DNA of 64,000 nucleotides, from positions 310,001 through 374,000 of the forward strand of contig NZ_JACHWM010000002.1 in the NCBI RefSeq assembly GCF_014191355.1, read 5' to 3'. The notes beneath the pieces were generated by a model. That model saw only the letters and a list, made by a program, of their open reading frames with translations, was not told the DNA's origin and ran no database searches. This DNA comes from Methylobacterium sp. R2-1. Its GTDB lineage: Bacteria; Pseudomonadota; Alphaproteobacteria; Rhizobiales; Beijerinckiaceae. The position numbers and the translations under genes are program-made. Below are positions 1 through 64,000 of the stretch, piece after piece. Numbering within the stretch: position 1 is the first letter of the stretch; each line of letters starts with the position of its first letter.

Positions 1-1
1 G

Positions 2-97
2 AAATCGGCCGATTTGAGGCAAGTGCAGATTAGAATGATTGAAAACTTCAAGCTTTTCAGGACTTTAGCGATCGAGGCGGGCTATGACAACTCCTGA
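2..97 (+). CDS. 3' end of an unidentified protein (partial)
   Basis: A reading frame is open from the window edge and stops at TGA 95-97, giving about 31 residues that end EAGYDNS. The residue mix looks protein-like, but the stretch is much less GC-rich than its surroundings, which may mean acquired or decaying DNA. Nothing is recognisable. The next 170 bases, up to the stop of the stress-protein gene, hold nothing I can identify. Confidence 0.3.
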   Translation, partial: KSADLRQVQIRMIENFKLFRTLAIEAGYDNS

Positions 98-266
98 CGG
101 GCACGATTGAATGCGACGCGAGCCTTCGTCGTGACCGGCCGCGAAACGGCAGCGGCCCCATGAGCCGGCACTTCGGATGAACGGCACTCGGCCGAACGTC
201 CTCGCCGACAACGCGAAATTCGCGCGGAGCCCGATTGTGGGCTCTCGGAAGCGCGGGCGCCGCCGC

Positions 267-1130
267 TCAGTGCGCCATCAGCACCGGTACGGTCGCATGC
301 GACAGGATGTGGCTGGTCGGCCCGCCGAAAATCATCTGGCGCAGGCGGCTCTGGGTATAGGCGCCCTTGATCAGCAGGTCGCAGCCGAATGACTCGGCGT
401 TGTCGAGATAGAGTTCGCCGGGGGTACGGCGGCCGGCAGGGAGCGCCTTGTGGGCGGCCTCAATCCCCTCGCAGGCGAGCGCGCGCGCCACATCCTCCGC
501 GCTCGGACCCGGCACCATCCCGCCCTCGGCGCTGAGCACGAGCACGCGCCGGGCCCGGCGCAGGAACGGCATGGCGAAGGCGATGGCGCGCGCCGTCTCG
601 GTCGAGCCGTTCCAGGCGATCAGAATCGCCTCGCCGACGCAGGACGGGGCGGCGGGCGGCGCGAGGAGAATCGGGCGCCCGCTCTCGAACAGGGCGGTCT
701 CGAAGGTGGTCATGCGCGGTGCGCCGTCATCGGCGCCCGGCCGGCCGACGACCGTGGCCGAGAACAGCCGCGCGTACTGGCCGAGGAAGGCGTCCCCCGG
801 CGGCACGTCGGGCTGCCAGCGGTAGCGCGGTCCGGCATTGGCCACGGCATCCGGGGCGCAGGAGGCGCCGGGCTCGCGCCGGGGCAGGCCGGCCGCCTCC
901 ATCGCCGCGACGAAGCGCTGGCCCGCATCCTGCGCCTCGGCCTGGTCGGCCTCCTCGTCGCGCAGCCATGTCATGCCGCCGACCATGTCCACGGGCACAT
1001 ATTCGGCGAGCGCCGGGCGCAGGGACACGCCCTCGATCAGGCTGCCGAAGCGGCGTGCCACCAGCACCGCGGTCGCAAAGACCGAGGGCAGGGCGTCGTG
1101 GAGGGTGACCGGGACGAGCAGGGTCTTCAT
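267..1130 (-). CDS. Universal stress protein (UspA family), tandem-domain type
   Basis: This 287-residue protein opens with MKTLLVPVTL, the usual first beta strand of a Usp fold. Its C-terminal half (from about residue 165) carries a second strand (AILIAWNGS) and ends with GAYTQSRLRQMIFGG followed by a T/S residue, the nucleotide-binding signature of ATP-binding Usp proteins. The N-terminal domain lacks that glycine pattern, so probably only the second domain binds nucleotide. Such two-domain Usps are cytoplasmic proteins linked to general stress survival. It is transcribed alone. The start is ATG at 1130. Confidence 0.85.
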   Translation of the reverse strand: MKTLLVPVTLHDALPSVFATAVLVARRFGSLIEGVSLRPALAEYVPVDMVGGMTWLRDEEADQAEAQDAGQRFVAAMEAAGLPRREPGASCAPDAVANAGPRYRWQPDVPPGDAFLGQYARLFSATVVGRPGADDGAPRMTTFETALFESGRPILLAPPAAPSCVGEAILIAWNGSTETARAIAFAMPFLRRARRVLVLSAEGGMVPGPSAEDVARALACEGIEAAHKALPAGRRTPGELYLDNAESFGCDLLIKGAYTQSRLRQMIFGGPTSHILSHATVPVLMAH

Positions 1131-1271
1131 GGCCGGCCTCCGAAGGGTGCGAGGGGCAAGAGGGACGTGTGAGGGACGTGTCCGGCGGAGGCTAGATCGA
1201 AATGGCGCGTCGGAAAACCGCGCAGCAAGCCGTCATCCCCGCCCGTGTCGCCGCCGTCGTCGGGCCGGGTA

Positions 1272-2402
1272 TCAACCGGGTGTCGCGGCGTTCCTCGTCG
1301 CCTCGGCGGGATGGCTGGGATCGAGCCGGCGGCGGACGAGGCGGGTCAGAGGCCGCTCCACCAGCCGGTGTGCGAGGAGCGCGGCGGGCAGGGTCAGCGC
1401 GACCATGATGACGAGACTCGGCCATGGTCCGAGCACGGGCGCGAGGCCGGTGCGCAGCAGCCCTTCGCGGACCGCCCGCAGAACGAAGGGATGCAGAAGG
1501 TAGAGGGCGTAGGAGGCATCGCCCAGCCGTTCGGCCGCACCGAGGGAACGGGCAGCCCACCCGCCGCGCACCGCTTCGGGCCGATCCCGGCCGAGCACCG
1601 CCGCCGCCACGAGGAGCGCAGCGGGCAGGCCCCAGGCAAAGAGGCGGAAGGCCGGCTCAGCCGGAGCAGCGGCGAGCCCGAACAGACCCGCCGCGGCGAG
1701 CGCGACACGGGCCGGTGCGTGCAGACGAAATCCCTCGGCGCGCAGCAGCGCGAGCCCTGCGCCGAGAGCGAATTCGAGCACGATCGGATCGGACCAGAAG
1801 GCGAGGGGGACCGGCGGTGTTGGCATCAGCCGCCCGGCGAGAACGACGAGCGCCAGGGCGCCGACGAGCCACGCCACCGCAGCACGTCGCGGAAAGCCGA
1901 GGCCGAGGGCAAACAGAGCGTAGAAGGCCATCTCGTAGTTCAGGGTCCAGCCCAGCCCGTAGAGCGGCAGCACCGCCCCGTCGGGCCGGGCCATCGGCCA
2001 GAACAGGAACGAGGCGAGGGTGCGGGCGAGGTCCGGCGCGCCGCCCTCGCCGCTGAGCAGGGCGGGCACGGCCAGACCGAGGGCGAGATAGAGCCCGGTC
2101 ACCAGCCAGTAGAGTGGCACGAGGCGGGCGATGCGATGAGCGACGAAGCGGCTCCGCGCGCCCGACTGGCCGTAAAGCGGGCCCGCGGCGTGGACGATGA
2201 TAAAGCCGGAAATGACGAAGAAGATGTCGACGCCGGCCGGCCAGGGCAGCCCATCGCGCCGGACGAAATCAGTTCCCGTTCGCCCGGCCAGGATCGCGGC
2301 CTCGTTCTGCGCGTGGTGAACGACCACCATCAGCGCGGCCAGGGCGCGCAGCCCCTGCACGAGGACCAGTTTTCCCCGAATGGGATGAAAAGGCCTAGTC
2401 AA
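1272..2402 (-). CDS. Membrane acyltransferase family 3 (OafA/YrhL-like)
   Basis: The protein has about ten hydrophobic segments. It starts near VQGLRALAALMVVVHH, the N-terminal helix with the conserved R-x10-H of acyltransferase-3 enzymes, and has a second family feature at FFVISGFIIVHA. These enzymes move acetyl or other acyl groups onto sugars of polysaccharides, lipid A or glycans at the inner membrane. The frame stays open much further upstream (to 2852), but that part is arginine-rich and not protein-like. I place the start at TTG 2402 (376 aa); GTG 2360 is an alternative. The acceptor cannot be told from sequence, and no glycan cluster lies alongside. Confidence 0.8.
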   Translation of the reverse strand: MTRPFHPIRGKLVLVQGLRALAALMVVVHHAQNEAAILAGRTGTDFVRRDGLPWPAGVDIFFVISGFIIVHAAGPLYGQSGARSRFVAHRIARLVPLYWLVTGLYLALGLAVPALLSGEGGAPDLARTLASFLFWPMARPDGAVLPLYGLGWTLNYEMAFYALFALGLGFPRRAAVAWLVGALALVVLAGRLMPTPPVPLAFWSDPIVLEFALGAGLALLRAEGFRLHAPARVALAAAGLFGLAAAPAEPAFRLFAWGLPAALLVAAAVLGRDRPEAVRGGWAARSLGAAERLGDASYALYLLHPFVLRAVREGLLRTGLAPVLGPWPSLVIMVALTLPAALLAHRLVERPLTRLVRRRLDPSHPAEATRNAATPG

Positions 2403-2524
2403 ATTTCGGGAACCAGCATGAAAGGTCGTCGTTGACGCGTCGAAGTGATCTTCACGGCCTCGACCGGTGCATTCGGTTGTCGAGGTCAGTTCGCATGTCG
2501 GCAATCTGATATTTGAGGTTTGGT

Positions 2525-3235
2525 ATGCTGAAGAAATACGCTGCTGCGTCCGCTCTCGTCGTCGCCATGGCGACCCCCGCTTTCGCCCAGGTCGGGGGCG
2601 ATTTCCGTCTGGACGCCATGCAGGCAAATGCCTTCGAGATCCAGTCCGCCCAGATCGCGCTGCAGAAGAGCCGCAACCCGTCGGTGCGGGCCTATGCCCG
2701 CGAGGCCCTGCGTGACCATCAGGCCGCCAACGTCGCCCTGGCCGGCGGCGAGAGCAACTACGCGGCCGCCCGTCAGGCCGGCCCCGGCGGTCTCGTCGGC
2801 GGTCTGGTCGAGGCTCCGCTCGCCATCGCCGGTGGCGCGGTCGGCGCCGCAACGGGTGTGGCGACCGGCGTCGTCGGCGGTACCCTGCAGGGCGGACCGG
2901 TCGGCGCGATCGAAGGGGCCGGCACCGGCCTGAGCCGCGGGGCAGCCGCGGGCGCCCGCGCCTTCGACGTCGACGCCACCGCGGGCACCACCGTGGTGCA
3001 GCCGAACCCGCAGCAGCAGCAGATGCTGGCCGAGCTGAACGCCGCCCCGTCCGGCGCCCGCTTCGACCGTCTCTACGGTCAGCAGCAGGTGATGGCGCAC
3101 CAGATGTCGATCAGCATGACGCAGTCCTATGCTCAGTCCGGCCCGAATCCGGCTCTGCGCAACTACGCTCAGCAGGCCCTACCGGTGCTCCAGCAGCACT
3201 ACGCCCACGCCCAGCGTCTTCCGGGCGCCCGCTGA
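2525..3235 (+). CDS. Exported DUF4142-like protein with a glycine-zipper insert
   Basis: A 236-residue protein with a clear Sec signal peptide (MLKKYAAASALVVAMATPAFA, cleavage after about residue 21). Residues 30-75 (FEIQSAQIALQKS, then ALRDHQ) and residues 165-230 resemble the two helical halves of a DUF4142 (ferritin-like, exported) domain. Between them, at about 85-145, lies a Gly/Ala-rich stretch with GxxxG spacing, which looks like a membrane-active glycine zipper. That insertion is unusual for the family. ATG 2525 is preferred over the upstream TTG 2513 because TGAGG at 2514-2518 makes a good ribosome site. A strong terminator follows directly. Probably periplasmic or membrane-associated; function unknown. 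Confidence 0.7.
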   Translation: MLKKYAAASALVVAMATPAFAQVGGDFRLDAMQANAFEIQSAQIALQKSRNPSVRAYAREALRDHQAANVALAGGESNYAAARQAGPGGLVGGLVEAPLAIAGGAVGAATGVATGVVGGTLQGGPVGAIEGAGTGLSRGAAAGARAFDVDATAGTTVVQPNPQQQQMLAELNAAPSGARFDRLYGQQQVMAHQMSISMTQSYAQSGPNPALRNYAQQALPVLQQHYAHAQRLPGAR

Positions 3236-3267
3236 GGCGGGTCCTTCACCTCCAGGCACGGAGGGAA

Positions 3268-3301
3268 GGCGGCGGACCGAAAGGTCCGCCGCCTCTTTTT
3301 T
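3268..3301 (+). terminator. Rho-independent terminator of the DUF4142-like gene
   Basis: A perfect 11-bp stem (GGCGGCGGACC / GGTCCGCCGCC) with a GAAA tetraloop is followed by TCTTTTTT. It lies 33 bp after the stop codon. Confidence 0.93.
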
Positions 3302-3354
3302 GCTCGGATGCCGCGAGCGGGGCCCCGACAACCTCCGCTCATCACGTTACCCGA

Positions 3355-3392
3355 TACGAAAACGGCGCCTCCGAAGGCCTTCGGAGGCGCCG
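3355..3392 (-). terminator. Rho-independent terminator of the carbonic anhydrase gene
   Basis: CGGCGCCTCCGAA pairs with TTCGGAGGCGCCG around a short centre at 3363-3392. Read on the minus strand it is followed by GTTTTCGT. It lies about 40 bp beyond the carbonic anhydrase stop. Confidence 0.8.
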
Positions 3393-3428
3393 CACCTTTG
3401 TCGGAGCGATCGAAGCGATCGCGACCTG

Positions 3429-4115
3429 TTACGCCTCGGAGCAAGCGATCAGGGCCGAGGCGGAGAGCGTCTGGCCATCGCGCTCGACCACCGATTGGAA
3501 CTCACCGGTCTTCGGGTCGCGGATGCGCAGCTCACCGGTGACGATGCCGAAATGCGCGCCGTGCAGGTGCAGGCGGCCCGCCTCGACGGCCTCGCGGATG
3601 AAGTCGAAGGTCATCAGGTTCTCGAGGCTCTGCGCGACCATCGCGTATTCGAGGCGCGTGAGGAAACCCTCCTTGTCCGGGGTGTCGCCGGATTCGATGA
3701 GCTTCTTCTTCGCCGGCTCGACCAGCGAGACCCAGCGGCCGATGAAGTTGCCGGACGAGAGCGGGTCCGCGCCGAACCCGGCGGCCTTGATGCCGCCGCA
3801 GGTGGCGTGGCCGAGCACGACGATGTGCTTCACCTTCAGGGCCTGGACCGCGAACTCGATCGCCGAGGAGGTGCCGTGATAGGCGGTGTCGCGCTCGGCG
3901 GGCGGCACGATGTTGGCCACGTTGCGGATCGTGAAGATCTGGCCCGGCCCCGTATCGAAGATCACCTCCGGGGCGACGCGGCTGTCACAGCAGCCGATCA
4001 GCAGGACTTCAGGCTCCTGGCCTTCCTTGCCGAGCGTCTCGTACTTGCGCCGCTCGCTCGGGAGCCGCTCGCCGAGAAAGCTGCGATAGCCATCGGTGAG
4101 AACCTGGGGGAACAT
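3429..4115 (-). CDS. Beta-class carbonic anhydrase
   Basis: A 228-residue enzyme interconverting CO2 and bicarbonate. Zinc ligands are visible: C42 in CCDSRV (with the D44/R46 dyad), then H103 and C106 in HATCGG. The length is normal for the bacterial family. ATG 4115 is chosen because AAAGGA at 4126-4131 is a good ribosome site; the frame runs further upstream but without protein character. In a methylotroph such an enzyme would supply bicarbonate for carboxylations; that role is inferred. It is monocistronic and ends in its own terminator. Confidence 0.95.
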   Translation of the reverse strand: MFPQVLTDGYRSFLGERLPSERRKYETLGKEGQEPEVLLIGCCDSRVAPEVIFDTGPGQIFTIRNVANIVPPAERDTAYHGTSSAIEFAVQALKVKHIVVLGHATCGGIKAAGFGADPLSSGNFIGRWVSLVEPAKKKLIESGDTPDKEGFLTRLEYAMVAQSLENLMTFDFIREAVEAGRLHLHGAHFGIVTGELRIRDPKTGEFQSVVERDGQTLSASALIACSEA

Positions 4116-4378
4116 GGTCGGTGATCCTTTCATCCTTACGGTCGTGGGACGCGCTAACCAAACGATCTGATCATTGAAATCCATCCCAGCCCGCAGATGC
4201 GCTTGCGCACATCCTGTGCGCCGGGCGTGATCACATTGCGCGATTCCACGGCGTGATCCCACGGCACGCTCGAAAGAGCCGGATCGGAAACGATCCTGCC
4301 GCCGACCAGTCAAGCACGCCAGGCCTCCATGCGGCGGCGCGCCGCCGCGGATTGCGGCGGGCGGCTCGCGTGGAAGGC

Positions 4379-4903
4379 TCAAGCGTTCTGCCAGTCGAGG
4401 CGGACGGGCTGGTCCGGAACGTCGCCGGACGCGATTCGTTGCGCCAACTCGGCCAATCCGGCGGGTTCGATGCGCTCGGCCGAGGCCGCGAGTTCGGCGA
4501 GCGGCCACCAGCGGGTGCCGCGCACGGGGTTGTCCTCGGTCTCGGCGAGCCGGCTCGTATCGACGACGTCGCTGGCGAGCCGGACCACGAAGTAGCGTTC
4601 GCGGGCCCAGCGCGGCTTGCGGAACAGGTGGAACGGGCCGTCGCAGACGGCGACGCAGGGGCCGAGCTCCACCTCGGCGACGCCGATCTCCTCCGAGAGT
4701 TCGCGCCGGCACGCGTCCTCGTGGCTCTCACCCGGCTCCAGCCCGCCGCCGGGCATGAACCAGAAGCCGAGGGCCTCAGGGTTGGCCGGATCGATCGGGC
4801 GGACGGCCTCGTACTCGATCAGCAGTAGGCGGTTCGATGGGTCGAAGACCAGGGCGCGGGCGATGTCGCGCGTCGGCAGGTCCGCGTCAGGGCGGTCGGT
4901 CAC
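4379..4903 (-). CDS. Nudix hydrolase
   Basis: This 174-residue protein carries a complete Nudix box: G53-x5-E59-x7-R67-E-L-x-E71-E72-x-G74. Such enzymes hydrolyse nucleoside diphosphates linked to another moiety; the substrate cannot be read from sequence. It follows the DUF429 gene after 12 bases on the same strand, so the two are probably co-transcribed. The 263 bp between its stop and the carbonic anhydrase start hold no recognisable gene. Confidence 0.88.
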   Translation of the reverse strand: MTDRPDADLPTRDIARALVFDPSNRLLLIEYEAVRPIDPANPEALGFWFMPGGGLEPGESHEDACRRELSEEIGVAEVELGPCVAVCDGPFHLFRKPRWARERYFVVRLASDVVDTSRLAETEDNPVRGTRWWPLAELAASAERIEPAGLAELAQRIASGDVPDQPVRLDWQNA

Positions 4904-4915
4904 GGGCTCAACTCC

Positions 4916-5692
4916 TCACGGCAAGGGATCACGGGCGGGGTGAAGGCGGGGCACTGGCAGGGCTGCGGGCGCCCAGATCACGATCGGCAGGCCATAGCTG
5001 TCGCGCTCGATCGTGTTGGGAAGCGGCTCGGCGCGACCCTCGGCGATGTCGCGGGCGACGAGGAGTGCGGCCATGGCGTCGAGATGGTCGTCGGCGGCGA
5101 CCCCCGTCGGCGGCGGCGAGCCGACCATCGCCTCGGGCAGCCCGGCGGCAATCAGCAGGGCTCGGCGCGCGGCAAGACCCTCGGCGCGGGCCGCGCCCTT
5201 CTTGCCGGCGGCGAGAGGCCGCTCGCCGTTGAGGCGGAAGAAGGCGACCTCCGGATGCACCTCGTGCAGGCGCGTCGCGAGATCGGCGTGCCCGCGCAGG
5301 AGTTCGTCGACCTCGCGGACGTATCGCAGGATGTTCCAGCACTGGATCGACGGCGCAAAGGGCGGCTCGGATCCCGCCCGCGACAGCGTCTTGGCCGCGT
5401 CGTAGCTCGCGGCATAGACCGCCGCGCGGGGCGGCACCGGAAAGACGCTGGAACGCCCCGCCCCGAGAAACGCCCGCGCCGCCCGGTCGGCGGAGCGCCC
5501 GCCGCCGCTCACCCGGTCGGGCAGGCCGATCGGCACGTCGATGCCGACGCAGACCGGCGCCTCCGGGCCGTCGAGCAGGTCGATCACCCGTGGGACGCGG
5601 GCGCAGCGCCAGTGCGCCGGATCGTCGAGATCGATCAGGGCGCCGGCCCAGGCCCCGCGGCACCCGTCCAGTCCCGCCACCCAGCGCGCCAT
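4916..5692 (-). CDS. DUF429 family protein (predicted RNase H-like nuclease)
   Basis: The 258-residue product begins MARWVAGLDGCRGAW, where the Asp of GLDGCRxGW is the conserved first acidic residue of DUF429. GIDVPIGLPD and HLDAMAALLVA supply further family motifs. The family is predicted to adopt an RNase H/actin-like fold; its biochemistry is poorly known. I use ATG 5692; an in-frame start at 5740 would add 16 basic residues. It is the first gene of a likely two-gene unit with the Nudix hydrolase and is divergent from the dUTPase gene. Confidence 0.8.
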   Translation of the reverse strand: MARWVAGLDGCRGAWAGALIDLDDPAHWRCARVPRVIDLLDGPEAPVCVGIDVPIGLPDRVSGGGRSADRAARAFLGAGRSSVFPVPPRAAVYAASYDAAKTLSRAGSEPPFAPSIQCWNILRYVREVDELLRGHADLATRLHEVHPEVAFFRLNGERPLAAGKKGAARAEGLAARRALLIAAGLPEAMVGSPPPTGVAADDHLDAMAALLVARDIAEGRAEPLPNTIERDSYGLPIVIWAPAALPVPRLHPARDPLP

Positions 5693-5783
5693 CCGCTCGC
5701 TTCCGCCTTCGCCCGCGATTGCCCTGTGCGACCGCTTCAAAGAAAGCTTTTTCGCACTCTCACCCGGACGTCGAGGAACCTCC

Positions 5784-6290
5784 TTGGAACCCCCCCTGCA
5801 AGCATCCCCTTCGAAGGTCGGCCTTCACATCCTCGATCCGCGGCTCAGAGAATGGGGCTTTCCCCGCTGGGGCAGCGCGGCGGCCGCGGGGCTCGACCTG
5901 CATGCCTGTCTCGACGCGCCGCTGCTCCTCGAACCGCAGGCGCCGCCCGCGCTGATCCCGGCCGGCGTGTCGGTGCGGATCGGCGATCCCGACTGGTGCG
6001 GGCTGGTGTTCGCCCGCTCCGGCCTCGGGCATCGGGAGGGCCTCGTGCTCGGCAACGGCACCGGGGTGATCGACGCCGATTACGAGGGGCCGCTGATGAT
6101 CTCCGCCTGGAACCGCAACCCGCCCGGCCGTCGCGCGGCGATCCGCATCGAGCCGGGCGAGCGCATCGCGCAGCTCGTCTTCACCCGCGTCCTCCGGCCG
6201 GATTTCGAGATCCGCGAGGGCGCGCCGGAGCCGGATGCGCCTCCATCGGGACGCGGGCAGGGCGGCTTCGGCTCGACGGGCCGCCGCTGA
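5784..6290 (+). CDS. dut: dUTP diphosphatase (dUTPase)
   Basis: Hydrolyses dUTP to dUMP and pyrophosphate, keeping uracil out of DNA and feeding dTMP synthesis. All five trimeric-dUTPase motifs are present: AAGLDLHA (35-41), ARSGLGHREGL (78-87), GTGVIDADYEG with catalytic D97, GERIAQLVF (125-133) and RGQGGFGSTGR (157-167). No ATG precedes the domain. TTG 5784, with GAGGA at 5773-5777, gives 168 residues, a normal length. It is divergent from DUF429 with 91 bp between them. Confidence 0.93.
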   Translation: MEPPLQASPSKVGLHILDPRLREWGFPRWGSAAAAGLDLHACLDAPLLLEPQAPPALIPAGVSVRIGDPDWCGLVFARSGLGHREGLVLGNGTGVIDADYEGPLMISAWNRNPPGRRAAIRIEPGERIAQLVFTRVLRPDFEIREGAPEPDAPPSGRGQGGFGSTGRR

Positions 6291-6293
6291 CGG

Positions 6294-6311
6294 GGGATCT
6301 GTTCAGATCCC
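6294..6311 (+). repeat. Inverted repeat just after dut
   Basis: GGGATCT, a 4-base loop (GTTC), and AGATCCC form a perfect hairpin 3 bases after the dut stop codon. There is no T-run, so it is a processing or attenuating hairpin at best. Confidence 0.45.
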
Positions 6312-6365
6312 GAACATCCCTCACAAGCGCTCCGAAGAGCAAGTCTGCTGAAGAGCAAGCTTGGC

Positions 6366-6383
6366 CGTTCGAAGTTTCGAACG
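6366..6383. promoter_or_regulatory. Palindrome CGTTCGAA-GT-TTCGAACG
   Basis: Perfect 8-bp arms around a 2-bp centre, about 110 bp before the start of the small 66-residue gene. The shape is operator-like; no binding protein can be assigned. Confidence 0.4.
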
Positions 6384-6492
6384 ACATCAAGACAAGCTTC
6401 ACCGAGAGAAAAGCGAGAGAAAGCGCGGCGGAACGATTGAACTCTTCTCCCCGTCCTCCGTTGGTTCCCCGCACCCACCCGCGAGACGAACC

Positions 6493-6693
6493 ATGGCCGC
6501 CCCTCACGACATCCTCGGTTTCTTCGAGCACCGCACCGATGGCGCCTGGGTCTGCGTCCGGCCCTTCACGCTCAATACCCGTTCGACTCAGGTCGATATC
6601 CGGCGCGGCATGCGCTTCGAGTACGGCCGGCGCGTCGGCGGTCTCGACCTCGCCGAGTATCTCGAACAGCTCGGCTCGCAATTCGGCTCCTGA
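6493..6693 (+). CDS. Small hypothetical protein, 66 residues
   Basis: The frame starts MAAPHDILGFFEHRTDGAW and ends LEQLGSQFGS. It looks like a compact soluble acidic-to-neutral protein with a beta-rich middle and a C-terminal amphipathic helix. There is no signal peptide or membrane segment. I do not recognise a family. Codon use matches surrounding genes, so it is probably real. ATG 6493 is favoured because the in-frame upstream extension is low-complexity and charged. Confidence 0.55.
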   Translation: MAAPHDILGFFEHRTDGAWVCVRPFTLNTRSTQVDIRRGMRFEYGRRVGGLDLAEYLEQLGSQFGS

Positions 6694-7116
6694 GGCGTTC
6701 GTCAGAGCCGGAGGGCGATAGCCCGCATTCTTGCGACGAACCGACCCCATTTCGCCGATACGGGGTGTTGCAACGCCCGAGCACGTGGATCAGCGCATCG
6801 TCCTCACGCAGGAGGATCCTGATGGGCTGCCGGTCTCACGACGGCAGGAAGGTGCAGTGAACGGCCGGATCAAGCATGAGGCTGTCATGCCGATGGTCGC
6901 CGAGGACGCGCCGGTCACGACGGTGGGCGTTGTTCCGCACCGGCTGGTCGGGCGGCTGCGGCGGCAAAGCCCTTATGCAGACCAGCCTACTCGGACCGGC
7001 CGCCGGCTTTGCAACTGCGCATCAAAAGCATCCGATGAGAGCCATGCTGTAGCAGCATCTCCCGATCTGTTCACGCGACCCCTCTTGCGAAGCAGGCGAG
7101 CACACTGCCCTCAAGC
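6694..7116. other. Gap without a recognisable gene
   Basis: About 420 bases. Frames through it are open on both strands but give no family-like sequence, and the composition is uneven. It lies next to the truncated SDR gene, so it may be debris of the same decay or of an old insertion. Confidence 0.4.
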
Positions 7117-7529
7117 TCAGGCGCCACCCCACTGCATGGTCAATCCACCATCGACAACGAGCGTGTGCCCCGTCACGTAATCCGAGTCCGAACAAGCGAG
7201 ATAGAGCGCGGCGCGGGCGATCTCGTCCGGCTGACCGGTGCGGTGCCACGCGATACGGTCGAGCGATTGTTCGAGTTTCTCGGTATGCTCGGAGCGGTCG
7301 GCGGTCATCGTCGTTTCGATACGGAAGCAGGGTCGCCGACATCGTCCTGAATGACGAGCGCTCTGCGACCGGCCGCCTCGACGCGGGCCGCGGTCTCGGC
7401 AATGCCCGCCGCGTCGGTGTTGTAGGTGATCGCGACATCGGCACCTGCTTGCGCGAACAGGATCGCCGTCGCCCAGCCGATCCCGGAATCGGCGCCGGTG
7501 ATCAGGGCCCGCTTGCCTTCGAGCTTCAT
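7117..7529 (-). pseudogene. Short-chain dehydrogenase/reductase, internally deleted and frameshifted
   Basis: The N-terminus is intact: [18 protein letters not shown] holds the TGxxxGIG cofactor motif, followed by the second beta-alpha unit up to DDVGDP (around 7330). In another frame, downstream, comes a typical SDR C-terminus: [16 protein letters not shown], then [10 protein letters not shown] and the stop. The central hundred or so residues are missing, including the catalytic Ser and the YxxxK motif, so the gene cannot encode an active reductase. Intact relatives are about 250 residues. It is divergent from the TetR gene at 7757, which probably once controlled it. Confidence 0.85.
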
Positions 7530-7713
7530 GAGGCATCCCGTCTGCGAAAACAGCCGCCGTCCGATGATTGCGCTAGATGGTCGTACACAGCCGGTCAGGA
7601 TGTTTCGGCGGCGTCGATTCCGGGGCAATCGAGGCAGGAGCGCCCCGGTTCTGGGACGCAAGCGGGGGCGTTGGAACGGCCTGCCCCTCTGGTGCTTTGT
7701 GAAGCCAACTGTT

Positions 7714-7747
7714 CGCGTCAATCGGTTTTGACGCGGCCGGTGTCAAA
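7714..7747. promoter_or_regulatory. Likely TetR operator between the SDR remnant and the TetR gene
   Basis: CGCGTCAA (7714-7721), a 6-base spacer and TTGACGCG (7728-7735) form a perfect inverted repeat. A further GTCAAA half-site lies at 7742-7747. The element ends about 10 bp before the TetR start, the position expected for autoregulation and control of the divergent SDR. Confidence 0.65.
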
Positions 7748-7756
7748 GCTTAGGTG

Positions 7757-8392
7757 ATGACGACGATGCCCGCCGCCACGGCCCATAGTCTTCCCCCCTC
7801 CGACGAGATCGCGCCGACGACGCGCGATCGGATCGTGGAGACGGCGGCCCGCTCGTTCCAGGATATCGGCTACCAGAAGACGACCGTCGCCGACATCGCC
7901 CGCACGCTGAAGATGAGCCCGGCCAACGTCTACCGCTTCTTCGATTCGAAGAAGGCGATCAACGAGGCGGTGGTCGAGCAGCTGACCGGCGAGATCGAGG
8001 CGATGATCGCGGCGATCGCCGACGCCCCGAACCTCGACGCGCCCGAGCGGCTCAGCCGGATCATCACCGCGCTCCACGACGATTGCCGTCGCCGCTTCGA
8101 GGCGCATCCGCGCGTCCACGAGATGGTCGAGGCGGCGATGAGCGAGAGCTGGGGGGTGTGCCAAGCGCATGTCGACCGCATCGGCGCCGTTCTCGCGCGG
8201 GTGGTGGCCGACGGGATGCGCGAGGGCGCGTTCACCGTCGCCGACCCGACGAGTGCGGCGGCCTGCCTTCAGGCCGGGATCACCCGCTACTGCCATCCGA
8301 TGCTGGTCGGCCGCCAGCCCAGCACGATCGAGCCGCCGCTGCCGGTGATGATCGCCTTCCTGCTCAGCGCCCTGCGGGCGGCGGGCCGCTGA
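7757..8392 (+). CDS. TetR/AcrR family transcriptional regulator
   Basis: A 211-residue protein. Residues 20-70 form the TetR DNA-binding domain: RDRIVETAARSFQDIGY, then TTVADIARTLKMSPANVYRFF, where the second segment is the helix-turn-helix. The C-terminal part resembles the TetR_C effector domains of alphaproteobacterial AcrR-like regulators. I use ATG 7757; GTG 7754 directly precedes it and ATG 7766 is possible. A palindrome sits just upstream. The divergent reductase gene it presumably controlled is dead, so its present target is unclear. Confidence 0.88.
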   Translation: MTTMPAATAHSLPPSDEIAPTTRDRIVETAARSFQDIGYQKTTVADIARTLKMSPANVYRFFDSKKAINEAVVEQLTGEIEAMIAAIADAPNLDAPERLSRIITALHDDCRRRFEAHPRVHEMVEAAMSESWGVCQAHVDRIGAVLARVVADGMREGAFTVADPTSAAACLQAGITRYCHPMLVGRQPSTIEPPLPVMIAFLLSALRAAGR

Positions 8393-8423
8393 GGCGGCCT
8401 GCCAGGAGTGTCATCGAGACCCG

Positions 8424-8768
8424 CTATTCCGAGGCGGCACCTGGCGTCGGGGCTGGCTCGGAGACGACGGGCTGCGGGCCGTCATAGCCCTCGATCACCA
8501 GGATGTCGGCCTCGGCACCGCCTTTCTGCAGGGCGCGGGCTGATTGATAGAGGTCGGAGTGCCAGCAGGCCAGCGCGTCCTCGTAGCTCGGGAACTCGAC
8601 GATGACGTTGCGCGCCCGCGCCTGCCCCGCCACCGCCTCGAAGGCGCCGCCGCGCACCAGGAAGCGCCCACCGAAGCGGGCGAAGGCGGCGCCGTTGGCC
8701 GCCGCGTAGGCCTTGTAGGCCTCCGCGTCGCTCACATCGACCCGTACGATCCAGTAGCCCTTGGCCAT
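8424..8768 (-). CDS. DUF1330 family protein
   Basis: A 114-residue dimeric alpha/beta-barrel type protein (MAKGYWIVRVDVSD, then FLVRGG and NVIVEFPSYEDALACW), all typical of DUF1330. The function of the family is unknown. The downstream in-frame ATG (8768) is preferred over 8777 because AGAGG lies 9 bases before it. The last 20 residues are a Pro/Ala-rich tail beyond the domain. Confidence 0.85.
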   Translation of the reverse strand: MAKGYWIVRVDVSDAEAYKAYAAANGAAFARFGGRFLVRGGAFEAVAGQARARNVIVEFPSYEDALACWHSDLYQSARALQKGGAEADILVIEGYDGPQPVVSEPAPTPGAASE

Positions 8769-8927
8769 TTCAGGCATCCTCTGTTCTGTCCGATCACGGT
8801 TCCCGCCCCTGCTATCGGAGCGGCGCCGCGAGAGCGAGTGCGTCCGCTGTGAGGCGGATCTTTGTTCTTGATCTGTTCGTCATGTCACCTACCGTATCCG
8901 CACCCTCGAATCGCGCGGAGACATCGG

Positions 8928-9311
8928 ATGCAGCCTTACCTCACCCTCGGCGCCCGCGATGCCGCGATCGCCCACGCCTTCTACGGCGCCGTTCTGGCAA
9001 TGGTGGGCTGGGGCATGCACGCGGATTTTCCGGGCTGGCGCGGATACTCCCTGGCCGGGCGTGGCGAGGGGCTGATCGTGTGGGTCTGCACGCCCTTCGA
9101 CGGCAAGGAGGCAAGCGCCGGCAACGGCACGATGATGGCTTTCCCGGCGCCCTCGCGCGCGGCGGTCGACGCATTCCACGACGCCGCCATGGCCCGTGGC
9201 GGAACCGACGAAGGCGCGCCGGGCCTCAGGCCGCAATACGGCCCGAACTGGTACGCCGCCTATCTGCGCGATCCGACCGGCAACAAGCTCGCCGCGGTGT
9301 TCGACGGCTGA
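8928..9311 (+). CDS. VOC (glyoxalase/bleomycin-resistance fold) family protein
   Basis: A 127-residue single VOC module beginning MQPYLTLGARDAAIAHAFYG and ending with the family motif YLRDPTGNKLAAVF. The substrate is unknown; relatives include lyases, dioxygenases and binding proteins. The frame is open upstream, but ATG 8928 fits the domain boundary. It converges with pyrF. Confidence 0.85.
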   Translation: MQPYLTLGARDAAIAHAFYGAVLAMVGWGMHADFPGWRGYSLAGRGEGLIVWVCTPFDGKEASAGNGTMMAFPAPSRAAVDAFHDAAMARGGTDEGAPGLRPQYGPNWYAAYLRDPTGNKLAAVFDG

Positions 9312-9330
9312 GCCGGCGTTCGCTTCTGCG

Positions 9331-10047
9331 TCAGGCCATCTCGGCGACGATGGCCTGGGCGACCGTGCGAGGATCCTCGGCCCCGGTGATCGGGCGCCCG
9401 ACCACCACGTGGTCGATGCCCGCCGCCCGCGCCTGTCCCGGCGTCATCACCCGCTTCTGGTCGCCGGCCTCGGCGCCCGCCGGGCGTATGCCGGGTGTCA
9501 CGATCAGCCGCGACGGGCCGATTCTTTCGCGCACTGCCCCGGCTTCCGCCGCCGAGCAGACGATCCCGTCGATGCCGATCTCCGCCGCCTGTTCCGCGCG
9601 GCGCGCGACGAGGTCGGCCACGGGAAGCGCGTAACCGGCTTCCGCCGCGTCGGCATCATCGTAGGAGGTCAGCACGGTGACCGCGAGGATCTTCAGACCC
9701 GCCCCCCGCCCGCGTACGGCCGCACGCATGGTCTGCGGATAGGCATGTACCGTCAGGAAGGTCGCGCCCAGCGCGGAGGCCGAGCGCACGCCCTCCTCGA
9801 CGGTGTTGCCGATGTCGTGAAGCTTGAGGTCGAGGAAGGTCTTCTTGCCCTCGCGCGCCAACCGCGCGGCGAAGTCGAGCCCGCCCGCGTAGGCTAGCCG
9901 ATAGCCGATCTTGTAGAAGGTCGCCGCGTCGCCGATGCGAGCGACCAGCCGCTCGGCCGCCGCCACGTCGGGCAGATCGAGGGCGACGATCAGGCGGTCG
10001 CGGGGGTCGAGAAGGGTTGCGCTCTCCGGCATCGGGCTCTCGTTCAT
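9331..10047 (-). CDS. pyrF: Orotidine 5'-phosphate decarboxylase
   Basis: Last step of de novo UMP synthesis. The 238-residue TIM barrel shows LIVALDLPD at its start, the catalytic [13 protein letters not shown] loop (DxKxxD), VTPGIRP, and a phosphate-binding GRPI near the C-terminus. The length is normal. It is transcribed alone and convergent with the VOC gene. The 230 bp upstream hold no other gene. Confidence 0.95.
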
Positions 10048-10278
10048 GGGCAGATTCGAGCAGCGATCCCCTCGCGGGGAACGCCTGTCAATGCCGAGCG
10101 GCCTCGGGCTCCGAACCTCCTCCTTCGCAGGTCGCGGCTATGTTGCGGCCTTGCCGGGCCCATGGCATGCCTTGTTGCGCGTCATCCTGCCCGCCCGAAT
10201 CTCTCGCGAGCATCGAGGTTTACTGTCGCCGACCTCATCTCCTTCGAACCGAACGACGCTGTGCGGGCCTGATTGTCG

Positions 10279-11031
10279 ATGGAAAAGAGCAGAACGGGCG
10301 AATTCACCGGCTACCGCACCACCGCTCAACGCGAGCGGGATCAGCGTTTCAAGGACATCGCCTTGGGCGTTCTCGAAGACAGCGGGCCGAACTGGTCGAT
10401 CCATGCCTTGTCGGTGATGAAGCGCAATACGATCGCGCGCGTCATCTACTATCACGACCTCTATCAGCGATGCCTGTCCGTGCCGGGCGTCATCTGCGAG
10501 TTCGGTGTCCATTGGGGTGCGGGTCTGTCCACGCTGCTCAACCTGCGCAGCCTCCTTGAGCCCTACAATCACTCCCGCCACATCGTCGGATTCGACACGT
10601 TCGAGGGCTTCGCCGATACGCATGCCAAGGATGGCGAGGCGCAGGCGGGCGATTACTCCTCGCGCGCGGACTTCGCGAGCAGCCTCGCCGAGATCCTGGC
10701 CTACCACGAGTCGATCGCGCCCTTCCCCGAGGTCCGCAAGCACAGCCTCATCCAGGGCAACGTGGTGGATACGGTGCCGGTCTGGCTGGAGGAGAATCCG
10801 CACGCCTCGATCGCGCTCGCGATCTTCGACATGGACATCTACGCGCCGACGAAAATCACACTGGAGCGGATCCTCGACCGGATGCCCAAGGGCTCCGTCC
10901 TGGTCTTCGACGAATTCAACTGTCCCTTCTTCCCGGGTGAGACCCAAGCCGTCCAGGACGTGCTGGGCATCCGGAACCTACGGCTGCAGCGCCACCCCCT
11001 GCAGACCTACTGCGCCTTCTGCGAGCTGTGA
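10279..11031 (+). CDS. TylF/MycF-like SAM-dependent methyltransferase
   Basis: A 250-residue protein. ICEFGVHWGAGLSTLL is the SAM-binding glycine motif, HIVGFDTFEGF is the hallmark of macrocin-O-methyltransferase-type enzymes, and LAIFDMDIYAPTK supplies the metal-binding aspartates. Members methylate sugar hydroxyls or act in polysaccharide and peptide biosynthesis. ATG 10279 is likely (TTG 10273 possible). It overlaps or abuts the following oxygenase gene, and the pair looks less GC-rich than its neighbours, suggesting acquisition as a unit. The substrate is unknown. Confidence 0.8.
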   Translation: MEKSRTGEFTGYRTTAQRERDQRFKDIALGVLEDSGPNWSIHALSVMKRNTIARVIYYHDLYQRCLSVPGVICEFGVHWGAGLSTLLNLRSLLEPYNHSRHIVGFDTFEGFADTHAKDGEAQAGDYSSRADFASSLAEILAYHESIAPFPEVRKHSLIQGNVVDTVPVWLEENPHASIALAIFDMDIYAPTKITLERILDRMPKGSVLVFDEFNCPFFPGETQAVQDVLGIRNLRLQRHPLQTYCAFCEL

Positions 11032-11924
11032 CGATGAGACCGTACGTCTTCCCCGATTACGACATCGAAAAGTTCCTGGCGAATCTCGCGCCGATCACGG
11101 AAGCGTACAACGAGTTCGGCGTTGTGATCTTTCCGGGACTGATGAATTCCGATGCAAACTACAGAAAATACACCTCGGAGATCGAGAGTCTGTTCGACGG
11201 CATCATCGCGCACAAGCTCGATCGCCAGGCACGGGATCTTGAGGTCGGCGAGAAGCTGACGCTGCTGGCAGCCCTGCAGCCGATACTCGGGAAGATCATC
11301 ACTAATCTTGGCACGCAGCACAACAAGCTCTTTAGCTTCAACAAGGTCAAGTACGCCGATTATGTCGAAGCTTTCCTCAAGAGCGTCTGGGGCGAGGATG
11401 CTTTGCTGGCGACGCCCCAGGCGGGAGACACGCTGCACTTCTTTCCACCCGGCGAAAACTATCACCGCTACAACCTGCCACCCCACCAAGATTACCAATA
11501 CCTGATGCAGTCACCGCGGCAGATCACCATGTATTTCGGCATCTCGAAGTACCATGACGGTGTCGGCGGTCTGCGTATCTGGGAAAAATCGCACCAACTC
11601 GGGATTCTTCCCTGCCACAAGACCGAGAACGGGTCGTTCGAGGTGCACGATTGGGAGTCCAAGCTCGCCGGCTACGAGGTGTACGATTATTCCTGGAATA
11701 AGGGGGATTTCGGGATCTTCGACAGCCTCCTATCGCATAGCTCGATTCCCAACACGACACGGACCCATAGCCGGATCGTCCAGATCTTCCGCTACTCGGA
11801 CCTCAACGACGATGTGGCCCGCTCCTACGATTTCGGATCGACCACCTATCCGCGCAGTGGTCGCGACTTCGTGAGCGAGCATGCCGATCTGTTCGTGGCC
11901 AGCCGCGGGGTCGTGAGCGGATGA
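11028..11924 (+). CDS. Phytanoyl-CoA-dioxygenase-like Fe(II)/2-oxoglutarate oxygenase
   Basis: A 298-residue protein with the iron-binding triad H153-x-D155 (PPHQDYQYL) and distal H237, followed by N242 and R249 in the HxSxxNxT...R pattern, where the arginine would bind 2-oxoglutarate. It probably hydroxylates a small molecule. GTG 11028 overlaps the methyltransferase stop by 4 bases (GTGA); ATG 11034 is the alternative. Translational coupling with the methyltransferase points to two steps on one substrate. Phe/Tyr/Asn-rich composition and lower GC distinguish it from surrounding genes. Confidence 0.8.
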   Translation: MTMRPYVFPDYDIEKFLANLAPITEAYNEFGVVIFPGLMNSDANYRKYTSEIESLFDGIIAHKLDRQARDLEVGEKLTLLAALQPILGKIITNLGTQHNKLFSFNKVKYADYVEAFLKSVWGEDALLATPQAGDTLHFFPPGENYHRYNLPPHQDYQYLMQSPRQITMYFGISKYHDGVGGLRIWEKSHQLGILPCHKTENGSFEVHDWESKLAGYEVYDYSWNKGDFGIFDSLLSHSSIPNTTRTHSRIVQIFRYSDLNDDVARSYDFGSTTYPRSGRDFVSEHADLFVASRGVVSG

Positions 11925-11996
11925 GACGGCACGTCAAGCGTCAAGGATTCGACGCCATCGTTCGGCCGGCGAACCGCAGGGGATCAGCGCCCGCCC

Positions 11997-12626
11997 TCAC
12001 GGCTGCATCACCCGCGCCACCTCGGCGCGCAACACCGGCAGAAGCTCAGCCTCGAACCACGGGTTCGTTCTGAGCCAGCCGTTGTTGCGCCAGGAGGGAT
12101 GGGGCAGGGGCAGCACAAGCGGCCGGGCGGAGGCTGCGAGGATCTCGCGCCAGCGGGCGACCGTCTCGGTCAGGCCGCCCGGCCGGGGGCCGAGGTGCCA
12201 GGCTTGCGCGTACTGGCCGATCACCAGGATCAGGTCGAGCTGCGGCAGCCCGGCGAGGAGATTGCTTCGCCACGTCGGCGCGCATTCCCGCCGAGGTGGC
12301 CGGTCGCCGCCCTTGGCGTCGAGGCCGGGGAAGCAGGCGCCCATCGGCAGGATTGCCACGCGCGCCGGGTCGTAGAAACCTGCCTCGTCGAGCCCGAGCC
12401 AGGCGCGCAGGCGCCGGCCGGAGGGATCGCTGAACGGGATGCCGCTACGGTGCGCCCGGTTGCCCGGCGCCTGGCTCGCGATCAGCAGCCGCGCGGTAGC
12501 GCTGCCCTGGACCACGGGCCGCGGCTCGTGCGGCAGCGGCGCGCCGTGCCGGGGCGCGTCGCGGCAGATCCGGCAGGCGCGCAGGCGGGCGGCGGTGGCA
12601 TCGAAGCTGTCAGGAGCGGCGGACAT
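11997..12626 (-). CDS. Uracil-DNA glycosylase family protein, Fe-S (family 4-like) type
   Basis: A 209-residue member of the COG1573-type glycosylases. Four cysteines at C18, C21, C98 and C115 match the spacing of the 4Fe-4S cluster in family 4 enzymes. The active-site region is ASQAPGNRAHRSGIPF, and the second motif is PLPHPSWRNN. It should excise uracil (or another damaged base) from DNA. The motif-A sequence differs from the classical GEAPGxxED, so specificity may be altered. It is distinct from the family 1 ung at 55983. Confidence 0.82.
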   Translation of the reverse strand: MSAAPDSFDATAARLRACRICRDAPRHGAPLPHEPRPVVQGSATARLLIASQAPGNRAHRSGIPFSDPSGRRLRAWLGLDEAGFYDPARVAILPMGACFPGLDAKGGDRPPRRECAPTWRSNLLAGLPQLDLILVIGQYAQAWHLGPRPGGLTETVARWREILAASARPLVLPLPHPSWRNNGWLRTNPWFEAELLPVLRAEVARVMQP

Positions 12627-12842
12627 CGCCCCGGAGATGGGGCGCGTCGGCCAAGCGCGCGATGCGTCACCGCGCCCAGCCCGCGCGGATGAAGCGGGCG
12701 AGCGCCTCCACGAACAGCCGGGTCCTGGCGCCGGAGGGCTTCGGCACCTCCGGCCGAACAGGGCAAGCGCGGGATCGTCCGTGCAAGCTTGGCACGAATC
12801 GCGCAGGCCCTACCTCACCCTGCGCGCGCATCCGGCGCGCCG

Positions 12843-14330
12843 ATGGAGGCCCGCTTGGCAGGATCGCGCGCGTCACGGCTGGGAGCGGGCGTCGGCCCGA
12901 AATACCCGCAGGTCGTCGTCCTCGTCGGCGCCACAGGCGATCTCGCGCAGCGAAAACTCCTGCCCGGCCTGTTCCACCTGTTCAGCGCCGGCTTCATCCC
13001 GGACCTGCGCATCGTCGGTGTGTCCCTCGACGACATCGGCATTGAGGCGTTCCGCGAGCGCGCGCACAAGGCCATCGACCAGTTCTTCACCCGCCAGGCC
13101 GGGGACGGGGAATGGACGGCCTTTGCCGAGCGGCTCGACTACGTGCCGCTGTCCGCCGGCGCCGAGGCACTCGCCGCGGCGGTGGGCCGGGCCGAAGCGA
13201 GCCTCGGGCAGGAAAGCCGGCGCTTGCATTATCTCAGCGTGCCACCCGCCGCGGCGCTCACCGTCGTTCGCCTGCTCGCCGAGGCGGATCTGGCGGCCGG
13301 CTCGCGCATCGTCATGGAGAAGCCGTTCGGCACCGATCTCGAGAGTGCCGTCGCGCTCAACGACCGACTGCACGAAGTCTTTTCCGAGGACCAGATCTTC
13401 CGCATCGATCACTTCCTCGGCAAGGAGCCGGCGCAGAACATCCTGGCGTTCCGCTTCGCCAACGGCCTGTTCGAGCCGATCTGGAACCGCACCTTCATCG
13501 ACCACGTGCAGATCGACGTGCCGGAGACGCTGGGCCTCGGCACCCGCGCCGCCTTCTACGAGGCGACCGGCGCCTATCGCGACATGGTGGTGACCCACCT
13601 GTTCCAGATCCTCGGCTTCATGGCGATGGAGCCGCCGACCTCACTCGAACCCGGCCCGATCAGCGAGGAGAAGAACAAGGTCTTTCGCTCGATGCTCCCG
13701 CTCGACCCGCGGGAGGTGGTGCGCGGACAGTATGCCGGCTACCGGTCCGAGCCCGGCGTCGATCCCCAATCGGACACCGAGACCTTCATTGCTCTCAAGT
13801 GCCGCATCGATAACTGGCGCTGGGCCGGGGTGCCGTTCTTCCTGCGCACCGGCAAGCGGATGGCGGAGGGGCAGCGCATCATCTCGATCGCCTTCCGCGA
13901 GCCGCCCAAAAGCATGTTCCCCGTCAATTCGGGTGTGGGCGCGCAGGGACCCGACCACCTCACCTTCGATCTCGCCGACGCCTCGAAGATGTCGCTGTCC
14001 TTCTACGGCAAGCGACCGGGGCCGGGCATGCGGCTCGACAAGCTCTCGCTCCAGTTCAACATGAAGGATACCGGCCTGATGGGCGAGGTGCTGGAGGCCT
14101 ACGAGCGGCTGATCCTCGACGCCATGCGCGGCGACCATACGCTCTTCACCACGGCCGAGGGCATCGAACGGCTGTGGGAGGTCTCGACGCCGCTCCTGGA
14201 GGCGCCCCCGCCGGTGCGGCTCTACGCGCCGGGCTCCTGGGGGCCGAAATCGATCCACCAACTCGTGGCGCCGCAGGCTTGGCGTCTGCCCTTCGAGCGG
14301 GAATGGCGCAACACCGAGGAGCAGGGCTGA
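12843..14330 (+). CDS. zwf: Glucose-6-phosphate 1-dehydrogenase
   Basis: Oxidises glucose 6-phosphate to 6-phosphogluconolactone with NADP+ (or NAD+). The 495-residue protein carries the cofactor motif GATGDLAQRK (29-38) and the active-site signature RIDHFLGKE (187-195). The length is normal. ATG 12843 is preferred; an in-frame start at 12789 would add 18 residues. No 6-phosphogluconolactonase or dehydratase gene adjoins it. The roughly 215 bp before it separate it from the divergent glycosylase. Confidence 0.95.
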   Translation: MEARLAGSRASRLGAGVGPKYPQVVVLVGATGDLAQRKLLPGLFHLFSAGFIPDLRIVGVSLDDIGIEAFRERAHKAIDQFFTRQAGDGEWTAFAERLDYVPLSAGAEALAAAVGRAEASLGQESRRLHYLSVPPAAALTVVRLLAEADLAAGSRIVMEKPFGTDLESAVALNDRLHEVFSEDQIFRIDHFLGKEPAQNILAFRFANGLFEPIWNRTFIDHVQIDVPETLGLGTRAAFYEATGAYRDMVVTHLFQILGFMAMEPPTSLEPGPISEEKNKVFRSMLPLDPREVVRGQYAGYRSEPGVDPQSDTETFIALKCRIDNWRWAGVPFFLRTGKRMAEGQRIISIAFREPPKSMFPVNSGVGAQGPDHLTFDLADASKMSLSFYGKRPGPGMRLDKLSLQFNMKDTGLMGEVLEAYERLILDAMRGDHTLFTTAEGIERLWEVSTPLLEAPPPVRLYAPGSWGPKSIHQLVAPQAWRLPFEREWRNTEEQG

Positions 14331-14560
14331 GACCCCGCCCACGGCATCCCCTCAGAGGAATGACTCGCGCGCGCAGGCACGCATCGCGACCAGCGCGATG
14401 AACTGGAATAATTCTCAGATAAATCTTAGAACATCCATCGTCGAGACTGTTGCCGGCTTAACGAAAAACGGGGTCCAAAGGAAGACTTGCCCATCGAGCC
14501 GATCCGTCTAATCTGGTTCGCCAACGATTCGACTGACGGACATCCACCCGCGCGAGCCGC

Positions 14561-15961
14561 ATGAGCCTGACGACTGCCCAGATCCTCGATCTCGCCCCCG
14601 ACGCGTCGAGCCGCAAGGCCGGGCAGGATCAGGCAAAGCCGCAGAAATGGGCCGGCCTCGGCCGGGCAGGCACGGTGATCTGGGGCCAGATCAAGGGGAG
14701 CGGGGCGAGCCCCTACCGCACGGTCGCGGATCTGGCCGGACCCGCCTCGAAATGCACCTGCCCGAGCCGCAAGTTTCCCTGCAAGCACGGCTTGGGCCTG
14801 ATGCTGGTTGATGCGGCCTCGCCCATCGCCGAGGGCGAGCCGCCGGATTGGGCCGCCGCCTGGATGAAGGGGCGCGAGAGCCGCGCCGGGGCGGCCAAGA
14901 CCCGGGCGAAAGAACCGGCCAAACCCGTCGACGAACGGGCGCAGGCCAAGCGCCGGCAGGCCCGCGAGGACCGGGTCGCGGCGTCTCTCGACGAACTCGA
15001 TCTCTGGCTGCGCGACATGATGCGGCGCGGGCTCGCCGCCGCGCGCTCCGAGCCCTACGCCTTCTGGGACCGCATGGCCGGCCGCCTCGTGGACGGGCAG
15101 GCACCGGGGCTGGCCCGCCGGGTGCGCGCCCTGCCGGGGCTGATCGCCGCCGCACCCCAGCCCGGAGCCCCCCGGCCGGAGGCGGCGCTCGGGCTCGGCC
15201 TCGGCCGGCTCGCCCTGCTGCTCCGGGCCGCGCGCCGCCTCGACGCGCTCGCCCCCGAGCAGGCGGCGGGTGTCCGGGCCGCGCTGGGCTATCCCGTTAC
15301 CGCCGAGGAGATGGCGGCGCGGCCGGACCATGCCGACACCTGGGCGGTGCTGGCCCACGCCGTCGAGGAGGAGGACCGCCTGACCGCCCGCTCGGTCTGG
15401 CTCGTCGGCCGCGTCAGCGGCGCCCTGGCCCAGGTGATCGATTACGGGACCAGTGGTTCGCCCCTGCCGCCGGCGCCGGCCGCCGGCCAGGACTTTTCCG
15501 GAGCGCTCGCGTTCCAGCCCGGCGATCCACCGCTGCGCGCCAGCTTCCGCGAGGGCCGCGCCGGCCCGGCGGCGCGCGCGGAGCTGCCCGGTGCGACCAG
15601 CGTCGCGGCGGCGCGGGACACGTTTGCCGAGGTGCTGGCCCGCGCGCCCTGGCTCGAGCGCTGGCCGGTGCGGCTCGCGAACGTGCGGCTCGGGCGGCTC
15701 GCCGCCACGGCTTCCGGCGGCAAGACGGGTCACAGGACGGGTCATTTGCCGACCTTCGCGGCGGGGGACGAGACGGGTTGCCTCGCACTCAGGGCCGACA
15801 CGCGCCTGCCGAGCCTGCTCGCGGTGGCGGCGGGCCGGCCGGTCGATCTGTTCGGCCTCTACGACGGCTACGGCCTCCATCCGCTCGCCCTCGTCGCGGA
15901 GGGCCGCCTCTACGCGATGCCGGCGCAGGGCGCGCAGCCGGTCCTGCTGCAGGTGGCCTGA
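14561..15961 (+). CDS. SWIM zinc-finger protein (YehQ-like), first gene of the MoxR-VWA operon
   Basis: A 466-residue protein with an N-terminal SWIM motif, C65-x-C67-x6-C74-x-H76, preceded by WGQIKGSGASPYRT. SWIM fingers bind DNA or protein. The remainder is Ala/Arg-rich and largely helical, with a beta-rich end (PVDLFGLYDGYGLHPLAL). It begins the operon and overlaps the next gene by one base (TGATG). By order and domain it corresponds to E. coli YehQ, whose role is not known; that comparison is from memory. The 230-bp upstream gap is AT-richer around 14400-14440 and probably holds the promoter. Confidence 0.82.
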   Translation: MSLTTAQILDLAPDASSRKAGQDQAKPQKWAGLGRAGTVIWGQIKGSGASPYRTVADLAGPASKCTCPSRKFPCKHGLGLMLVDAASPIAEGEPPDWAAAWMKGRESRAGAAKTRAKEPAKPVDERAQAKRRQAREDRVAASLDELDLWLRDMMRRGLAAARSEPYAFWDRMAGRLVDGQAPGLARRVRALPGLIAAAPQPGAPRPEAALGLGLGRLALLLRAARRLDALAPEQAAGVRAALGYPVTAEEMAARPDHADTWAVLAHAVEEEDRLTARSVWLVGRVSGALAQVIDYGTSGSPLPPAPAAGQDFSGALAFQPGDPPLRASFREGRAGPAARAELPGATSVAAARDTFAEVLARAPWLERWPVRLANVRLGRLAATASGGKTGHRTGHLPTFAAGDETGCLALRADTRLPSLLAVAAGRPVDLFGLYDGYGLHPLALVAEGRLYAMPAQGAQPVLLQVA

Positions 15962-17535
15962 TGGACGCTGCCGATCTTGCAACGGATGGCTGGGAGCCGA
16001 CGCTCGCCGCCGCGCTCCTCGGGGCCGAGCGCGCCCCGCCGGCCGCGCCCGGTCCGCTGGCCGCACTCGTTGCGGAGAGCGATCCCGGCGCCGCCCTGCT
16101 GGCGCGGCTCGCCGCGGAAGGCGTCCATCACCTCGCCGGCACGGGGCTCGGGCCGGAGGCGCTGGCGCCGATCGAACCGCGCGACGCCTTCAGCCCCGAA
16201 TGCCCGCCCGCCGCCGCGACGCGGCTCTACGGCCTCCTCACCGAGGGCACCAGCGCGCGCAACCGCATCGAGGAGTGGTTCGATCTCGCCGCCGCTTCGG
16301 GCTTGCGCCCGCCCGCTTGGCTGTTCCAGGCGCTGATGCTCCATCGCGACAGCCTGCCGGCGACCGCCCTTGCCGTGACCGGCGCCGAACTCGACTGGCT
16401 CGCCCGCGCCTGCGGCGAGGCCCCGACCGAGCGAGTGGAGGCCGCGGACTGGATGGAAGGGACGGTGGCCGAGCGCCGCACCGCCTTCACCGCCTTCCGC
16501 GCCCGCGATCCCGAGGGGGCGCGGGCTGCCCTGGAGCCGGTCTTCCGCAAGGAGAAGGCCGACATGCGCGAGGCCCTGGTCCACGCGCTGGCGACCGGCC
16601 TGTCGCCGGCCGACGAGCCCTTCCTCGAAGCCTGCCTCGACGACCGTGCCGGGGGCGTGCGCGAGGCCGCGCAGCGTCTGCTGCCAGGGCTTCCCGGCTC
16701 GCGCTACGCAGAGCGCATGGCGGCGCGCGCCCGGGCCGCGCTGAGCGTCGAGAGCAAGCGCCGACTGCTCGGCGGCACCACGCACACCCTCGTCGTCACC
16801 CTGCCGGAGGAGAGCCCGGAACTGGCCCGCGACGGCGTCGAGGCCAACTCCTGGGAGCGGCGCGGCGGCGGTGCCCGGGCCGGCCTGCTGCGGGCGATCC
16901 TGGCGCGCGCGCCGCTCCACGCCTTCGCCGAGCATCCGCCGCGGCTCTGGATCGAGCTGGCCCTGCGCAGCGAGTGGGCCGATCCGGTCTTCCACGGGCT
17001 GTTCTCGGCGGCCAAGCGCACGCGCGACCCGGCCTGGACGGAGGCGATGGCCGACATCACGGCCGAAGCCTACGAGGGCAAGGTCTCGGGCGTCCGCCGC
17101 ACCAACGAGGTTCTGGGGATGTGGGCGGAGGCGCTCCACCTCCTGCCCGACGCCGAGTGGGAGGCCTGGGTCGGTGCGCTGATCCGCGCCCGCAAGATCG
17201 AGGTGGTGCTGGCCGTGCTGGGCCAAGGCCCGGAGCACTTTTCGGAGTCCTTCAGCGCCACGCTGCTCGATTGGCTCGCCTTCGTCACCCGAGGCTCCGA
17301 CGCCCTGCGGCGCGACCTCGCCAAGCCCTGGGTGATCGCCCGCCTCGGCGACCGGCTCTGGCCGAGCGACGACAGCGCGGCCTCTGCTGCCGCCATCCTG
17401 GCGCGCCTGCCGGAGGAGGATGGCGACCGCCTGCGCACGCAGCTCACGGGATTGACCGGCGTGCTGGAGTTGCGCTCCGCGATCCGGCGCGACTTCCAAC
17501 CGGAGACCACCACAGGGGGGACGGCTCAAGGATGA
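15961..17535 (+). CDS. DUF5691 family protein, second gene of the MoxR-VWA operon
   Basis: A 524-residue, mainly alpha-helical, Trp/Leu-rich protein without signal peptide or membrane spans. Repeating helix pairs (REALVHALATGLSPADEPF, then DDRAGGVREAAQRLLPGL) look HEAT-like, suggesting a scaffold or adaptor. I recognise it as DUF5691 mainly by its position between a SWIM protein and a MoxR ATPase. Its start overlaps the previous stop (TGATG) and its stop overlaps the next start (ATGA), so translation is coupled. No catalytic motif is evident. Confidence 0.72.
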   Translation: MDAADLATDGWEPTLAAALLGAERAPPAAPGPLAALVAESDPGAALLARLAAEGVHHLAGTGLGPEALAPIEPRDAFSPECPPAAATRLYGLLTEGTSARNRIEEWFDLAAASGLRPPAWLFQALMLHRDSLPATALAVTGAELDWLARACGEAPTERVEAADWMEGTVAERRTAFTAFRARDPEGARAALEPVFRKEKADMREALVHALATGLSPADEPFLEACLDDRAGGVREAAQRLLPGLPGSRYAERMAARARAALSVESKRRLLGGTTHTLVVTLPEESPELARDGVEANSWERRGGGARAGLLRAILARAPLHAFAEHPPRLWIELALRSEWADPVFHGLFSAAKRTRDPAWTEAMADITAEAYEGKVSGVRRTNEVLGMWAEALHLLPDAEWEAWVGALIRARKIEVVLAVLGQGPEHFSESFSATLLDWLAFVTRGSDALRRDLAKPWVIARLGDRLWPSDDSAASAAAILARLPEEDGDRLRTQLTGLTGVLELRSAIRRDFQPETTTGGTAQG

Positions 17536-18632
17536 CATCGACCAACGGAGTCAAGGCTGCGCAGCTTCGCCAAGCCGCCGAGGATGCTTTCGCGGAGGAG
17601 ATCGCCGCCCTGCGGGACTCCGACGACCGGCCGCGCCCGCCGAACTGGCAGATGTCGCCGCAGGCCGTCGTCACCTATCTTTTGGGCGGCAAGCTCGCAT
17701 CCGGCTTCGAGGTCACGCCAAAGTATATCGGCGACCGCCGCCTGATGGAGGTCGCGGTGGCCACGCTCGCCACCGACCGGGCGCTGCTGCTGCTCGGCGT
17801 GCCGGGCACCGCCAAGAGCTGGGTCAGCGAACATCTGGCCGCCGCGATCTGCGGCACCTCGCGGCTGATCGTGCAGGGCACCGCCGGCACCAGCGAGGAA
17901 GCGATCCGCTACGGCTGGAACTACGCGCTGCTGCTGGCCAAGGGTCCGAGCCGCGAGGCGGTGGTGGCCTCGCCTATCATGCGGGCGATGAACGAGGGCC
18001 GCATCGCCCGCGTCGAGGAGCTGACCCGCATCCCCTCCGAGACGCAGGACAGCTTCATCACCGTCCTCTCGGAAAAGACTCTGCCGATCCCCGAACTGAA
18101 CGAGGAGGTGCCCGCGCAGAAGGGCTTCAACCTCATCGCCACGGCCAACAACCGCGATCGCGGCGTCAACGAGTTGTCGAGCGCGCTCAAGCGCCGCTTC
18201 AACACCGTGGTGCTGCCGCCCCCCGCCACCATCGAAGCGGAGATCGCCATCGTCGAGACCCGCGTCGCCTCGCTCGGCCGCGCCTTCGAGATCCCGGCCG
18301 AACCGCCGGGCGCCGACCAGATCCGCCGCGTCGTCACGATCTTCCGCGAGTTGCGCGAGGGCGTCACGGCCGACGGCAAGAGCAAGGTGAAGCAGCCCTC
18401 CGGCACGCTCTCGACGGCGGAGGCGATCAGCGTCGTCGGCAGCGGGCTGGCGCTCGCCGCGCATTTCGGCGACGGCCGCCTCTCGGCGCACGATCTCGTC
18501 TCGGGGATCGCGGGTGCCGTGGTGAAGGACCCGGTGCAGGACGCCATCGTCTGGCGCGAATACCTCGAAACCGTGGTGAAGGAGCGGGACGGCTGGAAGG
18601 ACTTTTACAAGGCCGCCCGCGCGAGCGCGTGA
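17532..18632 (+). CDS. MoxR-family AAA+ ATPase (YehL-like)
   Basis: A 366-residue AAA+ protein. Walker A is GVPGTAKS (89-96) and sensor 1 is LIATANNRD (about 201-209). The arginine-finger region is SALKRRFN (about 217-224). The Walker B position reads RIARVEELTR, with E162-E163 where most MoxR proteins have DE; I believe this is usual in the YehL branch. MoxR ATPases act as chaperones with VWA-domain partners, and a VWA gene ends this operon. It starts in a 4-base overlap with DUF5691. Confidence 0.9.
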   Translation: MTSTNGVKAAQLRQAAEDAFAEEIAALRDSDDRPRPPNWQMSPQAVVTYLLGGKLASGFEVTPKYIGDRRLMEVAVATLATDRALLLLGVPGTAKSWVSEHLAAAICGTSRLIVQGTAGTSEEAIRYGWNYALLLAKGPSREAVVASPIMRAMNEGRIARVEELTRIPSETQDSFITVLSEKTLPIPELNEEVPAQKGFNLIATANNRDRGVNELSSALKRRFNTVVLPPPATIEAEIAIVETRVASLGRAFEIPAEPPGADQIRRVVTIFRELREGVTADGKSKVKQPSGTLSTAEAISVVGSGLALAAHFGDGRLSAHDLVSGIAGAVVKDPVQDAIVWREYLETVVKERDGWKDFYKAARASA

Positions 18633-18639
18633 TCTCGCG

Positions 18640-20958
18640 ATGCCCGACATCCGTCTCTTCGGCATCCGCCATCACGGCCCCGGCTCCGCCCGCTCGCTCA
18701 AGGCGGCGCTCGACGCGTTCACCCCCGACTGCCTGCTGATCGAGGGCCCGCCGGATACCGACGCGCTGATCCCGCTCAGCCTCCACGAGGCGATGGCGCC
18801 CCCGGTGGCGCTCCTCGTCTACCGGCCGGACCGGCCGCGCGATTGCGCGTTCTTTCCCTTCGCGGCCTTCTCGCCGGAATGGGTCGCGATGCAACACGGG
18901 ATTGCGGCCGGCGCGACCGTCCGCTTCATCGACCTGCCGCACGCGATCCAGCTCGCCGACGGCTTTGGCGAATCGGAAGCCCCGCCTGAGGCCGCGCCGA
19001 TCGATGCGGAGCCCATCGCCGAGGCTTCATCGGAGGCCGGCCCCACTCCGGCAAAAGCCGCGATCCGACGCGATCCTCTCGGCGAACTCGCGGCGCTCGC
19101 CGGCTATCCGGATGGCGAGCGCTGGTGGGACGCGCTGGTCGAGAGCCGCGCGGGCGCCGACGGCGACGTGTTCGCCGCGATTGCCGAGGCGATGGGAGCG
19201 TTGCGCGAGGGCGCCGAGCCCGATCCGGACGAGGCTTTTCGCGAGGAGGCGCGCGAGGCGCATATGCGCAGCGCGATCCGGCGTGCGGCCAAGGAGGGGT
19301 TCGAGCGCATCGCCGTCGTCTGCGGCGCATGGCACGTGCCGGCGCTGATGCGCCACGACGCGAAGGGCCAAGCCACGGCGGATGCCGCAACTCTGAAAAA
19401 CCTGCCCAAGACCAAGGTCGCCGCCGCCTGGGCGCCCTGGTCCTACGAGCGGCTGGCCTTCGCCTCCGGCTACCGCGCCGGGGTGCTCTCGCCGGAATGG
19501 TACGATACCCTGTGGCACCACGAGGGACGGGTCGCCGCCCGATGGCTCGCCCGCGCCGCCGCGTTGCTCCGCGAAAACGACCTCGACGCCTCGCCGGCCT
19601 CGGTGATCGAGGCGGCGCGGCTCGCCGAGGCGCTGGCGGGCTTCCGCGGCCGGTCCCGGCCCTCCCTCGACGACCTCGACGAGGCCGCCCAGGCCACGCT
19701 CTGCTTCGCCGACCCGGCACCGATGGGGCTGATCCGGCGCAAGCTCGTCATCGGCGAGCGCCTCGGCGCTACCCCGCCGGACAGCCCCGGTACACCGGTG
19801 GAGGCGGATTTCGAGGCGCAGTGCAGGCGCCTGCGGCTGAAGCCCGCCGCCGCGGCGGGCGAGATCATCCTCGACCTGCGCAAGGAGACGGATCTGGCCC
19901 GCAGCCACTTCCTCAACCGGCTCAAGCTGATCGGCATCCCCTGGGGCGAGCGACGGGAGGCGCGCGGGCGCGGCACCTTCAAGGAGGGCTGGTTCCTCTC
20001 CTGGCAGCCGGAATGGGTGGTGGAGCTGGTGGCGGCGTCGGCCGAGGGCGGCACGATCGCCGAGGCTGCCGCCGGCCGGGTGCGGAGCCGTGCGCGGGAG
20101 GCGACCCGCGTCGCCGAACTCTCCGGCCTGATCGGCACCCTGCTCGACGCCGACCTTCCCGGCGCCACGGCGGAGGTGATCCAGGCCCTCAACGACCGCG
20201 CCGCGGTCTCGGCCGACGTGTTCGACCTGATGGAGGCGCTGCCCCCGCTCGCCGAACTCGCCCGCTACGGCTCCGTGCGCTCCTCCGACACCGAGCCGGT
20301 GCTCGCGGTGGTGCGCGGCCTCGTGCCCCGGGCGGCCGCCGGGCTGGTGGCCGCCTGCCAGAGCCTCGACGACGACGCGGCGGCAGCGGCCAAGGCGCGC
20401 ATCGTCGCCGTGTCGGGCGCGGTCGCGCTGATCGAGGAGCCGGAGCTGAAGGCGGTCTGGGGGGAGGCCCTGCGGGCGCTCGCCGACCAGGAGCACGTCC
20501 ACGGCCGCATCGTCGGCCGCGCCGTGCGCCTGCTGTTCGACGAGCGCGCCATCGCGGCAGGGGAGGCCGGCGAGCGCCTGCGCCTTGCCCTGTCGCGGGC
20601 CTCGGGCGCCGGACCGGCCGCCGCCTGGATCGAGGGGTTTCTGGAGGACAGCGGCGCCGTGCTGATCCACGGGCGCGAACTGCTCGCGGTGGTCGATGAC
20701 TGGCTCTGCGGCCTCGACGCGGACCTCTTCACCGAATTGCTGCCGCTGGTGCGCCGCACCTTCGCGACCCTCGCGCCGGCCGAGCGCCGGGCCGTCGGCG
20801 AGGCTTTGGCCCGGCCGGGCGGGGCCGCCCCCGGCGAGGCGGAGGCGTTGCACGGCTTCGATGCACCGCGCGCGGCAAAAGTGCTGCCGATCCTGCGCCT
20901 GCTGCTCGGCCCCGAACCCGCCAAATCCGCGGACGAAACCACCGGAGACGCCAGATGA
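18640..20958 (+). CDS. DUF5682 family protein (YehM-like)
   Basis: A 772-residue cytoplasmic protein. The N-terminal 240 residues begin RLFGIRHHGPGS (G8-x2-H11) with E35 in CLLIEGPPD, and end VVCGAWHVPAL (G229-x2-H232). Two GX2H motifs and a conserved Glu are the signature of the TraB/TIKI hydrolase superfamily, so a metal-dependent hydrolase is possible; this is my inference. The remaining 500 residues are helical and Ala-rich. It lies 7 bp after MoxR and overlaps the VWA gene by 4 bases. Its length matches E. coli YehM as I remember it. Confidence 0.82.
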   Translation: MPDIRLFGIRHHGPGSARSLKAALDAFTPDCLLIEGPPDTDALIPLSLHEAMAPPVALLVYRPDRPRDCAFFPFAAFSPEWVAMQHGIAAGATVRFIDLPHAIQLADGFGESEAPPEAAPIDAEPIAEASSEAGPTPAKAAIRRDPLGELAALAGYPDGERWWDALVESRAGADGDVFAAIAEAMGALREGAEPDPDEAFREEAREAHMRSAIRRAAKEGFERIAVVCGAWHVPALMRHDAKGQATADAATLKNLPKTKVAAAWAPWSYERLAFASGYRAGVLSPEWYDTLWHHEGRVAARWLARAAALLRENDLDASPASVIEAARLAEALAGFRGRSRPSLDDLDEAAQATLCFADPAPMGLIRRKLVIGERLGATPPDSPGTPVEADFEAQCRRLRLKPAAAAGEIILDLRKETDLARSHFLNRLKLIGIPWGERREARGRGTFKEGWFLSWQPEWVVELVAASAEGGTIAEAAAGRVRSRAREATRVAELSGLIGTLLDADLPGATAEVIQALNDRAAVSADVFDLMEALPPLAELARYGSVRSSDTEPVLAVVRGLVPRAAAGLVAACQSLDDDAAAAAKARIVAVSGAVALIEEPELKAVWGEALRALADQEHVHGRIVGRAVRLLFDERAIAAGEAGERLRLALSRASGAGPAAAWIEGFLEDSGAVLIHGRELLAVVDDWLCGLDADLFTELLPLVRRTFATLAPAERRAVGEALARPGGAAPGEAEALHGFDAPRAAKVLPILRLLLGPEPAKSADETTGDAR

Positions 20959-22121
20959 GCGAGAGCGAAGCGGAACGCCTGCGCCGCTGGCGCCTCGTGC
21001 TCGGCGGCGGGGCGGCCGAGGGCACCGGCTGCACCTTATCGGAGCGCGACCAGCGCCTCGACCGAGCAATGGGCGCCCTCTACGATTCCGACCGCAAGGG
21101 GGGTCTCGGCGCCTCTGCCCCCTCCGTGCCGCGCTGGCTCGGCGACATCCGCGACTACTTCCCGGCCTCCGTGGTGCAGGTGATGCAGCGCGACGCCTTC
21201 GAGCGGCTCGACCTCAAGCGGATGCTGACCGAGCCGGAGATGCTGGAGGCGGTCCAGCCCGACGTCTCCCTCGTCTCGACCCTGATCTCGATGCGCGGCC
21301 TGCTCGGCGGGCGCACCAAGGAAACGGCCCGCCTCGTGGTGCGCAAGGTCGTGGACGCGCTGATGAAGCGGCTGGAGGAGCCGCTGCGGCAGGCGGTGAG
21401 CGGGGCGATCGACCGCGCCAGCATCAACCGCCGCCCGCGCCACGCCGAGATCGATTGGAACCGCACCATCCGGGCGAACCTGCGCCACTATCAGGCGGAG
21501 TACCGCACCATCATCCCGGAAACCCGCCTCGGCCACGGGCGGAAAAGCCGCGGATCGCTGAAAGACGTGATCCTGTGCATCGACCAGTCCGGCTCGATGG
21601 CCAATTCCGTGGTCTATTCGAGCATCTTCGGGACGGTGATGGCCTCGCTGCCCGCGGTCTCGACCCGGCTCGTGGTGTTCGACACCGAGGTGGTCGATCT
21701 CTCCGACGCGATGGACGATCCGGTCGAGGTGCTGTTCTCGGTCCAGCTCGGCGGCGGCACCGACATCAACCGGGCGGTCGGTTACTGCGCCTCGCGCATC
21801 ACCCGGCCCGAGGACACGGTGCTCGTGCTGATCTCCGATCTCTACGAGGGCGGGGTCGAGGCCGGCCTGCTCGCCCAGGCGCAGCGCCTCGTCGGCGCCG
21901 GCGTGCAGGTGGTGGCGCTGCTGGCCCTCTCCGACGAGGGCGCGCCGGCCTACGACCGGGGACTGGCCGCGCGGCTCGCGGCCCTCGGCGTGCCCGCCTT
22001 CGCCTGCACGCCGGACCTCTTCCCCGACATGATGGCGGCGGCGATCCGCAAGCAGGATCTCAACGCCTGGGCCGCGGGCGCCGGCATCGCCGCGGTTCCG
22101 GCTGCCGCCCGCGACGGTTGA
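20955..22121 (+). CDS. VWA-domain protein (YehP-like), last gene of the MoxR-VWA operon
   Basis: A 388-residue protein with a C-terminal von Willebrand A domain. The metal-ion-dependent adhesion site is complete: D210-x-S212-x-S214 (DQSGSMANS), T269 (GGGTDINRAV) and D295 (LISDLYEGG). The N-terminal 200 residues are helical and may dock to partners. VWA proteins commonly pair with MoxR ATPases to insert metal or remodel a target. It has no signal peptide or membrane anchor, so the whole complex is probably cytoplasmic. It starts in an ATGA overlap with DUF5682. Confidence 0.9.
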   Translation: MSESEAERLRRWRLVLGGGAAEGTGCTLSERDQRLDRAMGALYDSDRKGGLGASAPSVPRWLGDIRDYFPASVVQVMQRDAFERLDLKRMLTEPEMLEAVQPDVSLVSTLISMRGLLGGRTKETARLVVRKVVDALMKRLEEPLRQAVSGAIDRASINRRPRHAEIDWNRTIRANLRHYQAEYRTIIPETRLGHGRKSRGSLKDVILCIDQSGSMANSVVYSSIFGTVMASLPAVSTRLVVFDTEVVDLSDAMDDPVEVLFSVQLGGGTDINRAVGYCASRITRPEDTVLVLISDLYEGGVEAGLLAQAQRLVGAGVQVVALLALSDEGAPAYDRGLAARLAALGVPAFACTPDLFPDMMAAAIRKQDLNAWAAGAGIAAVPAAARDG

Positions 22122-22521
22122 GCGGCCGCTCTCTCGGGGCGATCTGCAAGACTTGCGAGACCGGCGCGGTCCGCCACGAAGCCGCCCGCGCGATTCTCGG
22201 AAGCGTCCGCCGCACGGAGCACTCGGCGGCGCGCTGAGGTTTCGCCGATGGAGGCTCGCAGACCAATGATCGGCCTCTTCCCGGCCCTGTCGGAAACCAA
22301 AGGCCGGGAGGGTGAACACTGCTCTGGCAGCCTGACAGGCCGCCGCGGATGTTCAAGGTTTCAGGGCATGGCAGCCATGTAATCGCCGGGTTGTCGCTTG
22401 CCCGCACGTGCTGTAGCGGACCGCTGGGACCAATAAATTTTTGAGCGGCACGAAAATTAAAATGAAAATAGACGATAAACTGCACATTCGTTCCGCCAAT
22501 GTGCAACATAGCCCGATGCCG
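22122..22521. other. Leader region of mqo
   Basis: About 400 bases without a gene. From about 22425 to 22500 the sequence becomes strikingly AT-rich for this genome (AATAAATTTTTGAG and AAAATTAAAATGAAAATAG), which suggests the mqo promoter and an unstructured leader. I see no palindromic operator. Confidence 0.4.
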
Positions 22522-24180
22522 ATGAACCGGCGGCAAGTCCTTGGCGGCGCCTTGGCCGGCATGGCGGCGACGGCTCTGCCGGGTTCGCCCCTGCTCGCCG
22601 CGGGCGAGGTGCGGAAGGTCGACGTCCTGCTGATCGGCGGCGGCATCATGAGCGCGACGCTCGGTGTCTGGCTGCGCGAACTCGAGCCCGACTGGTCGCT
22701 GGAGATGGTCGAGCGGCTCGACGGCGTGGCGCTGGAAAGCTCCAACGGCTGGAACAACGCCGGCACCGGCCACTCGGCGCTCGCCGAACTGAACTACACG
22801 CCGGAGGATTCCAAGGGGAACGTCCAGATCAGCAAGGCCGTCGAGATCAACGAGGCCTTCCAGGTCACGCGCCAGTTCCTGGCCTGGCAAGTGCAAAAGG
22901 GCGTGCTGAAGAACCCCCGCTCCTTCATCAACTCCACACCCCACATGAGCTTCGTCTGGGGCGACGACAACATCACGTATCTGCGCAAGCGCTACGAGGC
23001 GCTGAAAGCCAGCCCGCTCTTCGCCGGGATGGAATTCTCGACCGATCCCGAGCAGCTCAAGAAGTGGGTGCCCCTGATGATGGAGGGGCGCGACCCGAAG
23101 CAGAAGGTCGCCGCCACGTGGTCGCCGCTCGGCACCGATTGCGAGTGGGGCGAGGTGACCCGCCAGTACATCGCCTCGCTGAAGAGCGGGCCGAAGTTCG
23201 ACCTGCGCCTCTCGACCGAAGTCGAGAGCTTCGAGCGCAACAAGGACGACAAGGATGGGTACACTTGGCGCGTCACGTCGAAGAACCTGAAGGACGGCAG
23301 CCGCCACACGGTCGATGCCCGGTTCGTGTTCATCGGCGCGGGCGGCGGCGCCCTGCACCTTCTGCAGGCCTCCGGCATCCCCGAGGCCGACGACTATGCC
23401 GGCTTCCCGGTCGGCGGCTCGTTCCTCGTCACTGAGAACCAGGACGTGGCCCTGCGCCACCTCGCCAAGGCCTACGGCAAAGCCTCGGTCGGCTCGCCGC
23501 CGATGTCGGTGCCGCATCTCGACACCCGCGTGCTCGACGGCAAGCGCGTGATCCTATTCGGACCGTTCGCGACCTTCTCGACCAAGTTCCTGAAGGAGGG
23601 CTCCTACTTCGACCTGCTGACCTCGACCACCACCGGCAACGTCTGGCCGATGGTGCGGGTGGGCGTGGAGCAGTACCCGCTGATCGAGTACCTCGCCGGC
23701 CAAGTCATGCTCTCCGACGAGGATCGCTATCAGGCCCTGCGCGAGTACTTCCCCGATGCGAAAAAGGACGAGTGGCGCCTCGTCCAGGCCGGCCAGCGCG
23801 TGCAGATCATCAAGCGCGACCCGGAGAAGGGCGGCGTGCTGAAGCTCGGCACCGAGGTGGTGGCGGCCAAGGACGGCAGCATCGCCGCCCTGCTCGGCGC
23901 CTCACCGGGCGCCTCGACCGCCGCGCCGATCATGCTGACCGTGCTGGAGAAGGTGTTCGCGAAGCGGGTCGCCAGCCCGGAATGGCAGGCGAAGATCCGC
24001 CAGATCGTGCCGAGCTACGGCACACGGCTGAACGACGATCCGCAGCGGGTCTACCAGGAACTCGCGTCTACCAGCGAGCACCTGCAGCTCACCCCGCCGC
24101 CGCAGATCGGCACGCCGACGCCGGCCGCGGTCCCGGCCGAGACGGGCACCGTCAAGCCGGTCCCCGACATGGCGCCTTAA
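22522..24180 (+). CDS. mqo: Malate:quinone oxidoreductase with a twin-arginine-like leader
   Basis: FAD enzyme oxidising malate to oxaloacetate and reducing quinone. The FAD motif is [16 protein letters not shown] and the family block is [18 protein letters not shown]. From ATG 22522 it has 552 residues, and the first 28 ([20 protein letters not shown], then ending LLAAG) look like a Tat signal peptide. A Pro/Thr-rich tail of about 30 residues follows the domain. Start alternatives are ATG 22516, ATG 22462 and TTG 22441; none has a good ribosome site. Most studied Mqo proteins are peripheral on the cytoplasmic face and lack a leader. Confidence 0.9.
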
Positions 24181-24187
24181 GGTGATC

Positions 24188-24225
24188 GGGACCGAAGCGG
24201 AGCGTCAGGCCTCCGCTTCGGTCCC
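24188..24225. terminator. Hairpin between convergent mqo and the AI-2E permease gene
   Basis: Perfect 15-bp arms (GGGACCGAAGCGGAG / CTCCGCTTCGGTCCC) with an 8-base loop, starting 8 bp after the mqo stop and overlapping the last codons of the convergent permease gene. There is only a weak T-run on either side, so termination is likely but not certain. Confidence 0.6.
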
Positions 24226-25347
24226 TTCCTCGATGTAGAGCTCTTCCAGCAGCACCTTGATCACCGCGACCAGCGGCAGCGCGAGCGCTACGCCCCACAG
24301 GCCGAACAGCACGCCGAGCAGAAGCTGGCCAGCGAAGATCGTCGCCGCCGGCAGGTCGAGGGCGCGGCGCTGGATGAAGGGCGTGAGCCCGTAGCTCTCC
24401 GCCGTCTGCACCGCGAGATAGACGCCGACCGCCCCGAGCAATCCGTTCAGCCCCGAAGCGAGACTGCTCAGCACGATCACCACGCCCGCGATCAACGGCC
24501 CGATGGTCGGCACGAAGGCGAGCAGTCCGGCCTGGAGCCCGAGGATCAGCGCGCCGCCGATGCCGAGGAAGCTGAGGCCTGCCCAGGTCAGCACGAAGAT
24601 CGCCGCCATGGTCACGAGTTGCCCGAACAGCCAGTGCCGCAGGGTCTCGCCCGATCCGTCGAGGACGCGCGCGGCCTTCTCGCGATGGTGTGGGGGAACG
24701 AGCCGCAGCGCACCGTTGCGGTAGCTTCCCGGATCGGCGGCGATGGCGATTCCGAGGAAGACGATCACCAGCAGATTGCCGAGCGCGTTGAACAGCGCGA
24801 TCACCACGGTCGCCGCCGGACCGAGCACGCTGCCCGCATCCGACAGGAGCGAGCCCGGGCTCTTGAGGGCACCCGACGCGAACCCGGCCAGATCGCCCTG
24901 CTTCTGCTCCGGCCGGTCCTTGCCCTCGCCCTGACCGGACTCCTTGCCGCCTCCCTGACCCGCTGGGGCGGCCTGCGAGAGATCGATCTCGATGCCGCGC
25001 TCCTTCAGCCAGTCGCGCACCGTCTCCGATTGCTGGCGCACCGTGGTACCGAGGTCGCGCGCCTGGCTCGCCACGGTGGCGCCGCCGAAGGCCGAGAGCC
25101 CCAGCGCAAGGGCGGCGAGCACGAGGCAGGCGAGCGCGAGACGCCACCCGCGCCCGATCGGCAGCACGTAGCCGAGGCCCCGCGTCACGCCGTCGAGGAA
25201 GACGGCGAACAGGATGCCGGAAAAGATCAGCAGCAGCGTCGCCGAAGCGGTCCAGGCGAGCCAGAGGGCGGCGGCGAAGGACACGACCGCGATGCCCGCG
25301 GCCGCGAGGCGGCGCGCGCCCGGCGGGCTGGAAGAGGAGGCCGTCAT
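24205..25347 (-). CDS. AI-2E family transporter (PerM/YdiK-like permease)
   Basis: A 380-residue membrane protein with about eight hydrophobic segments. A paired N-terminal helix block is followed by a long polar region (about 80-160) with a Gly/Lys/Asp-rich linker near GQGGGKESGQGEGKD, then C-terminal membrane helices including ALILGLQAGLLAFVPTIGP, the family hallmark. Members export small molecules or ions; the signalling-molecule role applies to few. It lies 54 bp after moaE on the same strand. Confidence 0.88.
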   Translation of the reverse strand: MTASSSSPPGARRLAAAGIAVVSFAAALWLAWTASATLLLIFSGILFAVFLDGVTRGLGYVLPIGRGWRLALACLVLAALALGLSAFGGATVASQARDLGTTVRQQSETVRDWLKERGIEIDLSQAAPAGQGGGKESGQGEGKDRPEQKQGDLAGFASGALKSPGSLLSDAGSVLGPAATVVIALFNALGNLLVIVFLGIAIAADPGSYRNGALRLVPPHHREKAARVLDGSGETLRHWLFGQLVTMAAIFVLTWAGLSFLGIGGALILGLQAGLLAFVPTIGPLIAGVVIVLSSLASGLNGLLGAVGVYLAVQTAESYGLTPFIQRRALDLPAATIFAGQLLLGVLFGLWGVALALPLVAVIKVLLEELYIEEGTEAEA

Positions 25348-25401
25348 GAGGAGGGGGTTTCCGTTCGCGGTGTCCGGTCAGGCCGAGAGGTTGGGACGAG
25401 G

Positions 25402-25854
25402 TCAGGCCCAGGATTCGGCGGCGGCGGCATCGGCCTCCGTCGCCGCGACCCAGCCGCCGGTGGTGCCGTCGGCGAGGTGTTCGCGCTTCCAGAACGGGGC
25501 GCGGGTCTTGAGGTAATCCATCAGGAAGTCGGCCGCGGCGAAGGCCGCCTTGCGGTGGGGCGAGGCGGTGACGACGAGGACGATGCCCTCGCCCGGCCGC
25601 ACCAGCCCGTGGCGGTGGATCACCCGAAGGGCCTGGACCGGCCAGCGGGTACGCGTCTCCTCCACCACCCGAGCGATCTCGGCCTCGGCCATGCCGGGGT
25701 AATGCTCCAGCTCCAGCGCAGCGAGCCGCCCCGCCTCGTCGCGGCATAGGCCGGAGAAGGTCACCACCGCGCCCGCCCGGCCGGCCAGCTCCGCCTCGAT
25801 CCGGGCGATCTCGGCGGCGGTGTCGAAGGGCTCGGACTGGATGCTGACCGTCAT
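25402..25854 (-). CDS. moaE: Molybdopterin synthase catalytic subunit
   Basis: The 150-residue protein matches MoaE throughout: AVVTFSGLCRDE at the N-terminal fold, LELEHYPGMAE, IHRHGLVRPGE, and the C-terminal FWKREHLADG region containing the active-site lysines. It converts precursor Z to molybdopterin together with MoaD, which is not encoded in the window. Methylotrophs of this group need molybdenum cofactor for formate and other dehydrogenases. Confidence 0.93.
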   Translation of the reverse strand: MTVSIQSEPFDTAAEIARIEAELAGRAGAVVTFSGLCRDEAGRLAALELEHYPGMAEAEIARVVEETRTRWPVQALRVIHRHGLVRPGEGIVLVVTASPHRKAAFAAADFLMDYLKTRAPFWKREHLADGTTGGWVAATEADAAAAESWA

Positions 25855-26003
25855 GACCGTCTCTTCGGGAACGCGTACGCGGCGGCGACGGGTCGGGGCG
25901 AGCGTTTTCGCGCAAGCCTGTTACCCCATTTGCCCGTGGGCCTATATGGCTCAAGAATAGGACCGCGCCACCGGCGCCGTTTCGAAGAACAGCGAGCCGC
26001 GAC

Positions 26004-27023
26004 GTGACGCCCGACCTGATCCTGCCCTACGACGGCATCCTGCCCGTCTTCGCCAGCCGACCCGTCTGGTGCGGGCGCGCCAGTACCGTGATCGGCGCCG
26101 CCACCCTCGGGTCCCAGGCCTGGCTCGGCGACGACAGCGTGATCCGCAGCGATGGGCAACCGATCACCGCAGGCGACCGCTTCTGGCTCGGCGCGCGCTC
26201 CACCGTCCACATCGCCACCGAATCGCTGCCGACCCATATCGGCGACCGGGTCACGGTCGGCCGCAACGCGGTGGTGCATGCCTGCACCGTGGGCTCGGAC
26301 GTGGTGATCGAGGACGACGCGATCATCCTCGACGGGGCGACCGTCGGCGACAACGTGCTGATCGAGGCGGGTGCCACCATCTTCCCCCGCTCGAATCTCG
26401 AAAGCGGCTTCGCCTATGGCGGCAACCCGGCCAAGCGCCTGCGCCCGGTGACGCCGGAGGAACTGGCCGAGCGGGCCGAGCGCCTGCGCGAGGCGGCAGG
26501 CGAGGGGGCGAGCCCGCCCGAGACCGTGCCGCCCGAGACCGAGGCCAGCGTGTTCGTGGCCCGCACCGCCCGGCTCTCCGGTCGCATCGCGCTGGGCGCC
26601 GGATCGACGGTGCTGTTCTCCTGCGAACTCGCCGCGGAGGTCGGTCCGATCGTGGTGGGGGCCGACACCAATATCCAGGACAATACGGTGATCCGCAGCC
26701 GCGGCGAGGGCGTGGTGATCGGGCGCGACACCACGATCGGCCACAACGTCCGCATGGCCGATTGCCGGATCGGCGCCCGCAGCCTCATCGGCATCGGCTC
26801 GGTGCTGGCGCCGGGCACGGTGGTGGCCGACGACGTGATGCTGGCCGGCGGCTCGACCACCGATCCGGGTCAGTTGCTGGAGGGCGGCCACCTTTGGGGC
26901 GGGCGCCCGGCCCGCATTCTCGGGACGCTGGACCCAAAGAAGCGCGCCTTGATGAGCCACATCGTCGAGGGCTATTGCCGGCACGGGCGCGAGTACCGGC
27001 TGCTGCAAGAGCAGGAATCCTGA
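26004..27023 (+). CDS. Two-domain gamma-carbonic-anhydrase-like hexapeptide protein
   Basis: A 339-residue protein with two left-handed beta-helix domains (about 20-140 and 180-310) joined by a helix. Each resembles gamma-carbonic anhydrases (YrdA/PaaY type). The three zinc histidines are split. The N-terminal domain keeps the first (STVH, H69) and third (VVHAC, H92) but has R87 for the second. The C-terminal domain has only the second (TIGHN, H247), with R231 and A252/D253 at the other positions. It could be an active fused enzyme or a non-catalytic scaffold. The start is GTG 26004. Confidence 0.8.
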   Translation: MTPDLILPYDGILPVFASRPVWCGRASTVIGAATLGSQAWLGDDSVIRSDGQPITAGDRFWLGARSTVHIATESLPTHIGDRVTVGRNAVVHACTVGSDVVIEDDAIILDGATVGDNVLIEAGATIFPRSNLESGFAYGGNPAKRLRPVTPEELAERAERLREAAGEGASPPETVPPETEASVFVARTARLSGRIALGAGSTVLFSCELAAEVGPIVVGADTNIQDNTVIRSRGEGVVIGRDTTIGHNVRMADCRIGARSLIGIGSVLAPGTVVADDVMLAGGSTTDPGQLLEGGHLWGGRPARILGTLDPKKRALMSHIVEGYCRHGREYRLLQEQES

Positions 27024-27107
27024 CACCAACAGACCCGAAACGGGTGCGATGACGCGGGCCTGCCTGCGTCGTCCGATGCGAGCTGTCCTTCGGAGGGCGA
27101 CCTTACC

Positions 27108-28100
27108 ATGATGAGCCGTCTCTCGATGCTGACGCTCGGCGGCCGGCAACGGTTCGACGATCTCAGCGAGCAGGAGATCCTGGCGCTCGCGATCGGGTCC
27201 GAGGAAGAGGACGGCCAGATCTACCGCGCCTATGCCGGGCGCCTGCGCGGCGATTATCCCCGTTCGGCCGCCCTGTTCGACGCGATGGCGGACGCCGAGG
27301 ACGAGCACCGCCGTCGCCTGATCGAGCGCTACAAGCAGCGCTTCGGCGACTTCATCATCCCGATCCGGCGCGAGCACATCGCGGGCTATTACAGCCGCAA
27401 GCCGGTCTGGCTGATGCGCAATCTCGGGCTCGACCGCGTCCGGGTGGAGGCCGCCGCGATGGAGCGGCAGGCGCGCGACTTCTACCTCGCCGCCGCCCGG
27501 CGCTCGACCGACGCCGACACGCGCCGCCTGCTCGGCGACCTCGCCGCGGCGGAGAGCGCGCACGAGCGGACGGCCGAGGCGCTGAGCGAGCAGCATCTCG
27601 GCGGAACCGTCCGCGACGAGGAAGACGCGGTGGCCCACCGCCAGTTCGTCCTGACCTGGGTCCAGCCGGGACTCGCCGGGCTGATGGACGGCTCGGTCTC
27701 GACGCTCGCCCCGATCTTCGCCACCGCCTTCGCCACGCAGAACCCGTGGACGACCTTCCTCGTCGGCCTCTCGGCCTCGATCGGCGCGGGCATCTCGATG
27801 GGCTTCACCGAGGCCGCGCACGACGACGGCAAGATTTCCGGGCGCGGCTCACCGCTGAAACGCGGCCTCGCCTCCGGCGTGATGACCGCTTTGGGCGGCC
27901 TCGGCCACGCGCTGCCCTACCTGATCCCGAACTTCTGGCTGGCGACGAGCATCGCCTTCGCCGTGGTCTTCGCCGAGCTCTGGGCCATCGTCTGGATCCA
28001 GAACCGCTACATGGAGACGCCCTTCCTGCGGGCCGCCTTCCAGATCGTGCTCGGCGGCTCCCTCGTGCTCGCGGCCGGCATCCTCATCGGCGGGGCCTGA
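27108..28100 (+). CDS. mbfA: Membrane-bound ferritin-like iron exporter (erythrin-VIT1 type, MbfA)
   Basis: A 330-residue fusion. Residues 15-165 form a ferritin-like four-helix domain with metal ligands in SEEEDGQIY, AEDEHRR and AAESAHER (ExxH motifs). Residues 175-330 form a VIT1/CCC1-like membrane domain (GLMDGSVSTLAPIF, then SIGAGISMGFTEAA). In Agrobacterium and Bradyrhizobium, MbfA exports iron and protects against iron and peroxide stress under Irr control. I see no clear Irr (ICE) motif in the 85-bp upstream gap. It converges with the DsbA-like gene. Confidence 0.88.
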   Translation: MMSRLSMLTLGGRQRFDDLSEQEILALAIGSEEEDGQIYRAYAGRLRGDYPRSAALFDAMADAEDEHRRRLIERYKQRFGDFIIPIRREHIAGYYSRKPVWLMRNLGLDRVRVEAAAMERQARDFYLAAARRSTDADTRRLLGDLAAAESAHERTAEALSEQHLGGTVRDEEDAVAHRQFVLTWVQPGLAGLMDGSVSTLAPIFATAFATQNPWTTFLVGLSASIGAGISMGFTEAAHDDGKISGRGSPLKRGLASGVMTALGGLGHALPYLIPNFWLATSIAFAVVFAELWAIVWIQNRYMETPFLRAAFQIVLGGSLVLAAGILIGGA

Positions 28101-28115
28101 GGCAGGTTTGCGCGG

Positions 28116-28165
28116 GGGCATCGTCTTCTCAGACAAGCCAGTGGCCACCTTTCGGGACGATGCCC
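28116..28165. repeat. REP-like inverted repeat between mbfA and the dsbA-like gene
   Basis: Outer arms GGGCATCGTC and GACGATGCCC (perfect 10 bp) enclose a 30-base centre containing GGCCACCTTTCGGG. The same centre (GGCCACCTTTCGG) recurs at 55855-55898, marking a dispersed family. It fills the gap between two convergent genes and may act as a bidirectional 3' hairpin. Confidence 0.75.
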
Positions 28166-28851
28166 TACCCGCAGGCGATCTGATCGCAGCGCCGCATCGC
28201 CGCGATCATCTTCGCCAGCGACTTCACACCGGGATGGCCGAGCACGCCGGTATTGCCGAGCACGTAGGAGGGTGTTGCGGACAATCCGAGATTGGCCGCG
28301 ACGTTCATGTGCGCGCGCATCGCCTCGCGCACTTCGTCGCTATCGGCGATCTGTTCGAGCTCGGCCCGCGGCACCCCGGTTCTGGCACCGATTTCGAGCG
28401 CCTTGAGCCCGTCGATCTGGCCCTTGGTGGCGAGAAGCTGGCCGTAGAAGGCGAAGGCCGCCGCCGAGCCGAGCTTGCGCTGCACCGCCAGAGAAACCTT
28501 GGCGGCTTGCGCCGACATCGGCGACAGGATCGGGTTGTGGACGAGGCCGATGCGCAGGGCAGGATCGCTGCCGGCGAGCGCGGTGACGTCGGCGGCGGCC
28601 TTGCGGCACCAGGGGCAGTTGTAGTCGAAGAACTCGTAGAGGGTCACCTCGGCCTCGCGGGGCCCGACATAGGTGACGCCGCGCAACTCCTGAATCTGCC
28701 CGGTGATCTCGCCCGGCAGCCGCATGTTGGCGACCGGCCGGCCCTCGTCGTTCTCGACCTTGAAGGTCTGGCCATAGCTCTGTGCGGCGGCGGGGCCAGC
28801 GATCGCGACACCGAGCGAGGAGGCAAGGAAGCGGCGGCGGGAGAGGGGCAT
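28165..28851 (-). CDS. Tat-exported DsbA-family thiol oxidoreductase
   Basis: A 228-residue protein. The first residues, MPLSRRRFLASSLGVAIAG, form a classical twin-arginine signal peptide (SRRRFLA). The mature part is a thioredoxin/DsbA fold with active site CPWC (FFDYNCPWCRK) and the cis-Pro region ATPSYVLG. It should catalyse or isomerise disulfides in the periplasm. The Tat rather than Sec leader suggests folding before export. The frame continues upstream to 29013, but ATG 28851 fits the leader. Confidence 0.9.
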   Translation of the reverse strand: MPLSRRRFLASSLGVAIAGPAAAQSYGQTFKVENDEGRPVANMRLPGEITGQIQELRGVTYVGPREAEVTLYEFFDYNCPWCRKAAADVTALAGSDPALRIGLVHNPILSPMSAQAAKVSLAVQRKLGSAAAFAFYGQLLATKGQIDGLKALEIGARTGVPRAELEQIADSDEVREAMRAHMNVAANLGLSATPSYVLGNTGVLGHPGVKSLAKMIAAMRRCDQIACG

Positions 28852-28970
28852 CGGCAACGGACCAGCGGACGGTGAGGCCGGCCGAGGATAGGGCCAAGAA
28901 TGGTTTAAGTTCGACTTCCGGCGGGACGGCCGGCGCGGTGCGATCCGGTGGGCAGGCGCGAGACCTTGTG

Positions 28971-28991
28971 CTGGACTATTAAGTAGTCCAG
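28971..28991. promoter_or_regulatory. Operator-like palindrome upstream of the Phd/VapC pair
   Basis: CTGGACTA and TAGTCCAG are perfect arms around TTAAG, centred 47 bp before the antitoxin start. Type II antitoxins repress their own promoters at such sites, so this is the likely autoregulatory operator. Confidence 0.65.
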
Positions 28992-29027
28992 ATTCCAACC
29001 CCTCTCGTCGCATGGGGAAACGGGGCG

Positions 29028-29285
29028 ATGCACGTCTCGGTGACAGACGCCAAGGGACAGTTGACCGACTTGGTCCGACGCGCGGAAGCAGGAGAGGAAA
29101 TCATCCTGACGCGGCACGGCCATCCCGCTGTTCGCCTCGAGCCCGTTAGGCCCATGCCGGATCGAGAGACACGACGGGCCGTCCTGAACGCCGTCAGGAA
29201 GTCCGCAGCGGCAAAACCATCGATGGGACCGAGTGCGGAGCGGAGTCAGGACTTCCTCTACGGCGAGGATGGATTACCCGAGTGA
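29028..29285 (+). CDS. Phd/YefM-family antitoxin
   Basis: An 85-residue protein. MHVSVTDAKGQLTDLVRRAEAGEEIILTRHG is not quoted in full; residues 1-10 and the EEIILTRHGHPAVRL block (about 24-38) are the diagnostic Phd fold. The C-terminal half is less ordered and would wrap the toxin. It binds DNA as a dimer and neutralises the PIN toxin that overlaps it by 4 bases. ATG 29028 lies behind GGGGCG. The pair looks somewhat less GC-rich than its flanks. Confidence 0.9.
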   Translation: MHVSVTDAKGQLTDLVRRAEAGEEIILTRHGHPAVRLEPVRPMPDRETRRAVLNAVRKSAAAKPSMGPSAERSQDFLYGEDGLPE

Positions 29286-29662
29286 TCGTGGTCGATACCT
29301 CGGCCTTGATGGCGATCCTCCTCGGTGAAGCGGAAGCGGATCGATGCGCCGACGTTCTGGAAGCAGAGGATAAGATCCTCATCTCAGCCGGGACAATGGC
29401 CGAAGCCTTGATCGTTGCTTTGCGACGGAATCGCAGGGACGAGATGGAAAAACTCATCGCCGGGCTCGGCTTCGAGATTATCGGCGTGACCGCTGCTACC
29501 GTGCAGCTTGTCGTTCAAGCCTACGGGACATGGGGTAAAGGCGTTCATCCCGCGGCTCTGAATTTTGGTGACTGCTTTGCCTACGCTCTGGCGAAGGAGA
29601 GAGGCTGCCGGCTGCTCTATGTCGGCGAGGATTTTCCACGGACCGATCTGGAACGTGCATGA
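29282..29662 (+). CDS. VapC-family PIN-domain toxin (endoribonuclease)
   Basis: A 126-residue PIN protein with acidic catalytic residues D5 (VVDTSAL), E41 (MAEALI), D97 (NFGDCFAYALAK) and D117 (YVGEDF). Such toxins cleave tRNA or rRNA when the antitoxin is degraded. The start is GTG 29282 in a GTGA overlap with the antitoxin stop. All catalytic residues are intact, so the module should be functional. Confidence 0.92.
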   Translation: MIVVDTSALMAILLGEAEADRCADVLEAEDKILISAGTMAEALIVALRRNRRDEMEKLIAGLGFEIIGVTAATVQLVVQAYGTWGKGVHPAALNFGDCFAYALAKERGCRLLYVGEDFPRTDLERA

Positions 29663-29726
29663 CCGGCATACGGCTTGATCAGCGGAAAACGGCTTCCGGG
29701 CGAGATCATCCGGAAGCCGAAAACCC

Positions 29727-32700
29727 TCACGCCGCCTCCGCGGTCGCCGCCCGCTCGCGGGCGAGCTTCGTCACGCTCACCTGATCGACCTTGCCGGTGC
29801 CGAGCATCGGCAGCTTCTCCAGCACGACCACCTCGGCAGGAATGGCGACGTCGGCCGCGCCCCGGCCCTTGGCATGGGTCTGGTAGGCGGTCCGCGTCGC
29901 GCCCTTGGCCTCCGTGAACAGGATCAGGCGCTCGCCCTTGCGGGCGTCGGGCACGGCGGCCACCGCACTCGGGGCGTCGGGCCAGAGTTCGGCGGCCAAG
30001 GCCTCGACGCTGGCCAGCGACACCATCTCGCCCGCGATCTTGGCGAAGCGCTTGGCCCGACCCTTGATCGTCACGAAGCCGTCGGCGTCGAAGGCGACGA
30101 TGTCGCCGGTGTCGTACCAGCCGTCGGCGGGCGGCTCCAGCACGCCGGGCTTTTCCGCGCGCAGGTAGCCGAGCATGATGTTGGGGCCGCGCACCACGAG
30201 GCGTCCGCCCTCTTCGATGCCGGGCACCGGTTCGAGGCGCGATTCGATGCCCGGCAGCAGCCGGCCGACCGTGCCGAACCGGTTGAACATCGGCGTGTTG
30301 AGCGCGAGCACGGGCCCGCACTCGGTGACGCCGTAGCCCTCCAGGATGCGCAGGCCGAATTTTTCCGCCCAGGTCTTGCGGGTGGCCTGCTTCACCGGCT
30401 CGGCACCGGCCACGACGTAGCGCAGGCTCCGCAGGTCGTAGGAATGCGCCATCCGGGCGTAGCCGGTGAGGAAGGTGTCGGTGCCGAACAGGACCGTGGC
30501 GTTGGTGCCGTAGATGAGTTCGGGCACGATCCGGTAATGCAGCGGCGAGGGGTAGAGGTAGACCGGCACGCCCGAGATCAGCGGCAGGACCAGCCCCGCC
30601 GTCAGCCCGAAGGCGTGGAAGACCGGCAGCACGTTGAACACCTTGTCGCGCGGCCCGAAATCGATGCGGGCGGCGACCTGCGCGGTGTTGGCGAGCATCG
30701 CGCGGTTGGCGAGCACCACGCCCTTCGGCGTGCCCTCGGATCCTGAGGTGAACAGGATCGCCGCCGGGTCGCTGCCCTGGCGCGCGACGAGCGGCCGGCG
30801 GGGGCTTAAGAAACCGCGGATCTTGTCGCCCGTGGTGACGCCTGCCCGCACGTCCTCGAGGTAGATCAGATGCAGGCTGCCCTGGATGCCCTCGATCAGC
30901 GCGCCGAGGCGTCCCTTCTCGATGAAGGCCCGCGAGGTGAGGAGGGTGTCGACCTGCGCCGCGCGGCAGGCCGAGAGCACCGCGGCGGGGCCGGCGGAGA
31001 AGTTGATCATCGCCGGCACGCGGCCCGCGCTGGCGAGCGCGAAGAACGTCACCGCCGCGCCGTTGGCGTTGGGCAGCATCAGCCCGACCGGTTTTTTCGC
31101 GTCGGGCAGCAAGACCTGAAGCTTCCGGCCCAGGATATTGGCACCCATCACGAGGCGCGAATAGCTCATCTTACCCGTCGCCGGGTCTTCGAGCGCCGTG
31201 CGCCGCCAGCCGTGAAGCTGGCCCGCCTCGATGAGCGCGGAGAAGACGCCGCGCTCGATGTCGGCGGTCTCGAACACGAGGTCCGACATGATGTCGTAGA
31301 GCGCCGCGCCCGCCGCGCGGCGGCGGTTCTTGCCCTTGAGTTCGGGATCGACGTGGAGGCGGACCGGCGGCATGATCGTCACCGTCACCTTCGGCCACCA
31401 CGCCCGGCGCACCTGATCGCGCTTCAGGCGCGAGAAGATCGTGCGCTCCGGTCCGTCGATCTTCACCGGCACGACCATGGCGCCGGACTTGTCGGCGATC
31501 AGGCCCGCCCCGTCATAGACCTTCATCAGGCTGCCGGTGACGGTGAGCCGGCCCTCGGGGAAGATGATCAGCGTCTCGCCGCTTTTGACCGCGTTGATCA
31601 GCGTGCGGGTGGCGAGCGGCCGGGTCGGATCGAGCGGCATCGCCTTCGTCACCTTGAGGAACGGCTTCACCCACCAGCGCTGGGCGATGCCGTGATCGAT
31701 GGCGAAGACCGGCTCCTTGTCGAGGAGCGAGAGCGCCAGCGGCGCGTCGAGGAAGGAGACGTGGTTGAGGGCGACGATGGCATTCGAACCGGCCTTCTCC
31801 ACGTTCTCCAGGCCTTTCACCTCCAGGCGGTAGAAGGCGCGAAACAGGATCGAGAGGGCGTCGCGCAGCGGATTCGTCGGCAGGGTCACGAGGATCACCG
31901 CGCCGGCGATCAGGTTCAGCACGGCCACGAGGCCGAGAAGCTGGGCCGTGGAGAGGCCGATGCCCTGAAGCAGCGCGAGCGCCAGGGTGCCGCCGACCAT
32001 GAAGGCGGCCGTCAGCACGTTGACGGCGCCGATGACGCGGGCGCGCTTGGCCTTCTCGGTCCAGGCCTGCACCGCGGCGAACGAGGGCACGACGTAGAGC
32101 CCGCCCGCGACAGCCAGCCCGAAGAAGTCGATGGCGATGCGCAGGCCCGAGCCGCCGGTGATGAAGTCCCAGGCGCCGACCGGCTCGGCCGTGGCCGGGC
32201 TCACCTGCGAGACCGTCCAGGCGAGGTCGAGGCCGAACAGGCCCATCAGCACCGCGCCGACCGGCGTCGGCAGCAGGACGATGCGCCCGCTCGCCAGCCA
32301 CGAGGCGAGGCCGGAGCCGACCGCGATGCCGATCGAGAAGATCGCGAGCAGCGTCGTGGCGACGATCTCGGTGCCGTTGAGCGTCTGGCGCACCAGAACG
32401 GGGAGCAGCGAGAGGACCACCACGCCGACAAGCCAGAACCAGCTCACGATCACCGAACCGCGCCACAGCCGCGTGTCGGACCAGAGGTCGCGCAGGAGTT
32501 CGGCGGTGGAGCGGGCGACGTTGCGGTCGACATGCAGGTCGGGCGCGCCCTCGCCGGTGGCCGGAATCATCCGGGCGGCGAGCCAGCACAGGACCGCCAT
32601 ACCCATCAGCCCGGCGCCGAGCCCCAGGGCGTGACCGCCCATCGCCATGGCGAGACCCGCGGTGATGGTGCCGAGCAGGATCGCCAGGAAGGTCGCCGCC

Positions 32701-33143
32701 TCGACCAGCGCGTTGCCGGCGGTCAGCTCCTCGCGCTTCAGGTGGTCGGGCAGGATGCCGTACTTGATCGGCCCGAACAGGGCCGCGATGATTCCGAACA
32801 GGCCGAGTGCCCCGAACAGCAGCGGCACCGAGTGCAGCCAGAAGCCGAGCACCGAGAGCAGGGCCGCGAAGATCTCCGCGAATTTCAGGCGTTTGGCCAG
32901 CAGCGCCTTGTCGTAGCGGTCAGCCATCTGCCCGCCGAGACCCGACAGGATGAAGAACGGGCCGATGAACACGGCACTGGCCAGCGTCACCAGGACCCCG
33001 CCCGAACTCTCGCCCCGCGCGCTGACCTGAAACAGGATCAGCAGGGCGAGCGCGTTCTTGAGGAAATTGTCGTTGAACGCGGAGAAGAACTGGCACCAGA
33101 ACAGCGGCGCGAAGCGTCGCGTCGTCATCAGTGTGCGGAACAT
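29727..33143 (-). CDS. LplT-Aas fusion: MFS flippase, PlsC acyltransferase and acyl-ACP synthetase
   Basis: An 1138-residue inner-membrane protein in three parts. About 1-400 is an MFS transporter resembling LplT (FNDNFLKNALALLILF near the start). About 420-620 is a PlsC acyltransferase with HX4D (NHVSFLD) and FPEGRLT. About 630-1138 is an AMP-forming ligase (FTSGSEGTPKGV, then YDTGDIV). In E. coli LplT and Aas are separate and together import and re-acylate lysophospholipids; here they are one chain. ATG 33143 has GGGAGA upstream. It is divergent from a TetR gene with shared operators. Confidence 0.88.
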   Translation of the reverse strand: MFRTLMTTRRFAPLFWCQFFSAFNDNFLKNALALLILFQVSARGESSGGVLVTLASAVFIGPFFILSGLGGQMADRYDKALLAKRLKFAEIFAALLSVLGFWLHSVPLLFGALGLFGIIAALFGPIKYGILPDHLKREELTAGNALVEAATFLAILLGTITAGLAMAMGGHALGLGAGLMGMAVLCWLAARMIPATGEGAPDLHVDRNVARSTAELLRDLWSDTRLWRGSVIVSWFWLVGVVVLSLLPVLVRQTLNGTEIVATTLLAIFSIGIAVGSGLASWLASGRIVLLPTPVGAVLMGLFGLDLAWTVSQVSPATAEPVGAWDFITGGSGLRIAIDFFGLAVAGGLYVVPSFAAVQAWTEKAKRARVIGAVNVLTAAFMVGGTLALALLQGIGLSTAQLLGLVAVLNLIAGAVILVTLPTNPLRDALSILFRAFYRLEVKGLENVEKAGSNAIVALNHVSFLDAPLALSLLDKEPVFAIDHGIAQRWWVKPFLKVTKAMPLDPTRPLATRTLINAVKSGETLIIFPEGRLTVTGSLMKVYDGAGLIADKSGAMVVPVKIDGPERTIFSRLKRDQVRRAWWPKVTVTIMPPVRLHVDPELKGKNRRRAAGAALYDIMSDLVFETADIERGVFSALIEAGQLHGWRRTALEDPATGKMSYSRLVMGANILGRKLQVLLPDAKKPVGLMLPNANGAAVTFFALASAGRVPAMINFSAGPAAVLSACRAAQVDTLLTSRAFIEKGRLGALIEGIQGSLHLIYLEDVRAGVTTGDKIRGFLSPRRPLVARQGSDPAAILFTSGSEGTPKGVVLANRAMLANTAQVAARIDFGPRDKVFNVLPVFHAFGLTAGLVLPLISGVPVYLYPSPLHYRIVPELIYGTNATVLFGTDTFLTGYARMAHSYDLRSLRYVVAGAEPVKQATRKTWAEKFGLRILEGYGVTECGPVLALNTPMFNRFGTVGRLLPGIESRLEPVPGIEEGGRLVVRGPNIMLGYLRAEKPGVLEPPADGWYDTGDIVAFDADGFVTIKGRAKRFAKIAGEMVSLASVEALAAELWPDAPSAVAAVPDARKGERLILFTEAKGATRTAYQTHAKGRGAADVAIPAEVVVLEKLPMLGTGKVDQVSVTKLARERAATAEAA

Positions 33144-33205
33144 CGTGGTCTCTCCCGGCTCCGGGCATGACTGCCTGCCGACGGCGAAGGCGTCAAATCC
33201 GCGTT

Positions 33206-33220
33206 TTGCACGTCGTTCAA
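33206..33220. promoter_or_regulatory. TetR-type operator copy 1 (LplT-Aas side)
   Basis: TTGCAC-GTC-GTTCAA is an imperfect palindrome of pattern TTGnAC-N3-GTnCAA, 62 bp before the LplT-Aas start. A matching copy lies at 33255-33269. Confidence 0.75.
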
Positions 33221-33254
33221 AATAGACCGGTCGGATTGCCGCGCAAGCTTGATT

Positions 33255-33269
33255 TTGAACACCGTGCAA
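33255..33269. promoter_or_regulatory. TetR-type operator copy 2 (regulator side)
   Basis: TTGAAC-ACC-GTGCAA has the same TTGnAC-N3-GTnCAA pattern in the opposite orientation, 49 bp centre to centre from copy 1 and 64 bp before the TTG start of the TetR gene. Matching spacing to both genes supports dual control by one repressor. Confidence 0.75.
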
Positions 33270-33333
33270 TCTAACCCGACGCCGAGTGCGGGCACGCACG
33301 GCGACGGGGAACACCGGGAAGCGAGGAGTCGAC

Positions 33334-33948
33334 TTGGCAAGGGACTTGGCAGGGAAGGCACGCGGAAGCGGACCGAGGGGCGAGCACGACCGGGAGGGCT
33401 TCATCAGCCTCGTCGCGGGCACGGCTGAGAGCCTCGTGCGCAACGAGGGCTTTCGCGCGCTCGGCATGCGGCGGCTCGCAGCGGCCATCGGCTACGCGCC
33501 GAACTCGATCTACAACGCGGTGGGCGACCTCGATCAGGTGGTTCTGCGGGTCAATGCCCGCACGCTCGCCCGGCTGCACGCGGCGCTGGAGGCGGTGATC
33601 GATCCGGACCGGGCGCCGCGGGACAACGCGCTGGCGCTGGCGGACGCCTACCTCGTCTTCGTCGCCGCCGACCCGAGGGTCTGGAGCCTGCTGTTCGAGC
33701 ACCTTGCCGCACCGGAACAGCCATTCCCCGACTGGTACGCTGCGGCGCTGGCCCAACCGGTCGGGCTCGTCGATACCGTGCTGGCACCGCTGATCACCGA
33801 ACCGGACGAGCGCCGCCGGGCGGTGGCCGCCCTCTGGGCCGCCCTGCATGGGCTCGCCTCGCTCTCGACCTCGCGCAAGCTCGCCGTGCTCACCCCCGAC
33901 CCGCCGCGGGAGCTCGCCCGGCTGCTGGTGGGGCGGTTCCTGGGGTGA
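33334..33948 (+). CDS. TetR family regulator divergent from LplT-Aas
   Basis: About 204 residues from TTG 33334, which has GAGGAG 5 bases upstream; the frame also allows GTG 33286. The helix-turn-helix segment is ALGMRRLAAAIGYAPNSIYN, and DREGFISLVAGTAESLV is the first helix. The C-terminal part resembles TetR_C domains of the WHG type. It is divergent from the phospholipid re-acylation gene, and two 15-bp palindromes between them are its likely sites. It may sense an acyl-CoA or lysolipid; that is inferred. Confidence 0.82.
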   Translation: MARDLAGKARGSGPRGEHDREGFISLVAGTAESLVRNEGFRALGMRRLAAAIGYAPNSIYNAVGDLDQVVLRVNARTLARLHAALEAVIDPDRAPRDNALALADAYLVFVAADPRVWSLLFEHLAAPEQPFPDWYAAALAQPVGLVDTVLAPLITEPDERRRAVAALWAALHGLASLSTSRKLAVLTPDPPRELARLLVGRFLG

Positions 33949-34071
33949 CTTCCTATCACGAACCCTCCCGGAGAGAGGGAAAGCAACTCACGATGGAGAT
34001 CGGTTGCGACCTTCAGTGAGGCGCAAAGCCCGCTATAGAGGCCGCAGCATCACCGCCGACCGGACTCTTCG

Positions 34072-34959
34072 ATGACCCATCCCCCCGTCCCGACGCTGCG
34101 CCACTTCGAGGAAGTGGCCGAGCGCTACGACCTGATCCTGTGCGACGTCTGGGGCGTGTTGCATGACGGAACCCGCGGCCACGTCGCGGCCGGCGAGGCG
34201 CTGATCCGCTTCCGGGGGCTTCCCGGCTCTCGTCCGCGCCGGGTCATCCTGGTCTCGAACGCGCCCCGGCCGTGGGCCGGCGTGCAAAAGATCCTCGACG
34301 GCTACGGCGTTCCGCGGGAGGCCTACGACGCGATCCTCACCTCCGGCGACCTGACCCGGCGGCTGATCGCCGAGCATCCGGGCGAGCGGGTGTATCACCT
34401 TGGTCCCGAGCGCGACGCACCGGTCTTCGATGGTCTCGACCTCACCCTGGTGCCGGGGACGGAAGCGCAGCGCATCGTCTGTACCGGCCTGTTCGATGAT
34501 TACACGGAGACGGCGGAGGATTACCGCGAGGCTCTGGCGGAGTTTCGCGCCCGCAACGTGCCGATGATCTGCGCCAACCCCGATCTCGTGGTCGAGCGTG
34601 ACAAGAAGCTGATCCCCTGCGCCGGCTTGATCGCCCAGGCCTACGAGGCCATTGGCGGCACAGTCGTCTATGCGGGCAAGCCCTACCGGCCGGTCTACGA
34701 GACGGCGCTCGCCATGGCCGGCGAGTTCGACGGGATGCCGGCGCCGGACATGGCCCGCACCGTCGCGGTGGGCGACGCGATCCGCACCGACATCGCCGGC
34801 GCCGCCCGTTACGGCATCCCCTCGATCCTGGTGGCCCGCGGCATCCACGCGGAGGAACTCGGCGTCACCGCCGAGCACCACAGCCTCGGCGACATCGCCG
34901 AGTGGCTGTCGCGGCAGGAGATGCGGCCCGATGCCGTGATCGAGCGGCTGGTCTGGTAG
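34072..34959 (+). CDS. HAD-superfamily hydrolase, TIGR01459 (NagD-like) family
   Basis: A 295-residue protein. LCDVWGVLHDG replaces the usual DxDGV motif I with D25-x-W, as is typical of this alphaproteobacterial subfamily. VILVSNAPRP is motif II; VVYAGKPYRPVYE and AVGDAIRTDIAGA are motifs III/IV. It is probably a phosphatase of sugars or nucleotides in the cytoplasm; the substrate is unknown. ATG 34072 is used, with no neighbours in the same transcription unit evident. Confidence 0.88.
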   Translation: MTHPPVPTLRHFEEVAERYDLILCDVWGVLHDGTRGHVAAGEALIRFRGLPGSRPRRVILVSNAPRPWAGVQKILDGYGVPREAYDAILTSGDLTRRLIAEHPGERVYHLGPERDAPVFDGLDLTLVPGTEAQRIVCTGLFDDYTETAEDYREALAEFRARNVPMICANPDLVVERDKKLIPCAGLIAQAYEAIGGTVVYAGKPYRPVYETALAMAGEFDGMPAPDMARTVAVGDAIRTDIAGAARYGIPSILVARGIHAEELGVTAEHHSLGDIAEWLSRQEMRPDAVIERLVW

Positions 34960-35115
34960 TCGAGGATTTTGCCGGGAAACCGGCCTGTTGCTCCAATCCC
35001 CGCCACCGTGCGGCGCGGCCGTTACGCGGTCCGATCCGCCCGGAAATTCTCCTCTACGGTCGCCAACCCGTGACGCGATTGCTATGGGGGCCGAAATCAA
35101 GCTGGATCCGAGACG

Positions 35116-36282
35116 ATGACGAGACCGGAGGCAGGCGGCCCGAGCGGCGCGGAGGCGTTGCGCCATGTGCGGCTGGCGGCGCATTTTTCCGCCTGCGGAT
35201 ACGTGCCCGCATCGCCCCCTGTGCTGCAGCCCGTGGAGCCGTTCCTCGAACTGTCGGGCGAGGACATCCGGCGGCGAATCTTCGTGACGCAGGACGCGGC
35301 CGGGGCCGAACTGTGCCTCCGGCCGGAATTCACCATCCCCGTCTGCCGCCTGCACCAGGCGACGCGGCCGGGCGAGAGCGCCGATTACAGCTATCTCGGC
35401 CCCGTCTTCCGCGTCGCCGCGGGCGAGCCCGACGAGTTCGTGCAGGGCGGCATCGAGTCGATCGGGCGCACCGACACCCCGGCGGCGGATGCCGAGGTGC
35501 TGGGGCTCGCCTTCGAGGGGCTCGACCTGCTCGGTCGCTCCGACGTCGCGGTGCGGCTCGGCGACATGGGCCTGACCCACGCCTTCCTCGACGCGCTCGC
35601 CGTGCCGCCGGTGGCCAAGCGCCGGACCCTGCGGGCCATCGCTGCCGGGCGCTCCCTCGACGAGGTCGCCAACAGCGTGCAGACCGAGGACCGCCATGCC
35701 GGCCTGCTCGCCGCGATCCAGGGCCAGGATGCGGGCGCCGTCCGAGCCTTCGTCGAGGACGTGCTGTCGATCGCGGGGATCTCGCAGGTCGGCGGACGCA
35801 GCGCCGGCGCCATCGCCGAGCGCTTCCTGGCCAAGGCCTCGGCGCAGGCGCAGGGCGGCGCCGGCCTCAACACAACGAACCGCGACCTGATCCAGCGCTA
35901 CTGCGCGATCTCCGGCGATCCCGATGCGACGGCTGCCGCGGTGCGGGCGCTCGCCCGCGAGGCAGGCCTGAACCACGAAGGGCTTGAGGCGGCGCTCGCC
36001 CTGTTCGAGGAGCGCACCGGCTTCATGGCCGCGCGGGGTCTGCCCGTCGAGCGCTTCCGCTTCAGCGGCGGGTTCGCGCGCAACCTCGACTATTATACCG
36101 GCTTCATCTTCGAGGTGACGGGCCCTCAGGGTGGCCCGACCCTGGTCGGCGGCGGGCGCTACGACGGCCTCTTGCAGCAGCTCGGCAGCCCGGTGCCGCT
36201 GCCGGCGGTGGGCTGCGCGTTCTGGCTGTCGCGCTGCACCGAAGGCAACGCGAGCGGAAGCGCTGAAGGAGACGTCGCGTGA
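35116..36282 (+). CDS. hisZ: ATP phosphoribosyltransferase regulatory subunit
   Basis: A 388-residue paralogue of histidyl-tRNA synthetase lacking tRNA-charging function. Class II motifs are visible as degenerate blocks: RRRIFVTQDAAGAELCLRPE around motif 2 and FEVTGPQGGPTLVGGGRYDG near the C-terminus. With HisG it forms the allosteric hetero-oligomer catalysing the first step of histidine synthesis. It overlaps hisG by 4 bases (GTGA). Confidence 0.92.
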   Translation: MTRPEAGGPSGAEALRHVRLAAHFSACGYVPASPPVLQPVEPFLELSGEDIRRRIFVTQDAAGAELCLRPEFTIPVCRLHQATRPGESADYSYLGPVFRVAAGEPDEFVQGGIESIGRTDTPAADAEVLGLAFEGLDLLGRSDVAVRLGDMGLTHAFLDALAVPPVAKRRTLRAIAAGRSLDEVANSVQTEDRHAGLLAAIQGQDAGAVRAFVEDVLSIAGISQVGGRSAGAIAERFLAKASAQAQGGAGLNTTNRDLIQRYCAISGDPDATAAAVRALAREAGLNHEGLEAALALFEERTGFMAARGLPVERFRFSGGFARNLDYYTGFIFEVTGPQGGPTLVGGGRYDGLLQQLGSPVPLPAVGCAFWLSRCTEGNASGSAEGDVA

Positions 36283-37256
36283 CCGATCAGCCCCTCGTCC
36301 TCGCCGTCCCCTCCAAGGGCCGGCTCCAGGAGAATGCGAGCGCGTTCTTCTCCCGCGCCGGGCTCAAGCTCGTGCAGAAGGCGGGGGCGCGCGAGTACCG
36401 TGGCACGCTCGCCGGTCTGACCGGTGTCGAGGTGCGCTACCTCTCGGCCTCCGAGATTGCCGGCCAGCTCGCCAGCGGCGCCGCCCATCTCGGCGTCACC
36501 GGCGAGGATCTGATCCGCGAGATGCTGCCCGATCCGGGGGCAAGCGTCGAGCTGCTGACGCCGCTCGGCTTCGGCCATGCCAGCGTCGTGGTGGCGGTGC
36601 CGCAAGCCTGGATCGACGTGCGCGCCATGAGCGACCTCGACGAGGTCGCGAGCGAGATGCGCCTGCGCCAGGGCCGACGGATGCGCATCGCCACCAAGTA
36701 CGTGAACCTGACCCGCCGCTTCTTCGCCGAGGCCGGCATCGCCGACTATCGCATCGTCGAGAGCCTGGGCGCCACCGAGGGCGCGCCCGCGGCGGGCTCG
36801 GCGGAGATCATCGTCGACATCACCACCACCGGCACCACGCTCGCGGCCAACGCGCTGAAGGTTCTGGACGACGGGGTGATGCTGCGCTCGGAGGCCAACC
36901 TCGTCGCCTCGCTGAAAGCCTCCTGGGGCGAGACCGCCCGTACTTCGCTGCGCGCCGTGCTCGGCCGCATCGCGGCGGAAGAACGCGCCCGCACCACCCG
37001 CGAGGTTCGCGCGGGGCTTCCCGAGTCCGGCCAGATCGATCTCGCGACGATCGCCGGCCTGCACGAGGCCGAGCTGCCCTACGGCGCCCCGCGCGGCGCC
37101 GACGGCGAGATCGTGATGCGCTGCCCCGTGGACGCAGTGTTCGACCTGTCCGACGCGCTGGTGCAGGCCGGGGCGCGGGCGGTCACCGTGCGGCGGATCG
37201 ACTACGCCTTCGCGGCGGAGAACCCGCTGGCGGAGCGGCTGCTGGCGCGGTTGTAG
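36279..37256 (+). CDS. hisG: ATP phosphoribosyltransferase catalytic subunit
   Basis: Condenses ATP and PRPP, committing carbon to histidine. The 325-residue chain starts at GTG 36279, coupled to hisZ. It begins LAVPSKGRLQENASAFF, and the PRPP-binding loop is DITTTGTTLAANALK. HisZ-dependent HisG proteins are often the short form of about 210-230 residues; this one carries roughly 100 extra C-terminal residues, a length I remember for related alphaproteobacteria. Confidence 0.93.
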   Translation: MTDQPLVLAVPSKGRLQENASAFFSRAGLKLVQKAGAREYRGTLAGLTGVEVRYLSASEIAGQLASGAAHLGVTGEDLIREMLPDPGASVELLTPLGFGHASVVVAVPQAWIDVRAMSDLDEVASEMRLRQGRRMRIATKYVNLTRRFFAEAGIADYRIVESLGATEGAPAAGSAEIIVDITTTGTTLAANALKVLDDGVMLRSEANLVASLKASWGETARTSLRAVLGRIAAEERARTTREVRAGLPESGQIDLATIAGLHEAELPYGAPRGADGEIVMRCPVDAVFDLSDALVQAGARAVTVRRIDYAFAAENPLAERLLARL

Positions 37257-37264
37257 CCCCACCT

Positions 37265-37297
37265 CATCGCCTCGGCTTCGCCTCGCGATGACGGAGC
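37265..37297. repeat. Dispersed CTTCGCCTCGCGATGACGG-type element
   Basis: CATCGC and GCGATG arms flank CTCGGCTTCGCCTC, followed by ACGGAG. Near-copies of CTTCGGCTTCGCCTCGC occur at 39817-39835 and, inverted, at 55783-55800, and a degenerate one at 55930-55967. It lies between convergent hisG and the LprI-like gene. Confidence 0.6.
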
Positions 37298-37300
37298 GGG

Positions 37301-37654
37301 TTACTGCCCACCCTGCTTGGCGAACTCCGAAAGCACGCCCCGCAGCACCTTGAGCCTTCCCTCATAGGACGCCGTGAGGCAGGCGATCTCGGCGCCGCAG
37401 GCGCGGCGGTCCTTGAGCCAAGCCTCCTGATCGTCCTGCATCTTGGTGCGATTGCCCATCGGCAGCAGGTCTTTGAGGATGTCGAAGCGCACCGCCATCT
37501 CGACATCGAGGTCGTTGAGGCTGCGGGTGTCGCAGACCGCCTTCTCGTCCGGCGTCTCGGCTTTGGCGCAGGAGAAGCTCGCCGCCGCCGCGGGCGAGGC
37601 CGCGGCGAGGCTCACAGAGAGGCTCAGGGCGAGGGCGAGAAACGGCGTGCGCAT
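37301..37654 (-). CDS. Exported LprI-like (DUF1311) protein
   Basis: A 117-residue precursor with a Sec signal peptide (MRTPFLALALSLSVSLAAAS, cleavage after AAA about residue 24). The mature part has the DUF1311 pattern: SFSCAKAETPDEKAVCDTR with two cysteines, then two more (RRACGAEIACL) near the end, forming disulfides in the periplasm. M. tuberculosis LprI, a relative, inhibits lysozyme; that function is not proven for this family in general. Confidence 0.85.
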   Translation of the reverse strand: MRTPFLALALSLSVSLAAASPAAAASFSCAKAETPDEKAVCDTRSLNDLDVEMAVRFDILKDLLPMGNRTKMQDDQEAWLKDRRACGAEIACLTASYEGRLKVLRGVLSEFAKQGGQ

Positions 37655-37740
37655 CGGACAGGCTCCCGCGTGGACAACGGCCACGCTTCGCCCTTCCAAC
37701 GGCTTGTTCTCGCCCCGGTGCCGCGATCCGCGAAAAAGAA

Positions 37741-38181
37741 TCAGCTCCAGGGCTTCACGATCGCGAGGATGACGATGCCGATCATCAGGAGCGTCGGCAC
37801 CTCGTTGATGACCCGGTAGAAGCGCTGGCTCCGCGTGTTGCGGTCGGCGGCGAAGTCCTTGACCGCGCGGGCAAGGAAGCCGTGCATGCCGCTCATCGCG
37901 AGCACCAGGGCGAACTTCGCGTGCAGCCAGGGCGCGGCGTAGTAGCCGCTCTGCCACGCGAGCCACAGGCCGAGGATCCAGGTGACGATCATGGCCGGCG
38001 CCATGATCGCTTTGAGCAGGCGCCGCTCCATGACCTTGAAGGTCTCGGACTGCACCCGCGAGCCGGTGGGAAGGGCTGCGTGGTAGACGAACAGGCGCGG
38101 CAGGTAGAGCATCGCCGCCATCCAGGCGATCACCGCGATGACGTGGAAGGCCTTGATCCAGGGGTACAGGGTCTCGAGCAC
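37741..38181 (-). CDS. hemJ: Protoporphyrinogen IX oxidase, HemJ type
   Basis: A 146-residue membrane protein with four hydrophobic helices. KAFHVIAVIAWMAAM holds the conserved N-terminal His, and LHAKFALVLAMSGMHG holds the conserved Lys region. HemJ replaces HemG/HemY in many alphaproteobacteria and oxidises protoporphyrinogen to protoporphyrin. It follows hemE after 54 bp on the same strand, so the two heme genes are probably one operon. Confidence 0.9.
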   Translation of the reverse strand: MLETLYPWIKAFHVIAVIAWMAAMLYLPRLFVYHAALPTGSRVQSETFKVMERRLLKAIMAPAMIVTWILGLWLAWQSGYYAAPWLHAKFALVLAMSGMHGFLARAVKDFAADRNTRSQRFYRVINEVPTLLMIGIVILAIVKPWS

Positions 38182-38235
38182 CGGCTGAGGAACTCCTCGA
38201 TACGCAACGCGGGGTGAAAGTTCGGAGGCAAGGGG

Positions 38236-39306
38236 TCAGCGGCCGGCCCTGAGCCGGGCCAGCATCTGCTCGACATGGGCGATCGGCGTTTGCGGGGTGA
38301 TGCCGTGGCCGAGATTGAAGATGTGCGGCAGACCCTCGGTCGCCGCCAGGATGGCGTCCACGGCCGCGTCCAGGGCCCGCCCACCCTCGATCAGCGTCTC
38401 GGGGTGGAGGTTGCCCTGGGTGACCGTCGAGGCCGGCACACGGGCCCGCAGGGCCGCGAGATCGACACCCCAATCGACGCCGACGGCACTCGCGCCGGTC
38501 TCGGGCACGACGCGGGCGTGGCCCTCCAGCCCCGATCCCTTGGCAAACACGATGATCTTCGCGTCCGGCACCTGCGCGCGGATGCCCTGGACCATCCGCG
38601 TGATCGGCCCGAGCGAGAAGCGCTTCAGGGCATCGCCGTCGCTCGACTCGGGCAAAACCCCCGCATGGGACTCGAAGATCTGCACCGCATCGGCGCCGGC
38701 GCGGAGCTGGCGCACGAGATACTCGGTCTGGACGGCGACGAGCCGGTCGAGCAGCGCGTCGAGCAGCGCAGGGTCGGCCGCCGCCAGCGCCCGGGCCTGA
38801 GCGAGATCCACCGTGCCGCGCCCGCCGATCATGTAGCTCGCCACGGTCCAGGGCGCGCCGCAGAAGCCGAGCAGCGTGGTCTCGCGGGGAAGCGCCCCGC
38901 GGATCCGCTCCACCGCCTCGAACACCGGCGCCAGATGTGAAAAAATCGCCGGGTCGCCGGCCTCGCGAAGGCGCTCGAACTGCGTCCTGCCTTCGAGCGC
39001 GTCGAGGCGCGGCCCCTCGCCTTCGACGAAGCGCACGTCCTGGCCGAGCGCGTGGGGCACCACGAGGATGTCGGAGAACAGGATCGAGGCCTCGAAGCCG
39101 AAGCGGCGGATCGGCTGGAGCGTCACCTCGGTGGCGAAGGCCGGATTGTAGCACAGGTCGAGGAAGGAGCCGGCCTCGGCCCGCGTCGCCCGGTATTCCG
39201 GCAGGTAGCGGCCGGCCTGACGCATCATCCAGGCCGGAGGCGGAGAGATCGCTTCTCCCGACAGCACCCGCAGCACCGGCCTGTCGGCCGTCCTTGCCTC
39301 CGCCAT
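38236..39306 (-). CDS. hemE: Uroporphyrinogen decarboxylase
   Basis: Decarboxylates uroporphyrinogen III to coproporphyrinogen III. From ATG 39306 it has 356 residues. PPAWMMRQAGRYLPEYR is the family signature 1, and GFCGAPWTVASYMI is signature 2. Upstream in-frame starts exist but give arginine-rich sequence. The gene reads away from the putative origin, as in other alphaproteobacteria where hemE flanks oriC. Confidence 0.95.
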   Translation of the reverse strand: MAEARTADRPVLRVLSGEAISPPPAWMMRQAGRYLPEYRATRAEAGSFLDLCYNPAFATEVTLQPIRRFGFEASILFSDILVVPHALGQDVRFVEGEGPRLDALEGRTQFERLREAGDPAIFSHLAPVFEAVERIRGALPRETTLLGFCGAPWTVASYMIGGRGTVDLAQARALAAADPALLDALLDRLVAVQTEYLVRQLRAGADAVQIFESHAGVLPESSDGDALKRFSLGPITRMVQGIRAQVPDAKIIVFAKGSGLEGHARVVPETGASAVGVDWGVDLAALRARVPASTVTQGNLHPETLIEGGRALDAAVDAILAATEGLPHIFNLGHGITPQTPIAHVEQMLARLRAGR

Positions 39307-39393
39307 ACGAACCCGCTTCCTGCCTGCCTTCCGCGGGCGAGGCCGGAGAGGCCGCGACCTCGCCATCCCCACCCCGGCCCTCTTCAAAGAAAG

Positions 39394-39411
39394 AGAGATT
39401 CTAGAATCTCT
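39394..39411. repeat. 18-bp perfect palindrome in the hemE leader/origin region
   Basis: AGAGATTCTAGAATCTCT reads the same on both strands and is followed by TGTTTTTTCTC, the most A/T-rich spot nearby. It could be a hemE operator or an origin element. Confidence 0.6.
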
Positions 39412-39480
39412 GTTTTTTCTCTTGGACGTTGGATCGTGATGCCGCAAGCGCGTCCACAGGCCCTCCCCACAGCCGCGACG

Positions 39481-39495
39481 TTAATCACCTCTTAA
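39481..39495. promoter_or_regulatory. CtrA-type box TTAA-N7-TTAA
   Basis: TTAA-TCACCTC-TTAA matches the full CtrA consensus, with flanking G and C making GTTAA/TTAAC symmetrical. TTAA is rare in DNA this GC-rich. In Caulobacter, CtrA binds such sites in the origin to block initiation. Confidence 0.65.
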
Positions 39496-39631
39496 CGGAT
39501 TGGATCTAATGTCCACGATAGGCCAAGCTCAGCAGAGGCTTGCGTGGGCCCGTGTGCCCTGATGGCCGCCTTGGTCCCGGATTCTCCCATCCGGGCGACT
39601 CCAGCGTGTGCCCAAGGTCGGCATGTTGAGG

Positions 39632-39707
39632 GAGGAGTCGACGGTTTTCGGCACAACCCGCCGTCGCCTGTCCGTCGAGCCCGGTTTTCCCCACTTATCG
39701 ACTCCTC
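39632..39707. repeat. Spaced 10-bp inverted repeat in the origin region
   Basis: GAGGAGTCGA (39632-39641) and TCGACTCCTC (39698-39707) are perfect complements 56 bp apart. Each arm neighbours a CGGTTTTC direct repeat. No gene spans it. Confidence 0.5.
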
Positions 39708-39810
39708 GGACGCTTCCTGGGGACAGCGTGGCAGTGTTGGAATGCCAAGCGCCTGAAAACAAAATCGAATGTACGGCGGCGATGACGCCGTTCTCGGCGA
39801 ATTCGCGCTT

Positions 39811-39842
39811 CTGGATCGCTTCGGCTTCGCCTCGCAAGGACG
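39811..39842. repeat. Dispersed GGATCGCTTCGGCTTCGCC element
   Basis: Shares the core CTTCGGCTTCGCCTCGC with elements at 37265-37297 and 55783-55800, in the proximal part of the region before ppsR. Confidence 0.55.
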
Positions 39843-40046
39843 ATGCGGTCGGCCTCAGTCGTGCTCGCGGAGATCGGCGAAGCGATCCCGGCACCGCGAC
39901 CGTGGTCGGTTCAGCTCCGCAATCGCCGGTGCCTTCGCGGCAAACGGCAATTCGGCATCGCCTTCGCGCAAAAACATGCTCTAAGCATCCCCGCGGGGCG
40001 GTCCTGCCGCCCTGGACCGATGCGTCACGGCAGAGACGGGCCGACG

Positions 40047-40877
40047 ATGAGCCGCAGCTATTTCCATCTCCACCTCGTCTCGGACTCCACCGGCGAGACC
40101 CTGATCAATGTCGGGCGCGCCGCCGCGGTGCAGTACGAGGGCATCTCGGCGATCGAGCACGTCTACCCGCTGGTGCGCTCGGGCGCGCAGCTCGAACGGG
40201 TGATCTCCGAGATCAAGGCGGCGCCGGGCCTCGTGCTCTACACGCTCGTCGGCCACGAACTGATCGAGCGCCTGGAGGAAGCCTGCCGCGAGACCGGCTC
40301 GCCGACGCTCAACGTGCTCCAGCCGGTCCACGCGCTGCTGCGCTCCTATCTGGGCGCGACCTCGACCGAGCGGCCGGGCGCGCAGCACATGCTCAACGCC
40401 GAGTATTTCAAGCGCATCGACGCGATGAACTTCACGCTCGCCCACGATGACGGGGCGCTGCCCGACGACCTCGACGAGGCCGACGTGCTGCTGATCGGCG
40501 TCAGCCGCACCTCGAAGACGCCGACCTCGATCTACCTCGCCAATCGCGGGCTCAAGACCGCCAACCTCCCGCTCGTGCCGTCGATGCCGCTGCCGCCGAG
40601 CTTCGATCGGGCGAAGAAGGTGCTGATCGTCGGCCTGATCGCGAGCCCCGAGCGGATCGTGCAGATCCGCCAGAACCGGCTGCTGAGCCTCAAGGCCGAT
40701 GAGAATTCGGCCTATGTCGATCGGGAATCGGTGGCCGACGAGATCGCCGCCTCGCGCCGCCTCTGCGCCAAATACCGCTGGCCGACCATCGACGTGACCC
40801 GCCGCTCGATCGAGGAGACGGCGGCCGCGATCCTCGACCTCTACCGCGAGCACCGCCTCAAGTTCATCGCGACCTGA
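40047..40877 (+). CDS. ppsR: Pyruvate, phosphate dikinase / PEP synthase regulatory protein (DUF299)
   Basis: A 276-residue bifunctional kinase/pyrophosphorylase that inactivates PPDK or PEP synthase by ADP-dependent threonine phosphorylation and reactivates it with phosphate. The P-loop is GVSRTSKTPTS, and FHLHLVSDSTGETL is the usual N-terminus. ATG 40047 fits the family; the long in-frame upstream extension has no protein character. Which dikinase it controls is not visible here. It is the first gene right of the putative origin. Confidence 0.92.
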   Translation: MSRSYFHLHLVSDSTGETLINVGRAAAVQYEGISAIEHVYPLVRSGAQLERVISEIKAAPGLVLYTLVGHELIERLEEACRETGSPTLNVLQPVHALLRSYLGATSTERPGAQHMLNAEYFKRIDAMNFTLAHDDGALPDDLDEADVLLIGVSRTSKTPTSIYLANRGLKTANLPLVPSMPLPPSFDRAKKVLIVGLIASPERIVQIRQNRLLSLKADENSAYVDRESVADEIAASRRLCAKYRWPTIDVTRRSIEETAAAILDLYREHRLKFIAT

Positions 40878-40889
40878 GGGCTCCGGCAC

Positions 40890-42026
40890 ATGGAAGACGT
40901 GGGCCTCGCCGCGGCCGATCTGCGCGAGACCGTCGAGGCCGGGCGCGGGCGCTGCACCGATCTCAGCCTGTCCTATCGGGACTGGGCGCCCCCGCCGGAC
41001 CTACTCGTCGGCGCGGTGACGCCGACGCTGCTGCGCGTCTACCACGAGCAGACCACCGTGCTCGGCACGAGCCTCTACGAATTGCCGGGGGCGGAGGTGA
41101 CGGAGGAGGGCGTGATCCTCCTCGACGGCATGTTCCAGTACGCCGCGCAGCTCAACATCTTCCCCGTCAACTTCGAGGGGCATTTCCGCGCCATCGCGGC
41201 GCGGCTGCCGAGCCTGCGTCGGGTCACCGTCGAGGAGCCGGTCGTGTTGCTGACCGGCATGGGCCATCAGATGTACGGCCACTGGCTGGTCGATTTCCTG
41301 CCGAAACTCTTCCTGCTCGACCGGGCCGGCCACGACATCACGCGGCTGCGCTACCTCCTGCCCGCCGACACGCCGGGGTTCGCCCGCCTCTGGCTCGGAC
41401 TCCTCGGCATCGGTGAGGACCGGCTCATCGTCTACGACCGCACCCGCGATTGCGTCGCCTGCCGCCACCTCCTCGTGCCGACGGCTTTGCGCTTCGTCAG
41501 CCGCGCCTCGCCGCTGATGCGGCAGGCCCGTCGCTTCCTCCTCGAGCGCGCGGCCCCACGGCCCCGCTGGAAGCCCCGTTGGCGATCTGGCCGCCGTCGC
41601 GAGAAACAGGGGACAGAAAAAATTCTGATCTCCCGTTCGGACAATGCCGACACACGCAACCGGCGCAATCTAGCGGAGCGGGCGGCGTTCGAAGAGAAGG
41701 CGGTCGCCCGCGGCTTCACCCGGGTCCGGCCCGAGCGGTTGAGCATCCCTGAGCAGATCGCCCTGTTCCGCTCGGCCGGCACGATCATCGGGGAATACGG
41801 CTCGGGGCTGCATGGATCGCTGTTCGCACCCCCCGGCAGCACCGTCGTGGCGTTGCGCGACAACGGGCTCGAACTCGGTTTCCTGCAAAGCTCGATCGAT
41901 CACACGCTCGGCCATGCCAGCGGCTACGTGATCGGCTCAGAGCGCTCGGAGGAGGGGTTCTTCTCCGTGGCGCCTCAGGATATCGACTTCCTGTTCGACT
42001 GGCTCGACTGGCGCGGCCTGCGCTGA
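40890..42026 (+). CDS. Glycosyltransferase family 61-like protein (DUF563)
   Basis: A 378-residue soluble protein. GMGHQMYGHWLVDFLPKLFL and the later block around GEYGSGLHGSLFAPPG are typical of GT61/DUF563 enzymes, which transfer sugars (for example xylose) to glycans. A basic stretch near 225-245 (RPRWKPRWRSGRRREK) separates the halves. It sits 12 bp after ppsR and 16 bp before maf, interrupting an otherwise widely conserved origin-proximal cluster. The acceptor is unknown. Confidence 0.8.
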   Translation: MEDVGLAAADLRETVEAGRGRCTDLSLSYRDWAPPPDLLVGAVTPTLLRVYHEQTTVLGTSLYELPGAEVTEEGVILLDGMFQYAAQLNIFPVNFEGHFRAIAARLPSLRRVTVEEPVVLLTGMGHQMYGHWLVDFLPKLFLLDRAGHDITRLRYLLPADTPGFARLWLGLLGIGEDRLIVYDRTRDCVACRHLLVPTALRFVSRASPLMRQARRFLLERAAPRPRWKPRWRSGRRREKQGTEKILISRSDNADTRNRRNLAERAAFEEKAVARGFTRVRPERLSIPEQIALFRSAGTIIGEYGSGLHGSLFAPPGSTVVALRDNGLELGFLQSSIDHTLGHASGYVIGSERSEEGFFSVAPQDIDFLFDWLDWRGLR

Positions 42027-42042
42027 CGGAATCATTTTCGAC

Positions 42043-42672
42043 GTGAACGCTTCGGCCCTCTGGCTTGCCCCCACACCGCTCCTTCTCGCCTCGGCGAGCA
42101 CCACCCGGCGCGACCTCCTGACGGGCGCCGGCCTGCCGGTGGAGACGGCGCCCGCGCGGATCGACGAGCGCGCCCTCGAAGCCGAGGGCGGCGACCTCAC
42201 CCCGGTCGAGCTGGCGCGGCGACTCGCCCGGGCCAAGGCGGAGGAGGTGGCGGCCCGCCATCCCGGCCGCGTGGTGATCGGCGCCGACCAAGTGCTCGAA
42301 TGCGGGGGCCGCGTCTTCCACAAGCCCGCCGATATCGCGGCCGCGCACGCCCATCTGGCCCGGCTCCAGGGCCGCACCCACGCGCTGAATTCGGCGGTCG
42401 CGATCCGGCGCGACGGCAGCCCCGAGGATTTCGTTGAGCAGGACTTCGTCGAGACGGCGTGGCTGACCATGCGGCCCCTCGATACGGGAGCCATCGACGC
42501 CTATCTGCGGCTCGCGGGCGAGGCCGTCACCACCTCGGTCGGCGCCTACCAGCTCGAAGGGCTCGGCATCCACCTGTTCGAGCGGGTCGAGGGCGACCAT
42601 TCGACGATCCTCGGCCTGCCGCTCACGCCCCTTCTTGCGCGGCTGCGGAGCATGGGCCTGCTGGTGTTCTGA
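42043..42672 (+). CDS. maf: Maf-family nucleoside triphosphate pyrophosphatase
   Basis: A 209-residue protein with the Maf start LLASASTTRRDLL and ADQVLECGGRVFHKP. Maf enzymes remove modified or non-canonical NTPs, with some members acting in septum formation. The start GTG 42043 follows the GT61 stop by 16 bp. It is probably in the same operon as ppsR. Confidence 0.9.
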   Translation: MNASALWLAPTPLLLASASTTRRDLLTGAGLPVETAPARIDERALEAEGGDLTPVELARRLARAKAEEVAARHPGRVVIGADQVLECGGRVFHKPADIAAAHAHLARLQGRTHALNSAVAIRRDGSPEDFVEQDFVETAWLTMRPLDTGAIDAYLRLAGEAVTTSVGAYQLEGLGIHLFERVEGDHSTILGLPLTPLLARLRSMGLLVF

Positions 42673-42686
42673 GACGGCGAGGGACG

Positions 42687-43688
42687 ATGGACGACCATCG
42701 GCACGATCACCAGCGCGACCACGCCCATCCGGATCACGGTCACGATCATGCCGGGCACGCGCACAGCCATGCCCAGGGTCATGGACATGGGGGCCACGGC
42801 CACGTTCACGCTCCGAAAAACTTCGGTCCGGCCTTCGCCATCGGCATCGCGCTGAATCTCGGCTTCGTCGGCATCGAGGCACTCTATGGCTGGCTGTCGA
42901 ACTCCATGGCGCTCGTGGCCGATGCCGGCCACAACCTCTCCGACGTGCTGGGCCTCGTCGCCGCCTGGATCGCCGCGGTGCTTGTGAAGCGGGCGCCGTC
43001 CGCCCGCTTCACCTACGGTCTGCGCGGCTCCTCGATCCTGGCCGCCCTGTTCAACGCGGTGGTGCTTCTGGTGGCCACCGGCGGCATCATCGTCGAGGCG
43101 GTGCGGCGCCTCCTCGAACCGGAACCGGTTGCCGGCACGACGGTGATGGTGGTGGCCGGCATCGGCATCCTCATCAACGGCTTCACCGCCTGGCTGTTCG
43201 CCTCTGGCGCGAAGGGCGACATCAACATCCGCGGCGCCTACCTGCACATGATGGCGGATGCGGCGGTCTCGGCCGGCGTGGTGCTCGCGGGCCTCGTCAT
43301 CCTCGCCACCGGCTTCGACTGGCTCGACCCGCTGGTGAGCCTCGTCATCGCCGGGCTCATCATCGTCGCGACCTGGGGGCTCCTGCGCGACAGCGTGGCG
43401 ATGTCCCTCGCCGCGGTGCCGCCCGGCATCGACCCGGAGGCGGTGCGGGCATGTCTGGCCGCCCGCCCCGGCGTGCGTGGGCTGCACGACCTGCACATCT
43501 GGCCGATGAGCACCACCGAGCCGGCGCTCACCGCCCATCTCGTCGTGGCGGGCGAGGCGAACCACCCTCACTTCCTCAAGGAGACGGCGGACGAGTTGCG
43601 GGCGCGCTTCGGGATCGGTCACGCCACCCTTCAGATCGAGATCGAGGGCCAGACCGCCTGCACGCTGCCGAAGGGCTGCGTCGCGTGA
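42687..43688 (+). CDS. Cation diffusion facilitator (zinc exporter), histidine-rich N-terminus
   Basis: A 333-residue CDF protein with six membrane helices. ADAGHNLSD (helix 2) and HMMADAAVS (helix 5) provide the HxxxD metal site of Zn2+/H+ antiporters. The first 40 residues hold about 16 histidines (HDHQRDHAHPDHGHDHAGHA), a likely metal sensor or buffer. The C-terminal cytoplasmic domain (HDLHIWPMS) is typical. ATG 42687 has GAGGGA upstream. It is inserted between maf and aroE. Confidence 0.92.
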   Translation: MDDHRHDHQRDHAHPDHGHDHAGHAHSHAQGHGHGGHGHVHAPKNFGPAFAIGIALNLGFVGIEALYGWLSNSMALVADAGHNLSDVLGLVAAWIAAVLVKRAPSARFTYGLRGSSILAALFNAVVLLVATGGIIVEAVRRLLEPEPVAGTTVMVVAGIGILINGFTAWLFASGAKGDINIRGAYLHMMADAAVSAGVVLAGLVILATGFDWLDPLVSLVIAGLIIVATWGLLRDSVAMSLAAVPPGIDPEAVRACLAARPGVRGLHDLHIWPMSTTEPALTAHLVVAGEANHPHFLKETADELRARFGIGHATLQIEIEGQTACTLPKGCVA

Positions 43689-43728
43689 TGTCTCACGACT
43701 TTTCAGGCGCATCCGCCGGCAGGATTCC

Positions 43729-44565
43729 ATGACCGCCAGAGCCTTCGTCGTCGGCCACCCGATCCAGCATTCCCGCTCGCCGCTGATCCATGGCCACTGG
43801 CTCGCCGAGCATGGGCTCGCGGGCAGCTACGAGCGCCTCGACGTGGCGCCGGACGCATTCGAGGCCTTTATCCGCGGGCTTCCCGGTTCGGGCTTTGCCG
43901 GCGGCAACGTCACCATTCCGCATAAGGAGGCGGCCTTTCGGCTGGCCGATTCTCTGACGCCGCGCGCGCAGAAGATCGGGGCAGTGAACACGCTGATCGT
44001 CGAGGGTGATCGCGTGCGCGGCGACAACACCGATGCGCCGGGCTTCATCGCCCATCTCGACCAGAGCCTCGGGGAGGGCTGGCCCGAGCGGACCGGCGGG
44101 TCCGCTCTCGTGCTCGGCGCGGGCGGCGCGTCGCGGGCCATCGTCGTCGGGCTGGTGGAGCGGGGGCTCTCGGTCCGCGTCGCCAACCGCAGCCCCGAGC
44201 GGGCGCGGGTGCTCGCCGAACTCGCCCCCGACCATGTCGAGGCGTTGGCCTGGGAGGCCGTGCCGGAGGCACTTGGCGTCACCGGGCTTCTCGTCAACAC
44301 CACCTCGCTCGGCATGGCCGGACATCCGCCACTCGACCTCGACCTCGCCCCGCTCCCGGATCGTGCGGCGGTGGCCGACATCGTCTACGTGCCCTTGGAG
44401 ACGCCGCTCCTCGCCGCAGCGCGGGCGCGGGGACTCGCGGCTGTGGATGGGCTCGGCATGCTGCTGCACCAAGCGGTGCCGGGCTTCGCGGCGTGGTTCG
44501 GCCTGCGCCCCGAGGTGACGCCGGAGCTGCGCCAGAAAATCGTCGCAGACCTCGCCGCGAAATGA
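43729..44565 (+). CDS. aroE: Shikimate 5-dehydrogenase
   Basis: NADPH-dependent reduction of 3-dehydroshikimate in aromatic amino-acid synthesis. The 278-residue protein shows HSRSPLIHG near the start, the catalytic lysine in GNVTIPHKE, and the nucleotide motif GAGGASRA. It overlaps coaE by 4 bases (ATGA). The order aroE-coaE-dnaQ is common in alphaproteobacteria. Confidence 0.94.
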
Positions 44566-45182
44566 GCGCTCCTGACCAACCCCACCGTCCCGTGGTGCTC
44601 GGCCTCACCGGCTCGATCGGCATGGGCAAGTCGGCGACCGCCGCGATGTTCTCCGCCCGCGGCGTGCCGGTCCACGATTCGGACGCGGCGGTCCATGCCC
44701 TCTACGGGCCGGGCGGCGGCGCAGCGCGGGCCATCGGCGAAGCCTTTCCCGGCACCCTGACGCCCGAGGACAGCGTCGACCGCTCGGCCCTGCGCGCGGC
44801 GGTGCTCGGGGATTCCGAAAAACTCGCCCAGCTGGAAGCGATCGTGCATCCGCTGGTTCGGGAGGAGAGCCGCGCCTTCCTCGCCCGCAACGCGGGGGCG
44901 CCGCTGGTCGTCCTCGACATCCCGCTCCTGTTCGAGACCGGCGCCGATGCCCGCTGCGACGCTGTTCTCGTCGTCACAGCCCCGGCGCAAGTCCAGCGCG
45001 CCCGCGTGCTCGCCCGCCCCGGCATGACCGAGGACGCTTTCGCGGCGATCCGCGCCAAGCAGATGCCGGACGCCGAGAAGCGGGCGCGGGCGGATTACGT
45101 GATCGACACGAGCCGCGGGTTCGAACACGCGGAGGCGGAAGTGGGGCGGATCGTCGAGGAACTGGCTCGCCGGACCCACTGA
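44562..45182 (+). CDS. coaE: Dephospho-CoA kinase
   Basis: Last step of coenzyme A synthesis. The 206-residue protein has a P-loop [11 protein letters not shown] at residues 14-24, HDSDAAVH and the lid region [12 protein letters not shown] 44562 overlaps the aroE stop; further upstream the frame is an aroE shadow. Confidence 0.94.
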
Positions 45183-45253
45183 CGGGCGCTGCCGGTTAAC
45201 GCATCCTTGGCGACCCGCGCGCAGGCTGTTCGCCTGAATCGGATCGGAAAAAC

Positions 45254-45964
45254 ATGCTGCGCGAGATCGTCCTCGATACCGAGACCACCGGCACGGATGC
45301 CAAGAACGGCGACCGGCTGATCGAGATCGGCTGCGTCGAACTCATCAACCACGTCCAGACCGGCGAGACCTTCCACCGGCTCATCAACCCGCAGCGCGCG
45401 GTGTCCGAGGGGGCGTTCGGGGTCCACGGCATCTCGGATGCGATGCTGGCCGACAAGCCGGTCTTCGCCGAGGTGGTGGACGCCTTCCTCGCCTTCTGCC
45501 GTGATTCGCGGCTGGTGATCCACAACGCGCCCTTCGACGTCGGCTTCCTCAACATGGAGTTCGCCCGGCTCGGACCCGCGGCCCCGAAGCCGATCGTGCT
45601 GGAGGACGTGGTCGATACCCTGCTGCTCGCCCGCCGCAAGCATCCGGGCGCGGCCAACAACCTCGATGCCCTATGCAACCGCTACGGCGTGGACACCGCC
45701 CGCCGCGTCAAGCACGGGGCGCTCCTCGACGCGCAGATCCTGGCCGAGGTCTACGTCGAACTGCTCGGCGGCAAGCAGACGAGCCTCGGGCTCAGCATGG
45801 CCGAGCCGGCCGAGGCCGTGGCGCTCGAGGCCCGGATCGATTCGGGTCCGGTCGGTCCGCGTCCCATGCGAAGCCGCCTCAGCGAAGGCGAGCGCCTGCG
45901 GCATGACAGCTTTGTCGAGAGTCTCGGAACAAACGCCATCTGGCGGGAATACATGGAGCCATAG
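45254..45964 (+). CDS. dnaQ: DNA polymerase III epsilon subunit (3'-5' proofreading exonuclease)
   Basis: A 236-residue DnaQ-fold nuclease. Exo I is VLDTETTGTD (D and E bind metal), Exo II is IHNAPFDVGFLNMEF, and Exo III is VKHGALLDAQIL with H and D. It associates with the polymerase alpha and theta subunits. The C-terminal 60 residues, which bind alpha, end at EYMEP. It lies 71 bp after coaE, probably in the same operon. Confidence 0.94.
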   Translation: MLREIVLDTETTGTDAKNGDRLIEIGCVELINHVQTGETFHRLINPQRAVSEGAFGVHGISDAMLADKPVFAEVVDAFLAFCRDSRLVIHNAPFDVGFLNMEFARLGPAAPKPIVLEDVVDTLLLARRKHPGAANNLDALCNRYGVDTARRVKHGALLDAQILAEVYVELLGGKQTSLGLSMAEPAEAVALEARIDSGPVGPRPMRSRLSEGERLRHDSFVESLGTNAIWREYMEP

Positions 45965-46085
45965 GCTGTGATCGCGTCGGCCGGCATCCGTTAAGTCGTT
46001 CTTCGGATGCGCTCTTCGGCGACACGCGGCACTTCCTTCGGCTGAGGCGCGCCGGCCCGGCCGCACCCTGGTTCATCCTGTCTTG

Positions 46086-46096
46086 TTGCAATGCAA
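46086..46096. promoter_or_regulatory. Palindrome TTGCA-A-TGCAA upstream of the CopG-like gene
   Basis: A perfect 11-bp palindrome 47 bp before the chosen start of the CopG-like gene and followed by AAA. PHA-cycle regulators recognise TGC/GCA-rich palindromes, and a PHA depolymerase gene is downstream, so control by PhaR or self-regulation is conceivable. Confidence 0.45.
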
Positions 46097-46142
46097 AAAC
46101 TTTCATCTTGCGGTGCAGCATGAGCCTTCCCATACCATCCCC

Positions 46143-46616
46143 ATGGATGGCGCGGGGATGAGCGCGATGATGAATGTGATGCAGGAGAGCCGGCCGGGCA
46201 CCCCGATCGCAATGCGCGTCGGGGCCAGATCGAGCGACCACGAGAAGATCACGGTCAATCTCGGCTTCGTCGATCTCGGACATGTCGATCTGCTCGTCTC
46301 GGAGGGCGTCTACGCCAATCGTAGCGACTTCATCCGCACGGCGGTCCGCAACCAGATCGAGCGGCACGGCGACATCACCCGCCAATCGGTCGCCCGCAAA
46401 CCGATCGAGGTTGGTCTGCGCCGCTACGGCCGGACCGAGCTGGAGACGGCGCGGGCGGCGGGAACACGGCTCGACATCCGCGTCCTCGGCCTCGCCGTCA
46501 TCGCCGACGACGTTCCCGCCGATCTCGCCAGCGCCGCGATCGCCTCGATCGAAGTGCTCGGCAGCCTCCAGGCAAGCCCCGCCGTGAAGCGGGCGCTGGC
46601 CGACCGCCTGCTCTGA
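46143..46616 (+). CDS. CopG/ribbon-helix-helix family regulator
   Basis: About 157 residues. KITVNLGFVDLGHVDLLV followed by YANRSDFIRTAVRNQIE is a ribbon-helix-helix DNA-binding motif at about 35-80. The remaining part (LGLAVIADDVPADLASAAIA) may bind a ligand or mediate oligomers. Start choice is uncertain: ATG 46143, ATG 46158 or a TTG further up at 46083. It stands 91 bp before the PHA depolymerase gene on the same strand, so it may regulate it. Confidence 0.75.
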   Translation: MDGAGMSAMMNVMQESRPGTPIAMRVGARSSDHEKITVNLGFVDLGHVDLLVSEGVYANRSDFIRTAVRNQIERHGDITRQSVARKPIEVGLRRYGRTELETARAAGTRLDIRVLGLAVIADDVPADLASAAIASIEVLGSLQASPAVKRALADRLL

Positions 46617-46707
46617 TCCCGGACAATTCCGACTCCGGAGACCACTCCCTCCTCGGGACCCGCTGCGCTCGCGCGCGCCCGTCGCCGACCCGGAAAGCGA
46701 GACCCGC

Positions 46708-47988
46708 ATGACCGAACGTCACAACGCCTTTTTCACGGACATGGCCGAAGCCACCCGCCTGACCCAGGCCGGGCGGCTCGGCGAAGCGACCGCCCTGATC
46801 CAGCGCGGTCTCGTTGCCGCGGGCCTGTCCCCCGAGGGACCTCGCCCGGTTGACGCCTCGGCCGCCGCGCCGAGACCACTGGACGGGGCGCCGCAGCTCG
46901 AAGGTCCGGCGCACCGGCTCGACGCGGAGGCGGAGGCCGCCCGGCATACGCCTGACGCGGCGCTGATCCCGGAGCGGCTTCGCGAGAACATCGACCAGAT
47001 GATGCAGGGCCTGCGCTCCCTCGCACCCTCCCTGCAGGGGCTGGTGGGCGGTGGCCCGCACGCGCCCAGACCCAACGGCATCGGACCCGAGGATGTCGAG
47101 GCGGAGGATGGCCAGTTCGTCGAGCGCAGCTTCTCCAACGCGGCGGGCGCGCGGGACTACAAGCTGTTCATCCCGAGCCCGCGGAGCGGACGGCGCCCGC
47201 TCCTGGTGATGCTGCACGGTTGCACCCAGTCGCCGGACGATTTCGCGGCGGGAACGCGCATGAATGTGCTCGCCGAGGAGGAGGGGATCTACGTCGTCTA
47301 TCCGCGCCAATCGGGCCGGGCCAACGCGCAGCGGTGCTGGAACTGGTTCGAGCCCGGCGATCAGGGCCGGGAGATGGGCGAGGCCGGCATCGTCGCGGGG
47401 CTCGTCCGTGCGGTCTGCACCGAGCACCCGATCGACCGGTCGCGCATCTACATCGCCGGGCTCTCGGCGGGCGGGGCGGCGGCGGCCAACATCGCCAGGG
47501 CCTATCCCGACCTGTTCGCGGGGCTCGGCGTACATTCGGGTCTCGCCGCGGGCTGTGCCCGCGATCTGCCCTCGGCCCTCTCGGCGATGCGCGTCGGCGC
47601 GCCCGGCGCGGCCGAGCCCGGCGGTGCCGCCGGCTTCGGTGCCGGATCGGTGACCCAGTCCCTGCGGGTGCCGACCATCGTCTTCCACGGCGAGGGTGAC
47701 GGCACCGTTCATCCCCGCAACGCCGACGCCGTGCTGGCGCAGGCCGGCGTCGCGGTGCTGACGCCACAGCGGGAGAGCGGGACCGGTGGCGGCCACAGCT
47801 ACACCCGCACCCGCTATGCCGACGAGACGGGCCGAGTGCAGGCCGAAGCATGGTCGGTGCAGGGTGCCGGCCACGCCTGGTCCGGCGGCAGCCCGGCGGG
47901 CAGCTACACCGACGCGAACGGGCCGGATGCCTCGCGGGCGATGCTCGACTTCTTCCTCAGCCACAGCCTGCCTGGCGCGCGGGGCTGA
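46708..47988 (+). CDS. PHB depolymerase / poly(3-hydroxyalkanoate) esterase family
   Basis: A 426-residue alpha/beta hydrolase. MLHGCTQSPDDFAAGTRMN is the oxyanion-hole region, and YIAGLSAGGAAAANIA holds the serine nucleophile (G-x-S-x-G). GEGDGTVHP and GHAWSGG supply the Asp and His. It resembles the extracellular type 1 catalytic domain but has no signal peptide; the first 130 residues are Ala/Arg/Pro-rich with RLTQAGRLGEATALIQRGL, as in intracellular members. Likely role: mobilising stored PHB. Confidence 0.85.
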   Translation: MTERHNAFFTDMAEATRLTQAGRLGEATALIQRGLVAAGLSPEGPRPVDASAAAPRPLDGAPQLEGPAHRLDAEAEAARHTPDAALIPERLRENIDQMMQGLRSLAPSLQGLVGGGPHAPRPNGIGPEDVEAEDGQFVERSFSNAAGARDYKLFIPSPRSGRRPLLVMLHGCTQSPDDFAAGTRMNVLAEEEGIYVVYPRQSGRANAQRCWNWFEPGDQGREMGEAGIVAGLVRAVCTEHPIDRSRIYIAGLSAGGAAAANIARAYPDLFAGLGVHSGLAAGCARDLPSALSAMRVGAPGAAEPGGAAGFGAGSVTQSLRVPTIVFHGEGDGTVHPRNADAVLAQAGVAVLTPQRESGTGGGHSYTRTRYADETGRVQAEAWSVQGAGHAWSGGSPAGSYTDANGPDASRAMLDFFLSHSLPGARG

Positions 47989-48050
47989 AGCCTCATTCCG
48001 AACGGCGGCCGCCGTGTGGAAAAAGATGATGCAAGATCGTTGGCCTCGCC

Positions 48051-48497
48051 TCACCGTGAGGCCAGCGCCGCCGCGAGCCCATCCGGAAACAGGGCGATGC
48101 CGTCCGGCAGGGCTCCCGGCCGGAGCCAGCGCGCGGTGCAGGCCGTGCCGTCGTCCTCGCTGAAACGGATCACGTCGCGGTCGTAGAAGGCCGCGTCGTG
48201 GAGGCGGATGTCGGCGGCGAAAACCATCTCATGGCCGAGCGCACCCTCGTGGCGGTAGATGTTCTCGAACACCGTCCAGGGGCCGGCGATGGTGACGCCG
48301 CAGCCGAACTCCTCCTGGAATTCCCGCTGCAAGGCCTGCTCGCGGGTCTCGCCGAAGGCGACGCTGCCGCCCGGCGGACGCGCGCCCTTGATCCGGCCGC
48401 CATCGTCGAGGACGTCGACCGCCAGCAGCGCGTCCCCACGCCATGCCAGCCCGATCACCTTGACGCGGATTGCTTGCGGCGGGCGCCAAGTCGTCAT
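48051..48497 (-). CDS. Nudix hydrolase
   Basis: A 148-residue protein with a full Nudix box, G44-x5-E50-x7-R58-E-F-x-E62-E63-x-G65. The domain otherwise resembles ADP-ribose or MutT-like pyrophosphatases, but the substrate is not determinable. It is transcribed alone on the minus strand and converges with the PHA depolymerase gene. Confidence 0.88.
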   Translation of the reverse strand: MTTWRPPQAIRVKVIGLAWRGDALLAVDVLDDGGRIKGARPPGGSVAFGETREQALQREFQEEFGCGVTIAGPWTVFENIYRHEGALGHEMVFAADIRLHDAAFYDRDVIRFSEDDGTACTARWLRPGALPDGIALFPDGLAAALASR

Positions 48498-48562
48498 TGC
48501 TTCGTCGTCATCGCGGTTCGGTTCTTCCGATCACGGCTGCGGCCGATGCGACCGAGGGCCCG

Positions 48563-49396
48563 CTATTCGCCGGAGCCCCGCGCCGCGGCGTCGGCCAGAG
48601 CCCGTCGAAACGCCTCCCATTCCGCGGCGTCGAGCGCAAGCGTCACCGCCGGCGGGCGCGGCAGCACGAGGGCGGCAGCGAGATCACCGGCCGCGAGGCT
48701 CAGGCCCCGGTACTGCGCGAAGTTGGTGAAGGTGACGCCGAGTCCCGTCGGCCCCGCCTCGACGCTTCCGACCGCGAGCAGATCGAGCGGCACGGTGAGG
48801 CCGCAGCGCAGAGCCTTGGACAGGGCTTCCTTCAGGCACCACAGCCGCGTCAGCCGCTCGGCCTCCGGCGCAGCGAGGCAGGCCGCAAGATGGCGCCGTT
48901 CGGCCACCGTGGTCTGGCGCGTCAGCAGCGCGACGTTGGCCGGCCGGATCCGCTCCAGATCGATCCCCATCGGGCAGGCCTCGGGAAAGGCCAACGCCAC
49001 GGCGACCGGACCGGCATGGGACAGGCTGATGCCGAGATTTGTTCCGATGCCCTCACCGGACAGAACCGGCTGCTCCAGCACACCGGGCCGGATCGCCAAG
49101 TCCCGCGGGTCGAGATCCGGCCGGAGCACGGCGAGTGCGCACTTGGCGGCGTAGCGTCCGATCAACAGGCCGTGGCGGCGGCGGGTGTGGAGACGGTCGG
49201 TGAGAAGCGCCTCCTCGTGCGCGTGGAGGAACCCGCCCCGATGGGCGTCGAGCCAATCCAGCGGCGCGCTCGCGAGCGCCAGGGCAGCCTGCAGCGGCCC
49301 GGTCCGGGGCGCGTCGAGCCCGAGGCGCAGGCTCCGTACCAGCGGGACGGCGGCCTCGGCTCCTGCCGCGCTTTCGGCGCTTTCCTCACCCGTCAT
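48563..49396 (-). CDS. 4'-phosphopantetheinyl transferase superfamily protein
   Basis: A 277-residue Sfp-type enzyme attaching phosphopantetheine from CoA to carrier proteins. GIDLERIRP carries the magnesium-binding Asp/Glu, and [11 protein letters not shown] carries the WxxKEA motif. The N-terminal half holds the pseudo-dimer partner domain (RYAAKCAL). No polyketide or peptide synthetase is in the window. ATG 49396 is preferred to 49444. It is divergent from ampC. Confidence 0.85.
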
Positions 49397-49451
49397 GGCC
49401 GCCCGTCCGCCTCGCTTGCATGAGCCAAGAAGGAAACACGCCATTTCCGCA

Positions 49452-50615
49452 ATGCGAAAGCTCGGGCTTTTCGCCCTCGCGCTGAGCGGCCTGCTGAGCG
49501 GCTCAGGTCCGGTGGAGACGGACGACGCTTCCGCGCGGATCGCCGACGCCGTGGAGCAAGCCTACCGCCCGCTCCTGAAGGCCTACGACGTGCCCGGCCT
49601 CGCCGTGGCCGTGACGCGGAACGGGCAATCCGCCGTCTTCACCTTCGGACTCGCCGACCGGGAGGGGCAACGTCCGGTGACGCGGGACACGCTGTTCGAG
49701 ATCGGCTCGGTCAGCAAGACGTTCACCGCGACGCTCGCCGCCTCCGCGCGGGCGCTCGGCCGGCTCTCGCTCGACGACGCGCCGAGCCGGTTCCTGCCGT
49801 CCCTGCGGGGCAGCGCGCTCGACCGCGTCAGCCTGCTCAATCTCGGCACCTACACAGCGGGTGGCCTGCCGCTGCAATTTCCCGACGCGGTGGCCGACGA
49901 GGCGGCGATGATCACCTATTTCCGGCAGTGGCAGCCCTCCGCGTCGCCCGGGACGCGGCGGCTCTACTCCAATCCCAGCCTCGGCCTGTTCGGAGCTGCC
50001 ACCGCGGCGGCACTCGGCGGCGATTTCGCCGAACTGGTGGAAGCCCGGCTGTTCCCGGGGCTCGGCTTGAAGCACAGCTTCATCCGCGTGCCCGCCGCCG
50101 AGAGGGAGCGCTACGCCTGGGGCTACGGCAAGGACGGCACACCGATCCGAGTCAATCCGGGCGTCTTTGACGGGGAGGCCTACGGGGTCAAATCCAGCGC
50201 CGCCGACATGATCCGCTTCGTCGAGGTCAACCTCGATCCCGGCCCCCTCGACGTGCCAACGCGGCAGGCGATCGAGGATACCCATGTCGGGTACTTCCGG
50301 GTCGGCGAGATGGTGCAGGGGCTCGGCTGGGAACAATACCCCTATCCGATTCCGCTGGATCGCCTTCAGGCCGGTAACGCCGCTCCGATGACGCTCGAGG
50401 CTCACGCCGCCGTGCGGCTCGATCCGTCGCTGGCGCCGAAGGGCGCGCGGCTGTTCAACAAGACCGGCTCCACCAACGGCTTCGGCGCCTACGTCGCCTT
50501 CGTGCCAGACAAGCGCATCGGCCTCGTCATGCTGGCCAACCGCAACGTCCCGATCCCGGCGCGCGTCGCAGCGGCGCATGCGGTGCTGGAGGCGTTGGCG
50601 GCCGAGGTTCCCTGA
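49452..50615 (+). CDS. ampC: Class C (AmpC-type) beta-lactamase
   Basis: A 387-residue serine beta-lactamase with all class C motifs: S86-V-S-K89 ([11 protein letters not shown]), Y172-S-N174 ([12 protein letters not shown]) and KTG ([11 protein letters not shown], about residue 335). [16 protein letters not shown] is class-typical. A Sec signal peptide ([19 protein letters not shown]) directs it to the periplasm. There is no divergent ampR gene beside it, so it may be constitutive; the class prediction of resistance phenotype cannot be read from sequence. Confidence 0.92.
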
Positions 50616-50619
50616 TGCC

Positions 50620-51040
50620 TCAACGCTCCCGGTCGATGCGGAAGGCGTGCGGCACCCGCTTCATGCCGATGGCCTCGTAATAATCCTCGATGCCGGGCGC
50701 GGCGGTGAGCAGCAGGGAGGCCTCGGGGCCGGCCGCAGCCCGCGTCTCGGCGATGAGTCGGCGGCCGATGCCGCGGCCCTGGCCATCACGGACGACCGCG
50801 AGGTCGGAGAGATAGGCGCAGAAGGCGAAATCGGTGAGCGTGCGCGCCACGCCGACGACGCGCCCGTCGAGCCGGGCGGTGACGATCAGGTCGGACGCCC
50901 TCAGCATCCGATCGAGCCGCTCCAAGTCTTCGGCCGGCCGTCGCGGCGCAAGGCCGGATTCGACGAGGACACCTTGAAAGGTCTCCGCATCGAGATCCGG
51001 CTCCAGCCCGTAGACGACGTTGCCGCTCACCGGGGGAGAC

Positions 51041-51048
<8 letters not shown>
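50620..51048 (-). CDS. GNAT-family N-acetyltransferase
   Basis: A 142-residue GNAT protein with the acetyl-CoA loop [17 protein letters not shown] (Q/RxxGxG/A) at about 80-95. [10 protein letters not shown] gives the typical C-terminal strand. The start ATG 51048 overlaps the secA stop by 8 bases, so it is translated from the secA mRNA. The acceptor substrate is unknown. The much longer in-frame extension upstream is a secA shadow. Confidence 0.85.
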
Positions 51049-53953
<2,905 letters not shown>

Positions 53954-54437
53954 CGTGAACCTGCGGTCGTGAGGTCGTCGCGGGCGGCATGTGAGGGCGC
54001 CGCCGGCCTGCATTGGGCGGGCTTATAGAGGTAAATATCCGCAGGCGCATCCGGTAGTGCCGGACCGGTCACCGGAGGTCGCTCGGGTCCTGCTTTTTGC
54101 CTGGCCTCGATCGCCGGCGCCCGACTTCGCGAATGTCTCGCGAATGTCTCGCGAATGTCTCGAGTGTCTCGGGCTTCCGCTCCGCTCGACGCATTTCAGG
54201 ACCGAACCCCTGAAATGCCCGCTCCGGGTGGCACTCTTCGCGCCCGATAGGGGTGCCATCGACCTGCGGTCACGAGCGCGCGGGGCGATCAAGGCCACGC
54301 TTGCCTTTGCCCCCGAGAGGTTCCACCTGTGTCGCGCTTCGCGGCACCCGCCGCATCCCGACGAGCCCCGCGCGGGACGAAGCCGGACGGCAAAAGACCG
54401 GCCCGGCGGGGACGACGCCCAAGGAACGACGCTTCCG
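53954..54437. other. Divergent gap between secA and the parvulin gene
   Basis: About 480 bases without a recognised gene. It presumably holds both promoters. The notable element is a short 11-bp tandem repeat at 54129-54161. Confidence 0.5.
54129..54161. repeat. Three tandem copies of an 11-bp unit, plus a partial fourth
   Basis: GCGAATGTCTC occurs three times head to tail (54129, 54140, 54151), and a mutated fourth copy (GAGTGTCTC) follows to 54170. It lies upstream of the parvulin gene, in the secA divergent gap. Slippage could change copy number. Confidence 0.85.
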
Positions 54438-55331
54438 ATGCCGATTCCGTTCTCCCTCCGGCGCGCGAGCGCCCTCGCGCTGATGCTCACCCTGCCCGGT
54501 ATGGCCCTCGCACAGGCGCCCGCCGGACAGAAGACACCCAGCGCCCCCGCCTCGGCGGTTCCGCCGGAGACCGTAGTGGCGCGGGTCAACGGCCAAGCGA
54601 TCACCGCCGCCGACCTCGCGCTCGCGGGCGAGGATCCGGCTCTGTCGCTGCCGGGTGTCGACGAAGGCGCCAAGCAGAACCTGCTCGTCGATTACATGGT
54701 CGACCTCAAGGTCGGCGCGCAGGCAGCCGAGGCTGCCAAGGTCGGCGATAGCCCTGAGTTCAAGCGCAAGCTCGCCTATTTCCGCGACAAGCTCCTGCTC
54801 GACGACTACCTCGAGCGCGAGGCCAAGAAGGCGGTGTCGCCGGAGGCCGCCAAGGCGCTCTACGACCAGACCGTGAAGTCGATGAAGCCGGAGGAGGAGG
54901 TGCGTGCCCGCCACATCCTCGTGGAGAGCGAGGACGAGGCCAAGAAGATCGCGTCCCGCATCAAGGGCGGTGAGGATTTCGCCAAGGTGGCCGGTGAGGT
55001 CTCGAAGGATCCCGGTTCCAAGACGGAAGGCGGCGATCTCGGCTGGTTTACCCAGGAGCGGATGGTGAAGCCCTTCGCCGACGCGGCCTTCAAGCTCGCG
55101 CCCGGCCAAGTCTCCGACCCGGTCAAGACTCAGTTCGGCTGGCACGTGCTGCGCGTGGAGGAGAAGCGAACGAAGCCGGTGCCGACCTTCGACGAGATGA
55201 AGGAGCAGATCGACCAGTACCTGACCCGCAAGGCGCAGCAGGACACCATCGTCAAGCTGCGCGAGGCGGCCAAGGTCGAGCGGACCGGCAGCAGCGATAC
55301 GCCGGCCGGCGCCGACCCGAAGAAGCCCTAA
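54438..55331 (+). CDS. Exported parvulin-type peptidyl-prolyl cis-trans isomerase
   Basis: A 297-residue precursor with signal peptide (MPIPFSLRRASALALMLTLP, ending ALAQ). The N-terminal helical chaperone part is SurA/PrsA-like (VARVNGQAITAADLAL). A rotamase domain spans about 152-245 (ARHILVESEDEAKKIA, then GGDLGWF and FADAAFKLAPGQ). It helps fold exported proteins in the periplasm. ATG 54438 follows AAGGAACGAC. It is divergent from secA, linking export and folding. Confidence 0.92.
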   Translation: MPIPFSLRRASALALMLTLPGMALAQAPAGQKTPSAPASAVPPETVVARVNGQAITAADLALAGEDPALSLPGVDEGAKQNLLVDYMVDLKVGAQAAEAAKVGDSPEFKRKLAYFRDKLLLDDYLEREAKKAVSPEAAKALYDQTVKSMKPEEEVRARHILVESEDEAKKIASRIKGGEDFAKVAGEVSKDPGSKTEGGDLGWFTQERMVKPFADAAFKLAPGQVSDPVKTQFGWHVLRVEEKRTKPVPTFDEMKEQIDQYLTRKAQQDTIVKLREAAKVERTGSSDTPAGADPKKP

Positions 55332-55377
55332 GCCGGGGCCGAGGCCGCGCCATGCGCTGAGAACATGCCGGAGCGTC

Positions 55378-55399
55378 GGTATCTGGTATGCCAGATACC
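55378..55399. promoter_or_regulatory. Operator-like palindrome GGTATCTGG-TATG-CCAGATACC
   Basis: Perfect 9-bp arms around 4 bases, between the parvulin stop and the small membrane-protein gene (start 55453). The TGGTATnCCA core resembles sites of FadR/GntR-type regulators; as an RNA hairpin it lacks a T-run. No matching regulator gene is nearby. Confidence 0.6.
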
Positions 55400-55452
55400 A
55401 GAGTGCGGTGCGATATACGCTTTATTGCAACGCACCAACGGACGTGCCCGCC

Positions 55453-55662
55453 ATGATCGCCCTCGTCATTCTCGCCGCCGCCATCGCCAACGTGATTCTC
55501 GTCATGCTGCTGGCCGAGCGCTTCGGCTCCGAGGGCGACGTGCATGTCTCTGCCGGTGAGCTGACCAGCCTCCAGGCAACGGATCGCGCGCCCGCAGCGG
55601 CCTTCACGGTCACGCTGGCCAACGAGAACACCGCTGCCGCGGCGGCTAAGATCGCCGCGTAA
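55453..55662 (+). CDS. Small membrane protein, 69 residues
   Basis: Begins MIALVILAAAIANVILVMLL, one hydrophobic helix of about 20 residues, then a soluble Ala/Thr-rich tail (HVSAGELTSLQATDRAPAAA). Topology suggests a single-pass inner-membrane protein. ATG 55453 is preferred over GTG 55408. It is preceded by a strong palindrome. I do not recognise a family. Codon use fits a real gene. Confidence 0.6.
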   Translation: MIALVILAAAIANVILVMLLAERFGSEGDVHVSAGELTSLQATDRAPAAAFTVTLANENTAAAAAKIAA

Positions 55663-55800
55663 CGACCCCTTCGGTAAGCGCCCTCACCGGAGGCCTTCGA
55701 TCGATCCGCGCCGCCCTCGACCGCACCACGGTCGGGGGCGTTTCGCTGCCGGCAGCTCTGTATCCGTCATGGCATTCGTCTTGGCGAGGCGAAGCCGAAG

Positions 55801-55843
55801 CTAGAGCATCGTCCTGAATATCGTATCCAGGACGATGCTCTAG
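55801..55843. repeat. Large perfect hairpin with 16-bp arms
   Basis: CTAGAGCATCGTCCTG and CAGGACGATGCTCTAG flank an 11-base loop. GAGCATCGTCC-type hairpins are common dispersed elements in this bacterial group as far as I recall. Confidence 0.8.
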
Positions 55844-55854
55844 ACCCCTGTTTT

Positions 55855-55898
55855 GCATCGTCTTTTCCGAAAGCCGGCGGCCACCTTTCGGAACGATA
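55855..55898. repeat. REP-like copy 2
   Basis: GCATCGTC at the left, inner arms TTCCGAAAG and CTTTCGGAA, and GAACGATA at the right. It shares GGCCACCTTTCGG with the 28116-28165 copy; the outer arms are partly decayed. Confidence 0.7.
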
Positions 55899-55982
55899 CT
55901 CTATCCAGGGCGCCTTCTCCTCCGACGAGGTCGCGCCGCTGGATCGCTTCGCAGCCGCTCGCGATGACGGAGCGATGCGCGG

Positions 55983-56678
55983 TTACAGCCGCCAGTCGAT
56001 CGGCGCGCGGCCATGCGCTTCGAGCCATGCATTCGCCCGGTCGAACGGCCGCGAGCCCGGGAAATCCCGGGCGCGGTTGAGCGGGGAAGGGTGGCCCGAG
56101 GCGACGATGCCGTGGCGGCTCGTGTCGATCAGCGCCTCGCGGGCGCGGGCCTGGGCGCCCCAGAGCAGGAACACCGCCGGTTCGTCGCGGGCGGAGACGG
56201 CGGCCACCGCCTCGTCGGTGAGCTGCGACCAGCCGAGCCGCAGATGCGCCCCGGCTTTGCCGGCCTCCACGGTGAGCGCCGAATTCAGGAGCAGCACCCC
56301 GCGCTCCGCCCAAGGTGTCAGGTCGCCGGTGGAGAGGTCGGGCTGGCCGCCTTCAGGGGCGAGTTCGGCCAGGATGACCTTGAGCGAGGCCGGCAGGCGG
56401 CGCGGGCCGACATAGGAGAAGGCCAGCCCATTGGCGTCGCCCGGCGTGGGGTAGGGGTCCTGGCCGAGGATCACCGCCTTCACCTGGGGTAAGGGCGTCA
56501 GCGTCAGCGCCCGGAAGATCGCGGCGGGCGCCGGCAGCACCTTCGCTCCAGCGGCGACGCGGTCATCGACCTTCTTCGCGACCCGATCCGCCGCGCCCTC
56601 TCGGAAGAAGGGCAGGTCGAGCCAGGGGGAGCCGCTGGCGCGAAATGCGGCGAGCGCGACCTCAACGGGTCCGGTCAC
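55983..56678 (-). CDS. ung: Uracil-DNA glycosylase, family 1
   Basis: A 231-residue enzyme excising uracil from DNA. The water-activating loop is GQDPYPTPGDANGLAFS and the minor-groove loop is GHPSPLNRARDF, both diagnostic of family 1. GTG 56678 has AGGGGA at a good distance. It is the counterpart of the Fe-S type enzyme at 11997 and of dut. It is on the same strand as, and just downstream of, the 5'-nucleotidase gene. Confidence 0.94.
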   Translation of the reverse strand: MTGPVEVALAAFRASGSPWLDLPFFREGAADRVAKKVDDRVAAGAKVLPAPAAIFRALTLTPLPQVKAVILGQDPYPTPGDANGLAFSYVGPRRLPASLKVILAELAPEGGQPDLSTGDLTPWAERGVLLLNSALTVEAGKAGAHLRLGWSQLTDEAVAAVSARDEPAVFLLWGAQARAREALIDTSRHGIVASGHPSPLNRARDFPGSRPFDRANAWLEAHGRAPIDWRL

Positions 56679-56703
56679 GTGAAGTCCCCTCTCATGGCCT
56701 TTC

Positions 56704-58239
56704 TCACGGCAGAACCCGAATTCGCCCTCCGGGCTCTGCCGGGAGCGGCGCGTGGGCGCGGATATAGGCCATCACCTCGTTGGCGAGCAGCCGCCCGTCG
56801 GTGCCGCCGATCAGGGTGCGGCCCTTGGCTAGCATTTCGTAATCGTTGCCGCCGCGCAGCATGAAGTCGTTGGCCGCCACGCGGTAGGTACGGGCGTCCT
56901 CCAACGGTGCGCCGCCGATGGTCGCGGACGCGACGCGTCGGCCGGGAGGCGCGCTCAGATCGAGGGTGACCTCGATCCCCGAGACCTGCAGGAACCGGCC
57001 CGAGGGGCGTCCGACATCCCGAAAGCCGTTCTCCAGCGCGTCGCGCAGGGTCGCCCCGTCGATCGCCACGAGCACCGTGGTGTTGCCGAACGGCAGTTCG
57101 CTCAGGATGTCGCGCCGGGTGAGCGCGGCGCCGGCCGGATAGAGCCGGTCGCCGCGGATGCCGCCGCCGTTCATCAGGCCGATCTCGGCCCCCGTGCCCG
57201 CCCGCACCGCGTCGGCGACGAGATCGCCGAAGCTCGATTCCCGCGCCCGCACCGTGGCGATCCGGCTGTCGAGTACGCCTTGCGTCGTACCGATCACGAC
57301 GTCGAGCTCCCGCGACAGCTCGCCCCCGAGCCGGCGCACCACGGCGAGCGTGTCCGGATCGGGTGTCACCTCGGCGGTGTCGTGGATGCGGAAGGCGGCG
57401 CGCCAGCGCACCGATCCGTCGGCTTCCGGCGTGATGAAGACATCGACCGCCGTGACGTAGTGGGCGTCGTGGCTCGATTCGACCATCACCGTCTGCCCGT
57501 CGTCCCGCACGACGAGGTCGTGGTCGTGGCCCGAGAGCAGGATATCGACGAGGCGCGCCCGCACGATGGCGTCGTCGGTCACCCGCGCCGTGTGGGCGAT
57601 GCCGACGATCATCTGCGCGCCCGCCTTGCGAAGGCGCTCCGCCTCGCGCGCCAGCGTCTCGATCTCGGGGCCGAAGCGCAGGTTTCCCGATTGCGATTTT
57701 TCCGGCGTCGCCTGCAGGGCGATGCCGACGAGGCCGAGGCGGATGCCGCCGAGTTCGATCAGCCGCGCATCCTCGATGCCGGGAAGTTTCTGGCCCTCAG
57801 ACCCGCGCAGGTTGGCGGCGAGGAAGGGGAAGCGGGCCTCCCGCCGGCGCTCGGCGAACACCTCGGGGCCGAAGTCGAACTCGTGATTGCCCGGCACGAA
57901 CACGTCGGGGGCGGCGAGATTCAGCAGTTCGACGATATGCGCGCCCCGGTCGAAGCCCGACATCAGCGAGGGCGAGAAGCTGTCACCGGCATGCGCGTAG
58001 AGCAGCGGCACGCCGCGGGCGCGCTCGGCCTTCACCACCGCGTTGAGCCGGGCAAAGCCGCCGCGCCCCTCCATCTCGTCCATCGCGTAGATGTCGTTGA
58101 CGAGGAGCAGGGTGAAGGTCGGCGTGCCGGCGAGCGCCGCACCGGTGCCGGCTGCGAGAAGCCCGGCGCCAAGAAGCCCGGTGCCAAGAAGCCCGGTGCC
58201 GAGCCCGACGACAGTCTCGCGGCGGCTCGGGCGCATCAC
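56704..58239 (-). CDS. 5'-nucleotidase / UDP-sugar hydrolase family protein, Tat-exported
   Basis: A 511-residue metallophosphoesterase. The N-terminal domain has NDIYAMDE, GDSFSPSL, GNHEFDFG and SGHDHDLVV metal motifs. The C-terminal substrate domain has NGGGIRGD and AANDFMLRGGNDY. The leader has SRRETVV, a twin-arginine signature, and a hydrophobic segment built of repeats (GTGLL-GTGLL-GAGLL). It probably acts on nucleotides or nucleotide sugars in the periplasm. It begins 4 bp after the methyltransferase stop. Confidence 0.9.
   Translation of the reverse strand: MMRPSRRETVVGLGTGLLGTGLLGAGLLAAGTGAALAGTPTFTLLLVNDIYAMDEMEGRGGFARLNAVVKAERARGVPLLYAHAGDSFSPSLMSGFDRGAHIVELLNLAAPDVFVPGNHEFDFGPEVFAERRREARFPFLAANLRGSEGQKLPGIEDARLIELGGIRLGLVGIALQATPEKSQSGNLRFGPEIETLAREAERLRKAGAQMIVGIAHTARVTDDAIVRARLVDILLSGHDHDLVVRDDGQTVMVESSHDAHYVTAVDVFITPEADGSVRWRAAFRIHDTAEVTPDPDTLAVVRRLGGELSRELDVVIGTTQGVLDSRIATVRARESSFGDLVADAVRAGTGAEIGLMNGGGIRGDRLYPAGAALTRRDILSELPFGNTTVLVAIDGATLRDALENGFRDVGRPSGRFLQVSGIEVTLDLSAPPGRRVASATIGGAPLEDARTYRVAANDFMLRGGNDYEMLAKGRTLIGGTDGRLLANEVMAYIRAHAPLPAEPGGRIRVLP
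58156..58200. repeat. Three 15-bp repeats inside the signal peptide of the 5'-nucleotidase gene
   Basis: AAGAAGCCCGGTGCC occurs twice exactly (58171, 58186) and once with two changes (58156). On the coding strand each encodes Gly-Thr/Ala-Gly-Leu-Leu. The change is in frame, so copy number would alter only leader length. Confidence 0.85.
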
Positions 58240-58243
58240 CGGC

Positions 58244-59215
58244 TCAGCGCTTGGTGAGCCCGCCCTTGCTCATCCCGTCCCGCACCGCCTTGGCATTGCG
58301 CCGCAAGGCCGGCCAGATCCAGGCGCCCGAGGCGAAGTAGAGCCCCGCCGACATCGGCTTCAAATCGACGGCCAGCCGGTCCGCAAGCCCCGGATTCTTC
58401 AGCGGCACGGCAGGCGCGTCGGTCTTGCGGTAGACCACGGTGGTGTCCTCGCGCCAGTACTCGGTATGCGGCACGAGGCCGGCGCGGCGGGCCAGCAGGT
58501 CGAAGGTCTCGCGCACGTAGCCGTGGACGTGGGCGAAGTGGAAGCGCTCGTGCGGCGGCTTGCCGGTGGCGGCCATGTTGGGCACCGCGGCGTAGAGGAT
58601 GCCGTCGGGCTTCAGCCAGCGGGCGAGCCGCTCCATCGTCTCAGCCGGGTTGCGCAGATGCTCCAGCACGTGGTGCGTCGAGATCACGTCGAAATGGCCG
58701 GCGGGAAAGCGGTTCGGATCCTCGGCCTCGTCGAGCACCTCGACGCCGTGATGCGTGCGGGCAAAGGTCGCGTAGTCGCGGCCGGGCTCGACGCCGATCA
58801 CCTCGCAGCCGCGGCTCTTGGCTTCCGCCAGGAACTCGCCGGAGCCCGAACCGAAGTCGAGCAACTGCGTGCCCGGCTTCAGTTTCGGCCCCAGCAGGTC
58901 GGCGCGGAACTTGGCCTCGCGGGCGGAGCGGTTGAGGTGGTGGCGCGGCGGCCCACCGGCGAAGGCGAGCTGGTAGTCCGCCCGGTAGGCGCTCGCATAA
59001 TACTCGGCCAGCTCGTCCGGCGTCGGCATCGGATCGGTACGGATCAGGCCGCACTGGGTGCAAGCGATCGAGCGCAGGGTCTTGAGCCGGCGGTCGGTCT
59101 CGGCCACGGTGACGGCGTCGCGGCAGCCGCAGAGATTGCACGCGGCCGGCGCCCCCTCGTAGGGGTAGCCGGTGAACGGCACGAAGTGCTTCAGGAAGTA
59201 GCGGGGGGACGGCAT
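58244..59215 (-). CDS. SAM-dependent methyltransferase with N-terminal zinc ribbon
   Basis: A 323-residue class I methyltransferase. Two cysteine pairs, C26-x2-C29 and C52-x2-C55, form a zinc ribbon. SAM motif I is LLDFGSGSGEFLAEA and post-I is VIGVEPG. HHVLEHLRNPAE is a typical acidic/His loop. Such enzymes methylate sugars or small acids in surface glycan or cofactor pathways; the substrate here is unknown. It is first in an operon with the 5'-nucleotidase gene. Confidence 0.88.
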   Translation of the reverse strand: MPSPRYFLKHFVPFTGYPYEGAPAACNLCGCRDAVTVAETDRRLKTLRSIACTQCGLIRTDPMPTPDELAEYYASAYRADYQLAFAGGPPRHHLNRSAREAKFRADLLGPKLKPGTQLLDFGSGSGEFLAEAKSRGCEVIGVEPGRDYATFARTHHGVEVLDEAEDPNRFPAGHFDVISTHHVLEHLRNPAETMERLARWLKPDGILYAAVPNMAATGKPPHERFHFAHVHGYVRETFDLLARRAGLVPHTEYWREDTTVVYRKTDAPAVPLKNPGLADRLAVDLKPMSAGLYFASGAWIWPALRRNAKAVRDGMSKGGLTKR

Positions 59216-59270
59216 GTCGCGCTGGCCTCCGGAGCGATTTCGGGCAAAGGGTTTGCCGAGATACTGGCCG

Positions 59271-59306
59271 GACTCTCCCGCGAGAGGTTTCTCTTTCGGG
59301 AGAGTC
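59271..59306. repeat. Hairpin in the divergent gap before hemH
   Basis: GACTCTCCCG and CGGGAGAGTC are perfect 10-bp arms. The loop contains GAGA-GGTT-TCTC, a second small stem. It lies between the methyltransferase start and hemH start and could be regulatory for either. Confidence 0.6.
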
Positions 59307-59403
59307 TTGGCCTTGGAAAGCCGCCTGCTCTAGATCGAACGGCCGGCCCGCACAACCGGATCGCTGGCCGCCTTGAGGCCGCGTTGAGGAAAGCGGGACG
59401 CCC

Positions 59404-60501
59404 GTGACCGGAAACCCGATGAACGAACGCGTCGAACCTCAAACCCTCTTTCGCGATCCCTTGCGCGATCCCGCGCGGGTTGCGCCGACTGCCCTGCCGC
59501 CCGACCACCCGGCGGTGAGGACGGGCCGCGTCGGCGTGCTGCTGATGAACCTCGGCACCCCCGAGGGCACGAGCTACTGGCCGATGCGCCGCTACCTCAA
59601 GGAGTTCCTCTCCGACCGCCGGGTCATCGAGGTGCCGCGGCTGATCTGGTGGCCGCTCCTGAACCTGATCATCCTGACCAAGCGCCCGGGGCCGAAGGGC
59701 CGCGACTACGCCAGCATCTGGAACAACGAACGCGACGAGGGGCCGCTCAAGACCATCACCCGCGGCCAGTGCGAGAAGCTCCAGACAGCGATGGGTGATT
59801 CCGTCGTGGTCGATTGGGCGATGCGCTACGGCAAGCCGGAGGTGTCCTTGCGCATCCAGGCGCTGCTGGATCAGGGCTGCGACCGCATCCTGCTGGTGCC
59901 GCTCTATCCGCAATACGCGGCGGCGACCTCGGCCACCGCCTGCGATCAGGCCTTCAAGGCCCTGATGCAGATGCGCTGGCAGCCGACCGTGCGAGTCTCG
60001 CCGCCCTACCACGACGACCCCGTCTACATCCGAGCCATGGCGGATTCGATCCGCGAGGGGCTGGCCAAGCTGGACTTCGAGCCGGAGGTGATCCTCACCT
60101 CCTTCCACGGCGTGCCGAAGAGCTACCTGCTCAAGGGTGACCCCTACCATTGCCAATGCCTCAAGACCGGCCGGCTGATCCGCGAGGCGATGGGCTACAC
60201 GCCCGAGCAGATGCGGGTGACCTTCCAGTCGCGCTTCGGCAACGAGGAATGGCTCAAGCCCTACACCGACGAGACCGTGCAGGCGCTGGCCAAGTCCGGC
60301 GTGAAGCGCATGGCGATCGTGGCGCCGGGCTTTACCGCCGACTGCCTTGAGACGCTGGAGGAACTCGACGGCGAGAACCGCCACTATTTCGAGGAGAATG
60401 GCGGCGAGAAATACGCCTTCATCCCGTGCCTCAACGATTCCGACCTCGGCATGCGGGTGATCGAGCACGTGGTGCGGCGGGAGCTGCAGGGCTGGATCTG
60501 A
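59404..60501 (+). CDS. hemH: Ferrochelatase
   Basis: Inserts iron into protoporphyrin IX, the last step of heme synthesis. A 365-residue protein with GVLLMNLGTPEGTSYW near the start, SFHGVPKSYL with the catalytic His, and C-terminal family blocks (KSGVKRMAIVAPGFTADCLE with the Glu). GTG 59404 is used; ATG 59419 is possible. With hemE and hemJ in the window it completes the late heme pathway save coproporphyrinogen oxidase. Confidence 0.95.
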   Translation: MTGNPMNERVEPQTLFRDPLRDPARVAPTALPPDHPAVRTGRVGVLLMNLGTPEGTSYWPMRRYLKEFLSDRRVIEVPRLIWWPLLNLIILTKRPGPKGRDYASIWNNERDEGPLKTITRGQCEKLQTAMGDSVVVDWAMRYGKPEVSLRIQALLDQGCDRILLVPLYPQYAAATSATACDQAFKALMQMRWQPTVRVSPPYHDDPVYIRAMADSIREGLAKLDFEPEVILTSFHGVPKSYLLKGDPYHCQCLKTGRLIREAMGYTPEQMRVTFQSRFGNEEWLKPYTDETVQALAKSGVKRMAIVAPGFTADCLETLEELDGENRHYFEENGGEKYAFIPCLNDSDLGMRVIEHVVRRELQGWI

Positions 60502-60787
60502 AGGCGAAGGCCGGCGCGGATCGGACGGCGCTTCCGTGCGACGATCCGAGCCGGCTTCCCGCCAGCGGGGTCGCGGCCGACGAAGGCTCAACCATCGCCC
60601 TACATCGCCCTAACGTTGCCTTGCGCCCCCTCGGAACGCATGCTAGGCGACAGCCGCGCCGCGGGGAGGCCGATCAAGGCCTTCCGTGCCCGGTGCAATT
60701 CCAATCCCCACGGGTCTCACGCCGTCGCCGTCACGAGGCGAGTTCGAGCTTGAGGGGCCGGCGGGCAAGGATAAGAGAGAGCGACGG

Positions 60788-61357
60788 GTGGCGCAGAACG
60801 GTTCCGAGGGTCCCCTGTTGGCCGGTGTGGCGGGCCGCTACGCGTCGGCCCTGTACGAGCTGGCCCGCGACGAGGGTCAGGTCGATGACGTCGCGAAGAA
60901 CCTCGATGCGTTCGACGCGCTCTATCGCGAGAGCGAGGATCTGCGCCGCCTCGTGAAGAGCCCGGCCTACTCGACCGCGGAGCAGACGGCCGCCGTGAGC
61001 GCCCTGCTCGAGCGGGCGGGCATCTCAGGGCTCGCCGCCAACTTCATCAAGCTTTCGGCCGCCAATCGCCGCCTCTTCGCGCTGCCGGGCATGATCCGAG
61101 CCTATCGCGAGCTGGTGCGCAAGGGTAAGGGCATCGTCCGCGCCGAGGTCCGCGTCGCGGAGAAGCCCTCCGACGCGGTCATCGAAGAGATCAAGGCCTC
61201 GCTGCGCGACGTGGCCAAGAGCGAGGTCGATCTCGATCTCCACATTGACCCGAGCCTGATCGGCGGCATCGTCGTCAAGATCGGCTCGCGCATGGTCGAC
61301 GCCTCGCTCCGGACCAAGCTCAACAGCATTCGCCTCGCCATGCGGGAAGCTCGCTGA
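60788..61357 (+). CDS. atpH: ATP synthase F1 delta subunit
   Basis: A 189-residue subunit connecting F1 to the peripheral stalk. VAGRYASALYELARDEGQV is the family N-terminus and VDLDLHIDPSLIGGIVVKIG the C-terminus. No ATG fits the domain boundary; GTG 60788 is used, giving MAQNGSEG. The 286-bp upstream gap probably contains the operon promoter (possible TTGCGC / CTAGGC near 60615-60645). Confidence 0.93.
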   Translation: MAQNGSEGPLLAGVAGRYASALYELARDEGQVDDVAKNLDAFDALYRESEDLRRLVKSPAYSTAEQTAAVSALLERAGISGLAANFIKLSAANRRLFALPGMIRAYRELVRKGKGIVRAEVRVAEKPSDAVIEEIKASLRDVAKSEVDLDLHIDPSLIGGIVVKIGSRMVDASLRTKLNSIRLAMREAR

Positions 61358-61433
61358 GCGGTCTCGAGAAGACCCTCGCGAAACCTCCCGACAGCCGAAC
61401 AGACACGCCCCAGACCTTTAAAGAGGCCCGACG

Positions 61434-62963
<1,530 letters not shown>

Positions 62964-62991
62964 GGCGGTCGACTAAAAGAGTAACGCCAGG

Positions 62992-63017
62992 CGGCCGCTT
63001 TCTCCGGAGAGCGGCCG
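62992..63017. repeat. Intercistronic hairpin between atpA and atpG
   Basis: CGGCCGCT and AGCGGCCG arms enclose TCTCCGGAGA, itself a perfect palindrome. There is no T-run. It could protect the upstream mRNA and set alpha versus gamma stoichiometry. Confidence 0.6.
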
Positions 63018-63054
63018 TCGCCGAGACGTCCGCGAGCGATCTGGAAATCCGCCG

Positions 63055-63945
63055 ATGCCGAGTTTGAAGGATCTGCGCAACCGCATCACCTCGGTGAAGG
63101 CGACGCAGAAGATCACCAAGGCGATGCAGATGGTCGCCGCCGCCAAGCTGCGGCGCGCCCAGAACGCCGCCGAGAACGGGCGGCCCTACGCCGAGAAGAT
63201 GGCCCAGGTGCTCGGCAATCTCGCCGGCAACCTGATCGGCGGCGTCGGCGCCCCGCGTCTGCTGTCCGGCACCGGACAGGACCGGGTGCACCTGCTCGTC
63301 GTGTGCACCGGCGACCGGGGCTTGGCCGGCGCCTTCAACTCCTCGATCGCGCGTCTGGCCCGCGACCACGCCAACCGGCTGATGGCCGAGGGCAAGACCG
63401 TCAAGATCATCACGGTCGGAAAGAAGGGCCTCGACGTCCTGCGCCGCCAGTTCCGCGACCAGATCATCGCCTCGCGCGACATCCGCGGCAACAAGCCGGT
63501 CGACTATCCCTTCGCCGCCGAGATCGCCGACGACATCCTCGCCCGCTTCGAGGCCGGTGAGTTCGACGTGGCGACCCTGTTCTACTCCGAGTTCCGCTCG
63601 GTGATCTCGCAGATCCCGACGGCGCAGCGGATCATCCCGGCCGAGCTTCCGGCCGCCGACGGCGCTGCCGCCAAGGGCGCCGGCTCGGACGCGGCGATGG
63701 AGTTCGAGCCGAACGAGGAGACGATCCTCGAGACGCTCCTGCCGAAGAACCTGACTGTTCAGATCTTCCGGGCGCTTCTGGAAAACGCCGCCTCGGAGCA
63801 GGGCGCGCGCATGAGCGCCATGGATTCCGCGACCCGCAACGCGGGCGAGATGATCAAGAAGCAGACGCTGGTCTACAACCGCACGCGTCAGGCCATGATC
63901 ACCAAGGAACTCATCGAGATCATTTCGGGCGCGGAAGCGCTCTGA
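63055..63945 (+). CDS. atpG: ATP synthase F1 gamma subunit
   Basis: The 296-residue central rotor shaft. N-terminal helix [20 protein letters not shown] and C-terminal [19 protein letters not shown] form the coiled coil; a Rossmann-like middle domain is present. The length is normal for alphaproteobacteria. It is 91 bp after atpA. Confidence 0.96.
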
Positions 63946-63969
63946 CCGCCGCATAGAGGATTCATCGCA

Positions 63970-64000
63970 ATGGCGAACACCGCTTCCCCCACCTCGGCTT
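63970..64000 (+). CDS. atpD: ATP synthase F1 beta subunit (5' end, cut by the window)
   Basis: The first ten codons (MANTASPTSA) follow atpG by 24 bases. The identity comes from gene order atpH-A-G-D, as only the leader is visible. The window ends inside the gene. Confidence 0.85.
   Translation, partial: MANTASPTSA

Follow-up and report, generated by a model that had tools for sequence, protein, structure and literature searches.

A fused two-domain gamma-carbonic-anhydrase-like protein of Methylobacterium whose halves keep complementary parts of one putative active site

The window analysed here is a stretch of 64,000 nucleotides from Methylobacterium sp. R2-1 (NZ_JACHWM010000002.1, positions 310,001 to 374,000), and all coordinates refer to it. 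Positions 26004 to 27023 (+, stop included) hold a gene with a GTG start that encodes a fused two-domain protein of 339 amino acids resembling gamma-carbonic anhydrases (gamma-CAs). Its orthologues in four congeners have the same beginning, with GTG or ATG as start codon, and the nearest named orthologue among those fetched is that of Methylorubrum thiocyanatum (L203, 96% identity). The neighbouring genes encode MoaE, an AI-2E transporter and MbfA: moaE (25402-25854, -) is divergent from the fused gene, and the iron exporter gene mbfA (27108-28100, +; 557.7 bits at a cut-off of 450) lies 3' of it. Of 133 loci examined, with flanks of at most a few kb, 106 have the MoaE gene next to the fused gene; all 26 loci from outside the genus lack this neighbour. 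Scanning 25800-27200 for promoters and terminators yielded nothing. Elsewhere in the window, a pair of a Phd-type antitoxin and a PIN-domain toxin is located at 29028-29662 (+).

The protein divides into two halves, as concluded from domain matches and predicted models. The N half (residues 1-165; 26004 to 26498, +) consists of a left-handed beta-helix followed by a short helix (151-165 in the model), and the C half (residues 183-339; 26550 to 27020, +) of a left-handed beta-helix followed by a long C-terminal helix (311-338 in the model). They are joined by a linker (residues 166-182; 26499 to 26549, +) taken from the predicted model, in which residues 167-183 have a pLDDT below 50. The best NCBIfam model for the whole protein is gamma carbonic anhydrase (NF050158) with 171.1 bits, which is under the curated cut-off of 250. 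Matches in 13 of 14 control genomes miss this cut-off as well, so the model is a narrow one. Each half is also matched separately by NF050158 (C half 96.6 bits, N half 77.5 bits), and the top PDB sequence matches of the fused protein are gamma-CAs. The predicted models contain the left-handed beta-helix and the C-terminal helix of the gamma class, with structure matches to gamma-CAs up to Z 26.1 for the N half and Z 14.9 for the C half.

For the window protein itself, prediction gave a model of mediocre quality (pLDDT 70.1, pTM 0.68; 45 sequences). For a Pseudorhodoplanes relative the AlphaFold2 model reaches pLDDT 83.7 and pTM 0.87 (66 sequences); its C half is less sure, with means of 58-91 over blocks of 10 residues from residue 191 to 340. 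The pTM of 0.87 suggests that the halves of this model are placed definitely relative to each other, despite the lower pLDDT of the C half. Among the best 50 structure matches of each model, one PDB entry, 3c8v ('putative acetyltransferase', Desulfovibrio desulfuricans G20), is the sole one aligned over approximately 290 residues spanning both halves: it ranks first for the window protein (Z 20.2, rmsd 3.6, 292 residues) and 34th for the Pseudorhodoplanes model (Z 22.0, rmsd 4.0, 290 residues). The likeness, which was assessed by fold overlay alone, comes with 16% identity, and 3c8v is absent from the PDB sequence matches listed. Five other structure matches of the window model start in the N half and end in the C half, with 158 to 179 residues aligned.

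The fused protein is common in the genus, where 108 of 111 genomes carry a full-length copy; in the remaining ones the copy is cut by a contig end (G001) or none was found (G078, which is 70% complete, and G110). Since it is this widespread, the split histidine pattern described below is not a matter of chance. Outside the genus the fused protein occurs in at least 7 of 273 genomes in the family scan (one copy cut by a contig end), at least 7 of 291 in the order scan and at least 4 of 287 in the class scan; all scan counts are lower bounds because thresholds differ and the number of candidates scored per genome was 19 for the genus and 5 to 7 for the larger scans. The phylum scan, subject to the same bounds, found it in none of the 392 genomes outside the genus, and among all 398 genomes full-length matches were confined to six congeners (E up to 1e-42). 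Sixteen single-domain matches in long open frames, from the order, class and phylum scans, hold one domain each and show no fusion.

Active sites of gamma-CAs are located at the interfaces between subunits. In Cam one monomer binds the metal through H81 and H122, and the adjacent monomer contributes H117 (PMC4519908). The ligands in gamma-CaCA are H64 and H87 from one chain and H82 from its partner, together with Tyr159 of the C-terminal helix (PMC12648627). In the fused protein, residues 69, 87, 92, 231, 247 and 252 are H, R, H, R, H and A. Thus the N half has H69 (26208 to 26210, +) and H92 (26277 to 26279, +) as equivalents of Cam H81 and H122, with R87 (26262 to 26264, +) at the place of H117. 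The C half has H247 (26742 to 26744, +) as equivalent of H117, with R231 (26694 to 26696, +) and A252 (26757 to 26759, +) at the places of H81 and H122. This agrees with the initial annotation, which had described an N-terminal domain with the first and third zinc histidines and a C-terminal domain with the second one. The spacing of residues 69, 87 and 92 (18+5) equals that of the gamma-CaCA ligands H64, H82 and H87 given in PMC12648627.

To describe conservation, 216 retrieved sequences that aligned over more than 250 residues were reduced to 124 non-identical ones. These are sequences rather than species, 102 from Methylobacterium/Methylorubrum and 22 from others by our own assignment from locus origins, and one pair shows no differences across query columns 20-270. 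H69, H92 and H247 are each present in 124/124; independent loss of any of them, the observation that would speak against a joint site, is never seen, down to the most distant fused homologue (L242, 28% identity to the window protein). The same holds for further active-site residues. N halves have the equivalents of Cam R59, D61, H81 and H122 in 124, 124, 124 and 124 of the 124 sequences (R59 and D61 corresponding to the R48-x-D50 motif at 26145 to 26153, +), and C halves have them in 3, 3, 15 and 1, so that His occurs at position 231 in 15/124 and at position 252 in 1/124. The opposite is seen for Cam N73, Q75, D76 and H117: their equivalents are kept in all 124 C halves at each position (the first three being N223, Q225 and D226, 26670 to 26681, +) and in 0, 0, 5 and 0 N halves. 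Y324 of the C-terminal helix (26973 to 26975, +), which we take as the equivalent of the zinc-site Tyr159 of gamma-CaCA, is present in 123/124 C halves, the other row being truncated, in 0 of the 15 N halves read and in 32/32 stand-alone proteins. As a control, 30 of 32 stand-alone gamma-CAs (loci from the order and class scans and not a random sample) keep all eight residues, and the other two differ at the N73 place only, where they have Gln.

Neither half therefore holds three zinc histidines, the N half being without the second and the C half without the first and third. As aligned, however, the whole chain contains all three zinc ligands and the equivalents of R59, D61, N73, Q75, D76 and the helix Tyr, split between the halves. 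For each of the three histidines, the half that keeps it corresponds to the subunit of origin given in the metal-site descriptions of PMC4519908 and PMC12648627. The Tyr is probably supplied by the same neighbour as the third histidine, because the engineered Glu46 and Glu67 of gamma-CaCA, near the two-histidine side, touch the neighbour's His165 (wild-type His158), beside the Tyr, according to PMC12648627.

Some other positions deserve mention. C94 is also unchanged in 124/124 fused sequences. Where zinc-site residues have been replaced in the N half, the new residues are still fairly conserved, namely Trp61 (26184-26186; 105/124) and Arg87 (112/124, His being found there in 0/124), and likewise G63 (122/124). 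One homologue (L118, from order scan genome G456) has the sole C half of 124 with all three zinc histidines, and its position 87 is Ser; it is possibly an intermediate. Judging from this C half and from the His231 kept in 15/124, C-C sites might exist in some homologues.

Conservation was also compared along the edges of the beta-helix prism, where edge b carries R59, D61, H81 and H122 and edge a carries N73, Q75, D76 and H117 (the sides of R59, D61, N73, Q75 and D76 follow from our own by-eye reading of the hexapeptide register). In stand-alone proteins the mean entropy of outward positions is 0.50, 0.64 and 1.25 nats for edges a, b and c. For 15 fused proteins picked for spread the values are 1.13, 0.40 and 1.18 nats in the N half and 0.28, 1.34 and 1.30 nats in the C half. 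The pattern is the same when 123 sequences, all but the truncated row, are weighted (effective number 31.5): 1.02, 0.40 and 1.14 nats for N and 0.33, 1.33 and 1.29 nats for C. Each half therefore holds one interface edge, while the other drifts to the level of edge c, the solvent edge. Edge a of the N half is now charged (0.37 against 0.08 in stand-alone proteins, or 0.30 against 0.06 with one more position), and the charge of the lost edge of the C half has hardly changed (0.26 against 0.27, or 0.27 against 0.20 when each corner is extended by one position). In a covariation analysis between the domains, again with 123 weighted sequences, the expected edge pair is not enriched. The top covarying pairs, 32-327 and 72-327, were considered as evidence for contacts and rejected, as they trace to one change in the tree at position 327.

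Taken together, the sequences point to an obligate, fused pseudo-heterodimer: one chain with one composite metal site, serving CO2/bicarbonate interconversion or bicarbonate binding, for which we estimate a probability of roughly 70%. The N half would provide the 'two-histidine' edge (R48, D50, H69 and H92) and the C half the 'third-histidine' edge (N223, Q225, D226 and H247), plus Y324 from the long terminal helix. The halves would lie side by side like neighbouring subunits of a classical gamma-CA trimer and so rebuild one zinc (or iron) site per chain. The two remaining edges, 'third-histidine' in the N half and 'two-histidine' in the C half, would no longer form sites. That contacts between N and C rebuild a single site had been suggested in the initial annotation, and the idea gains support from the six further complementary active-site positions and from the conservation along whole edges. 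One correction follows by reasoning: if the N halves and the C halves formed separate symmetric rings, contacts would run from N to N and from C to C, and not between N and C. For the site to form, an N half and a C half have to be neighbours in the same ring, the simplest case being the two halves of a single chain. Since neither lost edge resembles a constrained interface, we favour a chain occupying two positions of the ring and dispensing with a third beta-helix; perhaps the fused chain amounts to two thirds of the classical trimer. The contact geometry between N and C, metal binding, catalytic activity and the dispensability of a third subunit are all inferred.

Other arrangements have to be weighed against this composite site. 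The one to which we would give most weight, unlikely as it is, fills the empty slot with a third beta-helix protein. Plant complex I sets an example with a gamma-CA heterotrimer that has one active site, as outlined in PMC7447434 and PMC7567890, and many congeners contain a further single-domain match with approximately 30% identity. In the own genome, however, there is no other gamma-CA-like match above 40 bits, leaving the next matches to the gamma-CA model at 40 bits or less, and neither of the conserved neighbours, MoaE or the AI-2E transporter, is a beta-helix protein. Less probable is an assembly of three chains into an N ring and a C ring (six halves, stacked or side by side), with dead zinc sites and a role as scaffold, binder or acetyltransferase-like protein. 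Classical gamma-CAs are indeed homotrimers according to the descriptions in PMC4519908, PMC5746736 and PMC12648627, and the conserved R87 and G63 indicate that this N edge may still act. Nonetheless, such rings leave unexplained why one complementary residue set is found in 124/124 and why edge a of N and edge b of C are conserved no better than a solvent edge. Lower still we rate rings in which several copies are mixed (N-C-N with C-N-C), where N-C sites would lie between chains instead of within one: these are compatible with the conservation, and some N-C contacts would be active, but they are asymmetric, and C-N and N-N contacts would be left with unconserved edges. That the kept residues are functionless relics of a slowly decaying fusion is barely credible: half of the original active-site positions are gone, but the kept ones are invariant down to 28% identity and most of their counterparts vary.

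Among known systems, the gamma-CA heterotrimer of plant complex I (CA1/CA2/CAL) resembles the proposed composite site in that one of three interfaces has all three histidines and the others are degenerate, with zinc at one of the three interfaces as stated in PMC7447434 and PMC7567890. The fused sequences likewise contain a single complete histidine combination, the rest being degenerate, with L118 as exception. The plant assembly, however, comprises three separate gene products on complex I, whereas here two domains lie in one bacterial chain and a third is not visible. Homotrimers of the CamH type (gamma-CaCA 9QEV, YrdA and PhCamH) share the fold, the residue set and, judged by PMC12648627, the 18+5 histidine spacing; they have both half-sites in each subunit, the fused protein one half-site per domain.

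Dynactin p25/p27 may resemble two thirds of a gamma-CA trimer. Like the halves of the fused protein, they are two left-handed beta-helix proteins, and they are reported as a heterodimer in PMC7649786; dynactin chains are indeed among the structure matches of both models. Unlike the fused protein, they are structural subunits of eukaryotes. A bacterial fused gamma-CA with split sites was not found among the listed titles and abstract openings of open-licence PMC papers. The gamma-CA prototype is described in PMC5746736 as active only as a trimer. If true, a gamma-CA with one chain and one site would uncouple catalysis from threefold symmetry, and mutations could be introduced on one side of the site without touching the other. 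Such a protein would also provide a clean natural example in which a duplication was followed by complementary degeneration of half active sites, and could serve in bacteria as a model of the gamma-CA heterotrimers with a single site in mitochondrial complex I.

Regarding function, the composite site may serve CO2/bicarbonate chemistry or the binding of bicarbonate. The related gamma-CAs gamma-CaCA and YrdA have weak or no activity according to PMC12648627, so we put the chance that the fused protein has carbonic anhydrase activity at about one half. The own genome encodes three beta-CAs, so the fused protein is unlikely to be the sole carbonic anhydrase. One of the three lies in the window, 22 kb from the fused gene, where a beta-carbonic anhydrase domain (PF00484, 159.5 bits) at 3528-4004 is found in the C-terminal part of a 427-residue ORF (3429-4712, -).

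Concerning origin and assembly, a more specific version of the composite-site reading, in which the chain stands in for two classical subunits out of three, works as a monomer with one site and arose once in the Alphaproteobacteria via duplication, fusion and complementary loss of half-sites, is tentative, and we rate it somewhat below even odds. A tree of 74 half-domains places all 21 N halves together, with a support of 100/100. The C halves fall into two groups (17 and 4) among stand-alone proteins and are united in 18% of the bootstrap trees. These sequence groupings fit one old fusion; the C half might have been replaced in the four distant forms. Gene neighbourhoods of distant fused proteins include one directly 3' of genes for MeaB and methylmalonyl-CoA mutase (L241:637-4433), and another between a DAO-type oxidoreductase and an isocitrate/isopropylmalate-type dehydrogenase (L239:1315-5835).
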